Origin: Syntrophobacteraceae bacterium
Lineage (GTDB): Bacteria > Desulfobacterota > Syntrophobacteria > Syntrophobacterales > Syntrophobacteraceae
Direction of reading: 5' to 3'
Length of the DNA: 64,000 nucleotides
Assembly (NCBI GenBank): GCA_031292215.1
Contig: JARLHO010000161.1
Span: 1-64,000 of the forward strand
Part shown: positions 1-64,000 of the stretch, one piece after another
How the letters are laid out: every line of letters begins with the position of its first letter
How positions within the stretch are numbered: the stretch's first letter is position 1
Position numbers and translations under genes: made by a program
Notes under the pieces: model-generated
What the model was told of the DNA's origin: nothing
Databases searched by the model: none
Seen by the model: only the letters and a program-made list of their open reading frames with translations

Positions 1-214
1 GCGAAGAAGCGAGTAGCTTGGAGCCGGAAGCCGGAAGCAAGCGATCTCACGCAAGCGAAGAAGCGAGTAGCTTGGAGCCGGAAGCCGGAAGCAAGTGATC
101 TCACGCAAGCGAAGAAGCGAGTAGCTTGGAGCCGGAAGCCGGAAGCAAGCGATCTCACGCAAGCGAAGAAGCGAGTAGCTTGGAGCCGGAAGCCGGAAGC
201 AAGTGATCTCACGC
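1..214. repeat. 54-bp tandem repeat, four copies
   Basis: Four head-to-tail copies of a 54-bp unit start at 1, 55, 109 and 163, and the array probably continues to the left of the window. Each unit contains the purine-rich heptamer series ggagccggaagccggaagc. Copies 1 and 3 read aagcgatc and copies 2 and 4 read aagtgatc at the same place, so the array behaves as two copies of a 108-bp dimer. 54 is divisible by 3, but I see no convincing protein in either direction. Confidence 0.95.
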
Positions 215-355
215 CGCTGCTACGTCATCGCTTAAAGCGAAGAAGCCGGAAGCAAGTAACCTCACGCCGCTGCTACGTCATCCCTCCTTATTGTCGAAGT
301 CGTTTTTTGAAAGAGCAGGAAGCGTGGAGCCCGAAGCAGGTGATTCACGCCGCCG
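215..355. repeat. Degenerate continuation of the 54-bp repeat
   Basis: After the regular array come partial copies. The string cgctgctacgtcat occurs at about 215 and again at about 267, separated by a shortened unit (gcgaagaagccggaagcaag). A more diverged piece lies at about 314-355. This looks like the decayed edge of the same repeat family. Confidence 0.7.
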
Positions 356-363
356 CTACTCAC

Positions 364-429
364 ACCAGGTTTCGTTCTCGTTCAAACCGCGTCCGAGGAC
401 GCGGCGGCCAGGCTTGAATGCAACCTGGT
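364..429. repeat. Nested palindromic element
   Basis: Three nested inverted-repeat arms are visible: accaggtt (364-371) with aacctggt (422-429), ttcaa (381-385) with ttgaa (414-418), and a core ccgcgtcc-ga-ggacgcgg (387-404) with a 2-nt loop. The nested symmetry and intergenic position resemble a REP-like or MITE-like element. No open reading frame of note overlaps it. A terminator role is less likely because no T-run follows on either strand. Confidence 0.65.
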
Positions 430-442
430 ATCAGAACAACTC

Positions 443-820
443 CTACGCTCCCGCCTTCCCCCCTGATTGTCGGAGCCGCCTAACATAAGCGGCCAATTGT
501 CCCGCGACGACATCCATCGCTTCAAGCATAGATGTCGTTTGACCATATCCCAGAGCCTGGGCGAGAATGCAATAATACCTGCATTCTTCGAGAGAACCCT
601 CTGCAGTGTTCATGAATCTCGCCTTATCGGCAGATGTGTACTTTCGGAATCCTTCGGCGATGTTAGCGGGTACGGAAACGGCCGAACGGCGCATCTGCCT
701 TGTGAGCCCAAAACGCTCATGCTCCGGGAACCCCTCGGTAAGGCGATAAACCTCAAGAACCAAAGCATGGGAGTTTTTCCAAACATCAAGGTCGGTAAAC
801 GATCGCGCCGGAGTTTTCAT
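443..820 (-). CDS. Four-helix-bundle protein (23S rRNA IVP / S23 family)
   Basis: This encodes about 125 aa of the four-helix-bundle family first found as ORFs inside 23S rRNA intervening sequences. The family hallmarks are the N-terminal FTDLDVWK motif and the central RRSAVSVPANIAEG motif. The molecular function of the family is unknown. I chose the ATG at 820 because the open frame continues upstream only into a low-complexity string encoded by 7-bp repeats. The 5' end of the gene is duplicated just upstream. It lies in repeat-rich DNA and is a typical accessory gene. Confidence 0.8.
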   Translation of the reverse strand: MKTPARSFTDLDVWKNSHALVLEVYRLTEGFPEHERFGLTRQMRRSAVSVPANIAEGFRKYTSADKARFMNTAEGSLEECRYYCILAQALGYGQTTSMLEAMDVVAGQLAAYVRRLRQSGGKAGA

Positions 821-927
821 TCCCGCTTCCTGCTTCCTGCTTCCCGCTTCCCGCTCCCCGCTACAAAGCATCAAGGTCGGTAAACGATCGCGCCGGAGTT
901 TTCATTCCCGCTTCCCGCTTCCCGCTA
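784..927. repeat. 85-bp-offset direct duplication with 7-bp repeats
   Basis: The stretch from catcaaggtcggtaaacg to the end of gcttcccgcttcccgctac occurs at 784-867 and again at 869-927, offset by 85 bp. It includes the start codon and first dozen codons of the S23-family gene, followed by a run of cttcccg/cttcctg heptamers. The first copy has more heptamers than the second, consistent with slippage. Confidence 0.85.
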
Positions 928-1092
928 CAAAGGTTTTGCCTCATCGATCAACATGATCGGGATATCCTCGCGGATTTCAAAGATAAGCCGGCACTGATCA
1001 CAGACAAGGCCGCTCTGATCGGAGTTCAGATATATGGACCCTTTACACTTCGGGCACCGCAGGATTTCGAGAAGCTCTTGGCTTATGGCCAT
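925..1092 (-). CDS. Trm112 / YcaR-like zinc-ribbon protein
   Basis: This is a 55-aa ORF. The translation starts MAISQELLEILRCPKCKG and has a second CDQC pair about 17 residues later, giving the CPxC...CxxC zinc ribbon. It ends with the IPIMLIDEA segment typical of Trm112-family (YcaR/UPF0434) proteins. Eukaryotic and archaeal members activate methyltransferases, while the bacterial role is poorly defined. It lies 18 bp downstream of the DivIVA-like gene on the same strand and is probably co-transcribed. Its stop codon sits in the duplicated heptamer region. Confidence 0.88.
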   Translation of the reverse strand: MAISQELLEILRCPKCKGSIYLNSDQSGLVCDQCRLIFEIREDIPIMLIDEAKPL

Positions 1093-1110
1093 CGGTCGCA
1101 CTCCATTATC

Positions 1111-1599
1111 TTAGGTTTTATCGGGGTTTTCCTGCTTTTCTTCAAATTTTAGCGGAGCAAGTTTTCCATCATCGTCGAGCATCTGGCTATAGGAGTCAAG
1201 GAGTGAACGCATCCTGGCCCCGAACTGGATCCGGTTGCGCCTCATCTCCGACATTTCCTGCTCCATTCGGATAAGGCGATTGTTGGCTTCCTTGAGTATG
1301 CCTTCCGCCTTGACCTCGGCCTCGGAGACAATCAACTTGGCCTCGCGCTCGGCATTGGCCTTTACCTGCTCGGCGCCTTTCTGGGCGGTTACCAGAACGG
1401 CCCGAATCGTTTTCTCCCGCTCCCGGTGCTCTTTTACCGCAGCATCCAGGGTCAGGATGTCATTTTTGAGGTTTTCGTTTTCCTCCCTGGACCGATTGAG
1501 CTCGTCAGCCAAATCCCGGAGAAAAGCCTCGACATCGGAGGGGTCCAGGCCCATCAAACGCTTGCGGAATCTTTTCCCCTCAAAATCTCCCATTTCCAT
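1111..1599 (-). CDS. DivIVA-domain protein
   Basis: The product is about 162 aa. The N-terminus (KRFRKRLMGLDPSDVEAFL) matches the DivIVA domain, which binds membranes and marks poles or septa. It is followed by a long predicted coiled coil (about residues 30-130), rich in Glu, Lys and Arg, and an acidic tail. A frame-consistent GTG lies at 1608, but a GGAG box sits 8 nt before the ATG at 1599, so I chose the latter. It stands just downstream of yggT, as in many bacteria where yggT and divIVA neighbour each other near division genes. Confidence 0.85.
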   Translation of the reverse strand: MEMGDFEGKRFRKRLMGLDPSDVEAFLRDLADELNRSREENENLKNDILTLDAAVKEHREREKTIRAVLVTAQKGAEQVKANAEREAKLIVSEAEVKAEGILKEANNRLIRMEQEMSEMRRNRIQFGARMRSLLDSYSQMLDDDGKLAPLKFEEKQENPDKT

Positions 1600-1635
1600 C
1601 GAACTCACTCCGAGCCGCCGAAGACTCCCGGGGCT

Positions 1636-1938
1636 TTAGCCGCCGAACATGTACGCGATTCTCATAAGAGAGGGCACGACGAATTGATCCAGAAACACGA
1701 TGGCCAGTATGAGAATCATGGGCGTAAAGTCGATGGAGCCCGCGGCAAGGGGGACCACCTTTCGAATGCGATAGAGGACCGGTTCGGTCACGTTATAGAG
1801 AAACCGAACGATTGGGTTATACGGATCGGGACTTACCCAGGACAAAAGGGCTCGCGCGATTACGATCAGCATGTAAGTATATAGTACGTAGTGTAAAACG
1901 GTTGCTACCGCCTGCAGAAAATATCCGATCACAAACAT
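1636..1938 (-). CDS. YggT-family membrane protein
   Basis: This is a 100-aa protein with two hydrophobic segments (about residues 5-30 and 70-92) separated by the conserved SWVSPDPYNPIVRFLYNVTEP loop that defines YggT/YlmG proteins. Homologues are linked to osmotic shock tolerance and to division or cofactor distribution, but no reaction is known. The ATG at 1938 has a GGAG box 6 nt upstream. It is the first gene of the minus-strand yggT-divIVA-trm112 group. Confidence 0.9.
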   Translation of the reverse strand: MFVIGYFLQAVATVLHYVLYTYMLIVIARALLSWVSPDPYNPIVRFLYNVTEPVLYRIRKVVPLAAGSIDFTPMILILAIVFLDQFVVPSLMRIAYMFGG

Positions 1939-2011
1939 TTACGGCTCCGTGGACTTTGTAATTGCGCATCGAGAGTTTCCCGCCCCTGAAACTACTTTTT
2001 TTCACCTGGTC

Positions 2012-2063
2012 TGTCAACAGTGAGGAAATCGATTGCTTCCCGGAAATAACTTGCTGGTTGACA
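2012..2063. promoter_or_regulatory. Divergent -35-like boxes between yggT and trmI
   Basis: Two perfect TTGACA hexamers face away from each other: one on the minus strand (2012-2017, toward yggT) and one on the plus strand (2058-2063, toward trmI). Neither has a strong -10 at 16-18 bp (TAGTTT on minus, GATGAA on plus). These are candidates only. Confidence 0.35.
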
Positions 2064-2129
2064 ACGGCGTTAAAAACAGTGATGAAAGGACCTCCTTAAA
2101 ACTTTGGGTTTTCCCCTGGAGATGCGTCG

Positions 2130-2984
2130 ATGAGTAAATTCGAATTAAATGACTGGGTGCTGCTCACTTCTCAAAAAGGGAAGAAATGGCTCGTGCGGGT
2201 AGAGGAGGCACCCTATTTTTCCCACCTTGGCAGTATTTCCCTGGGGGATGTGATCGGAAAAGAGGAAGGCGATTGGCTCCTTACCACCAAAGGCGCCAGG
2301 ATCATGCTCTTTAAGCCTTCCCTTGAGGACTATATTTTCAGCATGAAGCGGCGCACCCAGATCATCTATCCAAAAGATCTGAGCGCTATGATCTTCTATG
2401 GCGACATCTATCCCGGCTGCGAGGTAATCGAGACAGGGATCGGTTCGGGGGCGCTTACCCTGGCTCTTTTGCGCGCGATGTGCGGGCGTGGCAGGCTAGT
2501 ATCCATAGAGAAAAGGGCCGAATTCGCAGTCGATGCCCGCGAAAACGTCAGGCGGTTTTATGGCGCCCCCCCCGAGAACCATCAAATTGTGGTGGGGGAC
2601 ATGGAAAGTGTTAGCCTTTCGTGGGAGGCCGACCGGATTTTCGTCGATCTCCCGGAACCGTGGCGAGCCATCGGAAACCTTGCCGGCATGCTTCGCATGG
2701 GGGGCCTTCTTGTAAGCCTCAGTCCCAATGTTGGCCAGATCCAACTCACCCACCGGCAGTTGCAGGAAAACGGGTTTGGAGACATCGTTCATTTCGAGCT
2801 TTTGCGAAGAGACTGGAAGGTCGACCGGCTTCGCGCGAGACCCTTTGACAGGATGGTGGCTCACACCGGCTTTATAACCGTGGCAAAAAGGGTTTCAGCG
2901 GACCGGGGCGATCCCATCGAGTCGGGCGCCGGAAATGGTGAGGAAATGGAAGCCGCCCAGGAAGGCGAAAATTTCGATCGGTAA
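2130..2984 (+). CDS. trmI: tRNA (adenine-N1-)-methyltransferase TrmI
   Basis: This 284-aa class I SAM methyltransferase is predicted to make m1A58 in the tRNA T-loop. The small N-terminal beta domain (residues 1-65) is followed by the Rossmann fold with SAM motif I VIETGIGSGALTLALL (about residues 97-112) and the VDLPEPWRAI motif (about 173-182), both typical of TrmI. The last 30 residues are an acidic, non-conserved tail. A GGAG box lies about 8 nt before the ATG. The glycosyltransferase starts 11 bp after its stop, so the two genes probably form an operon. Confidence 0.92.
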   Translation: MSKFELNDWVLLTSQKGKKWLVRVEEAPYFSHLGSISLGDVIGKEEGDWLLTTKGARIMLFKPSLEDYIFSMKRRTQIIYPKDLSAMIFYGDIYPGCEVIETGIGSGALTLALLRAMCGRGRLVSIEKRAEFAVDARENVRRFYGAPPENHQIVVGDMESVSLSWEADRIFVDLPEPWRAIGNLAGMLRMGGLLVSLSPNVGQIQLTHRQLQENGFGDIVHFELLRRDWKVDRLRARPFDRMVAHTGFITVAKRVSADRGDPIESGAGNGEEMEAAQEGENFDR

Positions 2985-2995
2985 GGTTTACATGC

Positions 2996-3739
2996 ATGAG
3001 CGTAACGGATGAAGTCAAAAAATTGAACATCTCCATTGTTATCCCGGTAAAAGACGAGGAAGAAAATATTTTGTCTTTGGCCCGAGAGGTCGAGTCGGCA
3101 ATGGAGGGGGAATCTACCGAGTGGGAGTGCATCTGGGTCGATGACGGATCGAGCGACGCAAGTCTTTTGCAGCTTCAAAAACTTGCGCGCGAAAATCCGC
3201 GCCACAGGTATATTTCCTTTGAGCGAAACGCCGGCCAGTCGGCAGCTCTTTGGGCCGGGTTCGGTGAAGCCCGCGCCCCGATAATAGCCACAATCGACGG
3301 GGATGGCCAAAACGACCCCGCAGACATCCCCGCGCTGTTTCGAAAGGTCCAGTCCGGAGAGGCCGATATGGCCAACGGCTATCGGGCGCACCGGCAGGAC
3401 GATCTCAAAAGAAAGATCTCCTCGGTTCTAGGAAACGGGTTTAGAACCTGGCTGACCGGAAAGACCGTAAGGGATGCCGGCTGCTCGACCAGGGTCTTTC
3501 GCAGAGAATGCATGGAGTCCGCGCCAAGATTTGCCGGCATGCACCGTTTTGTACCCACCCTTGCCGCCATGCAGGGCTTTACGCTCACTGAGACCCCCGT
3601 AAACCACAGGCCACGAATCAAGGGCAGCTCCAAGTATTCCATCAGCAACCGGCTGTGGGTCTCGTTAATGGATATTCTAGGGCTTTTCTGGCTAAGAAAG
3701 CGGGCGCTACGCTACACCGTCCGGACCAAGTCGGACTAA
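2996..3739 (+). CDS. Family 2 glycosyltransferase, DPM1-like
   Basis: This is a 247-aa GT-A fold enzyme. It has SIVIPVKDEEENI (about residues 13-25), the nucleotide-sugar DDGSSD motif (about 50-55), ATIDGDGQNDP (about 98-108, the DxD-type metal site) and the C-terminal KGSSKYSISNR motif seen in polyprenyl-phosphate mannosyl/glucosyltransferases. It has no C-terminal multi-helix anchor, only a weakly hydrophobic stretch near residues 223-235. It likely transfers a sugar to undecaprenyl phosphate. The substrate is not readable from sequence. Confidence 0.87.
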   Translation: MSVTDEVKKLNISIVIPVKDEEENILSLAREVESAMEGESTEWECIWVDDGSSDASLLQLQKLARENPRHRYISFERNAGQSAALWAGFGEARAPIIATIDGDGQNDPADIPALFRKVQSGEADMANGYRAHRQDDLKRKISSVLGNGFRTWLTGKTVRDAGCSTRVFRRECMESAPRFAGMHRFVPTLAAMQGFTLTETPVNHRPRIKGSSKYSISNRLWVSLMDILGLFWLRKRALRYTVRTKSD

Positions 3740-4055
3740 ACACCCTCAAAGCTCAAAAATCGAAGGTTGCTCAGTCGAGGGCGCCTCTCTCCGTCTAATT
3801 ACCTTTTCGAAATTAAACGACAGGTCAAGGCCTTGACCATAACCGGCAGGGCGTTCGCTTACCGGGACGCACGGCGATATATGGCTCATCCCGGCGAGCG
3901 GCGGCACTCTTTGTTCCCGGGGCTTTTGCCGGGATCGGCCACCGCAGGCGCCAAAGGACAGGCACAGTAAATGCATACCAAACTTTCCGTTGGGTAAATG
4001 GCGTTTCTTAAAAAATGAAACGATAGCGGTGGGCCGCGGGAGGAGATATTTTCGG
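3740..4055 (+). other. Intergenic region ahead of the pilin gene
   Basis: This 316-bp gap lies between the glycosyltransferase and the pilin. I see no credible gene in it. A small open frame (3767-3970) has no start-site support or recognisable domain. The region holds a sigma-54-type promoter match at 3961-3975. It also has a ribosome-binding site (gggaggag, about 4038-4045) that fixes the pilin start at 4056. Confidence 0.6.
3961..3975 (+). promoter_or_regulatory. Sigma-54 (-24/-12) promoter candidate
   Basis: The sequence ggcacagtaaatgca matches the RpoN consensus tGGCACgN4tTGCa. The GG and GC dinucleotides have exactly the required spacing, and GGCAC and TGCA are intact. The predicted start site is about 12 nt downstream of the GC, giving a leader of roughly 70 nt before the pilin ATG. 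Pilin genes in Pseudomonas and Geobacter are RpoN/PilR-dependent, which fits this position. Confidence 0.65.
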
Positions 4056-4523
4056 ATGGCGAACAGGAACGGTTTCACCCTTATCGAACTCATGGTGGTT
4101 GTAGCTATCGTGGCCATCCTGTCCACGGTGGCGATACCCGCCTATATAAACTATGTAAACCGGACCAAGCAGGGCGATGCCGAAAGCCTGCTTATGACCG
4201 CGCGGCTGGAGCAGGAAGAGCACTACACCGATTACGGCCAGTACGCAAACACGCTACAATGCCTGCCAACATTTGCCGGGGCAAACACCTCGTGTGTCAG
4301 TAACTGCAGCGCAAGCGGATGCCAGAACTCCTACACCGACACCACCAGCGGTTACACGTTTTCGGTAACTAGTCCCTCGGCCAATGGCTACCAAGTCGAG
4401 GCCACGCGGACCATCAACGGGAACAGCGACGTAGTGTTTATCAGCGCGAACACACAAACGCCATGGGTGCAGAACACGACCTCGCTGAAGTTTTCCATCT
4501 TCCAGTGGCTGTTTGGTCATTAA
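4056..4523 (+). CDS. Type IV pilin, PilE-like
   Basis: This is a 155-aa class III-signal pilin. The leader MANRNG is followed by FTLIELMVVVAIVAIL, with cleavage expected between Gly6 and Phe7 and Glu at mature position 5. Pro22 of the mature protein and the AYINYVNRTKQGDAESLL helix follow the PilE pattern. The globular domain has four Cys near residues 70-90. An upstream in-frame start (3990) would add a non-leader extension, while the GGAGGAG-type site just before 4056 supports the start used. It is the first gene of the pilus cluster. Confidence 0.9.
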   Translation: MANRNGFTLIELMVVVAIVAILSTVAIPAYINYVNRTKQGDAESLLMTARLEQEEHYTDYGQYANTLQCLPTFAGANTSCVSNCSASGCQNSYTDTTSGYTFSVTSPSANGYQVEATRTINGNSDVVFISANTQTPWVQNTTSLKFSIFQWLFGH

Positions 4524-4706
4524 GGCGAAGGGTACGGGGAGCAATCGGTCGAAAAAACCCGGGACGGGAGTCGAAAACACGCCATTCAAGAGGTTTCGAC
4601 GCCCATGGTCGGGGCGGCGAGGCCGATTGTACGTCCTTTCCGAAGTGGTTTGCACGGGATTCTCATGGACCCTGGCAACCCATAAATAAATAATGAGGAG
4701 TAGTTT

Positions 4707-7700
4707 ATGAAGCGAGCCCTAAAAATCGCAATGTTATTTTCCGTACTCGCGCTCGCTTTAGTGCCCGGAAATGTTTGCGGGCAGGTAGCAAGTCCCTGCG
4801 CCGATATAGAGCCCCCGTTCATCACTACCGGCGCCAAACCGAACATCCTGATAATTTTAGACACCTCCGGCAGTATGGCCTGGTGCTTCAATGCGGATAA
4901 TAGCTCAAACTGTGGCAACAACACCAGACTGGTGACCGCGCAGGCAGCCATTATCAAGGTGCTAAACAATCTTGGGACGAAGGCGAATTTCGGGCTTATG
5001 ACGTTCCCCGATGATAATGATACGGGAGCAGTGCTGCAATATCCGATAAGCGATGTCAACCCTGCGGACCCTGGCAACCAGTATGCGAGCATGGTGGCCA
5101 CCATCAACAGTCTCAGCCCGTACAACGGGACTCCTACCCCCGGGGCATTGCAAGCTGCCCTCCAATATTTCAGCGGAGCCAACGGCTCTGTCAGCCCGGT
5201 CCAATACCCGTGCCAGCAGAACTTCGTAATCCTGGTAACCGACGGTGAGCCCGACATAACCCTGGGCGGCAGCGGCGGCACTTACGTCACCAAGCCGATA
5301 GTTCAGGAAGCCATGTTCGGACTCGAGGAACTGGCCGGCCTCAACTCTTCCAGTAGCAAAACCTATACAAACAATGCAATAGGCTCCAACGACAGTGTTC
5401 TGTCCTCGACATTTACCTATGACCCCAATCCCGGCGCGTGGAACGATTCATCGACCAGCTCCAGCAATTATTCCTGGCAGAACGTAGCCATTACCTTCAG
5501 CGGCAACTCTACCGCGACAACCGTTAAGATCCCGACCTACATTATGGGGCTCAGCCAGGACATCACCAATAACCCCGCAGCCCAGATAGCACTCGGCGCA
5601 ATGGCGACGGCCGGCGGAACGGCGGTCAACGGCCAGGCCTACATTTGCGCAAACGCCGGCATCTTTATCCAAAACCTTCAAAACATTATGGCGCTCATTT
5701 TCTCAAATGTCGCGGCGGGCAGCTCGGTATCCACTATCGCCACCACAAGCCAGGCCGGCGACAACATGCTTCAGGGCGTCTTTTACCCGGCGAAAAGCTT
5801 CGCTTCCACGGGGATAAGCTGGCCCGGATACCTCTACGACTGGTGGTACACAATAGAACAACCGACTTCGACATCAATGGTGACCGGCATCCGGGAGGAC
5901 AACCACGGAGTTCTGCCCGGCGCCACGACCTACACGACTCCCGACTACATCCTCGATCTTCAAAATGATTTCATCCTGGACTATATTTTCAGCCCCACGA
6001 GTTCGCAGAATGCGCTTAGTATCTCCCTCTACCAGGACACCAGCGGCAACGGCTCCAGTTTGTCCCAGGTAGGGACCAGCACGGGATACCAGATGGACGC
6101 GCTCACGCCGCTATGGGAAGCGGGAAAGCTGCTGTGGCAGACGGCGCCGGCCAACAGGACGATCTATACCCCGGGCAGCACAGGCACCAGCCTGGTGGCT
6201 TTCAGTAGTCCCTGCAGCGGCACTTCCTGCGACTCCACACTTACCGGCTCCTCATCTCCTCTGGGCAGCGCGACCAATCTCGATTCCTGCCTCAGCGCTC
6301 CCACCCCCACCAACTCTTCGCCCAATCCCCTGGGCAATCTGATCAACTATGTGAGGGGGCAGGATTTACCGAACACCTACTGCTATAGCGGGACCAGTTT
6401 CCAATCTCCCCTCACGCCCTGCAGTGCAAGCAACCCCTGTGCGTCTTCGACTTACAATCAATGCACACCGGACACGGCCAGTTGCAGGAACAGGACCATC
6501 GGGCTGTGCACGGACGGCGGCGGCAATTACACCAACACTGCGTGCGCAAGTACATCCGACTGCACGGGTACGGGCGGCAGTTGCGTTTCCAATACCTGGA
6601 AGCTTGGCGACATCGTCTATTCGACACCCAAAGTGGAAGCCAATTACACGTATTGCTACGACAATACCACATCCTCATTCACCAGCACCGCCTGCACCCA
6701 GGCTTCCACCTGTTCCACGCTCTCAAGCGACTCGTATTCATGCATGCCTAAAGAAGACCTCATCTTTGTGGGGGCAAACGACGGGATGCTTCACGCCTTC
6801 CAAAGCGGAGCGTTGAGTACCACGGGGCTGACATCGACCTCGACGGACACCCGGGTCGCACAGCTTACGGGCATACCAACATCGTCGATGGGGAAAGAAC
6901 TGTGGGCCTTCATACCGAGAAACGTCCTACCCTATCTGAGGTGCCTGGCTTCCGGCAGCAATGAGTGCCACCTCTACTACAACGATCTCACCCCTTACAT
7001 CACGACCATGACCGTCGATAACGATTATTGCGCCACCACCGACAGCAATAACAACCGCACATTCACCACCACGCCCTGCGCCCAGGATTTGGATTGCAAT
7101 ACCGGTAGCGGTCAGACATGCGTATCGGAGGGACAACAGACAAAGACGATCCTGATAGGGGGATTACGACTGGGAGGCGGAGCGATGGGAGACTATTGCG
7201 TGAACAGCAAGGGCGGCTCCAGCGGGTGGGCATGCGGCCCGAGCGGTTCCTGCCCATCGGCAACCACAACCAATACCAGTAACTACTGCGTAAACTGGTA
7301 CGGCCAAAGCAACGGGACTGCCTGCACAAAGAGCTCGGATTGTACGAAGAATAATCCGTACACCTGGTATAACACATGTGCGTCCTTTTCCGGAACATGT
7401 GTAAACTCGCAGAACAACTCCAACGGGACCCCATGCAACGTCAACTCGGATTGTTCGCAGGGCGGCTGGGGGTGGAATAACTCCTATAATCAATGTTCGT
7501 CCGCCACCGTGACAGGTGGCTACTGCGTTGACAGCAACGGCAACACCGATTGGCAGACATGCACCAGTTCCTCGGCCTGCACGACATCGCCGTATAATTC
7601 CGCATGTTTGCCCTTCAGCACATGCAGCTTTATTTCAAACATCCCCTCGGACACCTGCGCCTCGCCCTCATCATATGTTCAGAGCGACGGGACCACGACC

Positions 7701-9026
7701 GGCTACACTCCGCCCTTCTCATCGAGCAACGCGAGCCCCTGCACGGGGCTCTCTTCCTATTACGCCCTGGACATCACCGACCCGCAGAACCCCAAACTGC
7801 TGTGGGAATTCAGCAATCCGCAGATGGGATATTCCTATTCGGGGCCGGCGGTAATCCACAAATGGCTAAATCCGAGCAACATGACCGGCAACCAGTATGA
7901 CGTAATGTTTCTGTCGGGTCCGACCAACCCGGCCGACGGCAGCTCCGCCCTGCCGCTACGTGTGTTCGTACTCAAGCTCAATCCGATAACCCTTCAGATC
8001 GACAGTGTGACCCAGAAGCAGACAGACACGCCAATACCCAATGGCTTTGGCGGGAGGCTTTTCACAACCGGCCTGAGCGTGGGCAATGATCAATATACGG
8101 ACTACGTGCTTTTCGGCTACACCTCATCGACCGTCACAACGGGCGCCACATCGAACTCCACGACCTGGGGAGGGGGGATCGGACTTGTCTATACCGACGC
8201 GACCAAGTCCAGTGGCGGCGCTACCGTGATCGACCCGATCAATGGAGTAAATCCCAAATATTGGGCATATGACGTCAATACCTTCGCCAATGTGCCACAG
8301 GCGCCGATAACCTCGGCGATAGCGGCCGAGTCCTGTTTTGCCAAAACTTATCTGTTCGCGGGAAGCGGAAAGTATTTTTACGGCACCGACCCGGATATTC
8401 CGAGTTCCACCAACGCTTTAAACTTCATGACGGGCATGCCTTTTACCTGCGACAACCTGTTTACCGCATCGAGTTGCCAGTCGAAAACACTCTCTTCGGT
8501 AAACACCGGCAACGCCTGCAGCACCCCGGATGCGACCGGCGTCGCAAACAGCGGCGCCTTAAATAACGGATGGGTGTATTATCTTCCCGATGCCAGCACT
8601 ACGGCTAATTGGCTGAAGGAAAGAATGATCACCGACCCCACCCCATATCCGAACGCGAACATAATCTATTTTACCAGCACCCAGCCGACCTCAGACCCGT
8701 GCAGCTATGGAGGCCAAAGCGAGGTGTGGGGTTTTAACTGCGCGACCGGCGGCGCCATAACCGATACGTCGTGCGGAGCCGGGTATACAGCCTCCACGGC
8801 AATGTCGGATCTGTACCTGCAAACGTCCACGGGGGCCATATACAACATCTCCACCACGGGTTCGAGCAGCTCGGCCAATCCACCGCTGACTTTCAACAAA
8901 AACGGCAACAGATCGACCGCCTACGTCGTAGGCACGCCCCCCGAAACGGGTCTGCCGTTGAGTACTCAGCCCCCTGCAACGGGTGGAAGCGGTACGGGAC
9001 AGTTGATGCTATGGATCGAACGATGA
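4707..9026 (+). CDS. pilY1: PilY1/PilC-family pilus tip adhesin with Cys-rich modules
   Basis: This is a 1439-aa secreted protein. A signal peptide (about residues 1-25) is followed by a von Willebrand A domain with an intact MIDAS: DTSGS at residues 52-56, then GTPTPGAL and VTDGEPD. The C-terminal half carries the PilY1/PilC beta-propeller segments FVGANDGMLHAF, LWAFIPRNVLPYL, ALDITDPQNPKLLWEF and LFAGSGKY. Between and within propeller blades lie about eight Cys-rich insertions of the form C...G..C...SDC...C (roughly DNA 6378-7640), which makes it longer than the roughly 1000-1160 aa of well-studied PilY1 proteins. It probably caps minor pilins at the pilus tip. An AATGAGGAG site precedes the ATG. 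The stop overlaps fimT. Confidence 0.93.
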   Translation: MKRALKIAMLFSVLALALVPGNVCGQVASPCADIEPPFITTGAKPNILIILDTSGSMAWCFNADNSSNCGNNTRLVTAQAAIIKVLNNLGTKANFGLMTFPDDNDTGAVLQYPISDVNPADPGNQYASMVATINSLSPYNGTPTPGALQAALQYFSGANGSVSPVQYPCQQNFVILVTDGEPDITLGGSGGTYVTKPIVQEAMFGLEELAGLNSSSSKTYTNNAIGSNDSVLSSTFTYDPNPGAWNDSSTSSSNYSWQNVAITFSGNSTATTVKIPTYIMGLSQDITNNPAAQIALGAMATAGGTAVNGQAYICANAGIFIQNLQNIMALIFSNVAAGSSVSTIATTSQAGDNMLQGVFYPAKSFASTGISWPGYLYDWWYTIEQPTSTSMVTGIREDNHGVLPGATTYTTPDYILDLQNDFILDYIFSPTSSQNALSISLYQDTSGNGSSLSQVGTSTGYQMDALTPLWEAGKLLWQTAPANRTIYTPGSTGTSLVAFSSPCSGTSCDSTLTGSSSPLGSATNLDSCLSAPTPTNSSPNPLGNLINYVRGQDLPNTYCYSGTSFQSPLTPCSASNPCASSTYNQCTPDTASCRNRTIGLCTDGGGNYTNTACASTSDCTGTGGSCVSNTWKLGDIVYSTPKVEANYTYCYDNTTSSFTSTACTQASTCSTLSSDSYSCMPKEDLIFVGANDGMLHAFQSGALSTTGLTSTSTDTRVAQLTGIPTSSMGKELWAFIPRNVLPYLRCLASGSNECHLYYNDLTPYITTMTVDNDYCATTDSNNNRTFTTTPCAQDLDCNTGSGQTCVSEGQQTKTILIGGLRLGGGAMGDYCVNSKGGSSGWACGPSGSCPSATTTNTSNYCVNWYGQSNGTACTKSSDCTKNNPYTWYNTCASFSGTCVNSQNNSNGTPCNVNSDCSQGGWGWNNSYNQCSSATVTGGYCVDSNGNTDWQTCTSSSACTTSPYNSACLPFSTCSFISNIPSDTCASPSSYVQSDGTTTGYTPPFSSSNASPCTGLSSYYALDITDPQNPKLLWEFSNPQMGYSYSGPAVIHKWLNPSNMTGNQYDVMFLSGPTNPADGSSALPLRVFVLKLNPITLQIDSVTQKQTDTPIPNGFGGRLFTTGLSVGNDQYTDYVLFGYTSSTVTTGATSNSTTWGGGIGLVYTDATKSSGGATVIDPINGVNPKYWAYDVNTFANVPQAPITSAIAAESCFAKTYLFAGSGKYFYGTDPDIPSSTNALNFMTGMPFTCDNLFTASSCQSKTLSSVNTGNACSTPDATGVANSGALNNGWVYYLPDASTTANWLKERMITDPTPYPNANIIYFTSTQPTSDPCSYGGQSEVWGFNCATGGAITDTSCGAGYTASTAMSDLYLQTSTGAIYNISTTGSSSSANPPLTFNKNGNRSTAYVVGTPPETGLPLSTQPPATGGSGTGQLMLWIER

Positions 9027-9529
9027 GAGAACAACGCGGGTTCACCCTGGTCGAGCTTATGGTTGTAATCGCCATTGCCGCCCTTATGCTTGCGGCCGGC
9101 ATTCCGGCGTTTTCGACATGGAAACACCGCAATGATGTCGAAAACCAGATGAACCAGCTCTACAGCGACCTCCAGTTCGCACGGTCAACAGCGTATGTGA
9201 ACAAAGAACTGGCAGGAATATCCTGGAGTGGAGCGAACTTTTCCCAATACCAGATTTTGACAAACGGTAGCGCCTCCACCTATGTCACGAGCACCGGGAG
9301 CAGTGTGGTGCAAACGGTGGGGCCGACAAATTCACCGATGAGCGCCAGTCCAAACCCGCTTAGCCTCACCTTCAACGGGAGGGGATTTGTGTCCGGGGCG
9401 AACACCCTTCCGATTAACATTTACATCTCTTCGGCCTCCGGTTCGCTGACAAATTGCGTATCAGTTTCACTGACCAGGATAAGTTTGGGAACATGGCAAG
9501 GGAGCAGTTGTGCGCCTAAATGGAAATAA
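9023..9529 (+). CDS. fimT: Minor pseudopilin, FimT/GspH family
   Basis: This is a 168-aa prepilin. The leader MREQRG precedes FTLVELMVVIAIAALMLAAGIP, with Glu at mature position 5. The early helix (about residues 30-60) contains the NDVENQMNQLYSDLQFARSTA region typical of FimT/GspH. The start ATG at 9023 overlaps the pilY1 stop as ATGA. An in-frame ATG at 9011 would give a 10-residue leader and cannot be excluded. The product likely primes pilus assembly with PilV, PilW and PilX. Confidence 0.88.
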   Translation: MREQRGFTLVELMVVIAIAALMLAAGIPAFSTWKHRNDVENQMNQLYSDLQFARSTAYVNKELAGISWSGANFSQYQILTNGSASTYVTSTGSSVVQTVGPTNSPMSASPNPLSLTFNGRGFVSGANTLPINIYISSASGSLTNCVSVSLTRISLGTWQGSSCAPKWK

Positions 9530-9959
9530 AGAGGGGCCCCCCGGGGTCGGCAAAATAGGCGGTTTTACGCTTATCGAGGTCATGGTGGCGCTGGTGGTGC
9601 TCGCCCTGGGCATGCTTGCCTCGATAATCGGGATTATGGCCGCGCTAAACCACAGCATGTTAAACGATTTGCGCGCCCAGGCGATGGAGATAGCCCAGGA
9701 ACAGGTGGAATGGGTTGAAAACGAGCCTTTCGCAACCTTTGACGCCAATCCCGGGAATAGCTACCCTCTCACTGTCACCAGAAAGGTTAGAAATCAGAGC
9801 GTCAACTACACTGTCAGTCTGACTCATAACCGATATCCCGCCACGGGCGGCACGCATGCGATCTACCGGCTGACCTTCGTCGTTTACTGGAACGGCAGGG
9901 ACGACAATCAAGTGCGCCAGTTCTCTTACACTTTACCGACTCTAGTGGGGCAGGACTAA
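9510..9959 (+). CDS. pilV: Minor pilin PilV
   Basis: This is a 149-aa minor pilin with an 18-residue leader ending in GG, followed by FTLIEVMVALVVLALGMLA, the usual PilV N-terminus. GTG is the start codon (9510), with AAGGGAG at 9498-9504 at good spacing. It begins inside the last codons of fimT (20-bp overlap), consistent with translational coupling. PilV is part of the minor-pilin/PilY1 tip complex. Confidence 0.88.
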   Translation: MRLNGNKEGPPGVGKIGGFTLIEVMVALVVLALGMLASIIGIMAALNHSMLNDLRAQAMEIAQEQVEWVENEPFATFDANPGNSYPLTVTRKVRNQSVNYTVSLTHNRYPATGGTHAIYRLTFVVYWNGRDDNQVRQFSYTLPTLVGQD

Positions 9960-11134
9960 TGAAATGGCAAAGCGGCATGACAATTGTCGAACTTATGGTC
10001 AGCCTTGCGATCACGCTTCTGGTTGTAGTGGCCGCGACCGCGGGCTACATCAAGATTATTACGACATACAAGTCGCAGAGCGCCATATCGGCAAACTTCA
10101 TGTCCAATCTCACAGGCTTCGATCTGATGCGCTATGATATCGAGATGGCCGGGTACGGACTGCCGAGCGCCATCTCGGGGTTTACCTACACGGAAGCTGC
10201 GGCCCAAAGCTCCTACAGCGGCTATACGCCGCAATACGATCCGTCGAGTCTAAACGAGGCAAGTCTTGGCAACGCAAACGGCCCGCCCCATGCGCTCGTT
10301 CTGGGCGGCGGGGCTACCGGCAGCACCCTTTCGGGCAACACCCCGGCGGTGCTCGCCATAAAATCGAGTGTGGCCTCCATAAATAATTCGAGCGGCCATT
10401 TCGGCGTTATTTCCACCGCCCTGGAGACCAGTGCGACCGATCTGGTAACCGGAGACCATTACATTGCGATCGACTCAAGCGGCGCGCTTCAGCAAGGCGG
10501 CGCGCCCGGCGTTTGGGACAATACGTTTAACTCGGCCAGCCCGCCCGGCGCGCTCGGAAGCGGCCTGGTGGGCTTCCTGTATGGACTTGGCCCGAGTCAG
10601 ACCAACACGATGCCCTTTAACCGGGTGGACTACTACCTCGACAACTACAATCTGCCCTCGTATTGCGCCCCGGGCACCTTCGAACTCTACCGCGGCACTG
10701 TCAGCCAGACCAAGGTATCGTCCACACAGGGCGGCCTGCTGGTGGCGCCCCCATCCCCGATGATCGACTGCGTGGAGGATTTCCAGGTAGCCTTCGGCGT
10801 CGACACGAGCGGGGCGGGGATCGTGTGGCAACCCGACCTGGGCACGGAGAACACCAATTACGGGCACGGGGGAAGCAGCTCCATACTCATGCTACCATCA
10901 GACCAGCAGAAATACCTGCGGGAAGTCAAGGTGTTCGTAATCTACCAGGAAGGACGGGGAAACGTTGGCAAGACGCCAGGCTTCGGGTTTTCAGGGTCCC
11001 TGTCCATAGGTGACTTGAAAACGTCGTTTCCCGCCGGCGTCCATACCTTTACGCCCGGCGCCCAGTACACTCAGTACCGCTGGAGGGTCAAGGAAATCGA
11101 TATGAAGCCGATGAACTTGCACAGCAACTGGTGA
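9959..11134 (+). CDS. pilW: Minor pilin PilW
   Basis: This 391-aa protein begins MKWQSG, then MTIVELMVSLAITLLVVVA. It has a prepilin-type N-terminus in which Met rather than Phe occupies mature position 1, while Glu5 is kept. The large size, the LMRYDIEMAGYGLPSA segment near residue 57 and the location between pilV and pilX identify PilW. Its ATG overlaps the pilV stop by one base (taATG). Confidence 0.88.
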   Translation: MKWQSGMTIVELMVSLAITLLVVVAATAGYIKIITTYKSQSAISANFMSNLTGFDLMRYDIEMAGYGLPSAISGFTYTEAAAQSSYSGYTPQYDPSSLNEASLGNANGPPHALVLGGGATGSTLSGNTPAVLAIKSSVASINNSSGHFGVISTALETSATDLVTGDHYIAIDSSGALQQGGAPGVWDNTFNSASPPGALGSGLVGFLYGLGPSQTNTMPFNRVDYYLDNYNLPSYCAPGTFELYRGTVSQTKVSSTQGGLLVAPPSPMIDCVEDFQVAFGVDTSGAGIVWQPDLGTENTNYGHGGSSSILMLPSDQQKYLREVKVFVIYQEGRGNVGKTPGFGFSGSLSIGDLKTSFPAGVHTFTPGAQYTQYRWRVKEIDMKPMNLHSNW

Positions 11135-11156
11135 GGGTTGCCGCGAAGGTGAGAAA

Positions 11157-11711
11157 ATGAAAAGCCAAATCCGAAACCAGAAAGGTATAGCGCTCGTAAC
11201 CACGCTTATAATGCTGGTGCTGGCGCTGGGGGTCGTGGCCGTTTTACTCCAACTAACAACCCGGGCGACAAAGCTTACCGGCCTCCAGCAGGGCTATACC
11301 ACAGCGCTTAACGCTGCCAGGGCCGGGGCGGAGGTGTTCATCAACTCTACTCTTAACGTTAACCCCACCACGCACGTCTGCACCCCCCCCTCGTTTTCCG
11401 GTCTTACCCCCACCACATCCGCGTGTTTGAACACGAAGCTCTACAACAATACGTCAAGTTGGAACTGCGCGAGCGGCGCCGGCGCTTCAACCCCGGACGC
11501 CACAGCCAATCCCGATATTACCTATGCCTCCGGTACAAACACCGTGAATATCAAGGTAATCGACACTTCCATGATGCCCAAAAATTCGAGCGATACGGCA
11601 TGCAACAGTAGTAATGCCGCTAACGGGTGCATCTTTTACACTGTACTTTCAACCGCAACGGGTTCAAGTGGCAAGGCGACTGTCAGGTTCGTATACCGCC
11701 TGACTTATTAG
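11157..11711 (+). CDS. pilX: Minor pilin PilX
   Basis: This 184-aa protein starts MKSQIRNQKG, then IALVTTLIMLVLALGVVAVLL. As is usual for PilX/GspK-like tip pilins, it lacks Glu at mature position 5. A conserved early stretch (LTGLQQGYTTALNAARAGAEVFIN) follows, and then a Thr/Ser/Asn-rich domain with several Cys pairs. It is the last gene of the pilus operon, 22 bp after pilW. Confidence 0.85.
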   Translation: MKSQIRNQKGIALVTTLIMLVLALGVVAVLLQLTTRATKLTGLQQGYTTALNAARAGAEVFINSTLNVNPTTHVCTPPSFSGLTPTTSACLNTKLYNNTSSWNCASGAGASTPDATANPDITYASGTNTVNIKVIDTSMMPKNSSDTACNSSNAANGCIFYTVLSTATGSSGKATVRFVYRLTY

Positions 11712-11825
11712 GGCGGTTTGCCGGGGTTGGGGGGGCCTAAGGAGATTCGAGGGGGATTGGATGCCGGGTAATCACGCAATACGAAAAGGGTTGAAATCCC
11801 CCCCCCCCAGCCCTGCCTTTAAAAA

Positions 11826-11860
11826 CTTTGGAAAAAAGGGGGGCGATTGATACAAGCCCC
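11826..11860 (+). repeat. 35-bp dispersed repeat, copy 1
   Basis: This copy starts ctttggaaaaaaggggggcg and ends caagcccc. It is nearly identical to the copies at 51023-51057 and 51112-51146. A C-rich stretch (gaaatccccccccccc) lies about 20 bp to the left, so the whole can fold as a G/C-rich imperfect hairpin. Confidence 0.85.
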
Positions 11861-12109
11861 TTTCTAAATTACTGCTCATGAGCTTAGTGCAAACAATATT
11901 TAAGCGCCCCAACGCCCTATAACTCAGTTCACTACTGTCCGCTAAAATTTGAATCGGTAGCTATAAGCATTTGATTTCTAGTGCTCTTTTAGCAAATGTC
12001 CCGTTTTTGATTTGAACTTGGGTAGCGCTGTCTGCGCGGCATTCATGGATTAGTCCGATACTCGGGCAAAAATGTTATGCCGGTCTTTTTAGAGTTGGCA
12101 ACGCCTTAT

Positions 12110-12134
12110 CGTGCCCACCTTTTTGGTGGGCACG
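12110..12134. repeat. Perfect 10-bp hairpin
   Basis: The arms cgtgcccacc (12110-12119) and ggtgggcacg (12125-12134) flank a ttttt loop. No T-run follows, so an intrinsic terminator is unlikely. A second gtgccca follows at about 12144. It may be a dispersed palindromic repeat. Confidence 0.6.
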
Positions 12135-12459
12135 GTAGAAACTGTGCCCACTCTACACATTCGCCGCCGCTTTTGAAAATAGCCGGACAGAATCGAACTC
12201 AGTTTGCGAATTTCTCTTACGACACGGTCTCTCTTCGCTCCCCCCCATCCTACGGCTCACCTGGCCGGGAAACGTAGTGGAGCCCAACACATTGACGCAT
12301 CTTGAATCCAACCCGGTCTAAAGCCGCATGCCCCTGATACTTCGCAAACCGGGGTCTTGTAGATTTATTGCGATGCCCGCCCACATTTCCCTAATCCAAT
12401 TTCGCCTTTTCTCCGATTTTTATACATGAAGAATTATCTCACGTACTCGGAGCAAGACT

Positions 12460-13683
12460 ATGACCCGCGCGAACAGCAATGAAAAACCGCAGATGCTGGA
12501 TGCGCTCTGCGAACTGGTAATCGACGAGCTAAAGAGCTTTTCTTCCAGCCGGCAGACGATTTCGAGCGCAAATCTTCTCCAGGCTTTTTCGGAGAAGGCA
12601 GACGTTTTCTACACTCTTTCGTCCAGCGATCATGTCAGTGAGTTAAAGAGCAGATATGGAATAATCCTTGAGGGTCTTTCCGCCCACTTCACCGGCGTTA
12701 ACCGGCAAAGGGCCGAAGAGCTGCTAGAGACTGCACGGGAAGCTCAAAGCCTAGGAGGGCTCTATGACCTGCTGGAAAGAATTGTGGAACTGGTAAGCAA
12801 ATCGCTCTTGGATTCGGAAGTGAGGGAAAAGACTCTTTCACGCCTCCTAATCGAGGTGGGCTCGCAACTGGTTGAAGTGGAAAAAGAGTGTCTGGGGCTG
12901 ATTGAAACCACAACCAACGGATATCGCGAAAACACACAGTTTACGGATCTTCTCGAATCGGAAATCACCCAACTCGAGAGCTCGGCTGAGTCCTCCGAAT
13001 CGGTACAAGAAGTAAGAGAGGTTTTGCGCGGGAGGCTCCAGACGATAAAATCGGCTCTTGAGACAAAAAAAGCCGAAGACACGGCCCGAAAAGAGACGTT
13101 TGAATCGACGATAGAAAAACTCCAAAACAGCCTGACGGATATGCAGTCCAAGATAGAACGCGACCGCAAGAAAAGGAAGAGAATCGAGCAGGAGGCCCAT
13201 CTTGATCCGCTTACCGGCATAGCAAACCGCAGAGTTATCGACCGTCATATCAGAAAGGAGATCAAAAGATATAAGCAGGACAAGACGCTATTTTCGGTGA
13301 TTTTTATAGATATCGACGATTTCAAGACGATAAACGACACCTATGGCCACCGGGTTGGCGACAAGTGCTTGAAGATCCTGGCAGTAAGAATGAAGGAAGT
13401 ATTGCGCCAAAACGATCTCATCGCCCGCTACGGCGGCGACGAGTTCGTGGTCTTTTTGGGGGACACCGGGCAGAAGACCGCCCGGGTAGTGGCCGACAAA
13501 CTTTCCCAGGCAATTTCAAAAACGTGTTTCGTGTACAAGGAGGCCGAAATACAGCTATCTGTCAGCATCGGACTCACACAGGTGGAAGAGGGCGATACCA
13601 AACCGGAGGAAATCGTCGAAAGGGCCGACTCAGCCCTTTACGACGCTAAAAATCGGGGTAAAGACTGTATTATGGTTACCTGA
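12460..13683 (+). CDS. Diguanylate cyclase (GGDEF)
   Basis: This 407-aa protein makes cyclic di-GMP from two GTP. The N-terminal 230 residues are predicted helical and coiled-coil, with no membrane segment and no recognised sensor fold. The C-terminal GGDEF domain starts with the LDPLTGIANRR entry motif and carries an intact GGDEF at residues 325-329. An RxxD product-inhibition site (RQND, 316-319) sits exactly five residues upstream. No EAL or HD-GYP domain is fused. It lies downstream of the pilus operon and converges on rplQ with only 6 bp between stop codons. Confidence 0.92.
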   Translation: MTRANSNEKPQMLDALCELVIDELKSFSSSRQTISSANLLQAFSEKADVFYTLSSSDHVSELKSRYGIILEGLSAHFTGVNRQRAEELLETAREAQSLGGLYDLLERIVELVSKSLLDSEVREKTLSRLLIEVGSQLVEVEKECLGLIETTTNGYRENTQFTDLLESEITQLESSAESSESVQEVREVLRGRLQTIKSALETKKAEDTARKETFESTIEKLQNSLTDMQSKIERDRKKRKRIEQEAHLDPLTGIANRRVIDRHIRKEIKRYKQDKTLFSVIFIDIDDFKTINDTYGHRVGDKCLKILAVRMKEVLRQNDLIARYGGDEFVVFLGDTGQKTARVVADKLSQAISKTCFVYKEAEIQLSVSIGLTQVEEGDTKPEEIVERADSALYDAKNRGKDCIMVT

Positions 13684-13689
13684 GGAACT

Positions 13690-14109
13690 CTATTCGGCCT
13701 TGGCGACTTCGGGGGTTTTTTTAGTTTTCCCCTTTTTATCCGCCGGGGCGCCGCCTTCGGCAATGAGTTCGATCAAGCACATCGGAGCGGCATCGCCCCG
13801 CCTGAAGCCGACCTTTACGATCCGCGTATACCCGCCCGGCCGGTCACGATATCTTTCGGCCAGCTCATCGAAGACCTTGTAGACGACTTTCTTTTCCCGA
13901 ATAACGGCAAGAGCACGCCTTCTGGCAGCCAGATCTCCCTGCTTGCCAAGGGTGACCATCCATTCGGCCCAGCGGCGGATTTCCTTCGCCTTGGGAACGG
14001 TCGTGTAGATGCGCTCCTGATCGAGAAGCGAGGTAACCATATTTCGAAACATCGCGAGTCGATGGCTCGTCGTCCGGTTTAGCTTTCTTCCGGAAACTCC
14101 GTGGTTCAT
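13690..14109 (-). CDS. rplQ: 50S ribosomal protein L17
   Basis: This is a 139-aa L17. The N-terminus [20 protein letters not shown] and the RNMVTSLL stretch are diagnostic. After about residue 115 there is a Lys/Ala-rich tail. It is the last gene of the ribosomal block, directly after rpoA (3-bp gap), as in most bacteria. No terminator hairpin is visible before the converging diguanylate cyclase. Confidence 0.97.
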
Positions 14110-14112
14110 GGA

Positions 14113-15120
14113 TTATTCCTGTTCCTTTCTTCTCTGTTCGATCTCATCCCGGCGGGGGAAGTTGTCGATTTTCATTCCCAGAGAAAGTCCCATTTCGGCG
14201 AGGATCTCTTTTATCTCGTTAAGAGACTTGCGGCCAAAATTTTTGGTCTTGAGCATTTCCTGTTCGGTCTTTTGAACAAGCTCGCCGATGTTTCGGATAT
14301 CAGCGTTTTTCAAGCAGTTTGCCGACCGAACGGAGAGCTCCAGTTCGTCAACGCTTCGGAAAAGGTTCTCGTTAAAGGCGGGCTCGGATCGCACTTCTTC
14401 GGTCTCGGCCTCGACCTCTTCTTCGAAATTGATAAAAACGGAGAGCTGATCTTTTAAGATTTTGGCAGCAAAAGCCAGAGCATCTTCGGGCTTAACACTT
14501 CCATCCGACCAGATCTCTAGAGCGAGCTTGTCATAGTCGGTAATCTGACCAACCCGCGCCTGAGTGACGGCGTAGCTGACCTTTCGGATGGGAGAAAAAA
14601 CCGCATCGATGGGGATTGTCCCGATCGGCTGGTTTTCCTCTATATTTTTTTCGGCCGGAACATAGCCTTTTCCCTGCTTCAAGGTAAGTTCCATCCGGAG
14701 CTTGGCGTCTTTGGCAAGGGTGCAAATGTGCAGGCCCGGGTTCAGGACCTCCACCATGGCCCCGACCTGGATATCACCGGCGCACACCCTGCCCTCGCCC
14801 TGTTTTTCGATCAGCACCCGCCTGGCGGAAATGTCCCCGTTTACTTTGAAGCGCACCTCTTTGAGGTTTAGTATGACATCGGTAACGTCTTCGAGCACAC
14901 CGGGGATGGTGGAGAACTCGTGCAAAACGCCGTCGACCTTAACACTGGTGATGGCCGAGCCTTGGAGAGAGGAGAGCAACACGCGTCTAAGCGAGTTGCC
15001 AAGAGTAATTCCAAAGCCCCTCTCCAGGGGCTCGCACTCGAATTTCCCGTAGGTGTTCGGCTCCTTGGTCTCGATTTCCAAGCGCTTGGGCTTAATAAGT
15101 TCGCGCCAGTTCTTTTGCAT
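14113..15120 (-). CDS. rpoA: RNA polymerase alpha subunit
   Basis: This is a 335-aa RpoA. The N-terminal dimerisation domain contains [19 protein letters not shown] (about residues 33-51). The C-terminal domain (about 245-320) contains [19 protein letters not shown] and the [12 protein letters not shown] helix-hairpin-helix that contacts UP elements and activators. The gene is placed between rpsD and rplQ as usual. A 131-bp spacer separates it from rpsD, long for this operon and without a recognisable gene. Confidence 0.98.
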
Positions 15121-15251
15121 GTTTTATCCTCATAGAAGAGATATCTCCACAGGCCCTGCCTTCCGGAAATAGGCGGACCAACTGGATGCGCGAAGCTCCA
15201 TGAGACCCACTCAAACAGCCCGGAGTCCCAGTCAACAGCAAGCTCTCTTGG

Positions 15252-15878
15252 TCATTTGGAATAAAATTCGACCACCAATTGTTCCTGAACCGGCAGGTTG
15301 ATCTCCTCACGCACGGGAAAGGCCCTGAAAGTCCCCTCAAAGTTGGCCGCATCGACGTCTAGCCAGGCAGGAAGGCCCCTGCGGGGAAGAGCGGCAAGGG
15401 ATTCGTTAATGATCTGCAGCTTGCGGCTCCCTTCGGCCACGGAAATGCGATCCCCGGGGCGTAGCAGATAGGAGGGAATGTCGACTTTTTTGCCGTTTAC
15501 CAGGAAGTGGCCGTGGCGAACGAGCTGCCGGGACTGGCAGCGGGAGTTGGCAAAGCCCAGCCGGTGGCACGTGTTGTCGAGCCTGCGCTCGAGCAGGATG
15601 AGGAAGTTGGCGCCGGTAACGCCCTTTCGCCGGTCGGCCTCTTCGAAGTAGGACTCAAACTGCTTTTCGAGCAGGCCGTATATTCTTTTTATCTTTTGCT
15701 TTTCCCGCAGCTGCACGCCGTAGTCGGAGAGCTTTCCCCTGCCTTGGCCGTGTTGGCCCGGGGGGAAGTTTCGGCGCTCAATGGCGCACTTATCCGAATA
15801 GCAGCGGTCACCCTTAAGATAGAGCTTCATCGTCTCGCGGCGGCAAAGCCTGCATTGAGCCTCGGTGTATCGAGCCAA
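15252..15878 (-). CDS. rpsD: 30S ribosomal protein S4
   Basis: This is a 208-aa primary 16S rRNA-binding protein. It is a zinc-type S4: Cys pairs CRLC (about residues 9-12) and CYSDKC (about 26-31) are intact. The S4 RNA-binding domain ([16 protein letters not shown] onward) follows. The start codon reads TTG, giving M-ARYTEAQ. In many bacteria S4 autoregulates the alpha operon, but I did not identify the leader structure here. Confidence 0.97.
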
Positions 15879-15951
15879 AATTGTCCTCCTGAGGCGGATT
15901 GCCCGCCTTTTGCCCGCAGCCAGCGCCGGGCCTTAACATGGAAAAAATGCC

Positions 15952-16347
15952 TTATACCCGCCGTCTTTTCGGAGGCCTGCAGCCGTTGTGCGGAATAGGC
16001 GTAACATCTTTTATGTAGGTGATGTTAAAGCCTGCGGCCTGGAGGGCCCTTAGGGCAGCCTCACGCCCGGAACCGGGGCCTTTTACGAACACTTCGATAT
16101 TTTGGACCCCGTGCTCCTGAGCCTTTTTGGCGGCGATCTCGGCGGCCACCTGGGCGGCAAAGGGAGTGGATTTTCGCGACCCCTTAAACCCCTGGCTCCC
16201 GGCGCTCGACCACGAGATGGCGTTGCCGCTCACATCGGTAATGGTTATGATGGTGTTGTTGAAAGTCGAGCGGATATGCGCGATACCATTAAGGATGTTT
16301 TTTCGCTCTTTTTTCTTGGTTCTGGGTGCAGCCTTCTCTTTTGCCAT
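15952..16347 (-). CDS. rpsK: 30S ribosomal protein S11
   Basis: This 131-aa S11 begins with a Lys-rich tail ([16 protein letters not shown]). The core contains [18 protein letters not shown], and the C-terminus ends [16 protein letters not shown]. It lies 9 bp after rpsM. S11 forms part of the 30S platform near the E site. Confidence 0.98.
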
Positions 16348-16356
16348 TTGCCAATC

Positions 16357-16731
16357 CTACGCTTTCTTTCGCTTGCCCATAACCGACCTGCGCGGGCCTT
16401 TACGAGTGCGGGCATTGGTGTGAGTGCGCTGGCCGCGGACGGGAAGGCCGCGGCGATGCCTCAATCCCCGATAGCAGCCAAGATCCATGAGGCGCTTAAT
16501 GCTCATCGAGACCTCGGATCTGAGATCCCCTTCGACCTTTAGGTGCGAATCGATGACCTGCCGTATGGCGTTGACCTGGACATCGGTTAGGTCGTCACTT
16601 TTGATGTCCCTGCTAACGCCGGCCAGATCAAGCACTTTGAGGGCCGTCGGTCTGCCGATACCAAATATATAGGTCAGAGCGATCTCAATGCGCTTGTTTT
16701 TGGGTAAATCGATGCCTGCAATACGTGCCAA
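16357..16731 (-). CDS. rpsM: 30S ribosomal protein S13
   Basis: This 124-aa S13 has an [20 protein letters not shown] start, with TTG as the initiation codon at 16731. It ends in a basic, RTRKGPRR-containing tail that contacts the P-site tRNA. A heptamer-type hairpin fills the gap between it and rpmJ. Confidence 0.97.
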
Positions 16732-16752
16732 TGTCCTACTCCTCTATGAATT

Positions 16753-16817
16753 GCAGAAGCCGGGAGCAGGTCGGCGAGCAAAACACCCTTTCGCCTCCCG
16801 CCTGCTGGGGCTTCTTT
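16753..16817. repeat. Inverted-repeat hairpin between rpmJ and rpsM
   Basis: The arms agaagccgggagcagg (16755-16770) and cctgctggggcttct (16801-16815) are nearly complementary, with a loop of about 30 nt. It is one of six similar intergenic hairpins in the window. It is transcribed within the ribosomal operon, and the lack of a following T-run argues against a terminator. Confidence 0.6.
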
Positions 16818-16930
16818 TAGCCCTGGCGCTGCTTGTGCCGTGGATTTTCACAAATCACCCTCACGGTGCCGTGGCGGCGAATAATTTTGCATTTTCTGCA
16901 AATACGTTTAACCGATGCCCGCACTTTCAA
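16817..16930 (-). CDS. rpmJ: 50S ribosomal protein L36
   Basis: This is a 37-aa L36. The translation reads [20 protein letters not shown], then [16 protein letters not shown], after a TTG start at 16930. The CxxC...C...H zinc ligands are intact, so this is the zinc-binding form. An aaagg ribosome-binding site lies about 9 nt upstream. It sits between infA and rpsM, as in the standard alpha operon. Confidence 0.95.
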
Positions 16931-16971
16931 TTTGGAAGTTCCTTTCCACAGGCCGGCGCCGCCAGCAGGCC

Positions 16972-17199
16972 CTAGGCTTTGGACCTGTACGTGATGCGGC
17001 CCCGGGTCAGATCGTAGGGAGATAACTCAACCGTTACCTTATCGCCGGGCAGAATGCGAATGAAGTGCATGCGCATCTTGCCGGAGATGTGTGCTAAAAT
17101 CCGATGCCCATTGGGAAGCTCGACGCGGAACATAGCGTTGGGAAGAGTCTCGACAACGGTTCCTTCGACTTCAATAGAGTCCTCTTTAGCCATGGGCAA
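16972..17199 (-). CDS. infA: Translation initiation factor IF-1
   Basis: This is a 75-aa single OB-fold protein with [17 protein letters not shown] and [19 protein letters not shown], the usual IF-1 signature. It binds the 30S A site during initiation. The gene follows map and precedes rpmJ in the same direction. Confidence 0.97.
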
Positions 17200-17237
17200 G
17201 ATTCTCCAAGATCAATGTTCGAACTTTCTATTATAAA

Positions 17238-18014
17238 TTAGCCGTACAGTTTTGTAAACCTGTTTTTACGCCCAGTCAAGATCAGCGGTCCGTTTTCACT
17301 GACCGCTATCGTATGCTCGAAATGGGCCGACAGCTTCCGGTCACGCGTTACTGCCGTCCATCGATCCTCCAGGATGTCGATTTCGGCTTCTCCAACGTTT
17401 ATCATCGGCTCGATGGCCAGCACCATGCCGGGCTTTAGCCGAACGCCCTTGCCCGGCGGCCCGTAATTAGGCACCTGGGGGCTTTCGTGCAAATGCTGCC
17501 CGATGCCGTGGCCGACAAACTCCTTTACGACCGAATAGCCGCGCTTTTCAACATAATCCTGAATCGCGTGGGAGATATCGGAGAGCCGGTTTCCGCTAAC
17601 CGCTTTGGAAATTCCCTCGTACAAACACTCCTCGGTAACCGTGCAGAGCTTTACGGCGACCTCCGATATTTCCCCGACCGGAACGGTAAGGGCTGCGTCG
17701 CCAAAGTAGCCGCCAACGACTACACCGAAGTCCAGGCTTATGATGTCTCCGGCCTTCAACCGCCGGTGGCTGGAGGGCATGCCGTGGACGACCTCTTCGT
17801 TAACCGAGGCACAAAGAGAGAAGGGGAAGCCGTGGTAGCCCTTAAACGCGGGCTTTGCGCCCTTTTTTACCGCCATCTCCTCGCTTATCGCATCGAGCTC
17901 CCCGGTCGTAACTCCCGGCTTTATATGCTCGACCAGCCGATCGAGTATCTCGGCCACAATGGCGCACGAGTTCCTGATTTTTTCAATTTCCGCTTTAGAC
18001 CGTAAAATTATCAA
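17238..18014 (-). CDS. map: Methionine aminopeptidase, type I
   Basis: This 258-aa enzyme removes N-terminal Met. The metal ligands are visible in SLDFGVVVGGYFGDAAL, the VGHGIGQHLHE motif, and the later Glu residues in LAIEPMINVG and FEHTIAV. I chose a TTG start at 18014 because it gives M-IILRSKAEIEK, the family's usual N-terminus. The frame remains open upstream to 18089, but that extension has no homologous features. It sits downstream of adk, as in many secY-adk-map-infA clusters. Confidence 0.95.
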   Translation of the reverse strand: MIILRSKAEIEKIRNSCAIVAEILDRLVEHIKPGVTTGELDAISEEMAVKKGAKPAFKGYHGFPFSLCASVNEEVVHGMPSSHRRLKAGDIISLDFGVVVGGYFGDAALTVPVGEISEVAVKLCTVTEECLYEGISKAVSGNRLSDISHAIQDYVEKRGYSVVKEFVGHGIGQHLHESPQVPNYGPPGKGVRLKPGMVLAIEPMINVGEAEIDILEDRWTAVTRDRKLSAHFEHTIAVSENGPLILTGRKNRFTKLYG

Positions 18015-18137
18015 TACAACCGTCCAAATCAAACTACTAAGGGGCCAAAACCAAAGGGGCAGGGGGGACAAAACGGCTTTCCTGCCCAATCAATTTGCGG
18101 TCCCCGTAAAATCTCCAGATATCGAAGGTCCCTTCGC

Positions 18138-18779
18138 TTACCCCAGGACCTTTTGGATGCGCTGGAGGATATCATCCATTTTGCCAACCCCGTCAATCGG
18201 GCGGAGTTTTTCCTGGCGCACGTAGTAGTCGATAAGGGGCTTGGTCTGCGCCTCATAGGTGTCGAGGCGCGACTTAACGGTCACTTCATTATCGTCTGAG
18301 CGCTGGTAGAGCTCGCCCCCGCACTTATCACAGACCCCTGAAACCTTTGGGGGATCAAACATCACGTGAAAGCCGGCCCCACACGCCTTGCAGGTCCTGC
18401 GGCCGGTAAGACGCCCCAAAAGCTCGGAGCTTGGAACCTCAACGGATATCACGTGGTCGATATTTTGACCCAGCCCGCCGAGAATGGAGTCGAGTTCCTG
18501 TGCCTGGGCAACCGTTCGGGGAAACCCGTCGAGCATATAGCCACCCGATGCGTCGGGCTTTTGAATACGCTCTTTTACCAGGCCGATAACCACCGAATCG
18601 GGAACAAGGCCTCCGGCATCCATGTACTTTTTGGCCTCAAGCCCCAGAGGCGTCCCTTCCTTTAGCGCGGCCCGCAGCATGTCGCCCGTTGAAATCTGCG
18701 GGATAGCATACTTTTCAACAAGACGTTTGGCTTGAGTGCCTTTGCCCGCGCCCGGGGGTCCCAGTAAAATGATGTTCAT
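18138..18779 (-). CDS. adk: Adenylate kinase
   Basis: This 213-aa enzyme interconverts ATP plus AMP and two ADP. The P-loop GPPGAGKGT is at residues 7-15, the AMP-binding STGDMLR at about 31-37 and the DGFPRT motif at about 84-89. The LID domain carries the four-Cys zinc site (CKAC and CDKC), as in the long zinc-type kinases. I chose the internal ATG at 18779, which gives the conserved MNIILLGPPG start. Confidence 0.97.
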   Translation of the reverse strand: MNIILLGPPGAGKGTQAKRLVEKYAIPQISTGDMLRAALKEGTPLGLEAKKYMDAGGLVPDSVVIGLVKERIQKPDASGGYMLDGFPRTVAQAQELDSILGGLGQNIDHVISVEVPSSELLGRLTGRRTCKACGAGFHVMFDPPKVSGVCDKCGGELYQRSDDNEVTVKSRLDTYEAQTKPLIDYYVRQEKLRPIDGVGKMDDILQRIQKVLG

Positions 18780-18896
18780 CGCTTGCCTCCACAAATTGCA
18801 GTTTTAAAGACTGGTCAAAAACAAAAAGGATATTTGTCGCCTCGACCCGGTTTACCATCCTCTCCGCGGCAAAGCCCGCGAAGGGGGGGGGATGCG

Positions 18897-20204
18897 TTAG
18901 CGCCGGCTCTTGGCCCGGCCGCTCTTTAGAAACCCCTCGTAGTGGCGCGAGAGCATGTGCGCCTCGATTTGGGACAACGTGTCCATGGCAACGCCAATAA
19001 CAATCAGAAGGGCGGTTCCGCCAAAATAAAAGGGCACGCCGAATCTTTCTATCAAAACGGTTGGCAATACGCACACAGCCGAGATATAGATCGCGCCGCC
19101 AAGGGTTATGCGGCTCAACACCTTGTCCAGGTAGTCGGCTGTGGGCTTTCCGGGACGAATTCCGGGAATGAACCCACCGTATTTTTTCATGTTCTCCGCT
19201 ACATCGGCGGGATTAAAAACAATGGCAGTGTAGAAGAAGGCAAAAAAGATAATGAAGCCGATGTAGAGCAAAATATAGAGCCAGTGGCCGGGAGAGATCG
19301 CATGGGCAACCGACTGGACCCAGGGGACCTTAATGAAGTTGGCAACCGTTGCCGGAAACATGATGATCGAGGAGGCAAAGATTGGCGGAATGACCCCGGA
19401 GGTGTTAATCTTAAGAGGAATATGCGTATTTTGACCGCCGTAGACCCGCCGGCCCACAACCCGTTTGGCGTATTGCACGGGGACCCGCCGCTCGCCGCGC
19501 TCCATAAAGATAATGAAGCCGCAGACAGCGAACATGAGGACAGCGATCGCGCACAGGACAAAGATGCTCATCCCGCCGGCCCGAACCAGTCGCACCGTAT
19601 TAAAGATGGCCGAAGGCATCCGGCTCACTATGCCCGCATAGATGATAAGCGAGATGCCGTTGCCGATCCCGCGCTCGGTAATCTGCTCACCCAGCCACAT
19701 CAAAAAGGCCGTACCCGCAGTGAGGGTGAGAACGGTCATCACCCGGAACCCCCAGCCGGTGAGCATCACGAGAGGCGCGCCATTGGGGGCGTGCTGAGCG
19801 CCAAGGCCAACCGCTATGCCCAACCCCTGCACGGCGGAAAGCACAACGGTTCCGTAGCGGGTGTACTGAGTGATCTTTTTTCGCCCGGCTTCGCCTTCTT
19901 TTTTCATTTTTTCAAGGGCGGGCACGACCACGGTCAACAGCTCGAGGATAATCGAGGCGCTGATGTAGGGCATGATTCCCAGGGCGAATACGGAAAACTG
20001 GCTAAGAGCGCCCCCGGAAAACATGTCAAAAAGACCCAGCAGCGTACCCTTGGCAGCGTTAAAGTAGGCTTGAAGGGCCACCGCATTGATATAGGGGGTC
20101 GGGATATAGCACCCCAGACGATAAACCGAAAGGAGCAGCAGGCTCAATCCTATACGACGCTTGAGTTCAGGGATTCTCCCTATGGCCGAAAACCCGCCTG
20201 GCAC
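18897..20204 (-). CDS. secY: Preprotein translocase subunit SecY
   Basis: This is a 435-aa ten-helix membrane protein, the channel of the SecYEG translocon. It has the expected FSGGALSQFSVFALGIMPYI segment in TM2a/b and the cytoplasmic ERGERRVPVQYAKR and GGFIPGIRPG loops. A GTG start at 20204 follows an AAGGAA site and lies 3 bp after the rplO stop. SecE is encoded elsewhere in the same block (43892-44254). Confidence 0.97.
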   Translation of the reverse strand: MPGGFSAIGRIPELKRRIGLSLLLLSVYRLGCYIPTPYINAVALQAYFNAAKGTLLGLFDMFSGGALSQFSVFALGIMPYISASIILELLTVVVPALEKMKKEGEAGRKKITQYTRYGTVVLSAVQGLGIAVGLGAQHAPNGAPLVMLTGWGFRVMTVLTLTAGTAFLMWLGEQITERGIGNGISLIIYAGIVSRMPSAIFNTVRLVRAGGMSIFVLCAIAVLMFAVCGFIIFMERGERRVPVQYAKRVVGRRVYGGQNTHIPLKINTSGVIPPIFASSIIMFPATVANFIKVPWVQSVAHAISPGHWLYILLYIGFIIFFAFFYTAIVFNPADVAENMKKYGGFIPGIRPGKPTADYLDKVLSRITLGGAIYISAVCVLPTVLIERFGVPFYFGGTALLIVIGVAMDTLSQIEAHMLSRHYEGFLKSGRAKSRR

Positions 20205-20207
20205 CGG

Positions 20208-20666
20208 TTATTTTCCTTCCATGAACGTGATCATATGGACTTTTCCCCCGGCGGCTTCGATCTTTTGCACCGCAGAGGCAGAGGCCTTGTGAACACGGAT
20301 AGATAGTGGCAGAGTAATTTCACCATCGGCAAGCAATTTGACCGGGTGGTGAGTTTTCCTCAAAATACCGGCAAGAACAAGATCGGAGGGGCCGATTTCA
20401 CTTCCGGACGCAAACCCTCCGAGATCCCCGATATTTACGACTGAAAACCGTTTCTTGAAAATATTGGTGAAACCGCGCTTGGGGACTCGGCGTTGAAGAG
20501 GCATCTGGCCGCCTTCAAACCACGGAGGCACGCCCCCGCCAGACCTTGCCTTCTGCCCCTTGGTGCCCTTTCCTGCGGTCATCCCCTGGCCCGAACCCGA
20601 GCCGCGGCCCAGTCGCTTGGTATCCTTTTTAGCTCCGCGAGGCGGCGCCAGTTCTCCGATTCTCAT
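20208..20666 (-). CDS. rplO: 50S ribosomal protein L15
   Basis: This 152-aa L15 has the Gly-rich N-terminal tail (KRLGRGSGSGQGMTAGKGTKGQ) that threads into 23S rRNA, then a globular C-terminal domain. Its ATG follows the rpmD stop with no spacer (tagATG). It stands in the usual spc-operon position before secY. Confidence 0.97.
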   Translation of the reverse strand: MRIGELAPPRGAKKDTKRLGRGSGSGQGMTAGKGTKGQKARSGGGVPPWFEGGQMPLQRRVPKRGFTNIFKKRFSVVNIGDLGGFASGSEIGPSDLVLAGILRKTHHPVKLLADGEITLPLSIRVHKASASAVQKIEAAGGKVHMITFMEGK

Positions 20667-20858
20667 CTATAACCCCTGTCTTTGCACGACCTTAACCATA
20701 TGAATGACCTTCCTGAGCGCCCCGAGCACCTGCGGGGAACCGTATAGGTTTACGGGCCGGTGCATCTTCGTGAGTCCAAGGGCGCGCAAGACCTTTCGGT
20801 GTTTTTCGGGATGCCCTATCGGACTCCTGACCAGACTGACCTGAATTGGCTTTACCAT
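20667..20858 (-). CDS. rpmD: 50S ribosomal protein L30
   Basis: This is a 63-aa L30 with KPIQVSLVRSPIGHPEKHR and LGLTKMHRPV, the family's signature. An in-frame GTG lies three codons upstream (20867). An AGGGTG box spaced 6 nt from the ATG at 20858 favours the shorter form. Confidence 0.93.
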   Translation of the reverse strand: MVKPIQVSLVRSPIGHPEKHRKVLRALGLTKMHRPVNLYGSPQVLGALRKVIHMVKVVQRQGL

Positions 20859-20910
20859 AACTTTCACCCTGAAAATCGTGTGGGGGCCTCACCTCTAGCC
20901 GGGCTCGCCC

Positions 20911-21417
20911 TTAAGAGGTCGGAGCGTCTTCTAGGATGTTCTTCCCTCTGGTTTTGGATACCTGCTCGACACTGCGCAGTCTCTTTAGTCCCTCCACGGT
21001 CGCCTTTACGACGTTGTGGGGATTTCTCGATCCAACGCACTTTGTCAGTATATCGTGAATTCCAGCCGCTTCCATAATGGCGCGAACCGCCCCGCCCGCG
21101 ATGACCCCCGTCCCCGGAGATGCGGGCTTTAAGATTACCGAGGAGGCCCCGAATTTTCCGAGCACCTCGTGGGGGATGGTCGAAGCCGTTAGCGGGACAG
21201 CGACCATATTGCGCTTGGCCGCCTCCATACCCTTTCGGATCGCTTCGGGGACCTCGTTCGCCTTCCCAAGGCTGTATCCTACTTTACCGCTGCCGTCGCC
21301 GACAACGACTATGGCGCTAAACGAAAAACGCCGGCCGCCTTTGACAACCTTGGCCACACGGCTGATATGGACAACTTTATCAATCATCTGGAGCTGGCTG
21401 GAATCAACCGCTATCAA
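20911..21417 (-). CDS. rpsE: 30S ribosomal protein S5
   Basis: This 168-aa S5 has the double-stranded RNA-binding N-domain [20 protein letters not shown], then [20 protein letters not shown]. It has the C-terminal [11 protein letters not shown] motif. The start at 21417 is TTG, with GGAGG 8 nt upstream. The family's usual residues around the fidelity-related loop are intact. Confidence 0.96.
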
Positions 21418-21444
21418 TGTATTTGCCTCCGATCCCGATAAGGA

Positions 21445-21819
21445 TTAAAAATCGAGCCCCTGCCGCCTGGCTGCGTCGGCAAGAGCCTGAATCCGTCCAT
21501 GGTAGATAAAACCGTTGCGATCGAAAACGACCTTCGCAATACCTTTTTCCACAGCTTTTCGCGCAATCAGTTCGCCAACGCGTCCGGCGGCGCTCACTTT
21601 GCCTTTTACCGGCCCCATTTGCTTGTACTCGGCCGAAAGCGTAGAGGTCGCAACCAGGGTTGCGCCCGTCAGGTCGTTTATGATCTGAGCGTACATGTGC
21701 TTGTCGGATCTAAAAACCGTAAGCCTTGGGCGCTCGACAACGCCCTCGATTTTTTTCCTGATTCGTTTCTTCCGTCTGAGCCGAGCGGTATAGCGCGGAT
21801 TTGTCGAACCTGTTGCCAT
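21445..21819 (-). CDS. rplR: 50S ribosomal protein L18
   Basis: This is a 124-aa 5S rRNA-binding protein. It has the [20 protein letters not shown] core and ends in [20 protein letters not shown], both typical of L18. The N-terminus is rich in Arg and Lys. It lies between rplF and rpsE as in the spc operon. Confidence 0.97.
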
Positions 21820-21833
21820 TGTATCCTCCGACT

Positions 21834-22376
21834 CTATTTTTTCGAACCGGTCTTACCGACCTTGCGGTGGACCCGCTCGCCAGTGTATCTGATCCCTTTT
21901 CCCTTATACGGCTCAACGGGCCTAAGGGCGCGAATGCGCGCGGCGGTCTCCCCGAGCACCTCGATATCGATCCCCTCGAGCTTTACGACATTCGAGCGGT
22001 CAACGCTCGCAATGATTCCCTCGGGTAAATCGAATTGAACCGGCCGCGAATATCCCAGGTTAAGGTTCAGGGTGTGTCCCTGCACCTCGGCCCGGTAGCC
22101 CGTTCCCTGGATCTCAAGGCCCTTGACAAAACCTTCGCTCACACCCTTTACCATATTGTTTACCAGTGCGCGGATCAGTCCGTGAGTCGAGCGCGACTGC
22201 TTGGTATCGTCCCTGCGCTTAAACGCCACGGTCTCACGGCTGATATCGACGTCGATATTTGCCGGAATCAACCGCTCCAACGTCCCCTTGGGACCTTTTA
22301 CCGTAAGGGCCAAGCCATCTAAAACGACGTCCACCCCTTTAGGTAAAGGTATGGGCAATTTACCCACCCGTGACAT
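21834..22376 (-). CDS. rplF: 50S ribosomal protein L6
   Basis: This 180-aa L6 begins [21 protein letters not shown] and has two repeated domains. The C-terminal part contains [30 protein letters not shown], the conserved rRNA-binding region. It follows rpsH after an 86-bp gap that holds a heptamer-type hairpin. Confidence 0.97.
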
Positions 22377-22396
22377 GGTGTAGCTCCTTTATCGAT

Positions 22397-22446
22397 AGGA
22401 AGCAGGGAGCGCGAAGCTTGCAGCAACTCCTCGCCAATTGCTTCCT
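22397..22446. repeat. Inverted-repeat hairpin between rpsH and rplF
   Basis: The outer arms aggaagca (22397-22404) and tgcttcct (22439-22446) are perfect. The inner parts are made of the same aagcagggagcg-type heptamers on one side and cctcgccaattgct on the other. It is one of the six related intergenic hairpins. It is weaker than the copies at 43231 and 52477. Confidence 0.5.
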
Positions 22447-22462
22447 GGTAAAAGCCTCTTGC

Positions 22463-22861
22463 CTACCAGACGGCGCAAAGCAGTTCGCCGCCAACGCCCT
22501 GGGTGCGGGCCTGCCGGTCGGTCATGACCCCCTTGGAGGTAGAGAGGATGGAAATGCCCATGCCGTTTAGCACCTTGGGGATTTCCTCATGGCCCACATA
22601 GACGCGACGCCCGGATTTGCTGATGCGCTTGGCTCCGGTAACAGCGCCCTCTCGGCTTTCTGCATATTTTACATTGATCCGCAGGATTCCCTGCTTGTCG
22701 TCTCGAATAAATTTAAAGTTCTTTATGAACCCCTCTTCCTTCAGAATGCGACACAAGTTGGCCTTCATGCGGGAAGCGGGGATGTCAACCTTGTCGAAGC
22801 GCGCTTTTTGCGCATTGCGAATACGGTTGATGAAGTCGCCTATCGGATCCGATACCATCAT
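22463..22861 (-). CDS. rpsH: 30S ribosomal protein S8
   Basis: This 132-aa S8 has the N-terminal [15 protein letters not shown] motif. The C-terminal [28 protein letters not shown] segment forms the 16S rRNA contact. Two adjacent ATG codons (22861 and 22858) are both possible starts. In E. coli S8 represses the spc operon at rplX-rplE, but I did not find that operator structure here. Confidence 0.96.
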
Positions 22862-22882
22862 TTCCTGATCTCTCCTCCGGTC

Positions 22883-23068
22883 CTACCAGCTAGCCTTGAC
22901 CACGCCTGGAAGTTCCCCTTTGAGCGCCATGTTCCGGAAGCATATCCGGCAGATACCAAACTTGCGCAGGAAAGCGCGAGGCCGACCGCACACCGGGCAC
23001 CGGTTGTAGGCGCGCACCTTAAATTTCGGGTTCGCCTTCGCTTTTGCAATGAGTGACTTTTTAGCCAA
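22883..23068 (-). CDS. rpsN: 30S ribosomal protein S14, zinc type
   Basis: This is a 61-aa short S14 of the zinc-binding class. CPVC and CRIC pairs (about residues 24-27 and 40-43) are both intact, followed by [18 protein letters not shown]. It starts with TTG at 23068. The longer, Cys-free S14 seen in some relatives is not present in the window. Confidence 0.96.
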
Positions 23069-23080
23069 AGGGCCTCCTTG

Positions 23081-23620
23081 TTATCGCCTAAACGGCATTC
23101 CCATGAGGGCGAGAAGCGTTCTGGCCTCATCGTCGGTTCCGGCCGACGTAACGATTGTTATGTTCATCCCCTTGATCTTATCGATTTTATCATAGTCGAT
23201 TTCGGGGAAAATAATGTGTTCCTTGATCCCGAGGGTGTAATTGCCCCTGCCGTCAAGAGCCTTGGGCGAAATGCCGCGAAAGTCGCGGACCCGAGGCAGG
23301 GCGACATTGACGAGTTTATCGAAAAACTCATACATCCTGTCGCCTCGAAGAGTGACCATGCACCCGATGGGCATCCCTTTTCTGAGCTTAAAGGCGGCGA
23401 TGCTCGTTCGCGCCTTGGTGACGACCGGCTTTTGACCACAGATCTGAGCCAGTTCGGCGGTGGCCGAGTCCAGGATCTTTACATTCTGGATGGCCTCGCC
23501 AAGCCCCATGTTAATGGTGATCTTTTTGATCCCCGGGATTTGCATCGGGCTCTTATACCCGTACTGCTCTTTTAGCTTTGGAACAATTTCAGAATTGTAC
23601 CTCTCACGCAGTGCCGCCAT
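23081..23620 (-). CDS. rplE: 50S ribosomal protein L5
   Basis: This 179-aa L5 has [16 protein letters not shown] near residue 28, [20 protein letters not shown], and the conserved [20 protein letters not shown]. It binds 5S rRNA and the P-site tRNA elbow. It lies 12 bp upstream of rpsN. Confidence 0.97.
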
Positions 23621-23743
23621 TTCACCTCCATTCCCGCCCTTTATAGTGGACGCCGCCGCATCCGGGGACTAAGCCGCAGGGGGCGCTTGCCGGGAGCCAA
23701 AAGAGTTCCCGGAGCCCCAACGGATTAGACACCGCTTTACAGC

Positions 23744-24070
23744 CTAGTCGATGACTTCTTTGCATTTTTTGCAAAATCTGACCTTCTTTTCGTCATCGAG
23801 CACTCGATAGCCCACCCTAGTCGGGTCCGTACACTTGGAACAAATCACCATGAGATTGGACATCTCGATAGGGGACTCCTTTTCGAGGATTCCCCCCTGC
23901 CTTGACTGCTCGCTCGGGCGCAGATGCCGCTTGACCATGTTGAGTTTTTCAACGATGGCGCGACCTTTTTTGGGAATGACCCTTAGGACCTTACCGGTCT
24001 TTCCCTTATCTTTGCCGGCGATCACCTTCACATTATCGTCTTTTTTTATTGCATAGCTCTGGTGCTTCAT
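23744..24070 (-). CDS. rplX: 50S ribosomal protein L24
   Basis: This 108-aa L24 has the KOW motif ([20 protein letters not shown]) and the [16 protein letters not shown] motif. It ends with a C-terminal zinc ribbon CSKC...CKKC. I chose the ATG at 24070, which gives [12 protein letters not shown], because the upstream in-frame start overlaps rplN without support. A 123-bp spacer follows before rplE. Confidence 0.95.
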
Positions 24071-24095
24071 CGACCCAATCCCTTTTCGCTTTTCG

Positions 24096-24464
24096 CTAAA
24101 GTACCTCGGGAGCAAGCGAAATTATCTTCATAAATTGCCTGGCGCGGAGTTCCCTGGCGACCGGTCCGAAAATGCGGGTTCCGATCGGCTCCCTGGAGGC
24201 GTTGATCAGCACAGCGGAGTTGTCGTCGAACTTAATATAGGACCCGTCGGGGCGGCGGACCTCTTTTTTCGTGCGTACGACAACTGCTTTTAGCACGTCG
24301 CCTTTTTTTACTTTCGCATTGGGAATGGCTTCCTGGACCGAAACCACGATAATGTCGCCAACCGTGGCGTATCGCCTTCGGGTCCCGCCGAGCACCTTGA
24401 TGCAATAGAGCCGCTTGGCCCCGGAATTATCAGCGGCGTTCAGTTGAGTTTCCGACTGAATCAT
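24096..24464 (-). CDS. rplN: 50S ribosomal protein L14
   Basis: This is a 122-aa L14 with the near-universal [20 protein letters not shown] start. It has the [20 protein letters not shown] loop and ends [11 protein letters not shown]14 contacts the 30S subunit and the silencing factor RsfS. Confidence 0.98.
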
Positions 24465-24549
24465 TTCTTACTCCAAATGGTCTCGCACGTTTCTATTGCG
24501 GTGGGCGAAAAAGGTGTGCCCAACCACGCACGGTCCAAAACGGACCGCA

Positions 24550-24813
24550 TTAGAAAGCCGCCTTATCGAGGACTTTCACAACCAGCCATCGCTTTTCCTT
24601 ACTAATCGGCCGGGATTCCTCGATGAGCACCTGGTCGCCAACCGCGCAGGAGTTCTGCGGATCGTGGGCCTTAAACGTGTTCCTGCGACGAACGAATTTT
24701 CGGTACTTCACATCCCGGATCAGCCGTTCGACCATGACCACGACGGTTTTGTCCATCTTGTTGCTCATGACTTTTCCGACACGAGTTTTTCTTGTGGATT
24801 TGAGCTCTTCCAT
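24550..24813 (-). CDS. rpsQ: 30S ribosomal protein S17
   Basis: This 87-aa S17 is a single OB-fold with RVGKVMSNKMDKTVVVMVER and the RRNTFKAHDP...CAVGDQVLIEESRPISKEK motif. It lies between rpmC and rplN in S10-operon order. The 85-bp gap to rplN contains a ggtgggcgaaaaaggtgtgc stretch similar to the arms of the 12110 hairpin. Confidence 0.97.
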   Translation of the reverse strand: MEELKSTRKTRVGKVMSNKMDKTVVVMVERLIRDVKYRKFVRRRNTFKAHDPQNSCAVGDQVLIEESRPISKEKRWLVVKVLDKAAF

Positions 24814-24828
24814 AGTTTTTCCTGGCCC

Positions 24829-25029
24829 CTATTCTCCCGCTTTTCTGTCCATTTCGGACAAAATCGTTTCTATCCGCGCGATATCTTTTTTATTTTTCGG
24901 GAGTTGGGCGGTATTGTCCATCTGCCCGGTCGCTTTCTGAAACCGTAAGTTAAACTGGGCTTCCCGGATCTCTTTGAGCTTCCCGATCAGCTCATCTTTT
25001 GTCATTTCCCGCAGCTCGCCAGCCTTCAT
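24829..25029 (-). CDS. rpmC: 50S ribosomal protein L29
   Basis: This is a 66-aa helical hairpin protein with the [22 protein letters not shown] pattern of L29, located at the tunnel exit. Its start overlaps the rplP stop by 4 bp (ATGA), showing translational coupling. Confidence 0.97.
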
Positions 25030-25442
25030 AGCACATCCTGCCTCGATACAAATCGTGTGGGCAACGGGAGCTTATGCGATGCAAGCCCCAGGGCCTCGCG
25101 GGCAACCGCCTCCGTTACGCCTTTAATTTCGTAGAGTATCCGTCCGGGCCGCACTACGGCCATCCACCCCTCCGGAGATCCCTTGCCTTTACCCATGCGG
25201 GTTTCAGCGGGCTTTTTGGTAAAGGGCTTATCGGGAAAAATCCGAATCCAGACCTTACCCCCACGTTTTATGTGACGGGAGATGGCGATACGGGCGGCCT
25301 CGATCTGGCGAGAGGTAACATAGCCAGGCTCAAGAGCCTTGAGCCCGAAATCACCGAAGCTCACATCGCTTCCCCGATAGGCTGCGCCCCGCATGCGGCC
25401 TTTTTGTACTTTTCTAAACTTAACCCTTTTGGGAGCTAACAT
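25026..25442 (-). CDS. rplP: 50S ribosomal protein L16
   Basis: This 138-aa L16 begins [19 protein letters not shown] and contains [29 protein letters not shown], near the peptidyl-transferase and A-site tRNA region. It is coupled to rpmC. The gap to rpsC upstream holds a strong inverted-repeat hairpin. Confidence 0.97.
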
Positions 25443-25459
25443 CGTAAATCTCCGATTTC

Positions 25460-25535
25460 AGTGACTGCCGATAAGTGACCGGCGACTGGGTAAAAACCCA
25501 AATACCAGGTCGCCATTCACCAATCACCAGTCACT
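25460..25535. repeat. Inverted-repeat hairpin between rpsC and rplP
   Basis: The arm agtgactgccgataagtgac starts at 25460 and runs to 25487. Its partner runs from 25507 to 25535. The reverse complement of the right arm reads as 7-bp steps (agtgact ggtgatt ggtgaat ggcgacc). A further partial arm follows (tcactaatcactagtg). It is related in layout, but not in heptamer sequence, to the other gap hairpins. Confidence 0.7.
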
Positions 25536-25551
25536 AATCACTAGTGTGTCA

Positions 25552-26181
25552 CTATCCCGGCAACACTTCGCCCTTAAAGATCCAGACCTTTACGCCAATG
25601 ATGCCGTAGGTCGTGCGGGCAAGGGCCGTGCCGTAATCGATATCGGCCCTCAGCGTGTGCAGGGGAACTCTTCCTTCGCGGTACCATTCCCTGCGGGCCA
25701 TTTCGGCCCCGCCAAGGCGGCCGGCGGAGGCGACCCGTACGCCTTTTGCGCCGAACTTAAGAGCCGAGCTAACCGCTCGCTTCATAGCGCGGCGAAAGGC
25801 AACGCGCCTTACGAGCTGCAAGGCGATGTTTTCGGCAACAAGGGTTGCGTCGAGTTCCGGGCGGCGAACTTCCTGGATGTCAATTAGGACTTCCCGCTTA
25901 AACCTTCGCTCGAGGTCTCGGCGCAGCACCTCGATTTCAGCGCCTTTTTTTCCGATGACAATTCCCGGGCGCGCCGTGTGAATGCGTACCTTGACCTTGT
26001 TGGCGGCCCGCTCGATCTCAATTTTGGAGATGCCGGCGTGAAACAGCTTTTCCTTAATGTAGTCTCGGATCTGGCGATCCTCGAAAACCAGTTTGGAATA
26101 GCCCCTGGTGGCAAACCATTTCGAATCCCAGGTCTTAAGGATACCCAGTCGGAACCCTGTCGGATGAACTTTCTGTCCCAA
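25552..26181 (-). CDS. rpsC: 30S ribosomal protein S3
   Basis: This 209-aa S3 begins [14 protein letters not shown] from a TTG codon at 26181. The KH domain (about residues 40-105) includes [20 protein letters not shown], and the C-terminal domain contains [33 protein letters not shown]3 forms part of the mRNA entry channel. Confidence 0.97.
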
Positions 26182-26195
26182 ACCTCACCTCCATG

Positions 26196-26262
26196 AGTGA
26201 TGTAGCGGGTAGCGAAAAGCAGGGGGCAAAACCTTTTGGCTTACCGCACCATGCCGCTCACT
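26196..26262. repeat. Imperfect hairpin between rplV and rpsC
   Basis: The left arm (26196 onward, agtgatgtagcgggtagcga) pairs imperfectly with cttttggcttaccgcaccat and the cgctcact that follows, ending at 26262. The left side again has the agcgggtagcgaaaagcagg flavour of the heptamer family. It is the least regular member of the set. Confidence 0.4.
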
Positions 26263-26274
26263 ACTGTATTCGCA

Positions 26275-26610
26275 CTATTTCTTCTCGTCCAAAATGACCG
26301 TTATATGGCTCGAGGGCTTAATGATCGGGGTGGCTCTGCCCATGGCACGCGGACGAAACCTTTTGAGCCTAGGTCCCTGGTCGACAGTAATCGTTTTGAC
26401 ATAGAATTTTTCCAGGTCGCCGATCTCGCGGTTTTCGGCATTGGCCATGGCCGAGCGCAAGATCTTGGTTATGAGACGTCCGCTTTTTTTGGGTGTAAAC
26501 CTGAGCAAAATCAGCGCATCATCGACTTTTTTGCCGCGGACCATATCGGCAACCAGGCGAGCTTTCTGCGAGGAGACCCGCAGGTATTTGCCAACAGCTC
26601 TTACTTCCAT
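26275..26610 (-). CDS. rplV: 50S ribosomal protein L22
   Basis: This 111-aa L22 has VRAVGKYLRVSSQKARLVAD at the N-terminus. The C-terminal hairpin RLKRFRPRAMGRATPIIKPSSHITV lines the exit tunnel near the macrolide site. Its ATG overlaps the rpsS stop by one base. Confidence 0.97.
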   Translation of the reverse strand: MEVRAVGKYLRVSSQKARLVADMVRGKKVDDALILLRFTPKKSGRLITKILRSAMANAENREIGDLEKFYVKTITVDQGPRLKRFRPRAMGRATPIIKPSSHITVILDEKK

Positions 26611-26897
26611 TATTTCTTCCCTTTGACTTTGGACTTTTTATCTCCAGCATGGCCGTGGAAGGTCCGGGTCGGAGAAAACTCCCCCAGTTTGTGTCCCACC
26701 ATATTCTCGCTAACGAAGACGGGAATGAACTTTTTCCCGTTATGCACCGCGAGGGTGGTTCCGACGAACTCGGGCAAAATCGTGGACCTTCGCGACCAGG
26801 TCTTGATCACTTTGCGGTCGCCCACATCCTTGGCTTTGGAGACCTTATCGAACAGGGAACCGTCTACGAACGGCCCTTTTTTTAATGACCGGGGCAC
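26610..26897 (-). CDS. rpsS: 30S ribosomal protein S19
   Basis: This 95-aa S19 begins [19 protein letters not shown] from a GTG codon. It contains [23 protein letters not shown] and ends in a basic tail. It partners S13 in the 30S head. Confidence 0.97.
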
Positions 26898-26906
26898 CTT
26901 ATCCTC

Positions 26907-27728
26907 CTACTTGCGGCGATGAAGTATATACTTATCGCTGAGTTTTGCCGTGCGGGTGCGAAATCCTTTGGAAGGAACGCCCCAGGGGCTGCACGGATGA
27001 CGACCGCCTGAGCTTCTGCCCTCACCACCCCCCATAGGGTGGTCGACAGGGTTCATCGCAACGCCTCGCACATGGGGTCTTTTGCCCGCCCAGCGCGAGC
27101 GCCCGGCTTTGCCCAGAGTCACATTCTCGTGATCGATATTGCCGACCTGGCCGACCGTGGCCTTGCATTCCACAGAAATCATGCGCATTTCGCCCGAAGG
27201 CATGCGAAGGGTCGCGTACTTTCCTTCCCTGGCGATGAGCTGAGCGCTAGTTCCGGCCGAACGGGCCAACTGGCCGCCCTTTCCGGGCTTCATCTCGATA
27301 TTGTGTACAACGGCGCCAAGGGGAAGGTTCAAAAGCTTGAGGCAGTTGCCGGGCTTAATGTCGGAATCAGGCCCCGTCATGAGGTGATCTCCGACCTTTA
27401 TCCCCACGGGGGCGAGGATGTAGCGTTTCTCGCCGTCTGCGTAGTGGAGAAGCGCAATGTTAGCGGATCGGTTGGGATCGTACTCGATGGTGGCAACCGT
27501 TGCGGCAATGGCTTCCTTATCGCGCTTAAAATCGATGATCCGGTAGAGCCTCTTATGACCACCACCGCGCTGCCAGGAGGTGACCCGGCCGACGTTATTG
27601 CGCCCCCCGGATTTGCGCAAAGGCGCGATTAGGGCCTTATGGGGCTTATCGGTGGTGATCTCTTCGAAAGTAGTGTAGGTCTGAAAGCGGCGGCCAGCTG
27701 ATGTCGGCTTGACTTTTCTAATACCCAT
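26907..27728 (-). CDS. rplB: 50S ribosomal protein L2
   Basis: This is a 273-aa L2 with the central [20 protein letters not shown] segment. The C-terminal [19 protein letters not shown] loop contains the peptidyl-transferase-proximal histidine. The length and order (rplW before, rpsS after) are standard. Confidence 0.98.
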
Positions 27729-27760
27729 GGTGCTATTTTCCTCTCCCTGCCAAGGGGCGA

Positions 27761-28054
27761 CTAGACGCCTTCAAAAAACTCGACCCGCTGCCCGGCCTTG
27801 ATAGTCACGATGGCCTTTTTCCAGTCGGCCATTTTCGTAAACTTGCGGCCGACCCGCTTAAGCTTACCTCTCATATTCAAGGTGGCGACATCGAGGACGT
27901 TCACCTTGAAGATGGTCTCCACCGCCTCTTTGATTTCGATCTTGTTGGCGTTTCGATCGACCTGGAAGAGGAGCTTGTTTCTTAAGTCTTTTTCGGTCGT
28001 GCTCTTTTCGGTGACCAGCGGCCGCTTTAAGATGCTGTAAGTCTTGGGGTTCAT
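27761..28054 (-). CDS. rplW: 50S ribosomal protein L23
   Basis: This 97-aa L23 contains [20 protein letters not shown] and the [22 protein letters not shown] motif. It is the docking site for trigger factor and SRP at the tunnel exit. I chose the ATG at 28054, which overlaps the rplD stop as ATGA. Confidence 0.96.
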
Positions 28055-28671
28055 GCCAGCGCCTCCTCGATCCTGCCAACGCACTCCCGGCTCAAGATAA
28101 CCGCCCGGTAGTCGAGCAGGTCGTAGACATTTATCCCCTCCGAGCGCAGGACCTTTACGTGGGGGATGTTTCGAGCCGATTTTTCGATGATTTCGTCATG
28201 TTCGGGCAAAACCACAAGGGTTTTACCGAGTTTGAACCGATCGAGCAGGCCGACGAAATCCCGGGTGCGAATCTGTTCGAGCTTAAATTCGTCGATCACG
28301 GTAAAACCCTGTTCGAGCACCTTTTGGCTAAGCGCCATCTTGAGGGCCAGACGACGGACCTTCTTTGGAACCCGCATCTCGTAGTCGCGAGGCTTGGGGC
28401 CGTGGATCGTACCACCACCTCGCCAGATAGGCGAGCGACTCGTACCTGCCCGGGCGCGCCCGGTGCCCTTTTGGCGCCAGGGCTTTTTGCCACCGCCCGA
28501 CACATCGCTTCGCCCCTTGGTCTTAACGGTGCCCGCCCGACGTTTGGCCAACTGATAAACGACCACCTCATGGAGTACATGAGTCTTTACAGGCACACCG
28601 AAAACAGCTTCGCTGAGCTCCAGTTGACCCGTCACTTCTCTTGCCAGGTTATACACATCCACAGTAGGCAT
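28051..28671 (-). CDS. rplD: 50S ribosomal protein L4
   Basis: This 206-aa L4 has the tunnel loop [20 protein letters not shown] and [19 protein letters not shown] chose the ATG at 28671, with a GAGG box 6 nt before it, giving MPTVDVYNL. In E. coli L4 represses the S10 operon, but the leader here was not identified. Confidence 0.97.
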
Positions 28672-28743
28672 GACAGTCCTCAAAACCTAGGGCCTTTTCA
28701 GCCCTTTATCGCTAACGCCCTTTTCCTTCAGGCATCAGACTCT

Positions 28744-29376
28744 TTATTTGGCCCGATTGGTCCGGCGAACGATCACGATTCCGTTCTTAGCTCCCGGCAC
28801 CGCGCCATGGATAAGCAAAAGATTACTTTCCGGACGCACATCGACGATTTTAAGATTTAAGACAGTGGTGCGTTTATTGCCCAACTGCCCGGGCATTTTC
28901 TTGCCCTTGATCACGCGGCCGGGATAGGTGGCCATACCGGTAGAGCCGGGTTCACGGACGTTTTTGGACCCGTGGCCGTCTGGTCCGCGCTGAAACCTCC
29001 ACCGTTTGATCGTGCCGGCGTACCCCTTGCCCTTGCTCTTTCCGATGATGTCTACTCGGTCACCGATCTGAAAGATATCGGCCAGCACCTGGTCACCGGG
29101 GTTATGTTCGGAGGGGTCCAGGGCGGCAATCTCGCGCACTACCTCGAAATAGCCCTTTCCGACCTTGTCGAACTGGCCCTTCATCGGACGGTTGACGCTT
29201 TTGGCCTTCTTGGTACCAAAGCCCATCTGCAAAGCGGCGTAGCCGTCGGTTTTAACCGTTTTCACCTGGGTTACAGTGCACGGACCGGCCTGAACGAGCG
29301 TTACCGGGTATACGGCGCCGTCTCCGGAAAAAACCTGGGTCATGTCAAGTTTTCGTCCAATAATTGCGGTAATCAT
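28744..29376 (-). CDS. rplC: 50S ribosomal protein L3
   Basis: This 210-aa L3 begins MITAIIGRKLDMTQVFSGDG. The extended loop RWRFQRGPDGHGSKNVREPG reaches toward the peptidyl-transferase centre and contains the usual Gln that is methylated by PrmB in many bacteria. The internal ATG at 29376 gives the conserved N-terminus. Confidence 0.97.
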   Translation of the reverse strand: MITAIIGRKLDMTQVFSGDGAVYPVTLVQAGPCTVTQVKTVKTDGYAALQMGFGTKKAKSVNRPMKGQFDKVGKGYFEVVREIAALDPSEHNPGDQVLADIFQIGDRVDIIGKSKGKGYAGTIKRWRFQRGPDGHGSKNVREPGSTGMATYPGRVIKGKKMPGQLGNKRTTVLNLKIVDVRPESNLLLIHGAVPGAKNGIVIVRRTNRAK

Positions 29377-29409
29377 GAGCTGCTGCTCTCTTTCACTGAT
29401 CATAGAGAC

Positions 29410-29721
29410 CTAAAGCTTAATTTCAACATCCACCCCGGCGGACAAATCGAGCTTCATCAGGGAATCAACGGTTTGCTGCGTGGGATCGAGGATATCGATA
29501 AGACGCTTGTGAACACGTATCTCGAACTGCTCCCGCGATTTTTTATCGACATGCGGAGAACGTAAAACGGTCCACCGGTTGATCTTGGTCGGAAGCGGTA
29601 TTGGCCCGGCCACACGCGCACCCGTCTTTTTGGCCGTCATAACGATCTCGCTTGTAGACTGGTCTAAAAGCTTGTGGTCGTAGGCTTTTAGGCGGATGCG
29701 AATTCTTTGATTCGTCACCAT
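29410..29721 (-). CDS. rpsJ: 30S ribosomal protein S10 (NusE)
   Basis: This is a 103-aa S10 with [19 protein letters not shown] and [29 protein letters not shown]. It also acts as NusE in antitermination with NusB. The ATG at 29721 is preceded by AGGA at 6 nt. Two earlier in-frame ATGs (29727 and 29736) are less well placed. Confidence 0.96.
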
Positions 29722-29783
29722 TTGCATTCCTATCAAATAGACAACCGGAGCAGGGCCCCGGCCATCCTGTCTGTAAAGTAAAC

Positions 29784-30977
<1,194 letters not shown>

Positions 30978-31074
30978 CAGGGAATCCTCCTTGCCAGGCT
31001 TAAGACCTTTGATCGGCGCTTGGTTGCAAGGCGATACGACCGCCCGCTCTCAAAGCGCCAACAGCTGTTCAATG

Positions 31075-31545
31075 CTACCATCTATAATGTGCGAAGGCCT
31101 TGTTTGCATCCGCCATTCGATGTGTGTCCTCGCGTTTTTTGACCGCGCCGCCCCGGTTTTGAGCGGCATCCATCAATTCGCCGGCAAGCTTTTGGGTCAT
31201 GGTCTTTTCGGAGCGCGATTTGGCGTAGTTGATGATCCACCTCATGGCCAAGGCGTCGCGCCGCTCGTTTCTTACTTCCACCGGGACCTGGTAGGTCGCA
31301 CCGCCAACGCGCCGGGACTTAACTTCTACGACCGGGCGAACGTTTTCGAGGGCCTTGTGAAAGATATCGAGCGGCTCCTGCTTGGACCGCTGCTCGACAA
31401 AGGCCAGCGCCTGGTAGAAGATCTGCTCGGCCGTGCTCTTTTTTCCGAGCCGCATGACGTTGTTGATAAATTTTGCCGCAAGCTTGCTGTTAAATTTCGG
31501 ATCCGGCAGCACGTAGCGCTTCGGGACTTCTCTTCTCCTGGGCAT
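31075..31545 (-). CDS. rpsG: 30S ribosomal protein S7
   Basis: This 156-aa S7 begins [18 protein letters not shown] with a GAAGGA site before the ATG. It contains [27 protein letters not shown], the mRNA exit-channel hairpin. In canonical str operons fusA follows, but here tuf does. Confidence 0.98.
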
Positions 31546-31634
31546 GCCTATTCCTTCGATCACTTATAAAGATTTTAAGGAAAAAGTGTGGCCAGGGGGA
31601 TAAACCCGATAGCCCGCACTTTTCGCAGTCCGAC

Positions 31635-32006
31635 CTACTTGGGCCTCTTGGCGCCGTACTTGGAGCGGCCCTGCCTGCGGTCCGCGACCCCAAGCGCATC
31701 GAGGGTGCCACGAATGATGTGATAGCGCACACCGGGAAGGTCCTTCACACGGCCGCCTCGGATCAGCACCACCGAGTGCTCCTGGAGATTGTGGCCGATG
31801 CCCGGGATGTAGGAGGTAACTTCCACCCCGTTTGTAAGACGCACACGAGCAATTTTCCGAAGAGCCGAGTTGGGCTTTTTGGGCGTCGTGGTGTAGACAC
31901 GAACACAAACCCCCCGTTTTTGCGGGCAGCTTTGAAGTGCGGGAGTACTGGATTTCTTCCGGACTTCCTCCCTCCCCTTCCTTACCAACTGATTGATAGT
32001 GGGCAT
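31635..32006 (-). CDS. rpsL: 30S ribosomal protein S12
   Basis: This is a 123-aa decoding-centre protein. [11 protein letters not shown] and [13 protein letters not shown] carry the wild-type lysines at the two classic streptomycin-resistance sites. The conserved Asp in KDLPG is the one that can be methylthiolated by RimO. A promoter and hairpins lie between it and rpoC. Confidence 0.98.
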
Positions 32007-32039
32007 TACTTTTTAAACCTCGATGTCCGGTAGATAGAT

Positions 32040-32087
32040 TAAACAGGCGGCACAAAGGAGCCGCCCAGCTTTCTCAGCTGGAAAATC
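32040..32087 (-). promoter_or_regulatory. Two leader hairpins upstream of rpsL
   Basis: On the minus strand the leader contains ccagct-gagaa-agctgg and then ggcggc-tcctttgt-gccgcc followed by tgttt. The second hairpin plus its short T-rich tail resembles a weak intrinsic terminator between the promoter at 32095-32121 and the rpsL start at 32006. That arrangement is compatible with attenuation of the str-S10 part of the block. Confidence 0.45.
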
Positions 32088-32094
32088 CTATGTT

Positions 32095-32121
32095 TTTATA
32101 GGAATGCAGACCCAATGTCAA
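32095..32121 (-). promoter_or_regulatory. Sigma-70 promoter candidate for rpsL
   Basis: On the minus strand a perfect TTGACA (32116-32121) is followed 15 bp later by TATAAA (32095-32100). Both hexamers are excellent and the spacer is short. The position in the 192-bp rpoC-rpsL gap suggests an internal start that boosts ribosomal protein genes relative to rpoBC. Confidence 0.55.
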
Positions 32122-32198
32122 GCGCAAAACGAGGGGCGGACAGTTGAGAGTACAAATCGCTTCTCTTACGCTCATGTCCGCCCGCCCCCGTCGAGCCT

Positions 32199-35100
32199 TT
32201 ACTTTCGGATTTCCCGGTACTGTCTGAGCCCGGAGCCGGCAGGAATCAGCCTGCCCATGATAACGTTTTCCTTAAGACCCAGGAGGTTATCGACCTTGCC
32301 GGCGGTAGCCGCATCGGTTAGGACCTTGGTGGTCTCCTGGAAGGAGGCCGCCGAGATAAAGCTCTGGGTGCTCAAAGAGGCCTTGGTGATGCCAAGCAGC
32401 AGGGGCTCGGCAACGGCCGGGCGCTGCCCCATGGCGACAAGCTGGCCGTTTACATCCTCGAAGTTTGGCTTTTCGACATGCTCTCCGAGAAGAAACTCCG
32501 AGTCTCCGGGGTCGGTGATGCGCACGCGCCGAAGCATCTGGCGCACGATCACCTCGATGTGCTTGTCGTTTATCTTAACGCCTTGTAGCCGGTAGACCTG
32601 CTGGACCTCGTCGACCAGGTATTTGGCGACCTCTTTTTCGCCAAGAACCGTCAGGATGTCGTGGGGATTGGGGGAGCCGTCCATAAGGGCCTCGCCCGCC
32701 CGCACATAATCGCCTTCGTGAACGGATATGTGCTTTCCTTTGGGGATGAGGTACTCGCGGGCATCTCCTACCTGGGGGGTTACGGTAACTTTTCGCTTCC
32801 CCTTGGTATCTTTTCCAAACCCGATGACACCGTCGATTTCGGTGATAACGGCGTTTTCCTTGGGCTTTCGCACCTCGAAGAGCTCAGCGACCCTAGGAAG
32901 ACCACCGGTGATGTCCTTTGTCTTGGTGGTCTCGCGCGGAATCCTTGCCAGAACGTCTCCGGGAAAGAGCTGATCGCCCTCGGTGACCATAAGGATGGCG
33001 CCAACCGGCATGAAGTACCGGGCCGATCCGCCTTCGCCAACCTTGGAGGTCTTTCCCTTTTCATCCTTTACCGAGATCCTCGGGCGCACATCGGACTCGC
33101 GGTATTCGACGACCACCTTGCTCGACTTGCCGGTGACGGGGTCGAGTTTTTCCTGCATGGTCTGGCCCTCGATGATATCGCCAAACTTTATCGTCCCCGG
33201 GACTTCGGTAAGAATCGGGGTGGTAAATGGGTCCCATTCGGCAAGAAGTGCGCCCGGTTCGACCTTTTGGCCTTCGGCGACTTTTAATTTGGCGCCGTAG
33301 ACAATGACGTAGCGTTCGCGCTCGCGCCCGGTTTCCGAGATGATGCTGATTTCCCCGTTTCGGTTCATGGCGACCAGGTCGCCCTCGCGGTTTCGAACCG
33401 AATTTATGTTAATGAACTTGACCGAGCCCGAGTAGCGGTTGCTAATGGAGGTTCGCTCGATGCTCTTGGACGCGGTGCCACCGATGTGAAACGTTCTCAT
33501 GGTGAGCTGGGTGCCCGGCTCACCGATTGACTGCGCGGCGATGATGCCAACCGCTTCGCCGATTTCCGCGATTTTTCCCTGCGCGAGATCTCGCCCGTAG
33601 CACATGGCGCAAATCCCTCTAGTCGACCGGCAGGTAAGGGCCGAGCGAATGTTTACCCGTTCGATGCCCGCATCTTCGATTTCGATGACCTTTTTCTCAT
33701 CGATTTCCGCGCCCATCGGGACGATCACCTCACTTGTGACCGGGTCGACGATGTCGTCCTGGGCGGTGCGCCCAAGGATACGGTCTCCGAGCCTCTGGAT
33801 GATTTCGCCGGCCTCAAGGAGCGCTTCGACCTCAATGCCGTCCATCGTTCCGCAGTCGATATCTCCTATGATAACGTCCTGGGAGACATCGACCAGCCGG
33901 CGGGTGAGGTACCCCGAGTTGGCGGTCTTAAGGGCGGTATCGGCCAGACCTTTCCGGGCGCCGTGGGTCGAGATGAAGTACTGCAAAACGGTTAGCCCTT
34001 CGCGGAAGTTGGCCGTAATCGGGGTTTCGATGATTTCCCCGGAAGGCTTGGCCATGAGGCCGCGCATACCGGCCAACTGGCGCATCTGGTCCTTACTGCC
34101 GCGGGCCCCGGAGTCGGCCATCATATAGATGGGATTAAAGGACTCGACCGCCACCTTTACGCCGTCGGGGCCGATCATTTCGCTTGCCCCGATCTCGCGC
34201 ATCATCTCGGCTGCGACATCTTCGGTGGCCTTGGCCCAGATATCTACGGCCTTGTTGTATTTTTCACCCTCGGTGATCAGACCCTCGTTATACTGACGCT
34301 CAATTTCCTGCACGAGATCAAAGGAAACCTGCAAGATTTCCGTCTTGCGTGCGGGAATTGTCATATCTTTAATCGAAATGGAGATTCCCGACCGGGTCGC
34401 ATAGTCGTAGCCGGTGTCCTTTAGACGGTCGGCAAGGATGACTGTGGCCTTTACCCCCGCGCCCCGGTAGCAGGTATCGATCAACTGGGCGAGGGCCTTT
34501 TTATTCATGACCCGGTTTACGGCGGCAAAGGGGACCTCATCGGGCAAAATCTCGGACAAAATCACACGCCCGACGGTGGTTCTAACGAGCTCTTCGGCCA
34601 TGAGCCCCCCGGCCGGGACTTCGTCTCCGGCCGCAACCAGTACTTTTCGCGATATAAGCGCCTTGGCGTCTGTAAGATGGTAAATTGGCTTTTTCCCATC
34701 GCCTTGAAAGCCGATTTCCTTTTCATTTACATACTCTACGACCCCATCGGCCCTGGCTCGCATTCGGAACCGCACGACAACGCCCGCATGCAGATCGGCT
34801 TCCCCCGAGTCATAGGCGGAGCGCACCTCGCCGGGGCTATTGTAGACGCGGATTTGACCCGAAACGATCAGCCGCCTGAGCTCATCGGCATCGGCAAAAA
34901 GCGGGGTCGCCCCCTTGGCCATCGGCTTTTCGCGCGTCATGAAGTAGATTCCAAGCACGATGTCCTGGGAGGGGACGATGATCGGATCGCCGTGGGCCGG
35001 GCTAAGGATGTTGTTTGTGGACATCATGAGGATGCGGGCCTCGGCCTGGGCTTCGATGGAAAGCGGCACGTGGACAGCCATCTGGTCCCCGTCGAAGTCG

Positions 35101-36476
35101 GCGTTAAACGCCGTACATACCAGGGGGTGGAGCTGTATGGCTTTTCCTTCGATTAAGATGGGCTCAAAGGCCTGGATGCCCAGCCGGTGGAGGGTGGGCG
35201 CCCGGTTTAGCATCACGGGGAACTCGCGCACGACTTCGTCTAGCGTATCCCAGACCTCGGGGGTTTCGCGCTCGACCATCTTTTTGGCCGCCTTGATCGT
35301 CGTTACATAGCCCTTTTCTTCCAACTTATTGTAGATAAAGGGCTTAAAGAGCTCGAGGGCCATCTTTTTGGGCAGCCCGCACTGGTGCAGCCGAAGATTT
35401 GGGCCGATAACGATAACCGTTCGCCCGGAGTAATCGACACGCTTTCCCAAAAGGTTTTGACGAAACCGTCCCTGCTTACCCTTTAGCATGTCGCTTAGCG
35501 ACTTCAAAGGGCGCTTGCTGGCCCCGGTTATCGTCTTTCCCCGGCGCCCGTTGTCGAACAAAACGTCGACGGCTTCCTGGAGCATGCGCTTTTCATTGCG
35601 GATAATGATGTCCGGAGCGTTTAGTTCCTGGAGCCTCTTTAGCCGGTTATTGCGGTTTATCACCCGGCGGTAGAGATCGTTTAGATCGCTTGTGGCAAAC
35701 CGTCCGCCATCGAGGGGGACAAGGGGTCGAAGATCGGGTGGGAGCACCGGGATGACGTCCATGATCATCCATTCCGGCAGGTTTTCCGACTCGCGGAAGG
35801 CATCGATGATCTTTAGCCGTTTAGCCAGCTTCTTGCGCTTGGCAACCGAGCTGGTCTTAACCATTTCATCGCGTAGCTCGGTGGCAAGGGTTTCGAGATC
35901 CTGGGCTGCGAGCAACTGCTTTATCGCCTCCGCTCCGATGCCCGCCGTAAAGCTTGCCCCGTGTTCCTGCACGAGCTGCCGGTAGCGTTCCTCGGTCAGC
36001 ATCTCGCCTTTTGGCAGGTTGGTTTCCCCGGGATCGAGCAAGATATAGGAATCGAAATAGAGCACCTTCTCCAGTTCGCGAAGCGTTAGATCGAGGAGAT
36101 TTCCGATTTTGCTTGGCAGACTTCTCAAAAACCAGATGTGTGCTACGGGAGAGGCGAGCTCGATATGGCCCATCCGTTCGCGGCGCACCTTGCTCTGGAT
36201 CACTTCGACCCCGCACTTTTCGCACACGACACCGCGGTGCTTCATCCGCTTGTATTTACCGCAGTTGCATTCGTAATCTTTTATGGGGCCAAATATTCTC
36301 GCGCAGAAAAGCCCGTCTCGCTCGGGCTTAAAGGTGCGGTAATTTATCGTTTCCGGTTTTTTCACCTCCCCGTAAGACCACTCCCGGATTCTTTCGGGGG
36401 AGGATATCATGATTTTAACCGAGTTAAAATTTAGCGGATCTTTTGGTTTGGAAAAAAGAGAGTACAGTTCTTTCAA
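32199..36476 (-). CDS. rpoC: RNA polymerase beta' subunit
   Basis: This is a 1425-aa RpoC. The N-terminal zinc site (CNCGKYK...CEKC, about residues 70-89), the catalytic NADFDGDQM with three metal-binding Asp, and the second zinc site ([11 protein letters not shown]) are intact. The trigger-loop region follows. It starts with TTG at 36476 after a GGAGG site at 6-7 nt. It is 87 bp downstream of rpoB. Confidence 0.98.
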
Positions 36477-36563
36477 ATGGACCTCCTTGCGCGGTCACAT
36501 AAAAACGGGCGCCGGATTGTAAGTCTTTGCGGCTGTCCCATCCGGGCGCCGCCCGACCACTGC

Positions 36564-39500
36564 TTAATTGCCTTCCTCTTCTTCGAGGAGCCTGACGTCC
36601 AGGGCAAGCGCCTGGAGCTCCTTTACCAGAACATTGAAGGACTCCGGCAGTCCGGCCTCGAGCGTATTGTCACCCTTGACGATCTTTTCGTACATTCGAG
36701 TCCGTCCGGCCACGTCGTCGGATTTGACGGTCAGGAATTCCTGGAGCGCATAAGCGGCGCCGTAGGCCTCCATTGTCCAGACTTCCATCTCCCCAAGCCT
36801 CTGGCCGCCAAACTGCGCTTTTCCGCCAAGGGGCTGCTGGGTGACCAGTGAGTACGGGCCAATGGACCTTGCATGGATTTTGTCATCGACCAAGTGGTGG
36901 AGTTTAAGAATATACATCATGCCCACCGTTACCGGCTGATCGAAGGCCAGGCCGGTGCGGCCGTCGAAGAGTCTCGACTGGCCGGTGCCGGAGACTCCGG
37001 ATTCTTCGAGAAATGCGCGGATCTCGGGCTCTTCGGCCCCGTCAAAAACAGGGGTGGCCACATGGATGCCCTCTTTGAGATCCGAGATGAGCCCGTTTAG
37101 CTCATCGTCTGAGGCGTGTTCGAAAAACTCGCCATACTCGAGCTTATTGTATATGCGCTTTAGTTTTTCATCGATTGTCTCACGCTCTCGCACCTTTTGG
37201 ATGTGCTCTTCGAGCATTTTTGCGAGCTGGCGTCCGATGCCTGCCGCGGCCCACCCGAGGTGGGTCTCCAAAACCTGGCCCACATTCATACGGGAAGGAA
37301 CGCCCAGGGGATTTAAAACGATATCCATCGGGGTGCCGTCGGGAAAATAGGGCATATCCTCAGAGGGAAGGATCCGGGAGACGACACCCTTGTTGCCGTG
37401 TCGGCCGGCCATTTTATCTCCCACCTGGAGCTTTCTTTTGACGGCGATATAGACTTTTACCATCTTAATGACGCCGGGGGGAAGCTCATCGCCTCGCCGC
37501 AACTTGTTGGCCTTCTCCTCGAAGAGCTCTTTGACCGCCTGGACCTGCTGGCGGTAGTTGGAAAAAATCGTCTCCACCTCCATGGAGGCCGAAGGATCGC
37601 GGGCCACGGCAATCTGGTCCCAGATACCGCTTGGGACCTCCAAAAGAGCTTCTTCGGAAAAAAGGTCCCCCTTCTTTATGTAGACCCTCTTGCCGTCCTT
37701 GATGGAATAGTCGCTCGCCTTGCCGTCGAGCACCTGGGAGATCTGGCGCACGGCGGTCTTTCGTATGATGTCGAGCTCGTCTCGCTGGTCCTTCATAAGA
37801 CGGCCGACTTCCTCATCTTCTATGAGGCGGGTGCGATCGTCTTTTTCCACGCCCTTTCGCGAGAACACCTTGGCGTCGATGATGATGCCCTCGACCCCTG
37901 GCGGAACGCGAAGAGAGGTGTCCTTCACATCACTGGCCTTCTCGCCGAAAATCGCCCGGAGAAGTTTTTCTTCCGGGGTAAGTTGCGACTCGCCCTTTGG
38001 GGTGACTTTTCCCACAAGGATATCGTTAGGCTTGATGTAGGCGCCGATGCGGATGATCCCGCTATCGTCGAGGTTTTTTAGAGCTTCATCGCCGATGTTG
38101 GGAATATCTTTGGTGATTTCTTCTTTTCCGAGCTTGGTGTCTCTGGCTACGACCTCAAATTCCTCGATGTGAATGGAGGTAAAGACGTCTTCCTTTACTA
38201 TGCGCTCGCTAACCAGGATGGAATCTTCGAAGTTATAGCCCCCCCAGCTCATGAAGGCGACCATGACATTTCGGCCAAGGGCAAGCTCTCCGTGGTCGGT
38301 GGAGGGACCATCGGCCAGTATCTGCCCCTTTAAGACAAAATCTCCCTGCCGAATCAGCGGTTTTTGATTTATGCAGGTGTTTTGGTTGGAGCGCTGGAAC
38401 TTGATGAGCTTATAGATGTCAACGCCGTAGCCGACATCGATGCTCTTGGTGGCGCGTACGACGATGCGGGTGGCGTCGACGTATTCGACGACCCCTTCGC
38501 GTTTTGCGACAATGGTAACTCCGGAGTCCTTGGCGACTTTTCGCTCAATTCCCGTGCCAACGAGCGGGGCCCGGGTCTGAATGAGAGGCACGGCCTGCCG
38601 CTGCATGTTGGAGCCCATAAGAGCGCGGTTGGCGTCATCGTGTTCGAGAAAGGGAATAAGCGAGGCCGAAACGCTCACCAACTGGTTGGGCGAAACGTCC
38701 ATAAATCTTATCTCGGCGGGAGGCACAAGAAGGGGCTCCCCCGATTTTCTAGCCGAGATCTGCTCGGCCTTGAGCAGTCCTGTCTCATCCAGGACCGCGT
38801 TGGCCTGGGCGATCGGATAGTCCTTTTCGTCCATGGCCGTAAGGTAGCTCACCTCCGAGCGAGCGGTCGCGTTGTCGACTTTACGGTAGGGCGTTTCGAT
38901 AAACCCGTAGGCATTTACCCGCGCGTAGGTGGATAGCGAGACGATAAGACCGATATTGGGTCCCTCCGGGGTCTCGATGGGACAAATTCTGCCATAGTGA
39001 GTGGGGTGCACGTCACGGACCTCAAAGCCCGCGCGCTCGCGGGTAAGACCGCCTGGTCCCAGAGCGCTCAACCGCCGTTTGTGGGTGATCTCGGAGAGCG
39101 GGTTGGTCTGGTCCATGAACTGCGAGAGCTGGCTGGTGCCGAAAAACTCCTTTACGACAGCGGAAACCGGCTTGGCGTTAATCAGATCGTGAGGCATGAG
39201 CGCTTCGACTTCCTGGAGGGTCATTCTTTCCTTTATCGCCCGCTCCATGCGCACAAGGCCAATACGGTACTGGTTTTCGAGAAGCTCGCCAACGGCTCGC
39301 ACACGTCTATTGCCCAGGTTATCGATATCGTCGACCGGTCCCTGCGAATCCTTTAGCTTGATCAACTGCCGAACGGAGGTGAGGATATCTTCCTTTCGGA
39401 GCACCCTGAAGTCGAGCGGCACATCGAGGTCGAGCTGCAGGTTGAGTTTTAGTCTTCCGACCTCCGAGAGGTCGTAGTGGTCGGGGTTAAAGAAGAGGTT

Positions 39501-40685
39501 TCTAAAAAATTCGTTGGCCACATCCAAAGTCGGCGGATTGCTCGGGCGAAGCCTTCGGTAGATTTCGATAAGAGCGTCCTCGGCAGAGTTTACCTTGTCC
39601 ATTAGCAAGGTGTTTCGAAACGAGGGGCTGATGTCGTGTCCTTCGAGGTGGAGAAGCTCGATATGGTCGATCCCCCTCTCCCAGAAGTCCTTTAGCATCT
39701 CCTCGTTTATCGAATCGTTACACTCGGCAACGATCTCGCCGCACGCAAAGTCGATCACGTCCTGGGCCAAGACCTCTCCGATGAGCTCGGTGGCCTGAAC
39801 CGGAAGCCGGCTTATTCCGATTTCCTGCAGTCTTTTGAGGGCCTGCTTACCAAGCTTTCTATTTTTCTTGATAAGGACCTCACCCGTTTCCGGGTGCAAA
39901 ATGTCGTCTACGGCGCGGCTTCCAAGCAAAATATCGGGGTTTAGTTCCTTGGCCATGAGCCTGTCGGCGCCAAGGAAGACTTTTTCGCTGGGATAGAAAT
40001 AATTTAGCAATTCTTCGGTGGAGTACCCGAGAGCTTTTAGAAGGACGGTTACCGGAAATTTTCGCCGTCTGTCAATCCTAATATAGAGGATGTCTTTGGG
40101 ATCGAATTCCAGGTCAAGCCAGGAGCCGCGAAGCGGAATGATTCGGGCCGAATAGAGGATCTTGCCGCTCGAATGGGTCTTTCCCCGGTCGTGGTCGAAA
40201 AAGATACCGGGCGAGCGGTGCAACTGGCTCACGATGACCCGTTCGGTGCCATTTACGATAAATGTCCCGTTGTCGGTCATGAGGGGCAGGGTGCCGAAAT
40301 AGATTTCCTGTTCTTTTATGTCTCGAATCGAGCGAGTATTGGCCTCTTTGTCGATGTCATAGACGACAAGACGCACCACGATCTTTACGGGGGCCTCGTA
40401 GGTCATGCCCCGGGCCAGGCATTCGTCGACTTCGTATTTTACGTCGCCAAAACTGTACTGAACAAATTCAAGTGAAGCCGTCCCGCTAAAATCCTCGATA
40501 GGGAAAACTGACTTGAAGACCTCCTGGAGGCCTCTTTCCACCCTTGCCTCAGGGGGAACATCCTTTTGCAGGAAAAGCTCGTAGCTTTCCTTTTGCATTT
40601 GGATAAGATTTGGTATCTCCACAATTTTGTGGATTTTCCCGAAGTTTTTGCGTACCCTGTATTCATGGGTCAGTGCAGTAGGCAT
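36564..40685 (-). CDS. rpoB: RNA polymerase beta subunit
   Basis: This is a 1373-aa RpoB. The rifampicin pocket ([15 protein letters not shown] and [13 protein letters not shown]) has wild-type residues at the common resistance positions. The C-terminal [23 protein letters not shown] segment is typical. I chose the ATG at 40685 because the open frame upstream runs through the attenuator hairpin and has no family resemblance. Confidence 0.98.
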
Positions 40686-40814
40686 AGTCTCTCCAGGTAG
40701 CACGGGAGCCTTGAAAGCGGTCCGAAAACCTTCCCGCCCTTTTGTCCCCTCTCCATACTTTTTTGCTTTGGCAAAATCTTCTACGATCCGCCGCGTTTTG
40801 CTGGTATGCCGCAA

Positions 40815-40872
40815 AAAGAACAAAATCGGAAACCGGCCGGTCGTACCAGCGCAGGCAGCCGATTTCCGATAT
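40815..40872 (-). terminator. rplL-rpoB attenuator-like hairpin
   Basis: On the minus strand the arms atcggaaatcgg (40859-40870) and ccggtttccgat (40825-40836) form a long stem, followed by the T-rich tttgttcttttt. It lies between rplL and rpoB, where many proteobacteria have a partial terminator that sets the ribosomal-protein to polymerase ratio. Confidence 0.65.
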
Positions 40873-40888
40873 TTGAGACATTATAACA

Positions 40889-41269
40889 TTATTTGATCTC
40901 GACGGTAGCACCCGCTTCCGTAAGCTGTTTTGCGACCGCTTCGGCTTCGGCCTTGGGGATGCCTTCCTTAACGGTTCCCGGGACCTTTTCGACCAGTTCC
41001 TTGGCTTCCTTAAGACCCAGATTGGTGATCGCGCGCACTTCCTTGATCACGTTGATCTTCTTGTCGCCAACACCGGTGATGATGACCGAAAACTCCGTTT
41101 GTTCTTCCACGACAGCGGCTTCGGCGCCCGCGCCAGGCATGGCGGCAACGGCCACGGGGGCCGCGGCGGAAACTCCGAAGGTCTCTTCGAGTTCATGGAC
41201 GAATTCGCTCAGTTCCAGAACGGTCATGCCTTTGATAAATTCAACGACTTCTTCTTTCGATACAGCCAT
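40889..41269 (-). CDS. rplL: 50S ribosomal protein L7/L12
   Basis: This 126-aa stalk protein has an N-terminal dimerisation region (residues 1-35), an Ala/Pro-rich hinge (about 36-55) and the factor-binding C-domain with [24 protein letters not shown]. It follows rplJ by 22 bp. Confidence 0.98.
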
Positions 41270-41291
41270 CTAAATATCCTCCACAATCGTC

Positions 41292-41822
41292 TTAAGCAGC
41301 AGCCTGTTCTTCTTTTTGGCGCTGGATAGCGGCCAACACTCCGACAAATGCCCTCGGAACCCCGCTAAGGACTCTCACAAGTCCAGTGGGAACAGCGTTT
41401 AGCGTTCCGAGCATCTTCGCAAGCAACTCTTCTCTGGGCGGCAATTCGGCAAGGGCCAGGACCTGATCGGCGTCGATCAGCCGGTTCCCAAGGGATGCGG
41501 CCTTTAGCTTGAGCTTTTCGTTGCTCTTGCTAAACTTTTTGATGATTTTGGCCGTAACGGAAGGGTCCCCGTAGGAGATTGCCACCGCGCAGGCGCCCGA
41601 GACCACGGGTTCGAGCACCGCTGAGGCGGTCTGCCTGCAGGCAAGACGCATCAGGGTGTTTTTCACCACCTGATAGTCTACCTTTTCGGCCGCCAGAGAA
41701 TCGCGCAAACCGGTAATTTCTGCGACCGTCAGTCCCTTGTAGTCGGTCAGAATGGCCGCGCTTGCGCGTCCAAGTTTTTCGCGAAGCTCCTCAATGACCT
41801 GTTCTTTTTTGGAACGATCCAA
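41292..41822 (-). CDS. rplJ: 50S ribosomal protein L10
   Basis: This is a 176-aa L10 with [20 protein letters not shown] and [14 protein letters not shown]. The C-terminal helix anchors L7/L12 dimers. The start is TTG (41822), with a strong GGAGG about 11 nt upstream. The 222-bp gap upstream holds a probable autoregulatory leader. Confidence 0.96.
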
Positions 41823-42044
41823 AGTGAAGCAAGCCTCCTTTCACTTCTGCCGGTGTGCCTTCGAGCGATCCCGCCGAATCGAAAACGGAGGATTTCAATC
41901 ATGAGCCCATGCGCCTGATCGGTTCTCAGGAATCTGTGCAGGCCCCCCGCAAAGTGGGGATTTAAACGCTACAGCGTGTACCCGCGGTCTCCGACGACTG
42001 AAAACACAATAACGGCAGTCAAATTGTTAAACCACAAACTTTAC
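41823..42044 (-). promoter_or_regulatory. Putative L10 leader of rplJL
   Basis: This 222-bp region separates rplA and rplJ. Read on the minus strand it can fold into a G/C-rich stem (ccccactttgcggggg) and contains an agaccgcgggta stretch resembling the L10-binding leader of rplJL mRNAs. I could not verify the consensus structure by alignment. The position is the main argument. No gene is visible here. Confidence 0.4.
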
Positions 42045-42749
42045 CTATGCCACAATCGTCTTAACAGCGAGCGGATCGACCTGAATGCCCGGGCCCATGG
42101 TCGTCGATATGGCGATCCCCTTCATATAGGCGCCCTTGGCAGCCGAAGGCTTTATCCGCATCAGCGTATCGATGAAAGCGGAAATGTTTTCGAGAAGCTT
42201 TTCCTCCCCGAAGGAAACCTTGCCCATCGGGGCATGGACGATACCGGTTTTTTCAACCCGAAAGTCCACTTTGCCGGCCTTTATTTCCTTTACGACCCGA
42301 TCGACATCAAAGGTGACCGTGCCCAGTTTAGCGTTGGGCATAAGGCCTCTTGGGCCGAGGAGTTTCCCGATCTTTCCAACAGATCCCATCATATCCGGGG
42401 TAGCCACGGCTTTATCGAAATCGAGCCAGCCCCCGCGGATTTTTTCGATCATCTCGTCTCCGCCGGCGTAATCGGCGCCGGCATCCAGGGCTTCTTTCAC
42501 CTTCTCACCCTTGGCGAAAACCATAACCCTTACCGTTTTCCCCAATCCGTTGGGCAGCACGACCGTTCCCCTCACCATCTGATCGGCGTGACGGGGATCG
42601 ACCCCTAGCCGAACGGCAATGTCAAGAGTCTGGTCGAATTTGACGAAAGATGATTCTGCTGCCAGGCGAACGGCTTCCTGGAAGGTATAGCGTTTCGCCG
42701 GGTCTACCATGCCACGGGCGGAAATATACTTTTTCCCATGCTTTGCCAT
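42045..42749 (-). CDS. rplA: 50S ribosomal protein L1
   Basis: This is a 234-aa L1-stalk protein. It contains [21 protein letters not shown] near residue 80 and the [15 protein letters not shown] motif, both involved in rRNA or mRNA recognition. It follows rplK and is the usual repressor of the L11 operon. Confidence 0.98.
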
Positions 42750-42778
42750 TTTAACTCTCGAAACTCCCTTCCTCGGGT

Positions 42779-43201
42779 TTATTCGACTTCGATTCCCATG
42801 CTGCGCGCGGTTCCGGAAATGGTGGAAACCGCAGCTTCCAGCTCACGGGCATTGAGGTCGGGCATCTTAAGCCTTGCGATCTCCTCGACCTGAGCCTTGC
42901 TCACCTTGGCCACCTTGTTGCGGTTGGGCACAGCGGATCCCTTGGCAATCTGAGCGGCTTTTTTGAGAAGAATCGCCGCCGGCGGCGTCGTGGTGATAAA
43001 TGTAAACGACCGGTCGGAAAAAACGGTGATAACCACGGGGATGATCATCCCGTCCTGGCCCTGGGTCTTGGCGTTAAACTGTTTACAAAATTCCATGATG
43101 TTTACGCCGTGCTGGCCAAGAGCGGGTCCGATAGGCGGCGATGGGTTGGCCGCCCCGGCCGGAACCTGCAATTTGATATTGGTGACGACTTTTTTAGCCA
43201 T
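42779..43201 (-). CDS. rplK: 50S ribosomal protein L11
   Basis: This is a 140-aa L11 with the Pro-rich hinge ([20 protein letters not shown]) next to the thiostrepton site. The C-terminal rRNA-binding domain ends in [14 protein letters not shown]. It lies after nusG, separated by a heptamer hairpin. Confidence 0.98.
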
Positions 43202-43230
43202 ACTTAAAACAACTCCCTTTAAAAGCTGAA

Positions 43231-43300
43231 GCGGGAAGCGGGGAGCACGGAGCGAAAAGCCAAGCCTGTTGCCGCTCCCCGCTCCCTGCTCCCTGCTCCC
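43231..43300. repeat. Heptamer inverted-repeat hairpin between nusG and rplK
   Basis: The left arm starts gcgggaagcggggagcacgg (43231-43254). The right arm is the complement of gggagcagggagcagggagc and its extension (43273-43300). Both arms are runs of degenerate 7-bp units (gggaagc/gggagca). It is one of the clearest members of the family. Confidence 0.8.
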
Positions 43301-43304
43301 AACC

Positions 43305-43838
43305 TCATGAGCGGTTTACCTGAACGAAATCGAGTTCAACCGGAGTCGAGCGGCCGAATATGCTGACCAGGACGCGTACTTTGCCCTTCTCGGGAATCAC
43401 TTCGTCGATGGTCCCATTGAAATTGGCAAAGGGGCCATCGATTACCCGAACCTCGTCTCCTTTTTCAAATTTAAATTTCGGACGGGGCTTCTGGGCGCCT
43501 TCCTGCATCTGTTGAATGATGCCGTCGGCTTCGGCGTCGGAGAGCGGAATCGGTTTTTCCTGGCTACCAATGAAGCCGGTCACCTTGGGGGTGTGGCGCA
43601 CAAGATGCCAGGTATCGTCGTTTAGCTCCATCTGCACGAGGATGTAGCCGGGATAGAATTTCCTCGAAGAGGCCTTGCGCTCGCCTTTTACCAGTTCAAT
43701 GACCTGTTCGGTAGGAACGAGCACCTGGCCAAAGTATTCCTGCCTGCTCTCGGCCTTAACACGCTCCTCGAGGGCCGATTTCACCTTGTGCTCAAACCCC
43801 GAATACGTGTGAACGATGTACCACCTTAGATTTGCCAC
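43305..43838 (-). CDS. nusG: Transcription antitermination factor NusG
   Basis: This 177-aa protein has an NGN domain ([19 protein letters not shown]; later [14 protein letters not shown]) and a C-terminal KOW domain ([21 protein letters not shown]). It couples polymerase with Rho or the ribosome. It is 53 bp downstream of secE. Confidence 0.98.
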
Positions 43839-43891
43839 ACGATTTCCCCGTCCGCAAAAAAGAAGCCCCCGAAGGGATCTGCCATCTTCAT

Positions 43892-44254
43892 TCAGTGCAC
43901 CATAAAGTGCAACAGCCTGCTTAACAAAAGGTCGACGAGCCCTAAAAAGATGCCCGTCAGGCCAACGATAGCCAAAATTACAGCGGTCGACCCCAATGTT
44001 TCCTTACGCGAAGGCCACACGACCTTTTTTAGTTCGACGACCACCTCGCGCAGATAATTGCGGGCGACGTCGACCATGGGCTTTCCAGCCTCGCCGGACT
44101 TTTTGACAACCTTTTTGGAAGCATCGCCCTTTTTGGAGGGGTCAAACTTTTTGGGTTTAAGCGGCGCCTCGGCCTTGGGAGAGGCCTTTTTCGCCTTCGT
44201 TGCCGTGCGCGCTCTGCCCTCGGAAGTCTGCTCGTCTTTTGCTATCAGTTTCAT
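43892..44254 (-). CDS. secE: Preprotein translocase subunit SecE
   Basis: This is a 120-aa SecE. The conserved amphipathic helix (NYLREVVVELKKVVWPSRKE) and a single C-terminal membrane helix (about residues 90-112) are present. An unusual, Lys/Ala/Pro-rich N-terminal extension of about 58 residues precedes them. It pairs with SecY encoded at 18897-20204. Confidence 0.95.
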   Translation of the reverse strand: MKLIAKDEQTSEGRARTATKAKKASPKAEAPLKPKKFDPSKKGDASKKVVKKSGEAGKPMVDVARNYLREVVVELKKVVWPSRKETLGSTAVILAIVGLTGIFLGLVDLLLSRLLHFMVH

Positions 44255-44260
44255 AAATGC

Positions 44261-44410
44261 CTACTTGGTCTCTTTGTGCTCCGTGTGCGCATTACAAAAC
44301 CTGCAATGCTTTCGAAAAGAAAGCTTTTCGGGAGTCGTCCGCTTGTTCTTCGTCGTATTGTAGTTGCGGCGCTTACATTGGGAGCAGGCCAGGGTAACTA
44401 GAACTCGCAT
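44261..44410 (-). CDS. rpmG: 50S ribosomal protein L33
   Basis: This is a 49-aa zinc-type L33 with CSQC (about residues 9-12) and CRFC (about 36-39). I chose the ATG at 44410, giving [17 protein letters not shown]. The longer open frame has no family support. It occupies the usual tuf-rpmG-secE position. Confidence 0.95.
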
Positions 44411-44423
44411 CAGAAAAATCCCT

Positions 44424-45617
44424 CTATTTGATGATTTCCGTAAGAACACCGGCGCCAACCGTTCGGCCGCCCTCACGAATAGCAAAGCGCAACTCTTTTT
44501 CGAGCGCAACGGGCGTAATGAGCTGGACCTCGCAACTGATGTTGTCGCCGGGCATAACCATCTCGACGCCCTCGGGAAGAGTCATAATGCCCGTGACATC
44601 GGTAGTCCTGAAATAGAACTGGGGGCGATATCCGGGAAAAAACGGCGTATGGCGCCCGCCCTCTTCCTTTTTGAGCACGTAGACTTCGGCCTTGAAGTCG
44701 GTATGGGGCGTGATCGAGCCGGGCTTGGCGGCAACCTGGCCACGCTCGACTTCCTCGCGCTTGGTGCCGCGCAAAAGAAGGCCAACGTTATCGCCGGCCT
44801 GACCGGAATCAAGCGTTTTTCGAAACATCTCAACGCCTGTGCAAACGGTCTTAAACGTAGGCTTAAAGCCAACGATTTCGACTTCTTCGCCAACCTTTAC
44901 CATACCGCGCTCGACGCGGCCGGTAACGACGGTGCCGCGGCCGGAAATGGAGAAAACGTCTTCTATGGGCATCAAAAAGGGCTTATCGACATCGCGGACC
45001 GGCTCGGGGATGTAGGCGTCGATGGCAGCCATCAGCTCATAGACCGCCTTGGCGGCCTCGTCTGCCGGATCGTCGGCCTCCAGGGCCCTTAGCGCCGAAC
45101 CCTTTACGATCGGCACATCGTCTCCCGGAAATCCGTACTTGGTCAAAAGCTCGCGCATTTCCAGCTCGACCAGCTCGATTAGCTCGGGATCGTCGACCAT
45201 ATCCACTTTGTTCAGGAAAACGACGATATAGGGGACCCCGACCTGGCGGGCCAAAAGTATGTGCTCACGCGTCTGGGGCATCGGACCATCATCTGCTGCA
45301 ACCACCAGGATCGCTCCGTCCATCTGGGCGGCGCCGGTGATCATGTTCTTGATGTAGTCCGCATGGCCTGGACAATCCACATGGGCATAATGGCGGGTAT
45401 CGGTCTCATATTCGACGTGGGCAGTCGCGATGGTGATCCCGCGCTCGCGCTCTTCGGGCGCCTTGTCGATCTGGTCAAAGGGAATGTATTGCGCCTTGCC
45501 CTTTTTTGCGAGCTGCTTGGTGATCGCCGCGGTAAGGGTGGTTTTGCCATGGTCGATGTGACCGATCGTCCCGACGTTTACATGAGGCTTTGTCCGCTCG
45601 AATTTCTTTTTAGCCAT
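44424..45617 (-). CDS. tuf: Elongation factor Tu, copy 2
   Basis: This 397-aa EF-Tu has all GTPase motifs intact. It is the tRNA-linked copy, following tRNA-Tyr and tRNA-Thr. The ATG at 45617 gives [13 protein letters not shown]. The open frame extends upstream through tRNA-Thr but that part is not coding. It differs from copy 1 at about 16 residues, mostly conservative, so gene conversion is incomplete. Confidence 0.98.
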
Positions 45618-45730
45618 CGCCCTTTCTCCTGAAAGATTCCGCTGATATAAGCCAAACGTTAAATGGACGGTCACCCGCAGGCCTACCGTCCGCACCCTTG
45701 GCGCTAAACTTGGTTTTAAGAGAATTCCGG

Positions 45731-45807
45731 TGGAGCCCACGACCGGTTTCGAACCGGTGAACCTCTTCCTTACCAAGGAAGTGCTCTACCTGCTGAGCTA
45801 CGTGGGC
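45731..45807 (-). tRNA. tRNA-Thr (GGT)
   Basis: A complete cloverleaf can be drawn on the minus strand. The acceptor stem is GCCCACG/CGTGGGC, the anticodon stem CTTCC/GGAAG with loop TTGGTAA, and the T-arm ACCGG-TTCGAAA-CCGGT. The 3' end TCCA includes an encoded CCA. The anticodon is GGT. It lies between tRNA-Tyr and tuf, as in other tufB operons. Confidence 0.96.
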
Positions 45808-45975
45808 TTAAAGAGATGGAGCCAAATAAGAGGAATACATTGTACGCGAAGGGAAAACGGAATCATCTGTTTTAAGTGTAGCCGGCCATGCGATCCGGCA
45901 TCCCTAACCCGACATCCCTGTAGTCCCAGCGACAATGACCCGTTTTTTCCGCCATCATCTCCTACACAACATATC

Positions 45976-46060
45976 TGGTGGTGAGGGGAGGATTCGAACC
46001 TCCGAAGGCTTCGCCGGCAGATTTACAGTCTGCTCCCTTTGGCCGCTCGGGAACCTCACC
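45976..46060 (-). tRNA. tRNA-Tyr (GTA)
   Basis: This is an 85-nt class II tRNA on the minus strand. The acceptor is GGTGAGG/CCTCACC, the anticodon loop is CTGTAAA with anticodon GTA, a long variable arm (ccggcgaagccttcgg) is present, and the encoded ACCA end is intact. It is the first gene of the tufB-rplQ block. A possible -10 (TATGTT) with a GC-rich discriminator lies about 10-20 bp upstream. Confidence 0.96.
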
Positions 46061-46141
46061 ATGAACAAGCCCCGCAAACATAGCGCGTGACTTCAGGTAA
46101 GCTTTTGTTTGTAGCACAGCAAAAAAGGAAAAGCAAGCCCT

Positions 46142-46840
46142 CTATTTTCCCCTGACCGATTTTATCGCCGAAAGCCGCTCTTCGATTTGAGGAGCCGAAG
46201 GATAATCCCCCGGGGCACGATATGCAAGCTCATACATCACCGCGGCCTTGGAAAAATTTTTCTTCGCCTGAAAAATCATTCCAAGGTTCCAGTCGGCATC
46301 TCTTTCGAGGGCCGGCGCGCCGACCTTTTTTAGAGCCATAAACGTTTTAGCCGCCTCATCGGGCTTGCCGGCCGACTCATAGGAATAGCCGAGCTGGTAT
46401 AAAATGAGGGGCTTTACGCTCGAGTTTGCAGAAACGATTTTCAGGGCGCTTTCTCCGGCCTGCGCGGCCTGCGCATAGTTTTTGGTCGCAAAGTAGCCCC
46501 TGGCGAGCTCCATTTTCGCATTGAGGGTGGCAGGCGAATCTGCGTGTTTTTCGATAAACCCGCTGAGCTCGGGGAGGACCGTCTTCCAGGCGGCGCCACT
46601 TCCCGCCGTGTCCCCGGGAATGCGTGAGGCGATCGCCCCATACTCGGCGAGGGCGCGCGCATCCTTTGAGCGCTCATGGACCACGAACCCGCCCACAAGC
46701 AGTGCTGCCAAAACTATCGCAACCCCGGCGCCAACAGCGGCCCGGGAGTTATTTTCGACCCACTCCCCAACCCTTTCCGGAGCCGACTTTTGCGACAAAA
46801 AGGCTTGTTTTCGGTTGGACCTTGTTATTTTTACTCCCAC
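46142..46840 (-). CDS. Membrane-anchored TPR-like protein
   Basis: This is a 232-aa protein. It has a short cytoplasmic N-terminus, one membrane helix (AAVGAGVAIVLAALLVGGFVV, about residues 35-55) and a TPR-like periplasmic domain with ARGYFATKNYAQAAQAGESA and LGYSYESAGKPDEAAKTF repeats. The layout resembles YfgM. GTG at 46840 is the start, because AAAGGAG lies 7 nt upstream. It precedes the tRNA-tuf block by 81 bp on the same strand. Confidence 0.75.
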   Translation of the reverse strand: MGVKITRSNRKQAFLSQKSAPERVGEWVENNSRAAVGAGVAIVLAALLVGGFVVHERSKDARALAEYGAIASRIPGDTAGSGAAWKTVLPELSGFIEKHADSPATLNAKMELARGYFATKNYAQAAQAGESALKIVSANSSVKPLILYQLGYSYESAGKPDEAAKTFMALKKVGAPALERDADWNLGMIFQAKKNFSKAAVMYELAYRAPGDYPSAPQIEERLSAIKSVRGK

Positions 46841-46912
46841 AACCCAGCTCCTTTCCCAATAACCCGACAAGCGGTAACCATCCCGGTCGGTTAAAAATAA
46901 AAAGACCCCGCC

Positions 46913-47794
46913 TCACTCGACGTTTTGCGCCTGCTCTTTTAGCTTTCCGATCTCGGTTTTTATCCGGACCACGGCCTGCACGATCTCCATGTCCGAGGTC
47001 TTGGACCCGATCGTGCTCGCTTCCCGGTGAAGCTCCTGGATGAGAAAATCAAGTCTTCGGCCGTCGGCGGGCCGAGAACCCGAAAGAAGGGCGCCGACCT
47101 GTTCGAGGTGGCTTCCCAGCCGGACTATCTCCTCGTTAATGTCGGCCCGGTCGATCATAAACGCTATCTCCTGCGAAAGGCGGTTTTCATCGGGCTCAAC
47201 GCCGGCAAGAAGTAGCTTTATCCGTTCGTGCAGCTTGGTCCGGTATTCATCGATAACGCCCCCCCGCCGGCTTGAGACGACCAGGAGATCCTCTCGCAAC
47301 GCCCCGAGGCGGTTCATGAAGTCGCCTGTAAGGGCAAGCCCCTCGATCTGTCTCATTTGGAGCACCTCCCCCAGCGCCTCGGAGATCGCCGAGGACAACA
47401 GCTCCTTTACGGCCTCCGAGTCCATCACCGCCTCGGGGGTCTCGTAGATGTAGGGCACCCGCAGGAGCTGATCGACAGAGGGGCCTTCCCGGTTCCCGAG
47501 TTCGCGGTGAATATCTTCGAGCTGCGACCAGTAGTAGCGCGCAAGCTCGCGGTTTATTGCCGGCGCCTTGCGCCTGATATCGGCGCAGTCTATCTGCACG
47601 AAGACGTCGATGCGGCCCCTTCTGATTTTACCGGCGATGAGCTTTCGGCACAAGTCTTCGAATTCGAGGTAATTTTTCGACATCCGAACGGAGATGTCGA
47701 GCTGCTTGGCGTTAAGGGCTCGGATTTCAACGTTTATGGAGTACCCGCCACCCTCTTTTCGGCTGCGGCCAAATCCCGTCATACTGTTTATCAA
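46913..47794 (-). CDS. yicC: YicC-family endoribonuclease
   Basis: This is a 293-aa YicC/YloC protein. The N-terminal INSMTGFGRS, the central SQEIAFMIDRADINEEIVRL and the C-terminal FLIQELHREASTIGSKTSD motifs are diagnostic. Recent work on the family indicates RNase activity. I chose TTG at 47794, with GGAG about 7 nt upstream, which gives the usual M-(I/N)-SMTGFG start. Confidence 0.92.
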   Translation of the reverse strand: MINSMTGFGRSRKEGGGYSINVEIRALNAKQLDISVRMSKNYLEFEDLCRKLIAGKIRRGRIDVFVQIDCADIRRKAPAINRELARYYWSQLEDIHRELGNREGPSVDQLLRVPYIYETPEAVMDSEAVKELLSSAISEALGEVLQMRQIEGLALTGDFMNRLGALREDLLVVSSRRGGVIDEYRTKLHERIKLLLAGVEPDENRLSQEIAFMIDRADINEEIVRLGSHLEQVGALLSGSRPADGRRLDFLIQELHREASTIGSKTSDMEIVQAVVRIKTEIGKLKEQAQNVE

Positions 47795-47905
47795 GGCCAA
47801 CTCCTGAAAAATCCCCCCGGGGGCCGCCGGCAACGCCCCCTATCGGTAACGGGGCAGGTGGAGCAAACGGCGGCAAGACCCTGCGAGGATAACTATTATG
47901 AAATC

Positions 47906-48631
47906 CTAGGTAAGAGCACCGATCAGCTCGCGCAGCCGGGCGGCCGAAAACTGGCCGGGGGCTGTCGCCACCTGGCCTTCCAGTTGGGCATAGGTCCACG
48001 GGCTGCCCATAAACAGGCTCGCCGGCCGGCTCCATTTGCCGAGTGCGCCCATGCAAAAGGCGATGAGTTCGATACCGAACTCTTTTCCGGCAAACGGGAT
48101 CAGTTCGAGCACCCTCAAGTTATCCTCGGCCAGGTTGGCAAGGGTCGCAATCTTTACCGCATCGGCCCCGGCTTGGGACATGGCTTGGAGTTTTTCCCTC
48201 AAGACCTTTACGGGCGGCGTCCCTGCCGGGTCATGCCAGGAGAGAAGCACCCTTGCCCCGGTCTCTTTGAACCGGGAGATCACGAAAGGATCGGTGTCCT
48301 CTTCGAGATCGACCCATTCGGCGCCACACCGAGCAGCCTCTTCGAGCATCCCGAGCCGGACATCTTCAGGGCCGTCAAAATCCCCCATTTGCCGCACGGG
48401 CCGGTTGGTGGCGATGACCGCAAGCCTTGGCCGCGCCCGCAGCGCTTGACAGAAGGGTTTCATCTCGCCCGGGCCAAGGCTTGCCGCGAATTTATCCATT
48501 CTCCACTCCAAAAGGTCGACCCCCGGGTGGTTAAGCCACTCGGAAAACGCTTTCGGGGAGCATTCCGAGAGGCACCCGCAAATCCGACCACCCGGAGCAC
48601 CACCGGGCTCACCCGCCCTGGCCCCGCTCAC
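47906..48631 (-). CDS. aroD: 3-dehydroquinate dehydratase, type I
   Basis: This 241-aa shikimate-pathway enzyme is predicted to dehydrate 3-dehydroquinate through a Schiff base. The catalytic candidates are visible: Lys160 in DAVKIATLA and His133 in LLSWHD. The substrate-contact residues are in LLEWRMDKF (about 40-48). The GTG start overlaps the stop of the pheA-like gene (GTGA), so the two are translationally coupled. Confidence 0.92.
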   Translation of the reverse strand: MSGARAGEPGGAPGGRICGCLSECSPKAFSEWLNHPGVDLLEWRMDKFAASLGPGEMKPFCQALRARPRLAVIATNRPVRQMGDFDGPEDVRLGMLEEAARCGAEWVDLEEDTDPFVISRFKETGARVLLSWHDPAGTPPVKVLREKLQAMSQAGADAVKIATLANLAEDNLRVLELIPFAGKEFGIELIAFCMGALGKWSRPASLFMGSPWTYAQLEGQVATAPGQFSAARLRELIGALT

Positions 48632-49758
48632 CCGCTCACCTGCACTTTTTCGAAGGTCCGCATCTTTTCCTTTTCAATTTTGAAGGGCTGCCCGGGATCC
48701 CCTTTAGGGTAGGAGCCAAGAATTTTTACAAACGCGACGTTTTGCGCAAGGGCATCCAATGCCTGGCGGATAACGCCCTGGTCCCGGTGGCCGTCGATAT
48801 CTGCAAAGAACAGATACTGCCCGGGGAAGAGCTTGTCCGGGCGCGATTCGATGCGGGACAGGTTGGTCGAAGAAAGGGCGGCGAGGGCCGCGATAAGCGC
48901 CCCGGGCTTATCGGAGACCGAAAAGACAAGCGAGGTCTTGTCTTGTCCCGTCGGTGGATTGCTATGATGTCCGAGGGCCAGGAACCGGGCGGTGCACCCG
49001 GCAACGTCTTCGATTCTTTCGGCCAAAACGCTCAACCCGTAGCGCTCGGCGGCGTAGAGGTTACAAATGGCGGCCCCCTGCGGATCCTCTTTTGCAACCA
49101 TTGCGGCCTGAGCGCTCGAAGAGCACTCTTTCCATTCGGGGCGCTCGAGGTTTTCACCAAGCCACCTGCGGCACTGGAAAAAGTCCTCCGAACGGCCGTA
49201 GACATGTTTTATCGCGCCAAGGTCGCAGACCTCGCCGCAAAGGTAGTGGGCTATTTCGAGGTAGCATTCGCTCACCACCCGCACATCGCGCGTATAGAGA
49301 AGATCGACGCCGTGGCCGACCCCGCCCTGAAGGGAGGCCTCGATCGGGATCACCGCCAGGTGCGCCTTGCCTTTGAGGAAACTGTCGAATACGTCTTCCA
49401 GGGAAGAGCAGGCCAGGTAGGTGGCCGAATGGCCGAAAAGAGACATCGCCGCGAGGTGGGAAGAGGTCCACAGCGGACCGGGAAAGGCGACCTGGAGCCT
49501 GTACTGCATGAGGCGCGAGGCGGCGAAGATTTCCCGATAGATCGCGCGAAGAGATTCAGCCGACAAGGGGCCCGGATTTAGCTCCGAAATGCGCCGGGAA
49601 ACCATCTGCTCACGTTGCGGATGAAAGGTGGGCAGTCCCGCCGAGGCCTTTATCCGGCCGACTTCGACGGCAAGCTCCATGCGCCGGTTAAGAAGCAGGA
49701 CCAGCTCCGAATCGAGCCGGTCTATTTCCTGTCGTATCTTTTCGAGGTCGCTGTTCAC
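48628..49758 (-). CDS. pheA: Chorismate mutase with prephenate-dehydratase-like and ACT domains
   Basis: This 376-aa protein has P-protein architecture. The AroQ chorismate mutase (residues 1-88) keeps its Arg, Lys and Glu pattern, and the ACT domain (about 275-355) keeps the Phe-binding GAL (286-288) and ESRP (304-307) motifs. The dehydratase-like domain (about 88-270) is aberrant. The usual GPxGTxSH reads GPLWTSSH, PIENS reads PIEAS, SHPQ reads GRSE, and the catalytic TRF reads ARF (257-259). Chorismate mutase activity is likely, while prephenate dehydratase activity is doubtful. The start is GTG. Confidence 0.85.
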   Translation of the reverse strand: MNSDLEKIRQEIDRLDSELVLLLNRRMELAVEVGRIKASAGLPTFHPQREQMVSRRISELNPGPLSAESLRAIYREIFAASRLMQYRLQVAFPGPLWTSSHLAAMSLFGHSATYLACSSLEDVFDSFLKGKAHLAVIPIEASLQGGVGHGVDLLYTRDVRVVSECYLEIAHYLCGEVCDLGAIKHVYGRSEDFFQCRRWLGENLERPEWKECSSSAQAAMVAKEDPQGAAICNLYAAERYGLSVLAERIEDVAGCTARFLALGHHSNPPTGQDKTSLVFSVSDKPGALIAALAALSSTNLSRIESRPDKLFPGQYLFFADIDGHRDQGVIRQALDALAQNVAFVKILGSYPKGDPGQPFKIEKEKMRTFEKVQVSG

Positions 49759-49811
49759 ATCTACTCACCTTATCCCGGCGCGAAAAAAAGGGGGGGGGAG
49801 GCCACTTCGGA

Positions 49812-50801
49812 TCATCCGCCAATCGAAAACATCGGCCGGGAGATGCATTTTCGAAAAACGGCACTGCTCAGATGGTGCTTTTCGGGCTTACTATTTATCG
49901 CCGCAACCATGGCGGCGCAAATCTCATCATCTGAGGCGCCCCGCCGCAGCAGTTGGAAAAGATCGGTTTCGTCAACGGAAAAAAGGCAGCTCCTTAGTTT
50001 TCCGTCCGCAGTAAGTCTTAGCCGGTTGCAGTTGGGGCAAAAATGGTCCGATACCGGGCTGATGATCCCGATTTTCCCCTTTGCGCCCTTAAAGCCGTAA
50101 TGGAGGGCCGGGCCATTGCTCTCGGAAACGGTTACCTTCTCAAGGGGCGCGATGCGGCGCAATCTTTCGAGGATTTCAAAGGCCGGGATGAAAAGCGAAT
50201 CATAATCGCGCTGCTGGAAAGGCATAAATTCTATGAACCGGACGTGGAACGGATAATCGAAGGTAAGGCGGGCCAAATCTTCGATTTCATCGTCGTTTAC
50301 CCCGGCCATGACCACGGTGTTAAGCTTTACGGGCGAAAAGCCGGCCCGATCGGCGGCCATGATCCCCGCCCAGACCCGGCTAAAGAGGTCCTTTCTGGCG
50401 ATGCGCAAAAACCGCTCGGGCTTCAAGGTATCAAGACTTATATTGACGCGCGCAATACCCGCCTTGAAAAGCCCTTCGGCGAAATCGGAGAGCAGGACGC
50501 CGTTGGTCGTAAGGGTGAGGCTTGCAATCCCGGGAAGCGAGGCGATACTCTCACACAAGCTGAGCGCGTCTTTTCTAACCAGGGGCTCCCCCCCGGTTAT
50601 GCGCACCTTGGATATGCCCATGGAGATCGCAATGCGGGCAAGCCTTACGATCTCTTCGTAGCTTAGCATCTCCGAGTGGTCGAGCTTGGCCACACCCTCT
50701 TCGGGCATGCAGTAGACACAGCGGAGATTGCACCTGTCGGTAATCGACAATCTCAGGTAATCGATCTTGCGGTGAAAAGAATCGGTCGGAGGAGTCGGCA
50801 T
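49812..50801 (-). CDS. moaA: GTP 3',8-cyclase MoaA
   Basis: This is a 329-aa radical-SAM enzyme for molybdopterin biosynthesis. The N-terminal C24xxxC28xxC31 (CNLRCVYC) binds the SAM cluster. The C-terminal CPNCNRLRLTADGKLRSC holds the second cluster, and the chain ends in the GG dipeptide needed for activity. ATG at 50801 has a GAAGG box. It heads the minus-strand group toward pheA and aroD, but the products are not functionally related. Confidence 0.95.
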   Translation of the reverse strand: MPTPPTDSFHRKIDYLRLSITDRCNLRCVYCMPEEGVAKLDHSEMLSYEEIVRLARIAISMGISKVRITGGEPLVRKDALSLCESIASLPGIASLTLTTNGVLLSDFAEGLFKAGIARVNISLDTLKPERFLRIARKDLFSRVWAGIMAADRAGFSPVKLNTVVMAGVNDDEIEDLARLTFDYPFHVRFIEFMPFQQRDYDSLFIPAFEILERLRRIAPLEKVTVSESNGPALHYGFKGAKGKIGIISPVSDHFCPNCNRLRLTADGKLRSCLFSVDETDLFQLLRRGASDDEICAAMVAAINSKPEKHHLSSAVFRKCISRPMFSIGG

Positions 50802-51022
50802 CAATACCTTCCCGTTTACCTTCCCGTTGGAAATTTTTTATTGTAACACAATTTGGACACCTGATTCATAACATCCGGGCACGTTTTAATAAACATGATT
50901 TGTTTCACAACACGTAGCCTTTTTAGCCGGTAAATCCCCGTTCTTTTCTCTCGAAGGCTTTGCGGGTAGGCCATACGACGGGAAAATTCACCACGAAAGG
51001 AGATGAAATCCCCCCGACCCCC

Positions 51023-51057
51023 CTTTGCAAAAAAGGGGGGCGATCGAGCCAAGCCCC
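51023..51057 (+). repeat. 35-bp dispersed repeat, copy 2
   Basis: This copy starts ctttgcaaaaaaggggggcg and ends ccaagcccc. It is preceded by gaaatccccccgaccccc, the same C-rich left flank as copy 1. It can fold through the C-rich and G-rich tracts. It is 89 bp from copy 3, in the same orientation. Confidence 0.85.
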
Positions 51058-51111
51058 TCCAGGCAAATCTCCGCTAAGGGGTAAGTGGGCGCATGTGTGG
51101 GTAATTGTCAG

Positions 51112-51146
51112 CTTTGGAAAAAAGGGGGGCGATTGAGCCAAGCCCC
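51112..51146 (+). repeat. 35-bp dispersed repeat, copy 3
   Basis: This copy starts ctttggaaaaaaggggggcg and ends ccaagcccc, two or three bases different from the other copies. The C-rich left flank is missing here, but extra C residues follow on the right. Confidence 0.85.
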
Positions 51147-51194
51147 CCTTCGGCGACCAAAACCCGCTTGACTTTAGCCGCCGGGTATGGTTTA

Positions 51195-51208
51195 TGACGG
51201 ACCGGTCA
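51195..51208. promoter_or_regulatory. TetR-type operator candidate
   Basis: The sequence tgacggaccggtca is an inverted repeat with perfect TGAC/GTCA arms. It sits just after the -10-like TTTATG (51191-51196) and 24 bp before the TTG start of the TetR-family gene. Autoregulation by the encoded protein is the simplest reading. Confidence 0.5.
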
Positions 51209-51231
51209 GTATCATCTAAAGAGGTGGTGAG

Positions 51232-52182
51232 TTGGGAAGAGTTAAGTCGGGGCAAATTTTGCCCTCTTTATTAAAGAAAATGGCTACAGGCGGAGATAGA
51301 CAGGCGCTAGTCGAGGCCGTCTCGCAGGAGTTCGCCTCCTGCTCGCCCGAAAGACTAATCGATGAGTCCGCCCGCTGGCTGCTGACCCTTCGGGCAAAAA
51401 ACCAGATCAAGAGCTGCCTTGCGGGCCTGATCGAGATCCTGGGGGAAGTGGCGCAAAATAAGGGCATCGCCCCCTCGATTTTCTACCCCGGCCTTACGCA
51501 AAAGATACTGCTCGAGGAGGCGACACCTCTTCGGCCCTTGCCGGACGCAAAGGAAAGGGTGCTCGAAGCAGCCCTGGAAGTCTTTTCCCAAAAGGGCTTT
51601 CACCCTGCGACCATGGACGAGATCGCAGAAAAGGCCGGGGTCGGCAAAGGAACCCTCTACCGACATTTCGAGACGAAGGAAAAACTCTTCGCCGAACTGG
51701 TGCGGCTAAGGCTTGAGGGACTCGAAAAAAACGCCATCCGCGCAATCGATGGAAACGACGACGTCCTCACGATGATTTCCAAGTACATACGGATTTATTT
51801 CGAATTCTTCGATCGAAACCAGCGGCTCTACCGACTGATCATGCAGGAAAATCTCGACCTGGGCGAACATGCTCCCGACCAGTACTTTAAAAAGGTGCTG
51901 CGGGCCGTTCCCAATCTCAAAAGGAAGGTCTACGAGGGGACGCAGCAGGGGATATTAAAGGATGTCGATTTTCAGACGGTTTTCTACGGCACCATGGGCT
52001 TTGCGCACGGAGTGATCCAAAAATGGCTCGCCAGGGATTGCTGCTACCCGCTCTCCGATGAGCTTCCGGGCGTACTGGAAGTTTTATTTCACGGCTTTGT
52101 AAAAGACGACAAAAAAGAATTGGCGCGCCGGCACCGGCCAAACGCGGCGGCCAAGTTGGATTTAAACGGGTTTTGCGGCTAA
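51232..52182 (+). CDS. TetR/AcrR regulator with a 106-residue N-terminal extension
   Basis: This 316-aa protein has its TetR helix-turn-helix at about residues 107-155 ([20 protein letters not shown], then [15 protein letters not shown]), followed by a ligand-binding C-domain. Before the HTH there is an unusual predicted helical segment of about 106 residues that I cannot assign. The TTG start at 51232 has AAAGAGGTGG upstream. The acyl carrier protein gene follows after 43 bp, so the regulator may respond to an acyl or fatty-acid signal (inference). Confidence 0.85.
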
Positions 52183-52225
52183 GCAAAACGTTGCGAGGAC
52201 TAACAGAAACCACCAGGAGGAAACC

Positions 52226-52471
52226 ATGAGCATGAGCGCCGAACGGACAAAGATAATCAATATCATCGCAAACCAGCTCGGAGTCGATAAGGAAACGGTG
52301 ACTGCAGGGGCAAATATAGTTGACGATCTGGGAGCGGATTCCCTCGACGTGGTGGAGCTGGTCATGGCGCTTGAGGAAGCCTTCGATACGGAAATACCGG
52401 ACGAAGAAGCGGAAAAGATCCGAACGGTTCAAGACATTTTCGATTACATGGAAAAACAGGCTGCGGCCTAA
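52226..52471 (+). CDS. acpP: Acyl carrier protein
   Basis: This is an 81-aa ACP. The phosphopantetheine attachment Ser lies in [10 protein letters not shown] (about residues 37-46), followed by [16 protein letters not shown], typical of housekeeping AcpP. A CCAGGAGG site precedes the ATG. It is not beside fab genes, which is unusual. It lies between a TetR-family gene and a DUF2419 gene on the same strand. Confidence 0.93.
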
Positions 52472-52476
52472 AAGGC

Positions 52477-52541
52477 AGGAGCGGGGAGCGGGGAGCGCTC
52501 TGGCTTCCTCCTTTTGCTCCTCGCTTCCCTCTCCCCGCTTC
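52477..52541. repeat. Heptamer inverted-repeat hairpin between acpP and the DUF2419 gene
   Basis: The left arm aggagcggggagcggggagc (52477-52497) and the right arm gctcctcgcttccctctccc (52516-52541) pair through the same gggagcg-type heptamers. It ends 11 bp before the TTG start of the next gene and abuts its ribosome-binding site (cggggga). Confidence 0.75.
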
Positions 52542-52552
52542 GGGGGAATGCT

Positions 52553-53551
52553 TTGAACTACTTACCGGTACTTTCTTCCGTCGAGCGAGTGGTCGCCAAG
52601 AGCCGCTCGGTCACGTTCCATCCTGACCAGGTAAGGGCGGCGATCGCCCAGTGGGGTCACATCATCCCGGCGTCGATGCCGTGGGAGCATTCCTGCCATT
52701 TTTTCGACGGTTCAGAAAAGACCGTGCGATGGATTTTTACCCTCGACGTTTTAAATCACAGCTTTTGGCCCGATCCGGGCAACCCCGTCTGGTCGGTCAT
52801 CTACAAGGATAATATTTTCTCCGGGTACTGGGGGTTAGCGGCGGCGCTAAAGCGGGCGCAGGAACGGGGGGTCCCCGTAGCCGACCCCGGTTTTCTCGCC
52901 TCTCTAGACCAGACAGCACTCTCCGAAATCCTCTCGCTACATGGGCCCGGCCATAACGCTTCGCCTTCACGAGAAGATATCCCGATGATCGACAAGAGAT
53001 TGCAAAATCTTCAGGAGGCCGGCTCGATACTACTTTCCGAATTACACGGTGACATAACGACACTTTTTCACGCCGCATCGGGCAGCGCGGCCAAGCTTGC
53101 AACGCTTGTCGCATCGCTTTTCCCGAGCTTTCGAGACGAAGCCGCCTATGGGGGTGGAAAGGTATATTTCCTCAAAAGGGCGCAGATTTTTGCATCGGAT
53201 GTCTTCGCGGCTTTTGGTGGAAAGCAGTGGGGCGACTTTAAAGACATGGACCGGCTGACGGCTTTTGCCGACTACAAGCTGCCGCAGGTGCTCCGAGAGC
53301 TGGGGATTATTTCCTACCAGCCCGAACTTGCCGCCAGGGTCCTGGCCTTGGCGCCTCTCGAAGCGGGGTCTACCGAGGAGGTGGAAATCCGCGCAATGAC
53401 CGTTTGGGCCGTCGAGCGGCTAAAGGAAGAGTTCCAGCGCCGGGGCCGCACACTCACCAGTCCTGAGATCGATAGCTGGCTCTGGGGGCTGGGACAGATG
53501 GACGAATTCCGAAAAACTCCCTACCACCGTTGCCGGACGATCTTTTACTGA
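52553..53551 (+). CDS. Queuosine salvage protein (DUF2419 / Qng1-like)
   Basis: This 332-aa protein matches the DUF2419 family, whose members hydrolyse queuosine 5'-phosphate to free queuine. Characteristic segments are IYKDNIFSGYWGLAAALKRA, YFLKRAQIFASDV, LTAFADYKLPQVLRELGI, EEVEIRAMTVWAVERL and the terminal PYHRCRTIFY. The family is best known from eukaryotes and scattered bacteria. I chose TTG at 52553, after a GGGGGA site. It is in an apparent operon with acpP and the TetR gene. Confidence 0.85.
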   Translation: MNYLPVLSSVERVVAKSRSVTFHPDQVRAAIAQWGHIIPASMPWEHSCHFFDGSEKTVRWIFTLDVLNHSFWPDPGNPVWSVIYKDNIFSGYWGLAAALKRAQERGVPVADPGFLASLDQTALSEILSLHGPGHNASPSREDIPMIDKRLQNLQEAGSILLSELHGDITTLFHAASGSAAKLATLVASLFPSFRDEAAYGGGKVYFLKRAQIFASDVFAAFGGKQWGDFKDMDRLTAFADYKLPQVLRELGIISYQPELAARVLALAPLEAGSTEEVEIRAMTVWAVERLKEEFQRRGRTLTSPEIDSWLWGLGQMDEFRKTPYHRCRTIFY

Positions 53552-54069
53552 AGGGATCTCCGCTGGAAAAGTTATTGTCTGCGGGGCTTTCCGTCGTTTC
53601 CTGATGTCCCGAAGAAACGAGAACAACTGCTTTGAAAAATTCCTTACGAGGTCTCCCGACACGTGGCTGTCCGCCCAAATGCTTCCCACGCAGCTTTAGT
53701 ATAAAGGCCTACGATATAAGCCTTTTTAATAAATTGGGCCACGATATAGGTCCCGGGAGGCCGGGTTTTCCAACATGGAGTGGAAGGCTTTTATCAGCAC
53801 TCTGGAAATAGCCCTTCGTAACCTGGCTGAGTATGGCTTTCGCAACAAAAACGTACTTGGAAGGGGTCGGATGACACGGGTAGAAAAATTCTTTGCGAAG
53901 TGGCGGTGAAGGGGTTAACCTATACGAAGATAAATAGGAAGTCCGCTACCTCCTTACAGGCACGAAAAGCATTAAAGGGGTGCAGACTTTATGGCGTAAC
54001 TTCCTGATGATAGTTATTGTCAGTCGGGGTATCTATATTTAAATTCTCGAGAAACGGAGCGCTACCGCA
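53552..54069. other. 518-bp gap, no assigned gene
   Basis: Apart from the weak terminator, one small ATG frame (53775-53909, 44 codons, MEWKAFISTLEIALRNLAEY...) is seen. It has no ribosome-binding site I trust and no family I recognise, though it could be the decayed end of a gene. The motif acgatata occurs twice (about 53711 and 53741). Base composition shifts toward A+T from about 53,700 onward. Confidence 0.5.
53703..53727 (+). terminator. Weak intrinsic terminator candidate
   Basis: The stem aaaggc (53703-53708) pairs with gccttt (53720-53725), followed by tt and an AT-rich stretch. It lies 150 bp after the DUF2419 gene. The stem is only 6 bp and the loop 11 nt, so this is tentative. Confidence 0.35.
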
Positions 54070-54494
54070 GTGGCAAAACCTAAATCTCGCGCCCAACTCG
54101 AGCTTGAAAATAAACTTCTGCGAAGTGATCGCGCTGCACAGGGAATTGGTCCGGTGGCGCGGGAATTGGTCCGGTGGCGCGGGAATTGGTCCGGTGGGTC
54201 GGGATTGGAGCGGTCGCATTTTTCGCTTACAAGAGCATTGAAGTGCTGGCTGGAAAAACGACTTCAAGCAATATCGTTTTCAGTGTCCTGACAAACCTAA
54301 AAGCAAATCAGTATTTCGGATTGATTTTTGGCGGAGGAGGTATTTTTTACGGATATAAACAGAAGGAACTTAGAAAGAAGACAGTTGAGAGACTTCAAAG
54401 CAGGATACAGGTTTTCGAAAAGTATATTGATATTAGAAGAAGTTCAAGCACGCTTACGTCAGCAGGAGATACCAGACCGGAGGATAAACTATGA
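54070..54494 (+). pseudogene. Small membrane protein gene frameshifted by a 20-bp repeat
   Basis: A GTG at 54070 opens a frame MAKPKSRAQLELENKLLRSD... that runs into three tandem 20-bp units at 54141-54200 and then loses meaning. A second frame emerging from the same repeat reads ARELVRWVGIGAVAFFAYKS... to a stop at 54494. Removing one 20-bp unit joins the two frames exactly, giving about 134 aa with two hydrophobic segments and a Lys/Arg-rich tail. The present sequence is therefore an off-state, a decayed gene or an assembly error. Translation from a GTG at 54174 alone is possible but lacks a clear site. Function unknown. Confidence 0.75.
54141..54200 (+). repeat. 20-bp tandem repeat, three copies
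   Basis: The units begin at 54141, 54161 and 54181, each gggaattggtccggtgg plus cgc (cgc, cgc, gtc). The first two are identical and the third differs in its last three bases. 20 is not a multiple of 3, so copy number sets the reading frame of the surrounding gene. Confidence 0.97.
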
Positions 54495-55066
54495 TTGAAA
54501 ATACCCTTATCATTCTGTCAATCAATGTTATATCTCTCATGGGCATTATCTACCTACTGCTATGGCTGTATAAGGATTATGCAACGGATTCCTTTAGACA
54601 GCGTATGTTTGCCTTACGAGATAGGCTTTTTGATGATGCGGCTCAGGGATTCGTTGCATTCGACCACCCATCATATGGCCTTCTACGCGGCACCATGAAT
54701 GGATATATCAGATTTGGACATAGGCTTAGCTTGCTTGAGACTATCACTCTTATTATTTTCATCAGGAATGAGGCTGACACAATTTCGGTTAAGTACACAT
54801 TCGAAAAAAGATGGAAGGTTGCTACTGCAGGGATGAGCCCACACCACGCTGTGGAGCGTTTGAATGATTATAGGTCTGATATGAATAGACTTGTGCTGAA
54901 ACATCTCATCTTTGGGTCACCGCTTTTTTTAGCTTTGCTTGGCTTTATAGGCATGATTCTAATTCCATATATGATACAGCAACAAATTTTACGTTTTATT
55001 GAACGTACTCTTAGGCTACCTTTGATGGGAATAGAATCTGCTGCAATGGCTGAAGGCGAGTGGTAG
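54491..55066 (+). CDS. Membrane protein of unknown function
   Basis: This 191-aa protein has one hydrophobic helix at the N-terminus (about residues 5-25) and one or two near the C-terminus (about 140-165). A basic, soluble middle part lies between them. I do not recognise the family. Its ATG overlaps the stop of the frameshifted partner (ATGA), so they form a coupled pair. Codon use and base composition are more A+T-rich than in flanking genes, suggesting acquisition by transfer. It converges on the histidine kinase gene. Confidence 0.7.
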   Translation: MIENTLIILSINVISLMGIIYLLLWLYKDYATDSFRQRMFALRDRLFDDAAQGFVAFDHPSYGLLRGTMNGYIRFGHRLSLLETITLIIFIRNEADTISVKYTFEKRWKVATAGMSPHHAVERLNDYRSDMNRLVLKHLIFGSPLFLALLGFIGMILIPYMIQQQILRFIERTLRLPLMGIESAAMAEGEW

Positions 55067-55140
55067 ACAAAATTTGGATAAACAATCCGTCCGTTTTTGA
55101 AACCACTGATCGAATTGAACTGCTCATGATCTGAACTTTA

Positions 55141-56259
55141 TCATGATTTGCTCGAAGCCGGGAATGTCAGGATAAAGGTAGAGCCCTCGTTTTCGAGGGT
55201 TTCGACCTCCAGGGTCCCATCGTAGTCCCGGACTATTCCGCAGCTTATGGAAAGCCCAAGGCCTGTGCCCCTGCCAACCCGCTTGGTGGTAAAGAAGGGC
55301 TCGAAGATTTTTTCAAGAAGCGGCCTTGGAATCCCTGTCCCGGTGTCGGCCACTTCGACTCGGACCTTCCCGTCGAAAAGAGCAGTCCTTATAGAAATTG
55401 TTTTTTCCGGGGAATGGATCGATTTTTCGAATTTATCCTCGATGGCGTCCCGGGCGTTTACCAAAAGATTGATAAAGACCTGCTCCAGCCTGTTACTATT
55501 GGCAAGAACCGGAGGGAGATCGGGCTGGAGGTCTTTTTTCACCTCGATATCTCTATGCCTTAGCTGTTGCATAAAAAACGCGAGGGACCGGTTTACGGTG
55601 TCATTTATCGCGACCTTCTCCCTTTTTACCTCGGACATGCGGCCAAATTCGAGCAGGTGGATAATTATCCCCGAAGCCCTGTCCACGTGGCTGTCGATTT
55701 CCTCGGCCATCGCCTTAAGGATATCGTCTCGTATCTGCTCGCCTTTGCGGATCTTTTTTGAAATGAAGCTGCTGGCCGTCTTCATGACCGAAAGGGGTTG
55801 ATTGAGTTCATGGGCGATGGCTGTGGCCATCTCTCCCAGGGTGGCCATCTTGCCGGCCTGTATGAGCTGCTGTTCGACCTGGAGCCTTTTGGTGATGTCG
55901 CTTGTAGTAACCAGATACGCCGCCTCTCCGGCGTATTCGGTGGGAGATATGCGAACGTTTACGTATATCGCCGGTCCGTACCGGGTGATGTGGCGCACCT
56001 GGTTTATCGTTTGCGCCCGCCGGATCTCGCAAGCGAAATCGCGGTTTTTTTCGGGTTCGAAAAGATCGGCGAAGGGCTTTCGCAAGACATCTTCCTTGCG
56101 GTACCCGTAGACGCCAAAGACCCTGTCGTTACAGTCGATGATTTTTAGATCGGAGTCCAGGACAAAGACCGGGTTGGGAACAGTGTTAAACAGTTCCCTG
56201 TATTTTTTCTCCCATCTTTCGATCTGCTCTTCGAGTCTTTGGCGCTCGGCCTCGTCCAC
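55141..56259 (-). CDS. Soluble PAS-domain sensor histidine kinase
   Basis: This is a 372-aa kinase without membrane segments. A PAS domain (about residues 20-125: [20 protein letters not shown]) is followed by a dimerisation domain with the phospho-acceptor His150 ([10 protein letters not shown]). The ATPase domain carries an N box (NLLVNARDA, 264-272), G1 (DTGTGIP, 305-311) and G2 (GTGLGLS, 331-337). GTG at 56259 starts 36 bp after the hdrB stop on the same strand, so it is the distal gene of the hdr operon. No separate response regulator gene is present. The nearest receiver domain is inside the large HdrA. PAS could sense redox or a ligand; no haem or flavin site can be read. Confidence 0.92.
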
Positions 56260-56295
56260 GCTCGTCCCCGTTACTGTAGTGAAGAGTACAGCCTT

Positions 56296-57174
56296 CTATT
56301 TCGCCATGGCGGCCAGACGCTGCTTAAACGGGCGGGTGAGAGCCAGGTTTAGGTCGAGGCGCAGACCGCCCCCGGACATGGCGAGGCTTAAGCCCAGCAA
56401 CTGGGGCAGGTACACGATCGATATCTCAAGGGGTCTACCCCGCATCCTGGAAATCTTTTTCTGGCCGGCCTCAAGGTTCATCTGGCACATCGGACACACT
56501 GTCACGATACAGTCCGCGCCTTTTGCCGCATCCAGAAGGTCGGCGACCAGCTCTTGGGCCAACTCCTTTTTAGTGGTCATTAAGCCCGCGCCGCAACATT
56601 TGGCCCCCATGGACCAGTCGAAAACGCTCGCCCCGGTTGCCTCGATCAGCGAATCCATGGAGTGGGGCTGTTCGGGGTCATCGAAGTCGGCAAACGGGCG
56701 AAGGGCCTGGCATCCGTAGTAGGGAGCAACGCGAAGGCCGGGTAAGCTTTGCTTTAGCCCCTCGGCTATGGCGCCTGCGCCGATATCGTTTGCCAGCACA
56801 TCCAGAAGGTGTCTAACCCTTACGCCTCCCCCATAGGAGAGCCCCTCTTCGGCAAGAGCCTCATTTACAAGGCCCCGGGTCTGGGAGTCACGCCCGATCA
56901 GTTGGTCGGCCCTTTTGAGGTTGAGGTAGCAGGAACTGCACGGAACGAGCATGTCGGCCGTTTCTCCCGACTTTTGCGCCAGGGCAAGGTTTCGGGCGGG
57001 CAAAACGATGGAGAGAAGCCTGCTCGCGGTATCCGCGGCACTTGCTCCGCAGCATGTCCAGTCTTCGATCTCCAGCAGCTCGCGGCCCAGAAGTCTCATG
57101 AGCGCCCGCGTCGAAAGGTCGTATTCTTTTGCCGAGTGTTCGAGCGAACATCCCGGGTAGTAGAAATACTTCAC
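56296..57174 (-). CDS. hdrB: Heterodisulfide reductase subunit B
   Basis: This is a 292-aa HdrB. Both CCG domains are complete: C9, C41-C42, C79, C82 and C155, C193-C194, C227, C230, the ligands for the two non-cubane [4Fe-4S] clusters that reduce a disulfide. The organism's disulfide substrate is unknown; bacteria lack CoM-S-S-CoB, and DsrC-like or other thiols are possible (inference). GTG at 57174 overlaps the hdrC stop (GTGA). Confidence 0.94.
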   Translation of the reverse strand: MKYFYYPGCSLEHSAKEYDLSTRALMRLLGRELLEIEDWTCCGASAADTASRLLSIVLPARNLALAQKSGETADMLVPCSSCYLNLKRADQLIGRDSQTRGLVNEALAEEGLSYGGGVRVRHLLDVLANDIGAGAIAEGLKQSLPGLRVAPYYGCQALRPFADFDDPEQPHSMDSLIEATGASVFDWSMGAKCCGAGLMTTKKELAQELVADLLDAAKGADCIVTVCPMCQMNLEAGQKKISRMRGRPLEISIVYLPQLLGLSLAMSGGGLRLDLNLALTRPFKQRLAAMAK

Positions 57175-57740
57175 TGTGCCGCCTCCAGTTCCATGACTTT
57201 TTTATAAAGGCGCTCAAGTTTGCCGCCCCGGGAGACGCCTGGAAGTTGCAACTCCATTTTACCTTTGGCCAGGAGCTTCATTCCAAGCGGCACAAAGCTC
57301 AAAGGGAGCGCCGGGTTTTTTACGGCGAGAAAGTACCGGGTCATCATCTCGGCTTCTCTCACGCGCCCGTATTTGCGCACGGAGTCAAGAAAGGCCTTGT
57401 AGAAAGGCGGGCTCTTGCGGTCGTTCGCATACTTTTCCGCGGTCGCGACCCTTTTTAGGGCCGCCATGGTGTCGGTAAGGGGCAATCCCCTCGGGCACCG
57501 CAGGGTGCAGTAATAGCAGCTCGAACAGAGCCAGAAGGTGCGGCTGGTAAACAGCTCTTCTTTCAGGCCCGATTGCACCATCCTCCAGACCTGCCGGGGC
57601 GTATAGTCCATTTTTGCAGCACTGCCGCACGAACCCGTGCACGTCCCGCACTGCATGCAGGCCCGGAGGTTTTTGGAAATTTCCGAAAACGGGTCCCGGG
57701 CAGAGTGGCCGGGAGCTCCTAAGGCTTGACTGTGAGCCAT
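57171..57740 (-). CDS. hdrC: Heterodisulfide reductase subunit C
   Basis: This 189-aa protein has two [4Fe-4S] ferredoxin motifs: CMQCGTCTGSC (C28, C31, C34, C38) and CSSCYYCTLRC (C72, C75, C78, C82). It passes electrons from HdrA to HdrB. The ATG at 57740 is favoured because the frame further upstream lacks homology and overlaps hdrA. It is 19 bp after hdrA. Confidence 0.93.
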   Translation of the reverse strand: MAHSQALGAPGHSARDPFSEISKNLRACMQCGTCTGSCGSAAKMDYTPRQVWRMVQSGLKEELFTSRTFWLCSSCYYCTLRCPRGLPLTDTMAALKRVATAEKYANDRKSPPFYKAFLDSVRKYGRVREAEMMTRYFLAVKNPALPLSFVPLGMKLLAKGKMELQLPGVSRGGKLERLYKKVMELEAAQ

Positions 57741-57759
57741 TATGCTTCGCCTTTCACGT

Positions 57760-60700
57760 CTATTCCAGGGCCGCTTCCACCATGGCCATAACCTGCCTGT
57801 CGCCGTAGCCCCGGACAACCGAGGCGGAGTTGGGACAGACAGCGGCGCACGAGCCGCATCCCTGGCAAGCGAGTTCGTCTATTAGGATTCTATCCTCTTC
57901 TTCGCTCCGAGACCTCGCGCCGTAGGGGCACGCGGGGATACACCTTTCGCAAAGAGAACATATACTGCGGCGCACCCGGGCAACGACTGCGCCCGCCTGG
58001 ACCTTTTCCCGGTTAAGCATGACGAGGGCCCGCTGGGCGGCGGCCTGGGCCATGGCGATCGATTCGGGAATCGAGCGGGGGGAGTGGGCGAGGCCGCACC
58101 CAAATATGGCGCGCTTATTGGAGTTTACCGGCTGCCACTTGTATTCGGCTTCCCTGAAAAACCCGTCTTCGTTTGCCTCGATCCCGAACATTTCCCCCGG
58201 TCCGCTAAGATCGTTTGGCACGACCCCGGTGCTAAGGGCCAAAAGGTCGGCTTCGACCACGATGTCTTTTCCAAGGATCGGATCAAGGGCCGAAATCCTG
58301 ATCTTTCCATCGTCTGAGACGAAGACCGCAGGCTTTTGGTCGAGCGAATACCGTATAAAAATTACGCCCTCCTGCCTCGCCTTGGTGTAGTAGGCCTCAA
58401 GAAACCCGTAGGCCATTATGTCGCGGTAGAAAATGAAGACATCGGTTTGCGGGTTTTCCTTTTTGATGCGCAAAGCATTTTTTAGAGCCGAGGAACAGCA
58501 GACGCGACTGCAGTAGTTTCTGCCCGGCTCACGCGAGCCAACGCACTGGATCATGGCAACAGTTCCAAGGTCGGCTGCGGCCGCGCCTTTTTCAAGACGC
58601 GCCTCCAGCTCAAACAGGGTCAGAATGGAATCGCTTGTGCCGTAGCCGTATTCCGTTGTAGCCGCCTCCCTGCCGCCTGTCGCCAAAATCGTAACACCGT
58701 GGTCGAGCTGTTTTGCTTCCCCGTTTTCGGTCTTTATCGTCGTAAGAAAACTTAGCCGTTCATAAGGCTTGGAAGCGATGACTTCGGCGCCGGTGTGGAG
58801 CGAGATATTGGCGTTGGCCCGAACATCGGAGGTAAGCTTTTCGATAACTGCGGCAGTCCGTGCGCCATCGATCATGCGGCAGACACTGCGAGCCAGCCCG
58901 CCGGGCGCACCCTCTTTTTCAACCAGGTCCACCTTGAACCCGTGGTCGGCGATGGCCAAGGCGGCGGTCATCCCCGAGACGCCCCCGCCTATTACAAGCG
59001 CCTTGCGTATTATGCCAAAAGAGGTTGCAGGGGTAGGGTCGGCGGTTTTTAGCCTCCCGATCGACATCTTCATCGCAGATTGGATTCGAGCCGATGCGAG
59101 CAGTGGGTCCGTCTCGCCGGACCGATAGGCCGGGGAGTAAATATCGACTACATCCATCAGTTGCGGGGAAAGCCCCGTCTCTTTAGCCAGGTTAACGAGC
59201 ATCTTCCCGTAGAGGCAGGGCATGCAGGCCCCGATAGAGAGCATGTTGCATCCGCTCTCTTTCATGTTTTGCAAAAGCGCCGTTCTTCCAGACAGCGTGC
59301 AGGCCCTTTCGACCTGAAACACGCGAATCGATGGATCCCACCGGGAAAGACCGGCCCCGAGGGATTCGAGGTCCAGGCCGCCGCGAAGAGGGGTTGCGCA
59401 CGCGCAAAGGGCAACGGCCAGCCGTGGCGAGTCTTTGGAGAGATCCTCGAAGGCGGCCTCGGAAGGGCTGGAGGCAGCCTGTGTTCCGCCCTTTGACCAA
59501 ATGAGTTTGGAGGCTTCCAAAGAAGCCGAGCCGGCCAGGATGAGCGACTCGGAGATGTCTTTTAGACCCGCAAAGGAGCCTCCGGCAAAAACGCCTTCCC
59601 GGGTGCTCCGGGCAAGGTATAGCTCGTCTGTGCGGCAAAATCCCGCGGGGTTTAATTCTATTCCGGCCGATTGCGCAAGGTCTATGGTTCCCTTAGCGGG
59701 TCTTTGCCCCGTGGCCAGAACCACCATATCGAAGACTTCCTCGCGCTGCGCGCCTTTTTCGTCGAGGTAATCGAGCTTTAGAGACCCGTCGGGTTCGGAC
59801 TCGATCGTATGAACGCGGCTCCTTATGAAACGAACCCCCGATACCTTTTCCGCCTCGTCCCGGTAGCGCTGGAAATCTTTGCCGAATGTCCGCATATCCA
59901 TGTAGAAGATGGCCGTCTCGGCTTCGCCGCCCGATTTTTCCCTGGCCAGAAGCGCCTCTTTTATGGAAAACATGCAGCAGGCAGAAGAACAAAAATCGGC
60001 CTTTTGCTGCAAATCTCTAGACCCTATGCACTGGAGCCAGGCAATCTTTCGGGCAGGTCGGCCGTCTGCGGGGCGAATCAGCTTGCCTTCTCCGGGGCCC
60101 GAACCGCTCACCAGCCGTTCGAACTGCAGACCGGTCACAACGTTTGGCAGATTGTAGCCAAAGGCGCCCGGATTTTTTGCCGGGTCGCAAAAGTCGGACC
60201 CCGCGGCCATGATGACCGCCCCGACTTCGATAACCCGCCCGGTCACCGTCACCGTACGTTCATAGTGGCCGACGACCTTGGCGATCAATGCCTCGATATC
60301 AAAGGGCTTCATCAGGTAGTCGGTAGCCCCGAATTTCATCGCCTGCACGGCGGTTTCCACCGTGGCGTAGGCGGTCATCATCAGCACCGGCAGCTCTTCT
60401 TTTATTTCCCGCATGATCTGGAGGGCCTCGACGCCGTCCATTCCGGGCATCTTGACATCCAGGAGCACGAGGCCGTAGTCGTTTGAAGACAAAAGATCTA
60501 TGGCTTCGGCCCCCGACTCGGCCATATCGACGCTAAAGCCTTCCACGAGGAGCCATTCCTTGAGGGAATCGCGCACCACCAGTTCATCGTCTACCACAAG
60601 GATTTTGAAGGCGCGCCGGGCCTCCGAGCGCAGATCGACAGCACCCGTCGGGCAAACCTTCTCGCATTCCCCGCACCGCGTGCAGGCTGCGATATCGATG

Positions 60701-61176
60701 GTAAAGCGGTTGGGAATATTGTGGGGGACGGGAAGATAGATAGCTTTTCGCTTGGACAGTCCCCCGTTAAAGCCATCGGCCACATCCACCGGACAAACCG
60801 CCGAGCACCGCCCGCACCCGATGCACTTTTGGCTATCGATAAAGGAAGGCGCCGAGTCCAGGGTCACTTTGAAGTTTCCCGGCTCACCTTCGAGCGCGGT
60901 CATTTCCGTTGCGGGCAGCACCTCGATATTTTCGTGGAAAAGCCCTTTTCGCAGGCAGAACTGCGACGACGCGTCTCGTCCGATTGTCGGCAGCATCTTG
61001 CACATACCGCAGTGATCGGTTGGGAACTGATAGTCCAACTGGCTGAGTATGCCCCCGATGTGGGGGGATTTGTCTATCAGGAAAACTCGGTAATTCATTT
61101 CAGCGAGATCCAGGGCCGAGCGGATTCCACTGATCCCGGCCCCGATCACCAGGGCTGCACCGGTTTTTGTTTCCAT
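57760..61176 (-). CDS. hdrA: Large HdrA flavoprotein with an embedded response-regulator receiver domain
   Basis: This 1138-aa protein is far larger than the roughly 650 aa of a typical HdrA. In order it has: an N-terminal FAD Rossmann motif (GAGISG, 12-17); ferredoxin clusters CIGCGRCSAVCP (118-129) and CTRCGECEKVCP (165-176); a full receiver domain (about 190-310); an HdrA cluster CIGSRD...CSSACC (383-401); a second Rossmann (VIGGGVSG, 728-735) with a second CVGSRE...CSRVCC cluster (878-894); and C-terminal ferredoxins (1073-1083, 1104-1115). It thus looks like two HdrA halves in one chain. Its neighbours are hdrCB, an FrhB-like subunit, mvhD and another hdrA. Electron bifurcation is likely by family, but not shown. 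Confidence 0.94.
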   Translation of the reverse strand: METKTGAALVIGAGISGIRSALDLAEMNYRVFLIDKSPHIGGILSQLDYQFPTDHCGMCKMLPTIGRDASSQFCLRKGLFHENIEVLPATEMTALEGEPGNFKVTLDSAPSFIDSQKCIGCGRCSAVCPVDVADGFNGGLSKRKAIYLPVPHNIPNRFTIDIAACTRCGECEKVCPTGAVDLRSEARRAFKILVVDDELVVRDSLKEWLLVEGFSVDMAESGAEAIDLLSSNDYGLVLLDVKMPGMDGVEALQIMREIKEELPVLMMTAYATVETAVQAMKFGATDYLMKPFDIEALIAKVVGHYERTVTVTGRVIEVGAVIMAAGSDFCDPAKNPGAFGYNLPNVVTGLQFERLVSGSGPGEGKLIRPADGRPARKIAWLQCIGSRDLQQKADFCSSACCMFSIKEALLAREKSGGEAETAIFYMDMRTFGKDFQRYRDEAEKVSGVRFIRSRVHTIESEPDGSLKLDYLDEKGAQREEVFDMVVLATGQRPAKGTIDLAQSAGIELNPAGFCRTDELYLARSTREGVFAGGSFAGLKDISESLILAGSASLEASKLIWSKGGTQAASSPSEAAFEDLSKDSPRLAVALCACATPLRGGLDLESLGAGLSRWDPSIRVFQVERACTLSGRTALLQNMKESGCNMLSIGACMPCLYGKMLVNLAKETGLSPQLMDVVDIYSPAYRSGETDPLLASARIQSAMKMSIGRLKTADPTPATSFGIIRKALVIGGGVSGMTAALAIADHGFKVDLVEKEGAPGGLARSVCRMIDGARTAAVIEKLTSDVRANANISLHTGAEVIASKPYERLSFLTTIKTENGEAKQLDHGVTILATGGREAATTEYGYGTSDSILTLFELEARLEKGAAAADLGTVAMIQCVGSREPGRNYCSRVCCSSALKNALRIKKENPQTDVFIFYRDIMAYGFLEAYYTKARQEGVIFIRYSLDQKPAVFVSDDGKIRISALDPILGKDIVVEADLLALSTGVVPNDLSGPGEMFGIEANEDGFFREAEYKWQPVNSNKRAIFGCGLAHSPRSIPESIAMAQAAAQRALVMLNREKVQAGAVVARVRRSICSLCERCIPACPYGARSRSEEEDRILIDELACQGCGSCAAVCPNSASVVRGYGDRQVMAMVEAALE
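60247..60609 (-). other. Receiver (REC) domain inside the large HdrA
   Basis: This segment encodes residues about 190-310 of the large HdrA. All receiver hallmarks are intact: the acidic pair D196-D197 (ILVVDDE), phospho-acceptor D240 (LVLLDVKMPGMDG), T268 (MMTAYA) and K290-P291 (YLMKPFD). The reading frame is continuous with HdrA sequence on both sides, directly after the second ferredoxin motif. No DNA-binding output domain is attached. Confidence 0.95.
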
Positions 61177-61196
61177 GTGATTACCTCTCTTTACCC

Positions 61197-62351
61197 CTAA
61201 TCCTTTCCGCCTGTTACCTCGGAGAATTCCTTCTCTCCAAAGACGGAAAGAGGTGGCTCGTCGTCAAGACTTGCGCCCGCCAGATAGCCGAAGGCCTTCT
61301 GAACTCCATGGGATACGGTTCGGAAAAGCTCGGCCACCGGCACTGCGTTGGGGCAGGCGTTGGAGCATTGCCCGCAGCCGATGCAGGCCGTACTCATATG
61401 GGCCAGGCGAGTCAGATGGTAAAAGACGGTATCGGTGGGCATCTTCAGGGCGCCCTTGCGCTTGGCCCAGCGCAGATATTGGGCCGGTTCGTGATCGAAG
61501 ACATCGGTTGTAAAGACACACTCCCGGCAATAGCAGACCGGGCAGGCCACTCTGCAGTTGTAGCAGTTGACACAGTTGCCAAGGTAACCCATGAGCTTTT
61601 GGACATCGGAGACAGCCTCGGATGTGGCCTCAAACATCTTGTCCCGATAGGCGGTCCGCTCGCTTACAAGGGCGTCCACAGCGCTTTGCCGCAAGGGCTG
61701 GTCACCCTCCTCGACCTCGATGCCAAGACCTCCCAGGACCCGCGCCCCCTTTTCCGTATTGGAAATAAGCAGAAGGCTTTCTTCGATGTTCGCTCCCAGA
61801 AGACCGATACCGATATCGGCGTTCGTTGCGACCGGGTGGTCGCAGGACTTGCACGCCGGGGAGATGTCGGCATCACCTGTCGCTGTCCCTTTTCCGGAGA
61901 GAATGCTTCGGTGGAAGGTAAGGGTGGATTCGGCCCCGGCAGTTGAGGCCGCAATTTTTTGGTAATCGATGTTACCGTAGGTCCCCAGGCAGTCGACGCC
62001 AATAAAGACGACGTTTTCCGCGCTGCCCTGCTTAAGTTTTACCAGTTCGAAAAAGGCTCTTATTTCACAGGGCCTCATTACGGCTGCAATGGGTGCGTCC
62101 AGAGGCTTTCGGGTAAGCCGGGAGAGCATCCGCGCGCCATTTAGCGGGAATGCGGGCGCCAGGGGATCGGCCCCTTCTAGCTTTTCGGGATCGGTCACCA
62201 GCACCGGCATGACCGCTGCGTTTTGAATTGGAAGCCGCTGCTGGACCAGCACCGCCTCAACGGTTCCCTTTTCCAGCAGAAGTTTGAGGAAATTCTGTAG
62301 CGAAGAGACCGGATCGCGGTCCTTTACGGTTATTTTCCCTGTCTTGGACAT
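61197..62351 (-). CDS. FrhB/FdhB-like iron-sulfur subunit
   Basis: This 384-aa protein resembles the beta-subunit family of F420-hydrogenase and formate dehydrogenase. It carries the PCEIRAFFELVKL motif (94-106) and a Cys-rich region CVNCYNCRVACPVCYC (260-275). A C-terminal ferredoxin motif CIGCGQCSNACP (323-334) follows. Family members bind flavin and move electrons between a hydride carrier or formate and ferredoxin-type clusters. The position between mvhD and hdrA suggests it is the electron-entry module. Which donor it uses cannot be read. Confidence 0.85.
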   Translation of the reverse strand: MSKTGKITVKDRDPVSSLQNFLKLLLEKGTVEAVLVQQRLPIQNAAVMPVLVTDPEKLEGADPLAPAFPLNGARMLSRLTRKPLDAPIAAVMRPCEIRAFFELVKLKQGSAENVVFIGVDCLGTYGNIDYQKIAASTAGAESTLTFHRSILSGKGTATGDADISPACKSCDHPVATNADIGIGLLGANIEESLLLISNTEKGARVLGGLGIEVEEGDQPLRQSAVDALVSERTAYRDKMFEATSEAVSDVQKLMGYLGNCVNCYNCRVACPVCYCRECVFTTDVFDHEPAQYLRWAKRKGALKMPTDTVFYHLTRLAHMSTACIGCGQCSNACPNAVPVAELFRTVSHGVQKAFGYLAGASLDDEPPLSVFGEKEFSEVTGGKD

Positions 62352-62380
62352 AAGCTTTACTCCGGGTCGCCGGCGGTTAT

Positions 62381-62803
62381 CTACAAAACCATCCGGGTGC
62401 GCAAATCGTTTCGACCAAGCTCTTTTATCTCGGCCGTCATCTGTCTTGCCGTCTCCGCGAAATCGATTCCCTCGCTGGCGCCGATCCAGGTCATCTTCAA
62501 CCTGCGCTCGTCAAAGCCAAACCGGGGAAGAATTTCCTTCAAAAGCTTCATCCTCCGCCTGGCCTTCAGATTACCGTTTATGTAATGACAGTCGCCGGGG
62601 TGGCAGCCGCTCACCAAAACGGCGTCGGCCCCCTCCAAAAGCGCCTTTATGATGTATTTGGGATCGATCATCCCCGTGCACATCATGCGCACCATGCGCA
62701 GGTTCGGAGGCTGCACCAGCCTCGAGGTCCCGGCAAGATCGGCGGCGGTATACGTACACCAGTTGCAAACAAACGCGATAATTGTAGGCTCGTAGTCGGC
62801 CAT
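62381..62803 (-). CDS. MvhD-type [2Fe-2S] hydrogenase/Hdr linker subunit
   Basis: This is a 140-aa MvhD/FlpD family protein. Its CNWC (14-17), C43 and CHPGDC (68-73) motifs supply the [2Fe-2S] ligands. It normally docks an electron-donating enzyme onto HdrA. I chose the ATG at 62803 because GGGAGG lies 5-6 nt upstream; an in-frame GTG at 62821 is less well placed. It sits 21 bp after the upstream hdrA. Confidence 0.92.
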   Translation of the reverse strand: MADYEPTIIAFVCNWCTYTAADLAGTSRLVQPPNLRMVRMMCTGMIDPKYIIKALLEGADAVLVSGCHPGDCHYINGNLKARRRMKLLKEILPRFGFDERRLKMTWIGASEGIDFAETARQMTAEIKELGRNDLRTRMVL

Positions 62804-62824
62804 GTATTCCTCCCGTGACACGCT

Positions 62825-64000
62825 CTAAAACACTTCGCCCAGAATTCCATCTATCTCCGCGAGCACCTGCTTCGGGGAGAAATGCTTTACCCTGGCCGCC
62901 CCACTCGGGCAAAAACCGGCGCAGGATCCGCACCCCTTGCAGACAGCCTCGTTTACCTCAGATATACCCATACGTGCGTTGAACTCGATCGCGGAGTAAG
63001 GGCAGAGCTTTATACAGGTCTGACATCCCATGCAGATTTCGGGGTCAATCCAGGAGGTAACCGGGGAGACCTCGACTTTGCCGCGCATCGAAAGGGCCAG
63101 GGCCTGGGCCGCTGCGCCCGCCGCATGGGAGACAGCGTCGGGGATATCTTTTGGCCCCTGGCATACCCCGGCAAGAAATATTCCGTCGGTGGGGGTGGAA
63201 ACCGGTCCAAGCTTTGGGTGCTCTTCGAGGAAAAACCCGTCTCCGCCCTGGTTTATGCCAAAAATGCGCGCGACTTCCGAGGCGTCCTTTCGGGCTTCCA
63301 GGGCGGTGCACAAGACCACCATGTCGACGGGAATCCGCACCTTTCGCCCGAGGAGAGTATCCTCGCCCACGACTATCAATTTCTTCTCACCCGAATCCAG
63401 GACCTCCTCGACGATCTCCGCGGGCTTTCCCCGGACGAAGTTGATCCCTTCTTCCTGCAAACGCCTGTAGAACTCTTCGTAGCCTTTTCCGTAACACCTC
63501 ATATCGATGTAGAAGTTGTGGACCTTCGTATCGTGGCCTGCTTTTTCCTTTACCAGGTGGCCGTACTTAAGAGCGTACATGCAGCAGACGCGCGAACAGT
63601 AGACGCGATGATTTTCATCCCGGCTTCCAACGCAGTGGACGATGGCCACACTTTCGGGCTTTTTGCCGTTTTTCAAAACGATTTGGCCCCCCGTTGGACC
63701 GACGGCGTTGTTTAGCCTTTCAAATTCCAGCCCGGTATAGACATTGTCAAAACGGCCGTACCCGTAGTTTGTGAACCGGGAGGCGTCCATGGTGTCAAAG
63801 CCGGTGGCAAGGATGATCGAGCCGACCTGGATTTCCCGTTCCTCGGCGCTCATCGAATGGTCGATCGCGCCACGCTCGCAGGCCCGCACACACTCCATGC
63901 ACTCGGAGCAGACCCCGCAATTGAGGCATTTAGCGGCCTCGGCCATTGCGGCTTCCTCCGAGAGGCCAAGGTTTACTTCGGCAAATGAGCTCCTTGCCAT
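62825..64000 (-). CDS. hdrA: Heterodisulfide reductase subunit A, C-terminal part (cut by window end)
   Basis: These are the last 391 aa of an HdrA. The 5' end lies beyond 64000, because the visible start is already inside the protein. Seen are a CLNCGVCSECMEC cluster, the HdrA signature CVGSRDENHRVYCSRVCC and two C-terminal ferredoxin motifs (CMGCQTCIKLCP, CKGCGSCAGFCP). No receiver domain occurs in this part. It is the first visible gene of the hdr operon. Confidence 0.93.
   Translation of the reverse strand: MARSSFAEVNLGLSEEAAMAEAAKCLNCGVCSECMECVRACERGAIDHSMSAEEREIQVGSIILATGFDTMDASRFTNYGYGRFDNVYTGLEFERLNNAVGPTGGQIVLKNGKKPESVAIVHCVGSRDENHRVYCSRVCCMYALKYGHLVKEKAGHDTKVHNFYIDMRCYGKGYEEFYRRLQEEGINFVRGKPAEIVEEVLDSGEKKLIVVGEDTLLGRKVRIPVDMVVLCTALEARKDASEVARIFGINQGGDGFFLEEHPKLGPVSTPTDGIFLAGVCQGPKDIPDAVSHAAGAAAQALALSMRGKVEVSPVTSWIDPEICMGCQTCIKLCPYSAIEFNARMGISEVNEAVCKGCGSCAGFCPSGAARVKHFSPKQVLAEIDGILGEVF

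Follow-up and report, generated by a model that had tools for sequence, protein, structure and literature searches.

Can a two-component signal act directly on an electron-bifurcating enzyme? The question is raised by a gene (here hdrA::REC) in the 64,000-nucleotide stretch of Syntrophobacteraceae DNA analysed here (the window), which encodes a receiver domain inside HdrA, the flavin subunit of Hdr complexes. To our knowledge, little has been established about the short-term regulation of electron bifurcation in cells. The first-pass annotation had described a complete receiver lying in frame within an HdrA-like reading frame, and this description holds: the frame runs from an ATG through 1138 amino acids with no internal stop, and PF00072 matches aa 192-301 with 109.9 bits (cut-off 30.2) over positions 1-110 of the 111 of the model, ranking third among the 131 receiver matches of the whole 4.9-Mb genome. 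All the hallmarks of a response-regulator receiver are present, namely two acidic residues, a phospho-acceptor aspartate, a threonine or serine, a lysine and a (beta-alpha)5 fold; D196, D197, D240, T268 and K290 are exactly as first listed, and Y287, the partner of the threonine in receiver switching, is present as well. An AF2 model (10 sequences, mean pLDDT 72) contains the full (beta-alpha)5 receiver at aa 191-310, which is among the better-modelled parts (pLDDT mostly 71-89 in this block). Beta1 of the receiver comes closely after the inserted ferredoxin domain of HdrA, and alpha5 (aa 294-310) lies three residues before a strand of the FAD domain (aa 314-318).

Sequence and fold searches assign both halves of the 1138-aa chain to HdrA, with HdrA structures as the top Foldseek matches, in agreement with the double-length HdrA recognized at first. 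The chain possesses the FAD-binding Rossmann domain with an inserted ferredoxin domain (matches to Pyr_redox_2, NAD_binding_8 and Fer4; alignment with the HdrA of 5ODC and 8RVU), and also the N-terminal cysteine domain and C-terminal ferredoxin domain that are typical of HdrA. The first half (aa 1 to ~565) consists of the FAD domain and the inserted ferredoxin domain, without the N-terminal domain, which is found in the second half (aa 582-724), followed by the C-terminal region (aa 956-1137). C59, invariant among homologues, aligns with C197 of 5ODC; C591, C626 and C651 of the second half are likewise invariant, and by reading of the sequence the second half has no cysteine at the place equivalent to C197. 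The protein thus has the self-complementary pattern of a fused HdrA, with the Cys197 equivalent in one half and the N-terminal cysteine domain in the other. Its scores fall short of the methanogen HdrA/HdrA2 equivalog cut-offs (644 of 1100 bits for NF040770, 516 of 1400 for NF041778 and 511 of 1300 for NF041891). According to the alignment, the receiver takes the place of a linker of ~5 residues (5ODC residues ~313-319) at the point where the chain re-enters the FAD domain; this linker measures 4-5 aa in receiver-less HdrAs of the same family, versus 129-130 aa in the fusions. The placement of the receiver between ferredoxin motifs and the remainder of HdrA is therefore correct, but the motifs (aa ~113-183) are not simply N-terminal: they belong to the inserted ferredoxin domain. 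In structurally solved complexes, low-potential electrons are presumed to leave through this domain, on which MvhB or FmdF docks (PMC12350162; PMC9012536).

The fusion gene is part of an operon with the order hdrL-mvhD-frhB-hdrA::REC-hdrC-hdrB, followed by a PAS histidine kinase gene, all on the minus strand (Table 1). The order of the six genes before the kinase gene recurs in relatives, some loci of which lack adjoining hdrC and hdrB; at L044, L196, L055 and L082 the kinase comes after hdrA::REC with no recognizable hdrC or hdrB between them. Related operons include the same HdrA without a receiver, and the genome of the window itself contains a paralogous fused HdrA without a receiver (L187, G000:C117:26000-38238), which has its own mvhD and constitutes a natural control. 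Beyond the far side of hdrL there is a divergent pair of genes encoding a PAS kinase and an NtrC-type regulator (HK2/RR2), and sigma-54-like sites are found upstream of hdrL in several genomes, suggesting that transcriptional control of the operon probably exists too, besides any post-translational control. One such site, TGGCACACGTATTGCT, is located near HK2/RR2, 341 nt upstream of hdrL (G000:C103 66537, minus strand, beyond the window end).

Table 1. Features of the hdr operon, in order of transcription. Coordinates are those of the window unless stated otherwise.
Feature	Coordinates	Strand	Basis
hdrL, HdrA with NfnB/GltD-like insertion, 1123 aa	62825..64000; continues beyond the window to 66196 of contig C103	-	
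mvhD	62381..62821	-	PF02662, 175.8 bits
FrhB/FdhB-like iron-sulfur protein	61197..62351	-	PF04432; same position in related operons
hdrA::REC, 1138-aa fused double HdrA with receiver	57760..61176	-	ORF; HdrA matches in both halves
Inserted ferredoxin domain of first HdrA half (aa ~108-183), directly before receiver	60628..60855	-	Fer4, aa 113-179; alignment with 5ODC/8RVU HdrA
Receiver domain, aa 192-301 (D196, D197, D240, T268, Y287, K290)	60274..60603	-	PF00072; fold
hdrC	57171..57740	-	TIGR03290, E 2.2e-25, below cut-off
hdrB, two CCG domains, both non-cubane-type Cys motifs	56296..57174	-	PF02754; TIGR03288, E 7e-51, below cut-off
PAS-HisKA-HATPase histidine kinase, 372 aa, H150, soluble	55141..56259	-	Domain matches; orthologues

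An assembly join, which together with absence from close relatives had been named as grounds for discarding the fusion, is excluded, as is a chance continuation of the frame. Fourteen genomes of the same family contain the fusion at 54-100% identity (it is cut by a contig end in one, and another is a single-contig genome), and colinear fusions also occur in seven other groups at family level within the phylum; named Desulfobacterales/Desulfobacteraceae MAGs also possess it. The proposed search of HdrA proteins for an internal PF00072 match finds the fusion conserved with all catalytic residues across these eight groups. Within a sample of 395 genomes of the phylum, 12 encode a fusion with an intact receiver and three more a fusion with a degenerate one; no plasmid copy was detected at E<=1e-40. 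A candidate for a second HdrA-REC type, on contig C177 of G096, was rejected, being an NfnB-type HdrL without a receiver. In a tree of the HdrA core from which the insert was removed (disregarding the rows of HdrL, whose inserts of 316-488 aa are not receivers), the receiver-less relatives fall outside the receiver clade, except for the L187 paralogue, which lies within it on a long branch and has possibly lost its receiver secondarily. A clade with degenerate receivers is nested among the intact ones (97% aLRT), indicating that the ancestral fusion had a receiver that was intact and chemically competent.

The fusion is old, widely conserved and rigidly spliced. None of D196, D197, D240, T268, Y287 and K290 varies across 32 distinct intact sequences, and every one of the 31 intact inserts measured is 129-130 aa long; such strict length, together with the short linkers, favours rigid coupling over a tether. 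Within the genus, dN/dS of the receiver (0.088) is close to that of the preceding FAD/ferredoxin part (0.078), versus 0.14-0.19 for the remainder of the protein exclusive of a 13-residue linker, and on these substitution ratios the receiver is evidently under purifying selection. The degenerate clade comprises four sequences (L060 and L202-L204) that have lost D197, T268 and mostly K290 but still contain, in the equivalent position, an insert 127-138 aa long; to judge from their residues, the receiver chemistry can be lost and in this one clade has been.

In the species of the window a phosphate donor would, judging from gene content, most likely be the PAS kinase at the end of the operon. Its H, N and G boxes are intact and no response regulator gene lies beside it; kinases of this 372-aa type end the operon in six close genomes with the same gene order, and in several other families a longer orthologue comes directly after hdrB or hdrA::REC. 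A kinase orthologue is encoded by 11 of the 12 intact-receiver genomes of the phylum sample, against 19 of the 383 others (Fisher p 8e-13, a value that does not amount to independent evidence, the genomes being related). There are exceptions both ways: G033, a single-contig genome, and the genome of L057 lack a full-length kinase orthologue at E<=1e-60 although their receiver is intact, and G094 and the genome of L060 have a degenerate receiver, yet possess the kinase. A strict rule that the receiver is intact if and only if a heme-type kinase is present was accordingly dropped. The kinase module is also found beside other Hdr clusters without a receiver, and the long orthologues outside the core genus are usually followed by a REC-HATPase gene of their own, which is a rival partner. 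Because of these exceptions and receiver-less clusters, the operon kinase is taken as the best candidate partner in the species of the window rather than a proven one. Long orthologues (L044:8078-10351(-), L046, L051, L055, L059, L061 and L082) have N-terminal membrane segments, a CxxCH motif and a second CH motif, a region that from its motifs is possibly a periplasmic heme-c redox sensor; the kinase of the window species has lost the membrane sensor part.

A receiver of the same type occurs between the two Usp domains of universal-stress proteins encoded beside Hdr operons in two genomes (L057:15166-16485(-) and L197:13707-14987(+)). These USP-REC-USP receivers share 62-63% identity with the HdrA receiver and, with branch support of 83/90, nest in the clade of HdrA receivers. 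HdrA and USP versions are near-identical in the first receiver helix, from which REC-HATPase and RR2 differ. This likeness in sequence fits one shared kinase address that has been reused, with modest support, and such proteins are rare (one of the 395 phylum genomes).

On balance we lean towards a post-translational role, in which phosphorylation of D240 by a histidine kinase, with the receiver at the ferredoxin-exit hinge, tunes the ferredoxin exchange of this Hdr complex. hdrA::REC would be the self-complementary double HdrA subunit of a cytoplasmic HdrL-MvhD-FrhB-HdrA-HdrC-HdrB complex, for which we infer bifurcating activity. A histidine kinase, in the window species most likely the PAS kinase at the operon end, would phosphorylate D240; this would move the output face of the receiver (alpha4-beta5-alpha5), and the movement would in turn shift the ferredoxin exit domain or its docking surface. 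The exit domain would be expected to move, given the tight joins at both ends of the receiver: alpha5 enters the FAD domain within three residues, and beta1 comes closely after the ferredoxin domain. The shifted exit domain could then strengthen or weaken ferredoxin exchange, and with it bifurcation or confurcation, with no need to make new protein. A bolder version, plausible but on the whole doubtful, is that a two-component phosphorelay gates the output of low-potential electrons at this hinge and that the same receiver was copied into the universal-stress protein as part of the same circuit.

Other functions of the receiver have to be weighed against tuning by phosphorylation. It could be a structural or assembly module, a spacer or dimerizing pseudo-receiver, with phosphorylation chemistry irrelevant to the Hdr complex. 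The degenerate clade, which keeps its insert at nearly the same length after losing catalytic residues, is what such a module would predict, but a spacer has no need of the six catalytic and switch residues that the intact sequences preserve, and the nesting of that clade makes the intact form ancestral. A purely structural function is therefore unlikely, although a structural role may exist in addition, given a clade that keeps the domain without the chemistry. The signal could also run in reverse, the redox or occupancy state of Hdr altering a receiver that serves as phosphate sink or redox reporter in a kinase circuit controlling transcription. The adjoining HK2/RR2 pair and the sigma-54-like sites that precede hdrL in several genomes are consistent with this, as is the fact that the nearest receiver to that of HdrA in the window genome is that of RR2 (50%). 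No feature of the sequence requires it, however, and in other families examined HK2/RR2 is not beside the operon, though other NtrC-type regulators often are, making a reversed signal quite improbable.

A further possibility is a docking tag: without allostery, the receiver would recruit the soluble Hdr complex to a membrane kinase whose sensor is periplasmic and heme-type, or to some other site in the cell. Membrane segments at the N-terminus and CxxCH/CHxHP motifs are indeed present in many of the orthologous kinases, and the occurrence of the receiver type in USP-REC-USP would suit a tag, but the kinase of the window species has no membrane sensor part, and the strict insert length and short linkers speak for rigid coupling; we give this possibility little credence. 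Tuning of ferredoxin exchange through D240 remains the preferred reading. If it is true, a genetically encoded post-translational switch is present inside a bifurcating subunit, and in a group of anaerobic bacteria a sensor kinase acts on the Hdr complex itself as well as on its genes. The splice site hints at the mechanism, and nature offers controls, the operon occurring with an intact receiver, a degenerate one or none.

HdrA and the receiver are both known families, and domain insertions in HdrA as well as double HdrAs have been described (PMC9012536). No description of a receiver within HdrA or any other bifurcating enzyme was found in the openly licensed papers searched, in keeping with the annotator's being aware of no characterized example. 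The best solved matches to the receiver region are NtrC-type receivers such as those of NtrC1 (1ZY2) and FleR (7W9H), which have in common with it the fold and all catalytic residues; unlike NtrC-type proteins, hdrA::REC has an electron-transfer enzyme as its output and neither an AAA+ nor a DNA-binding domain. The HdrA of the methanogen HdrABC-MvhADG and Elp-Hdr complexes (5ODC, 8RVU; TM-score up to 0.89, target-normalised) shares with hdrA::REC the FAD-binding thioredoxin-reductase-like domain, the inserted and C-terminal ferredoxin domains and the N-terminal cysteine domain, and differs in lacking the union of two halves in one chain and the internal receiver. The gene order of the operon resembles that of locus VIII of Desulfobacterium autotrophicum (hdrL, mvhD, fdhB, hdrA4, hdrC, hdrB; PMC2702500). 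The fused HdrA3/HdrA4 of ANME archaea and the MetFV-associated HdrA of Moorella (PMC9012536) are, like hdrA::REC, single-chain double HdrAs in which the Cys197 equivalent and the N-terminal domain are split between complementary halves, but in hdrA::REC, a bacterial protein, the halves are in the opposite order and a receiver is present. Large insertions at or near the same ferredoxin domain are known from HdrA9-11 of ANME-1, where NfnB lies in the ferredoxin domain (PMC9012536), and from HdrL of D. autotrophicum (PMC2702500), a type to which the neighbouring hdrL of the window also belongs; those insertions are redox domains, whereas that of hdrA::REC is a signalling domain.
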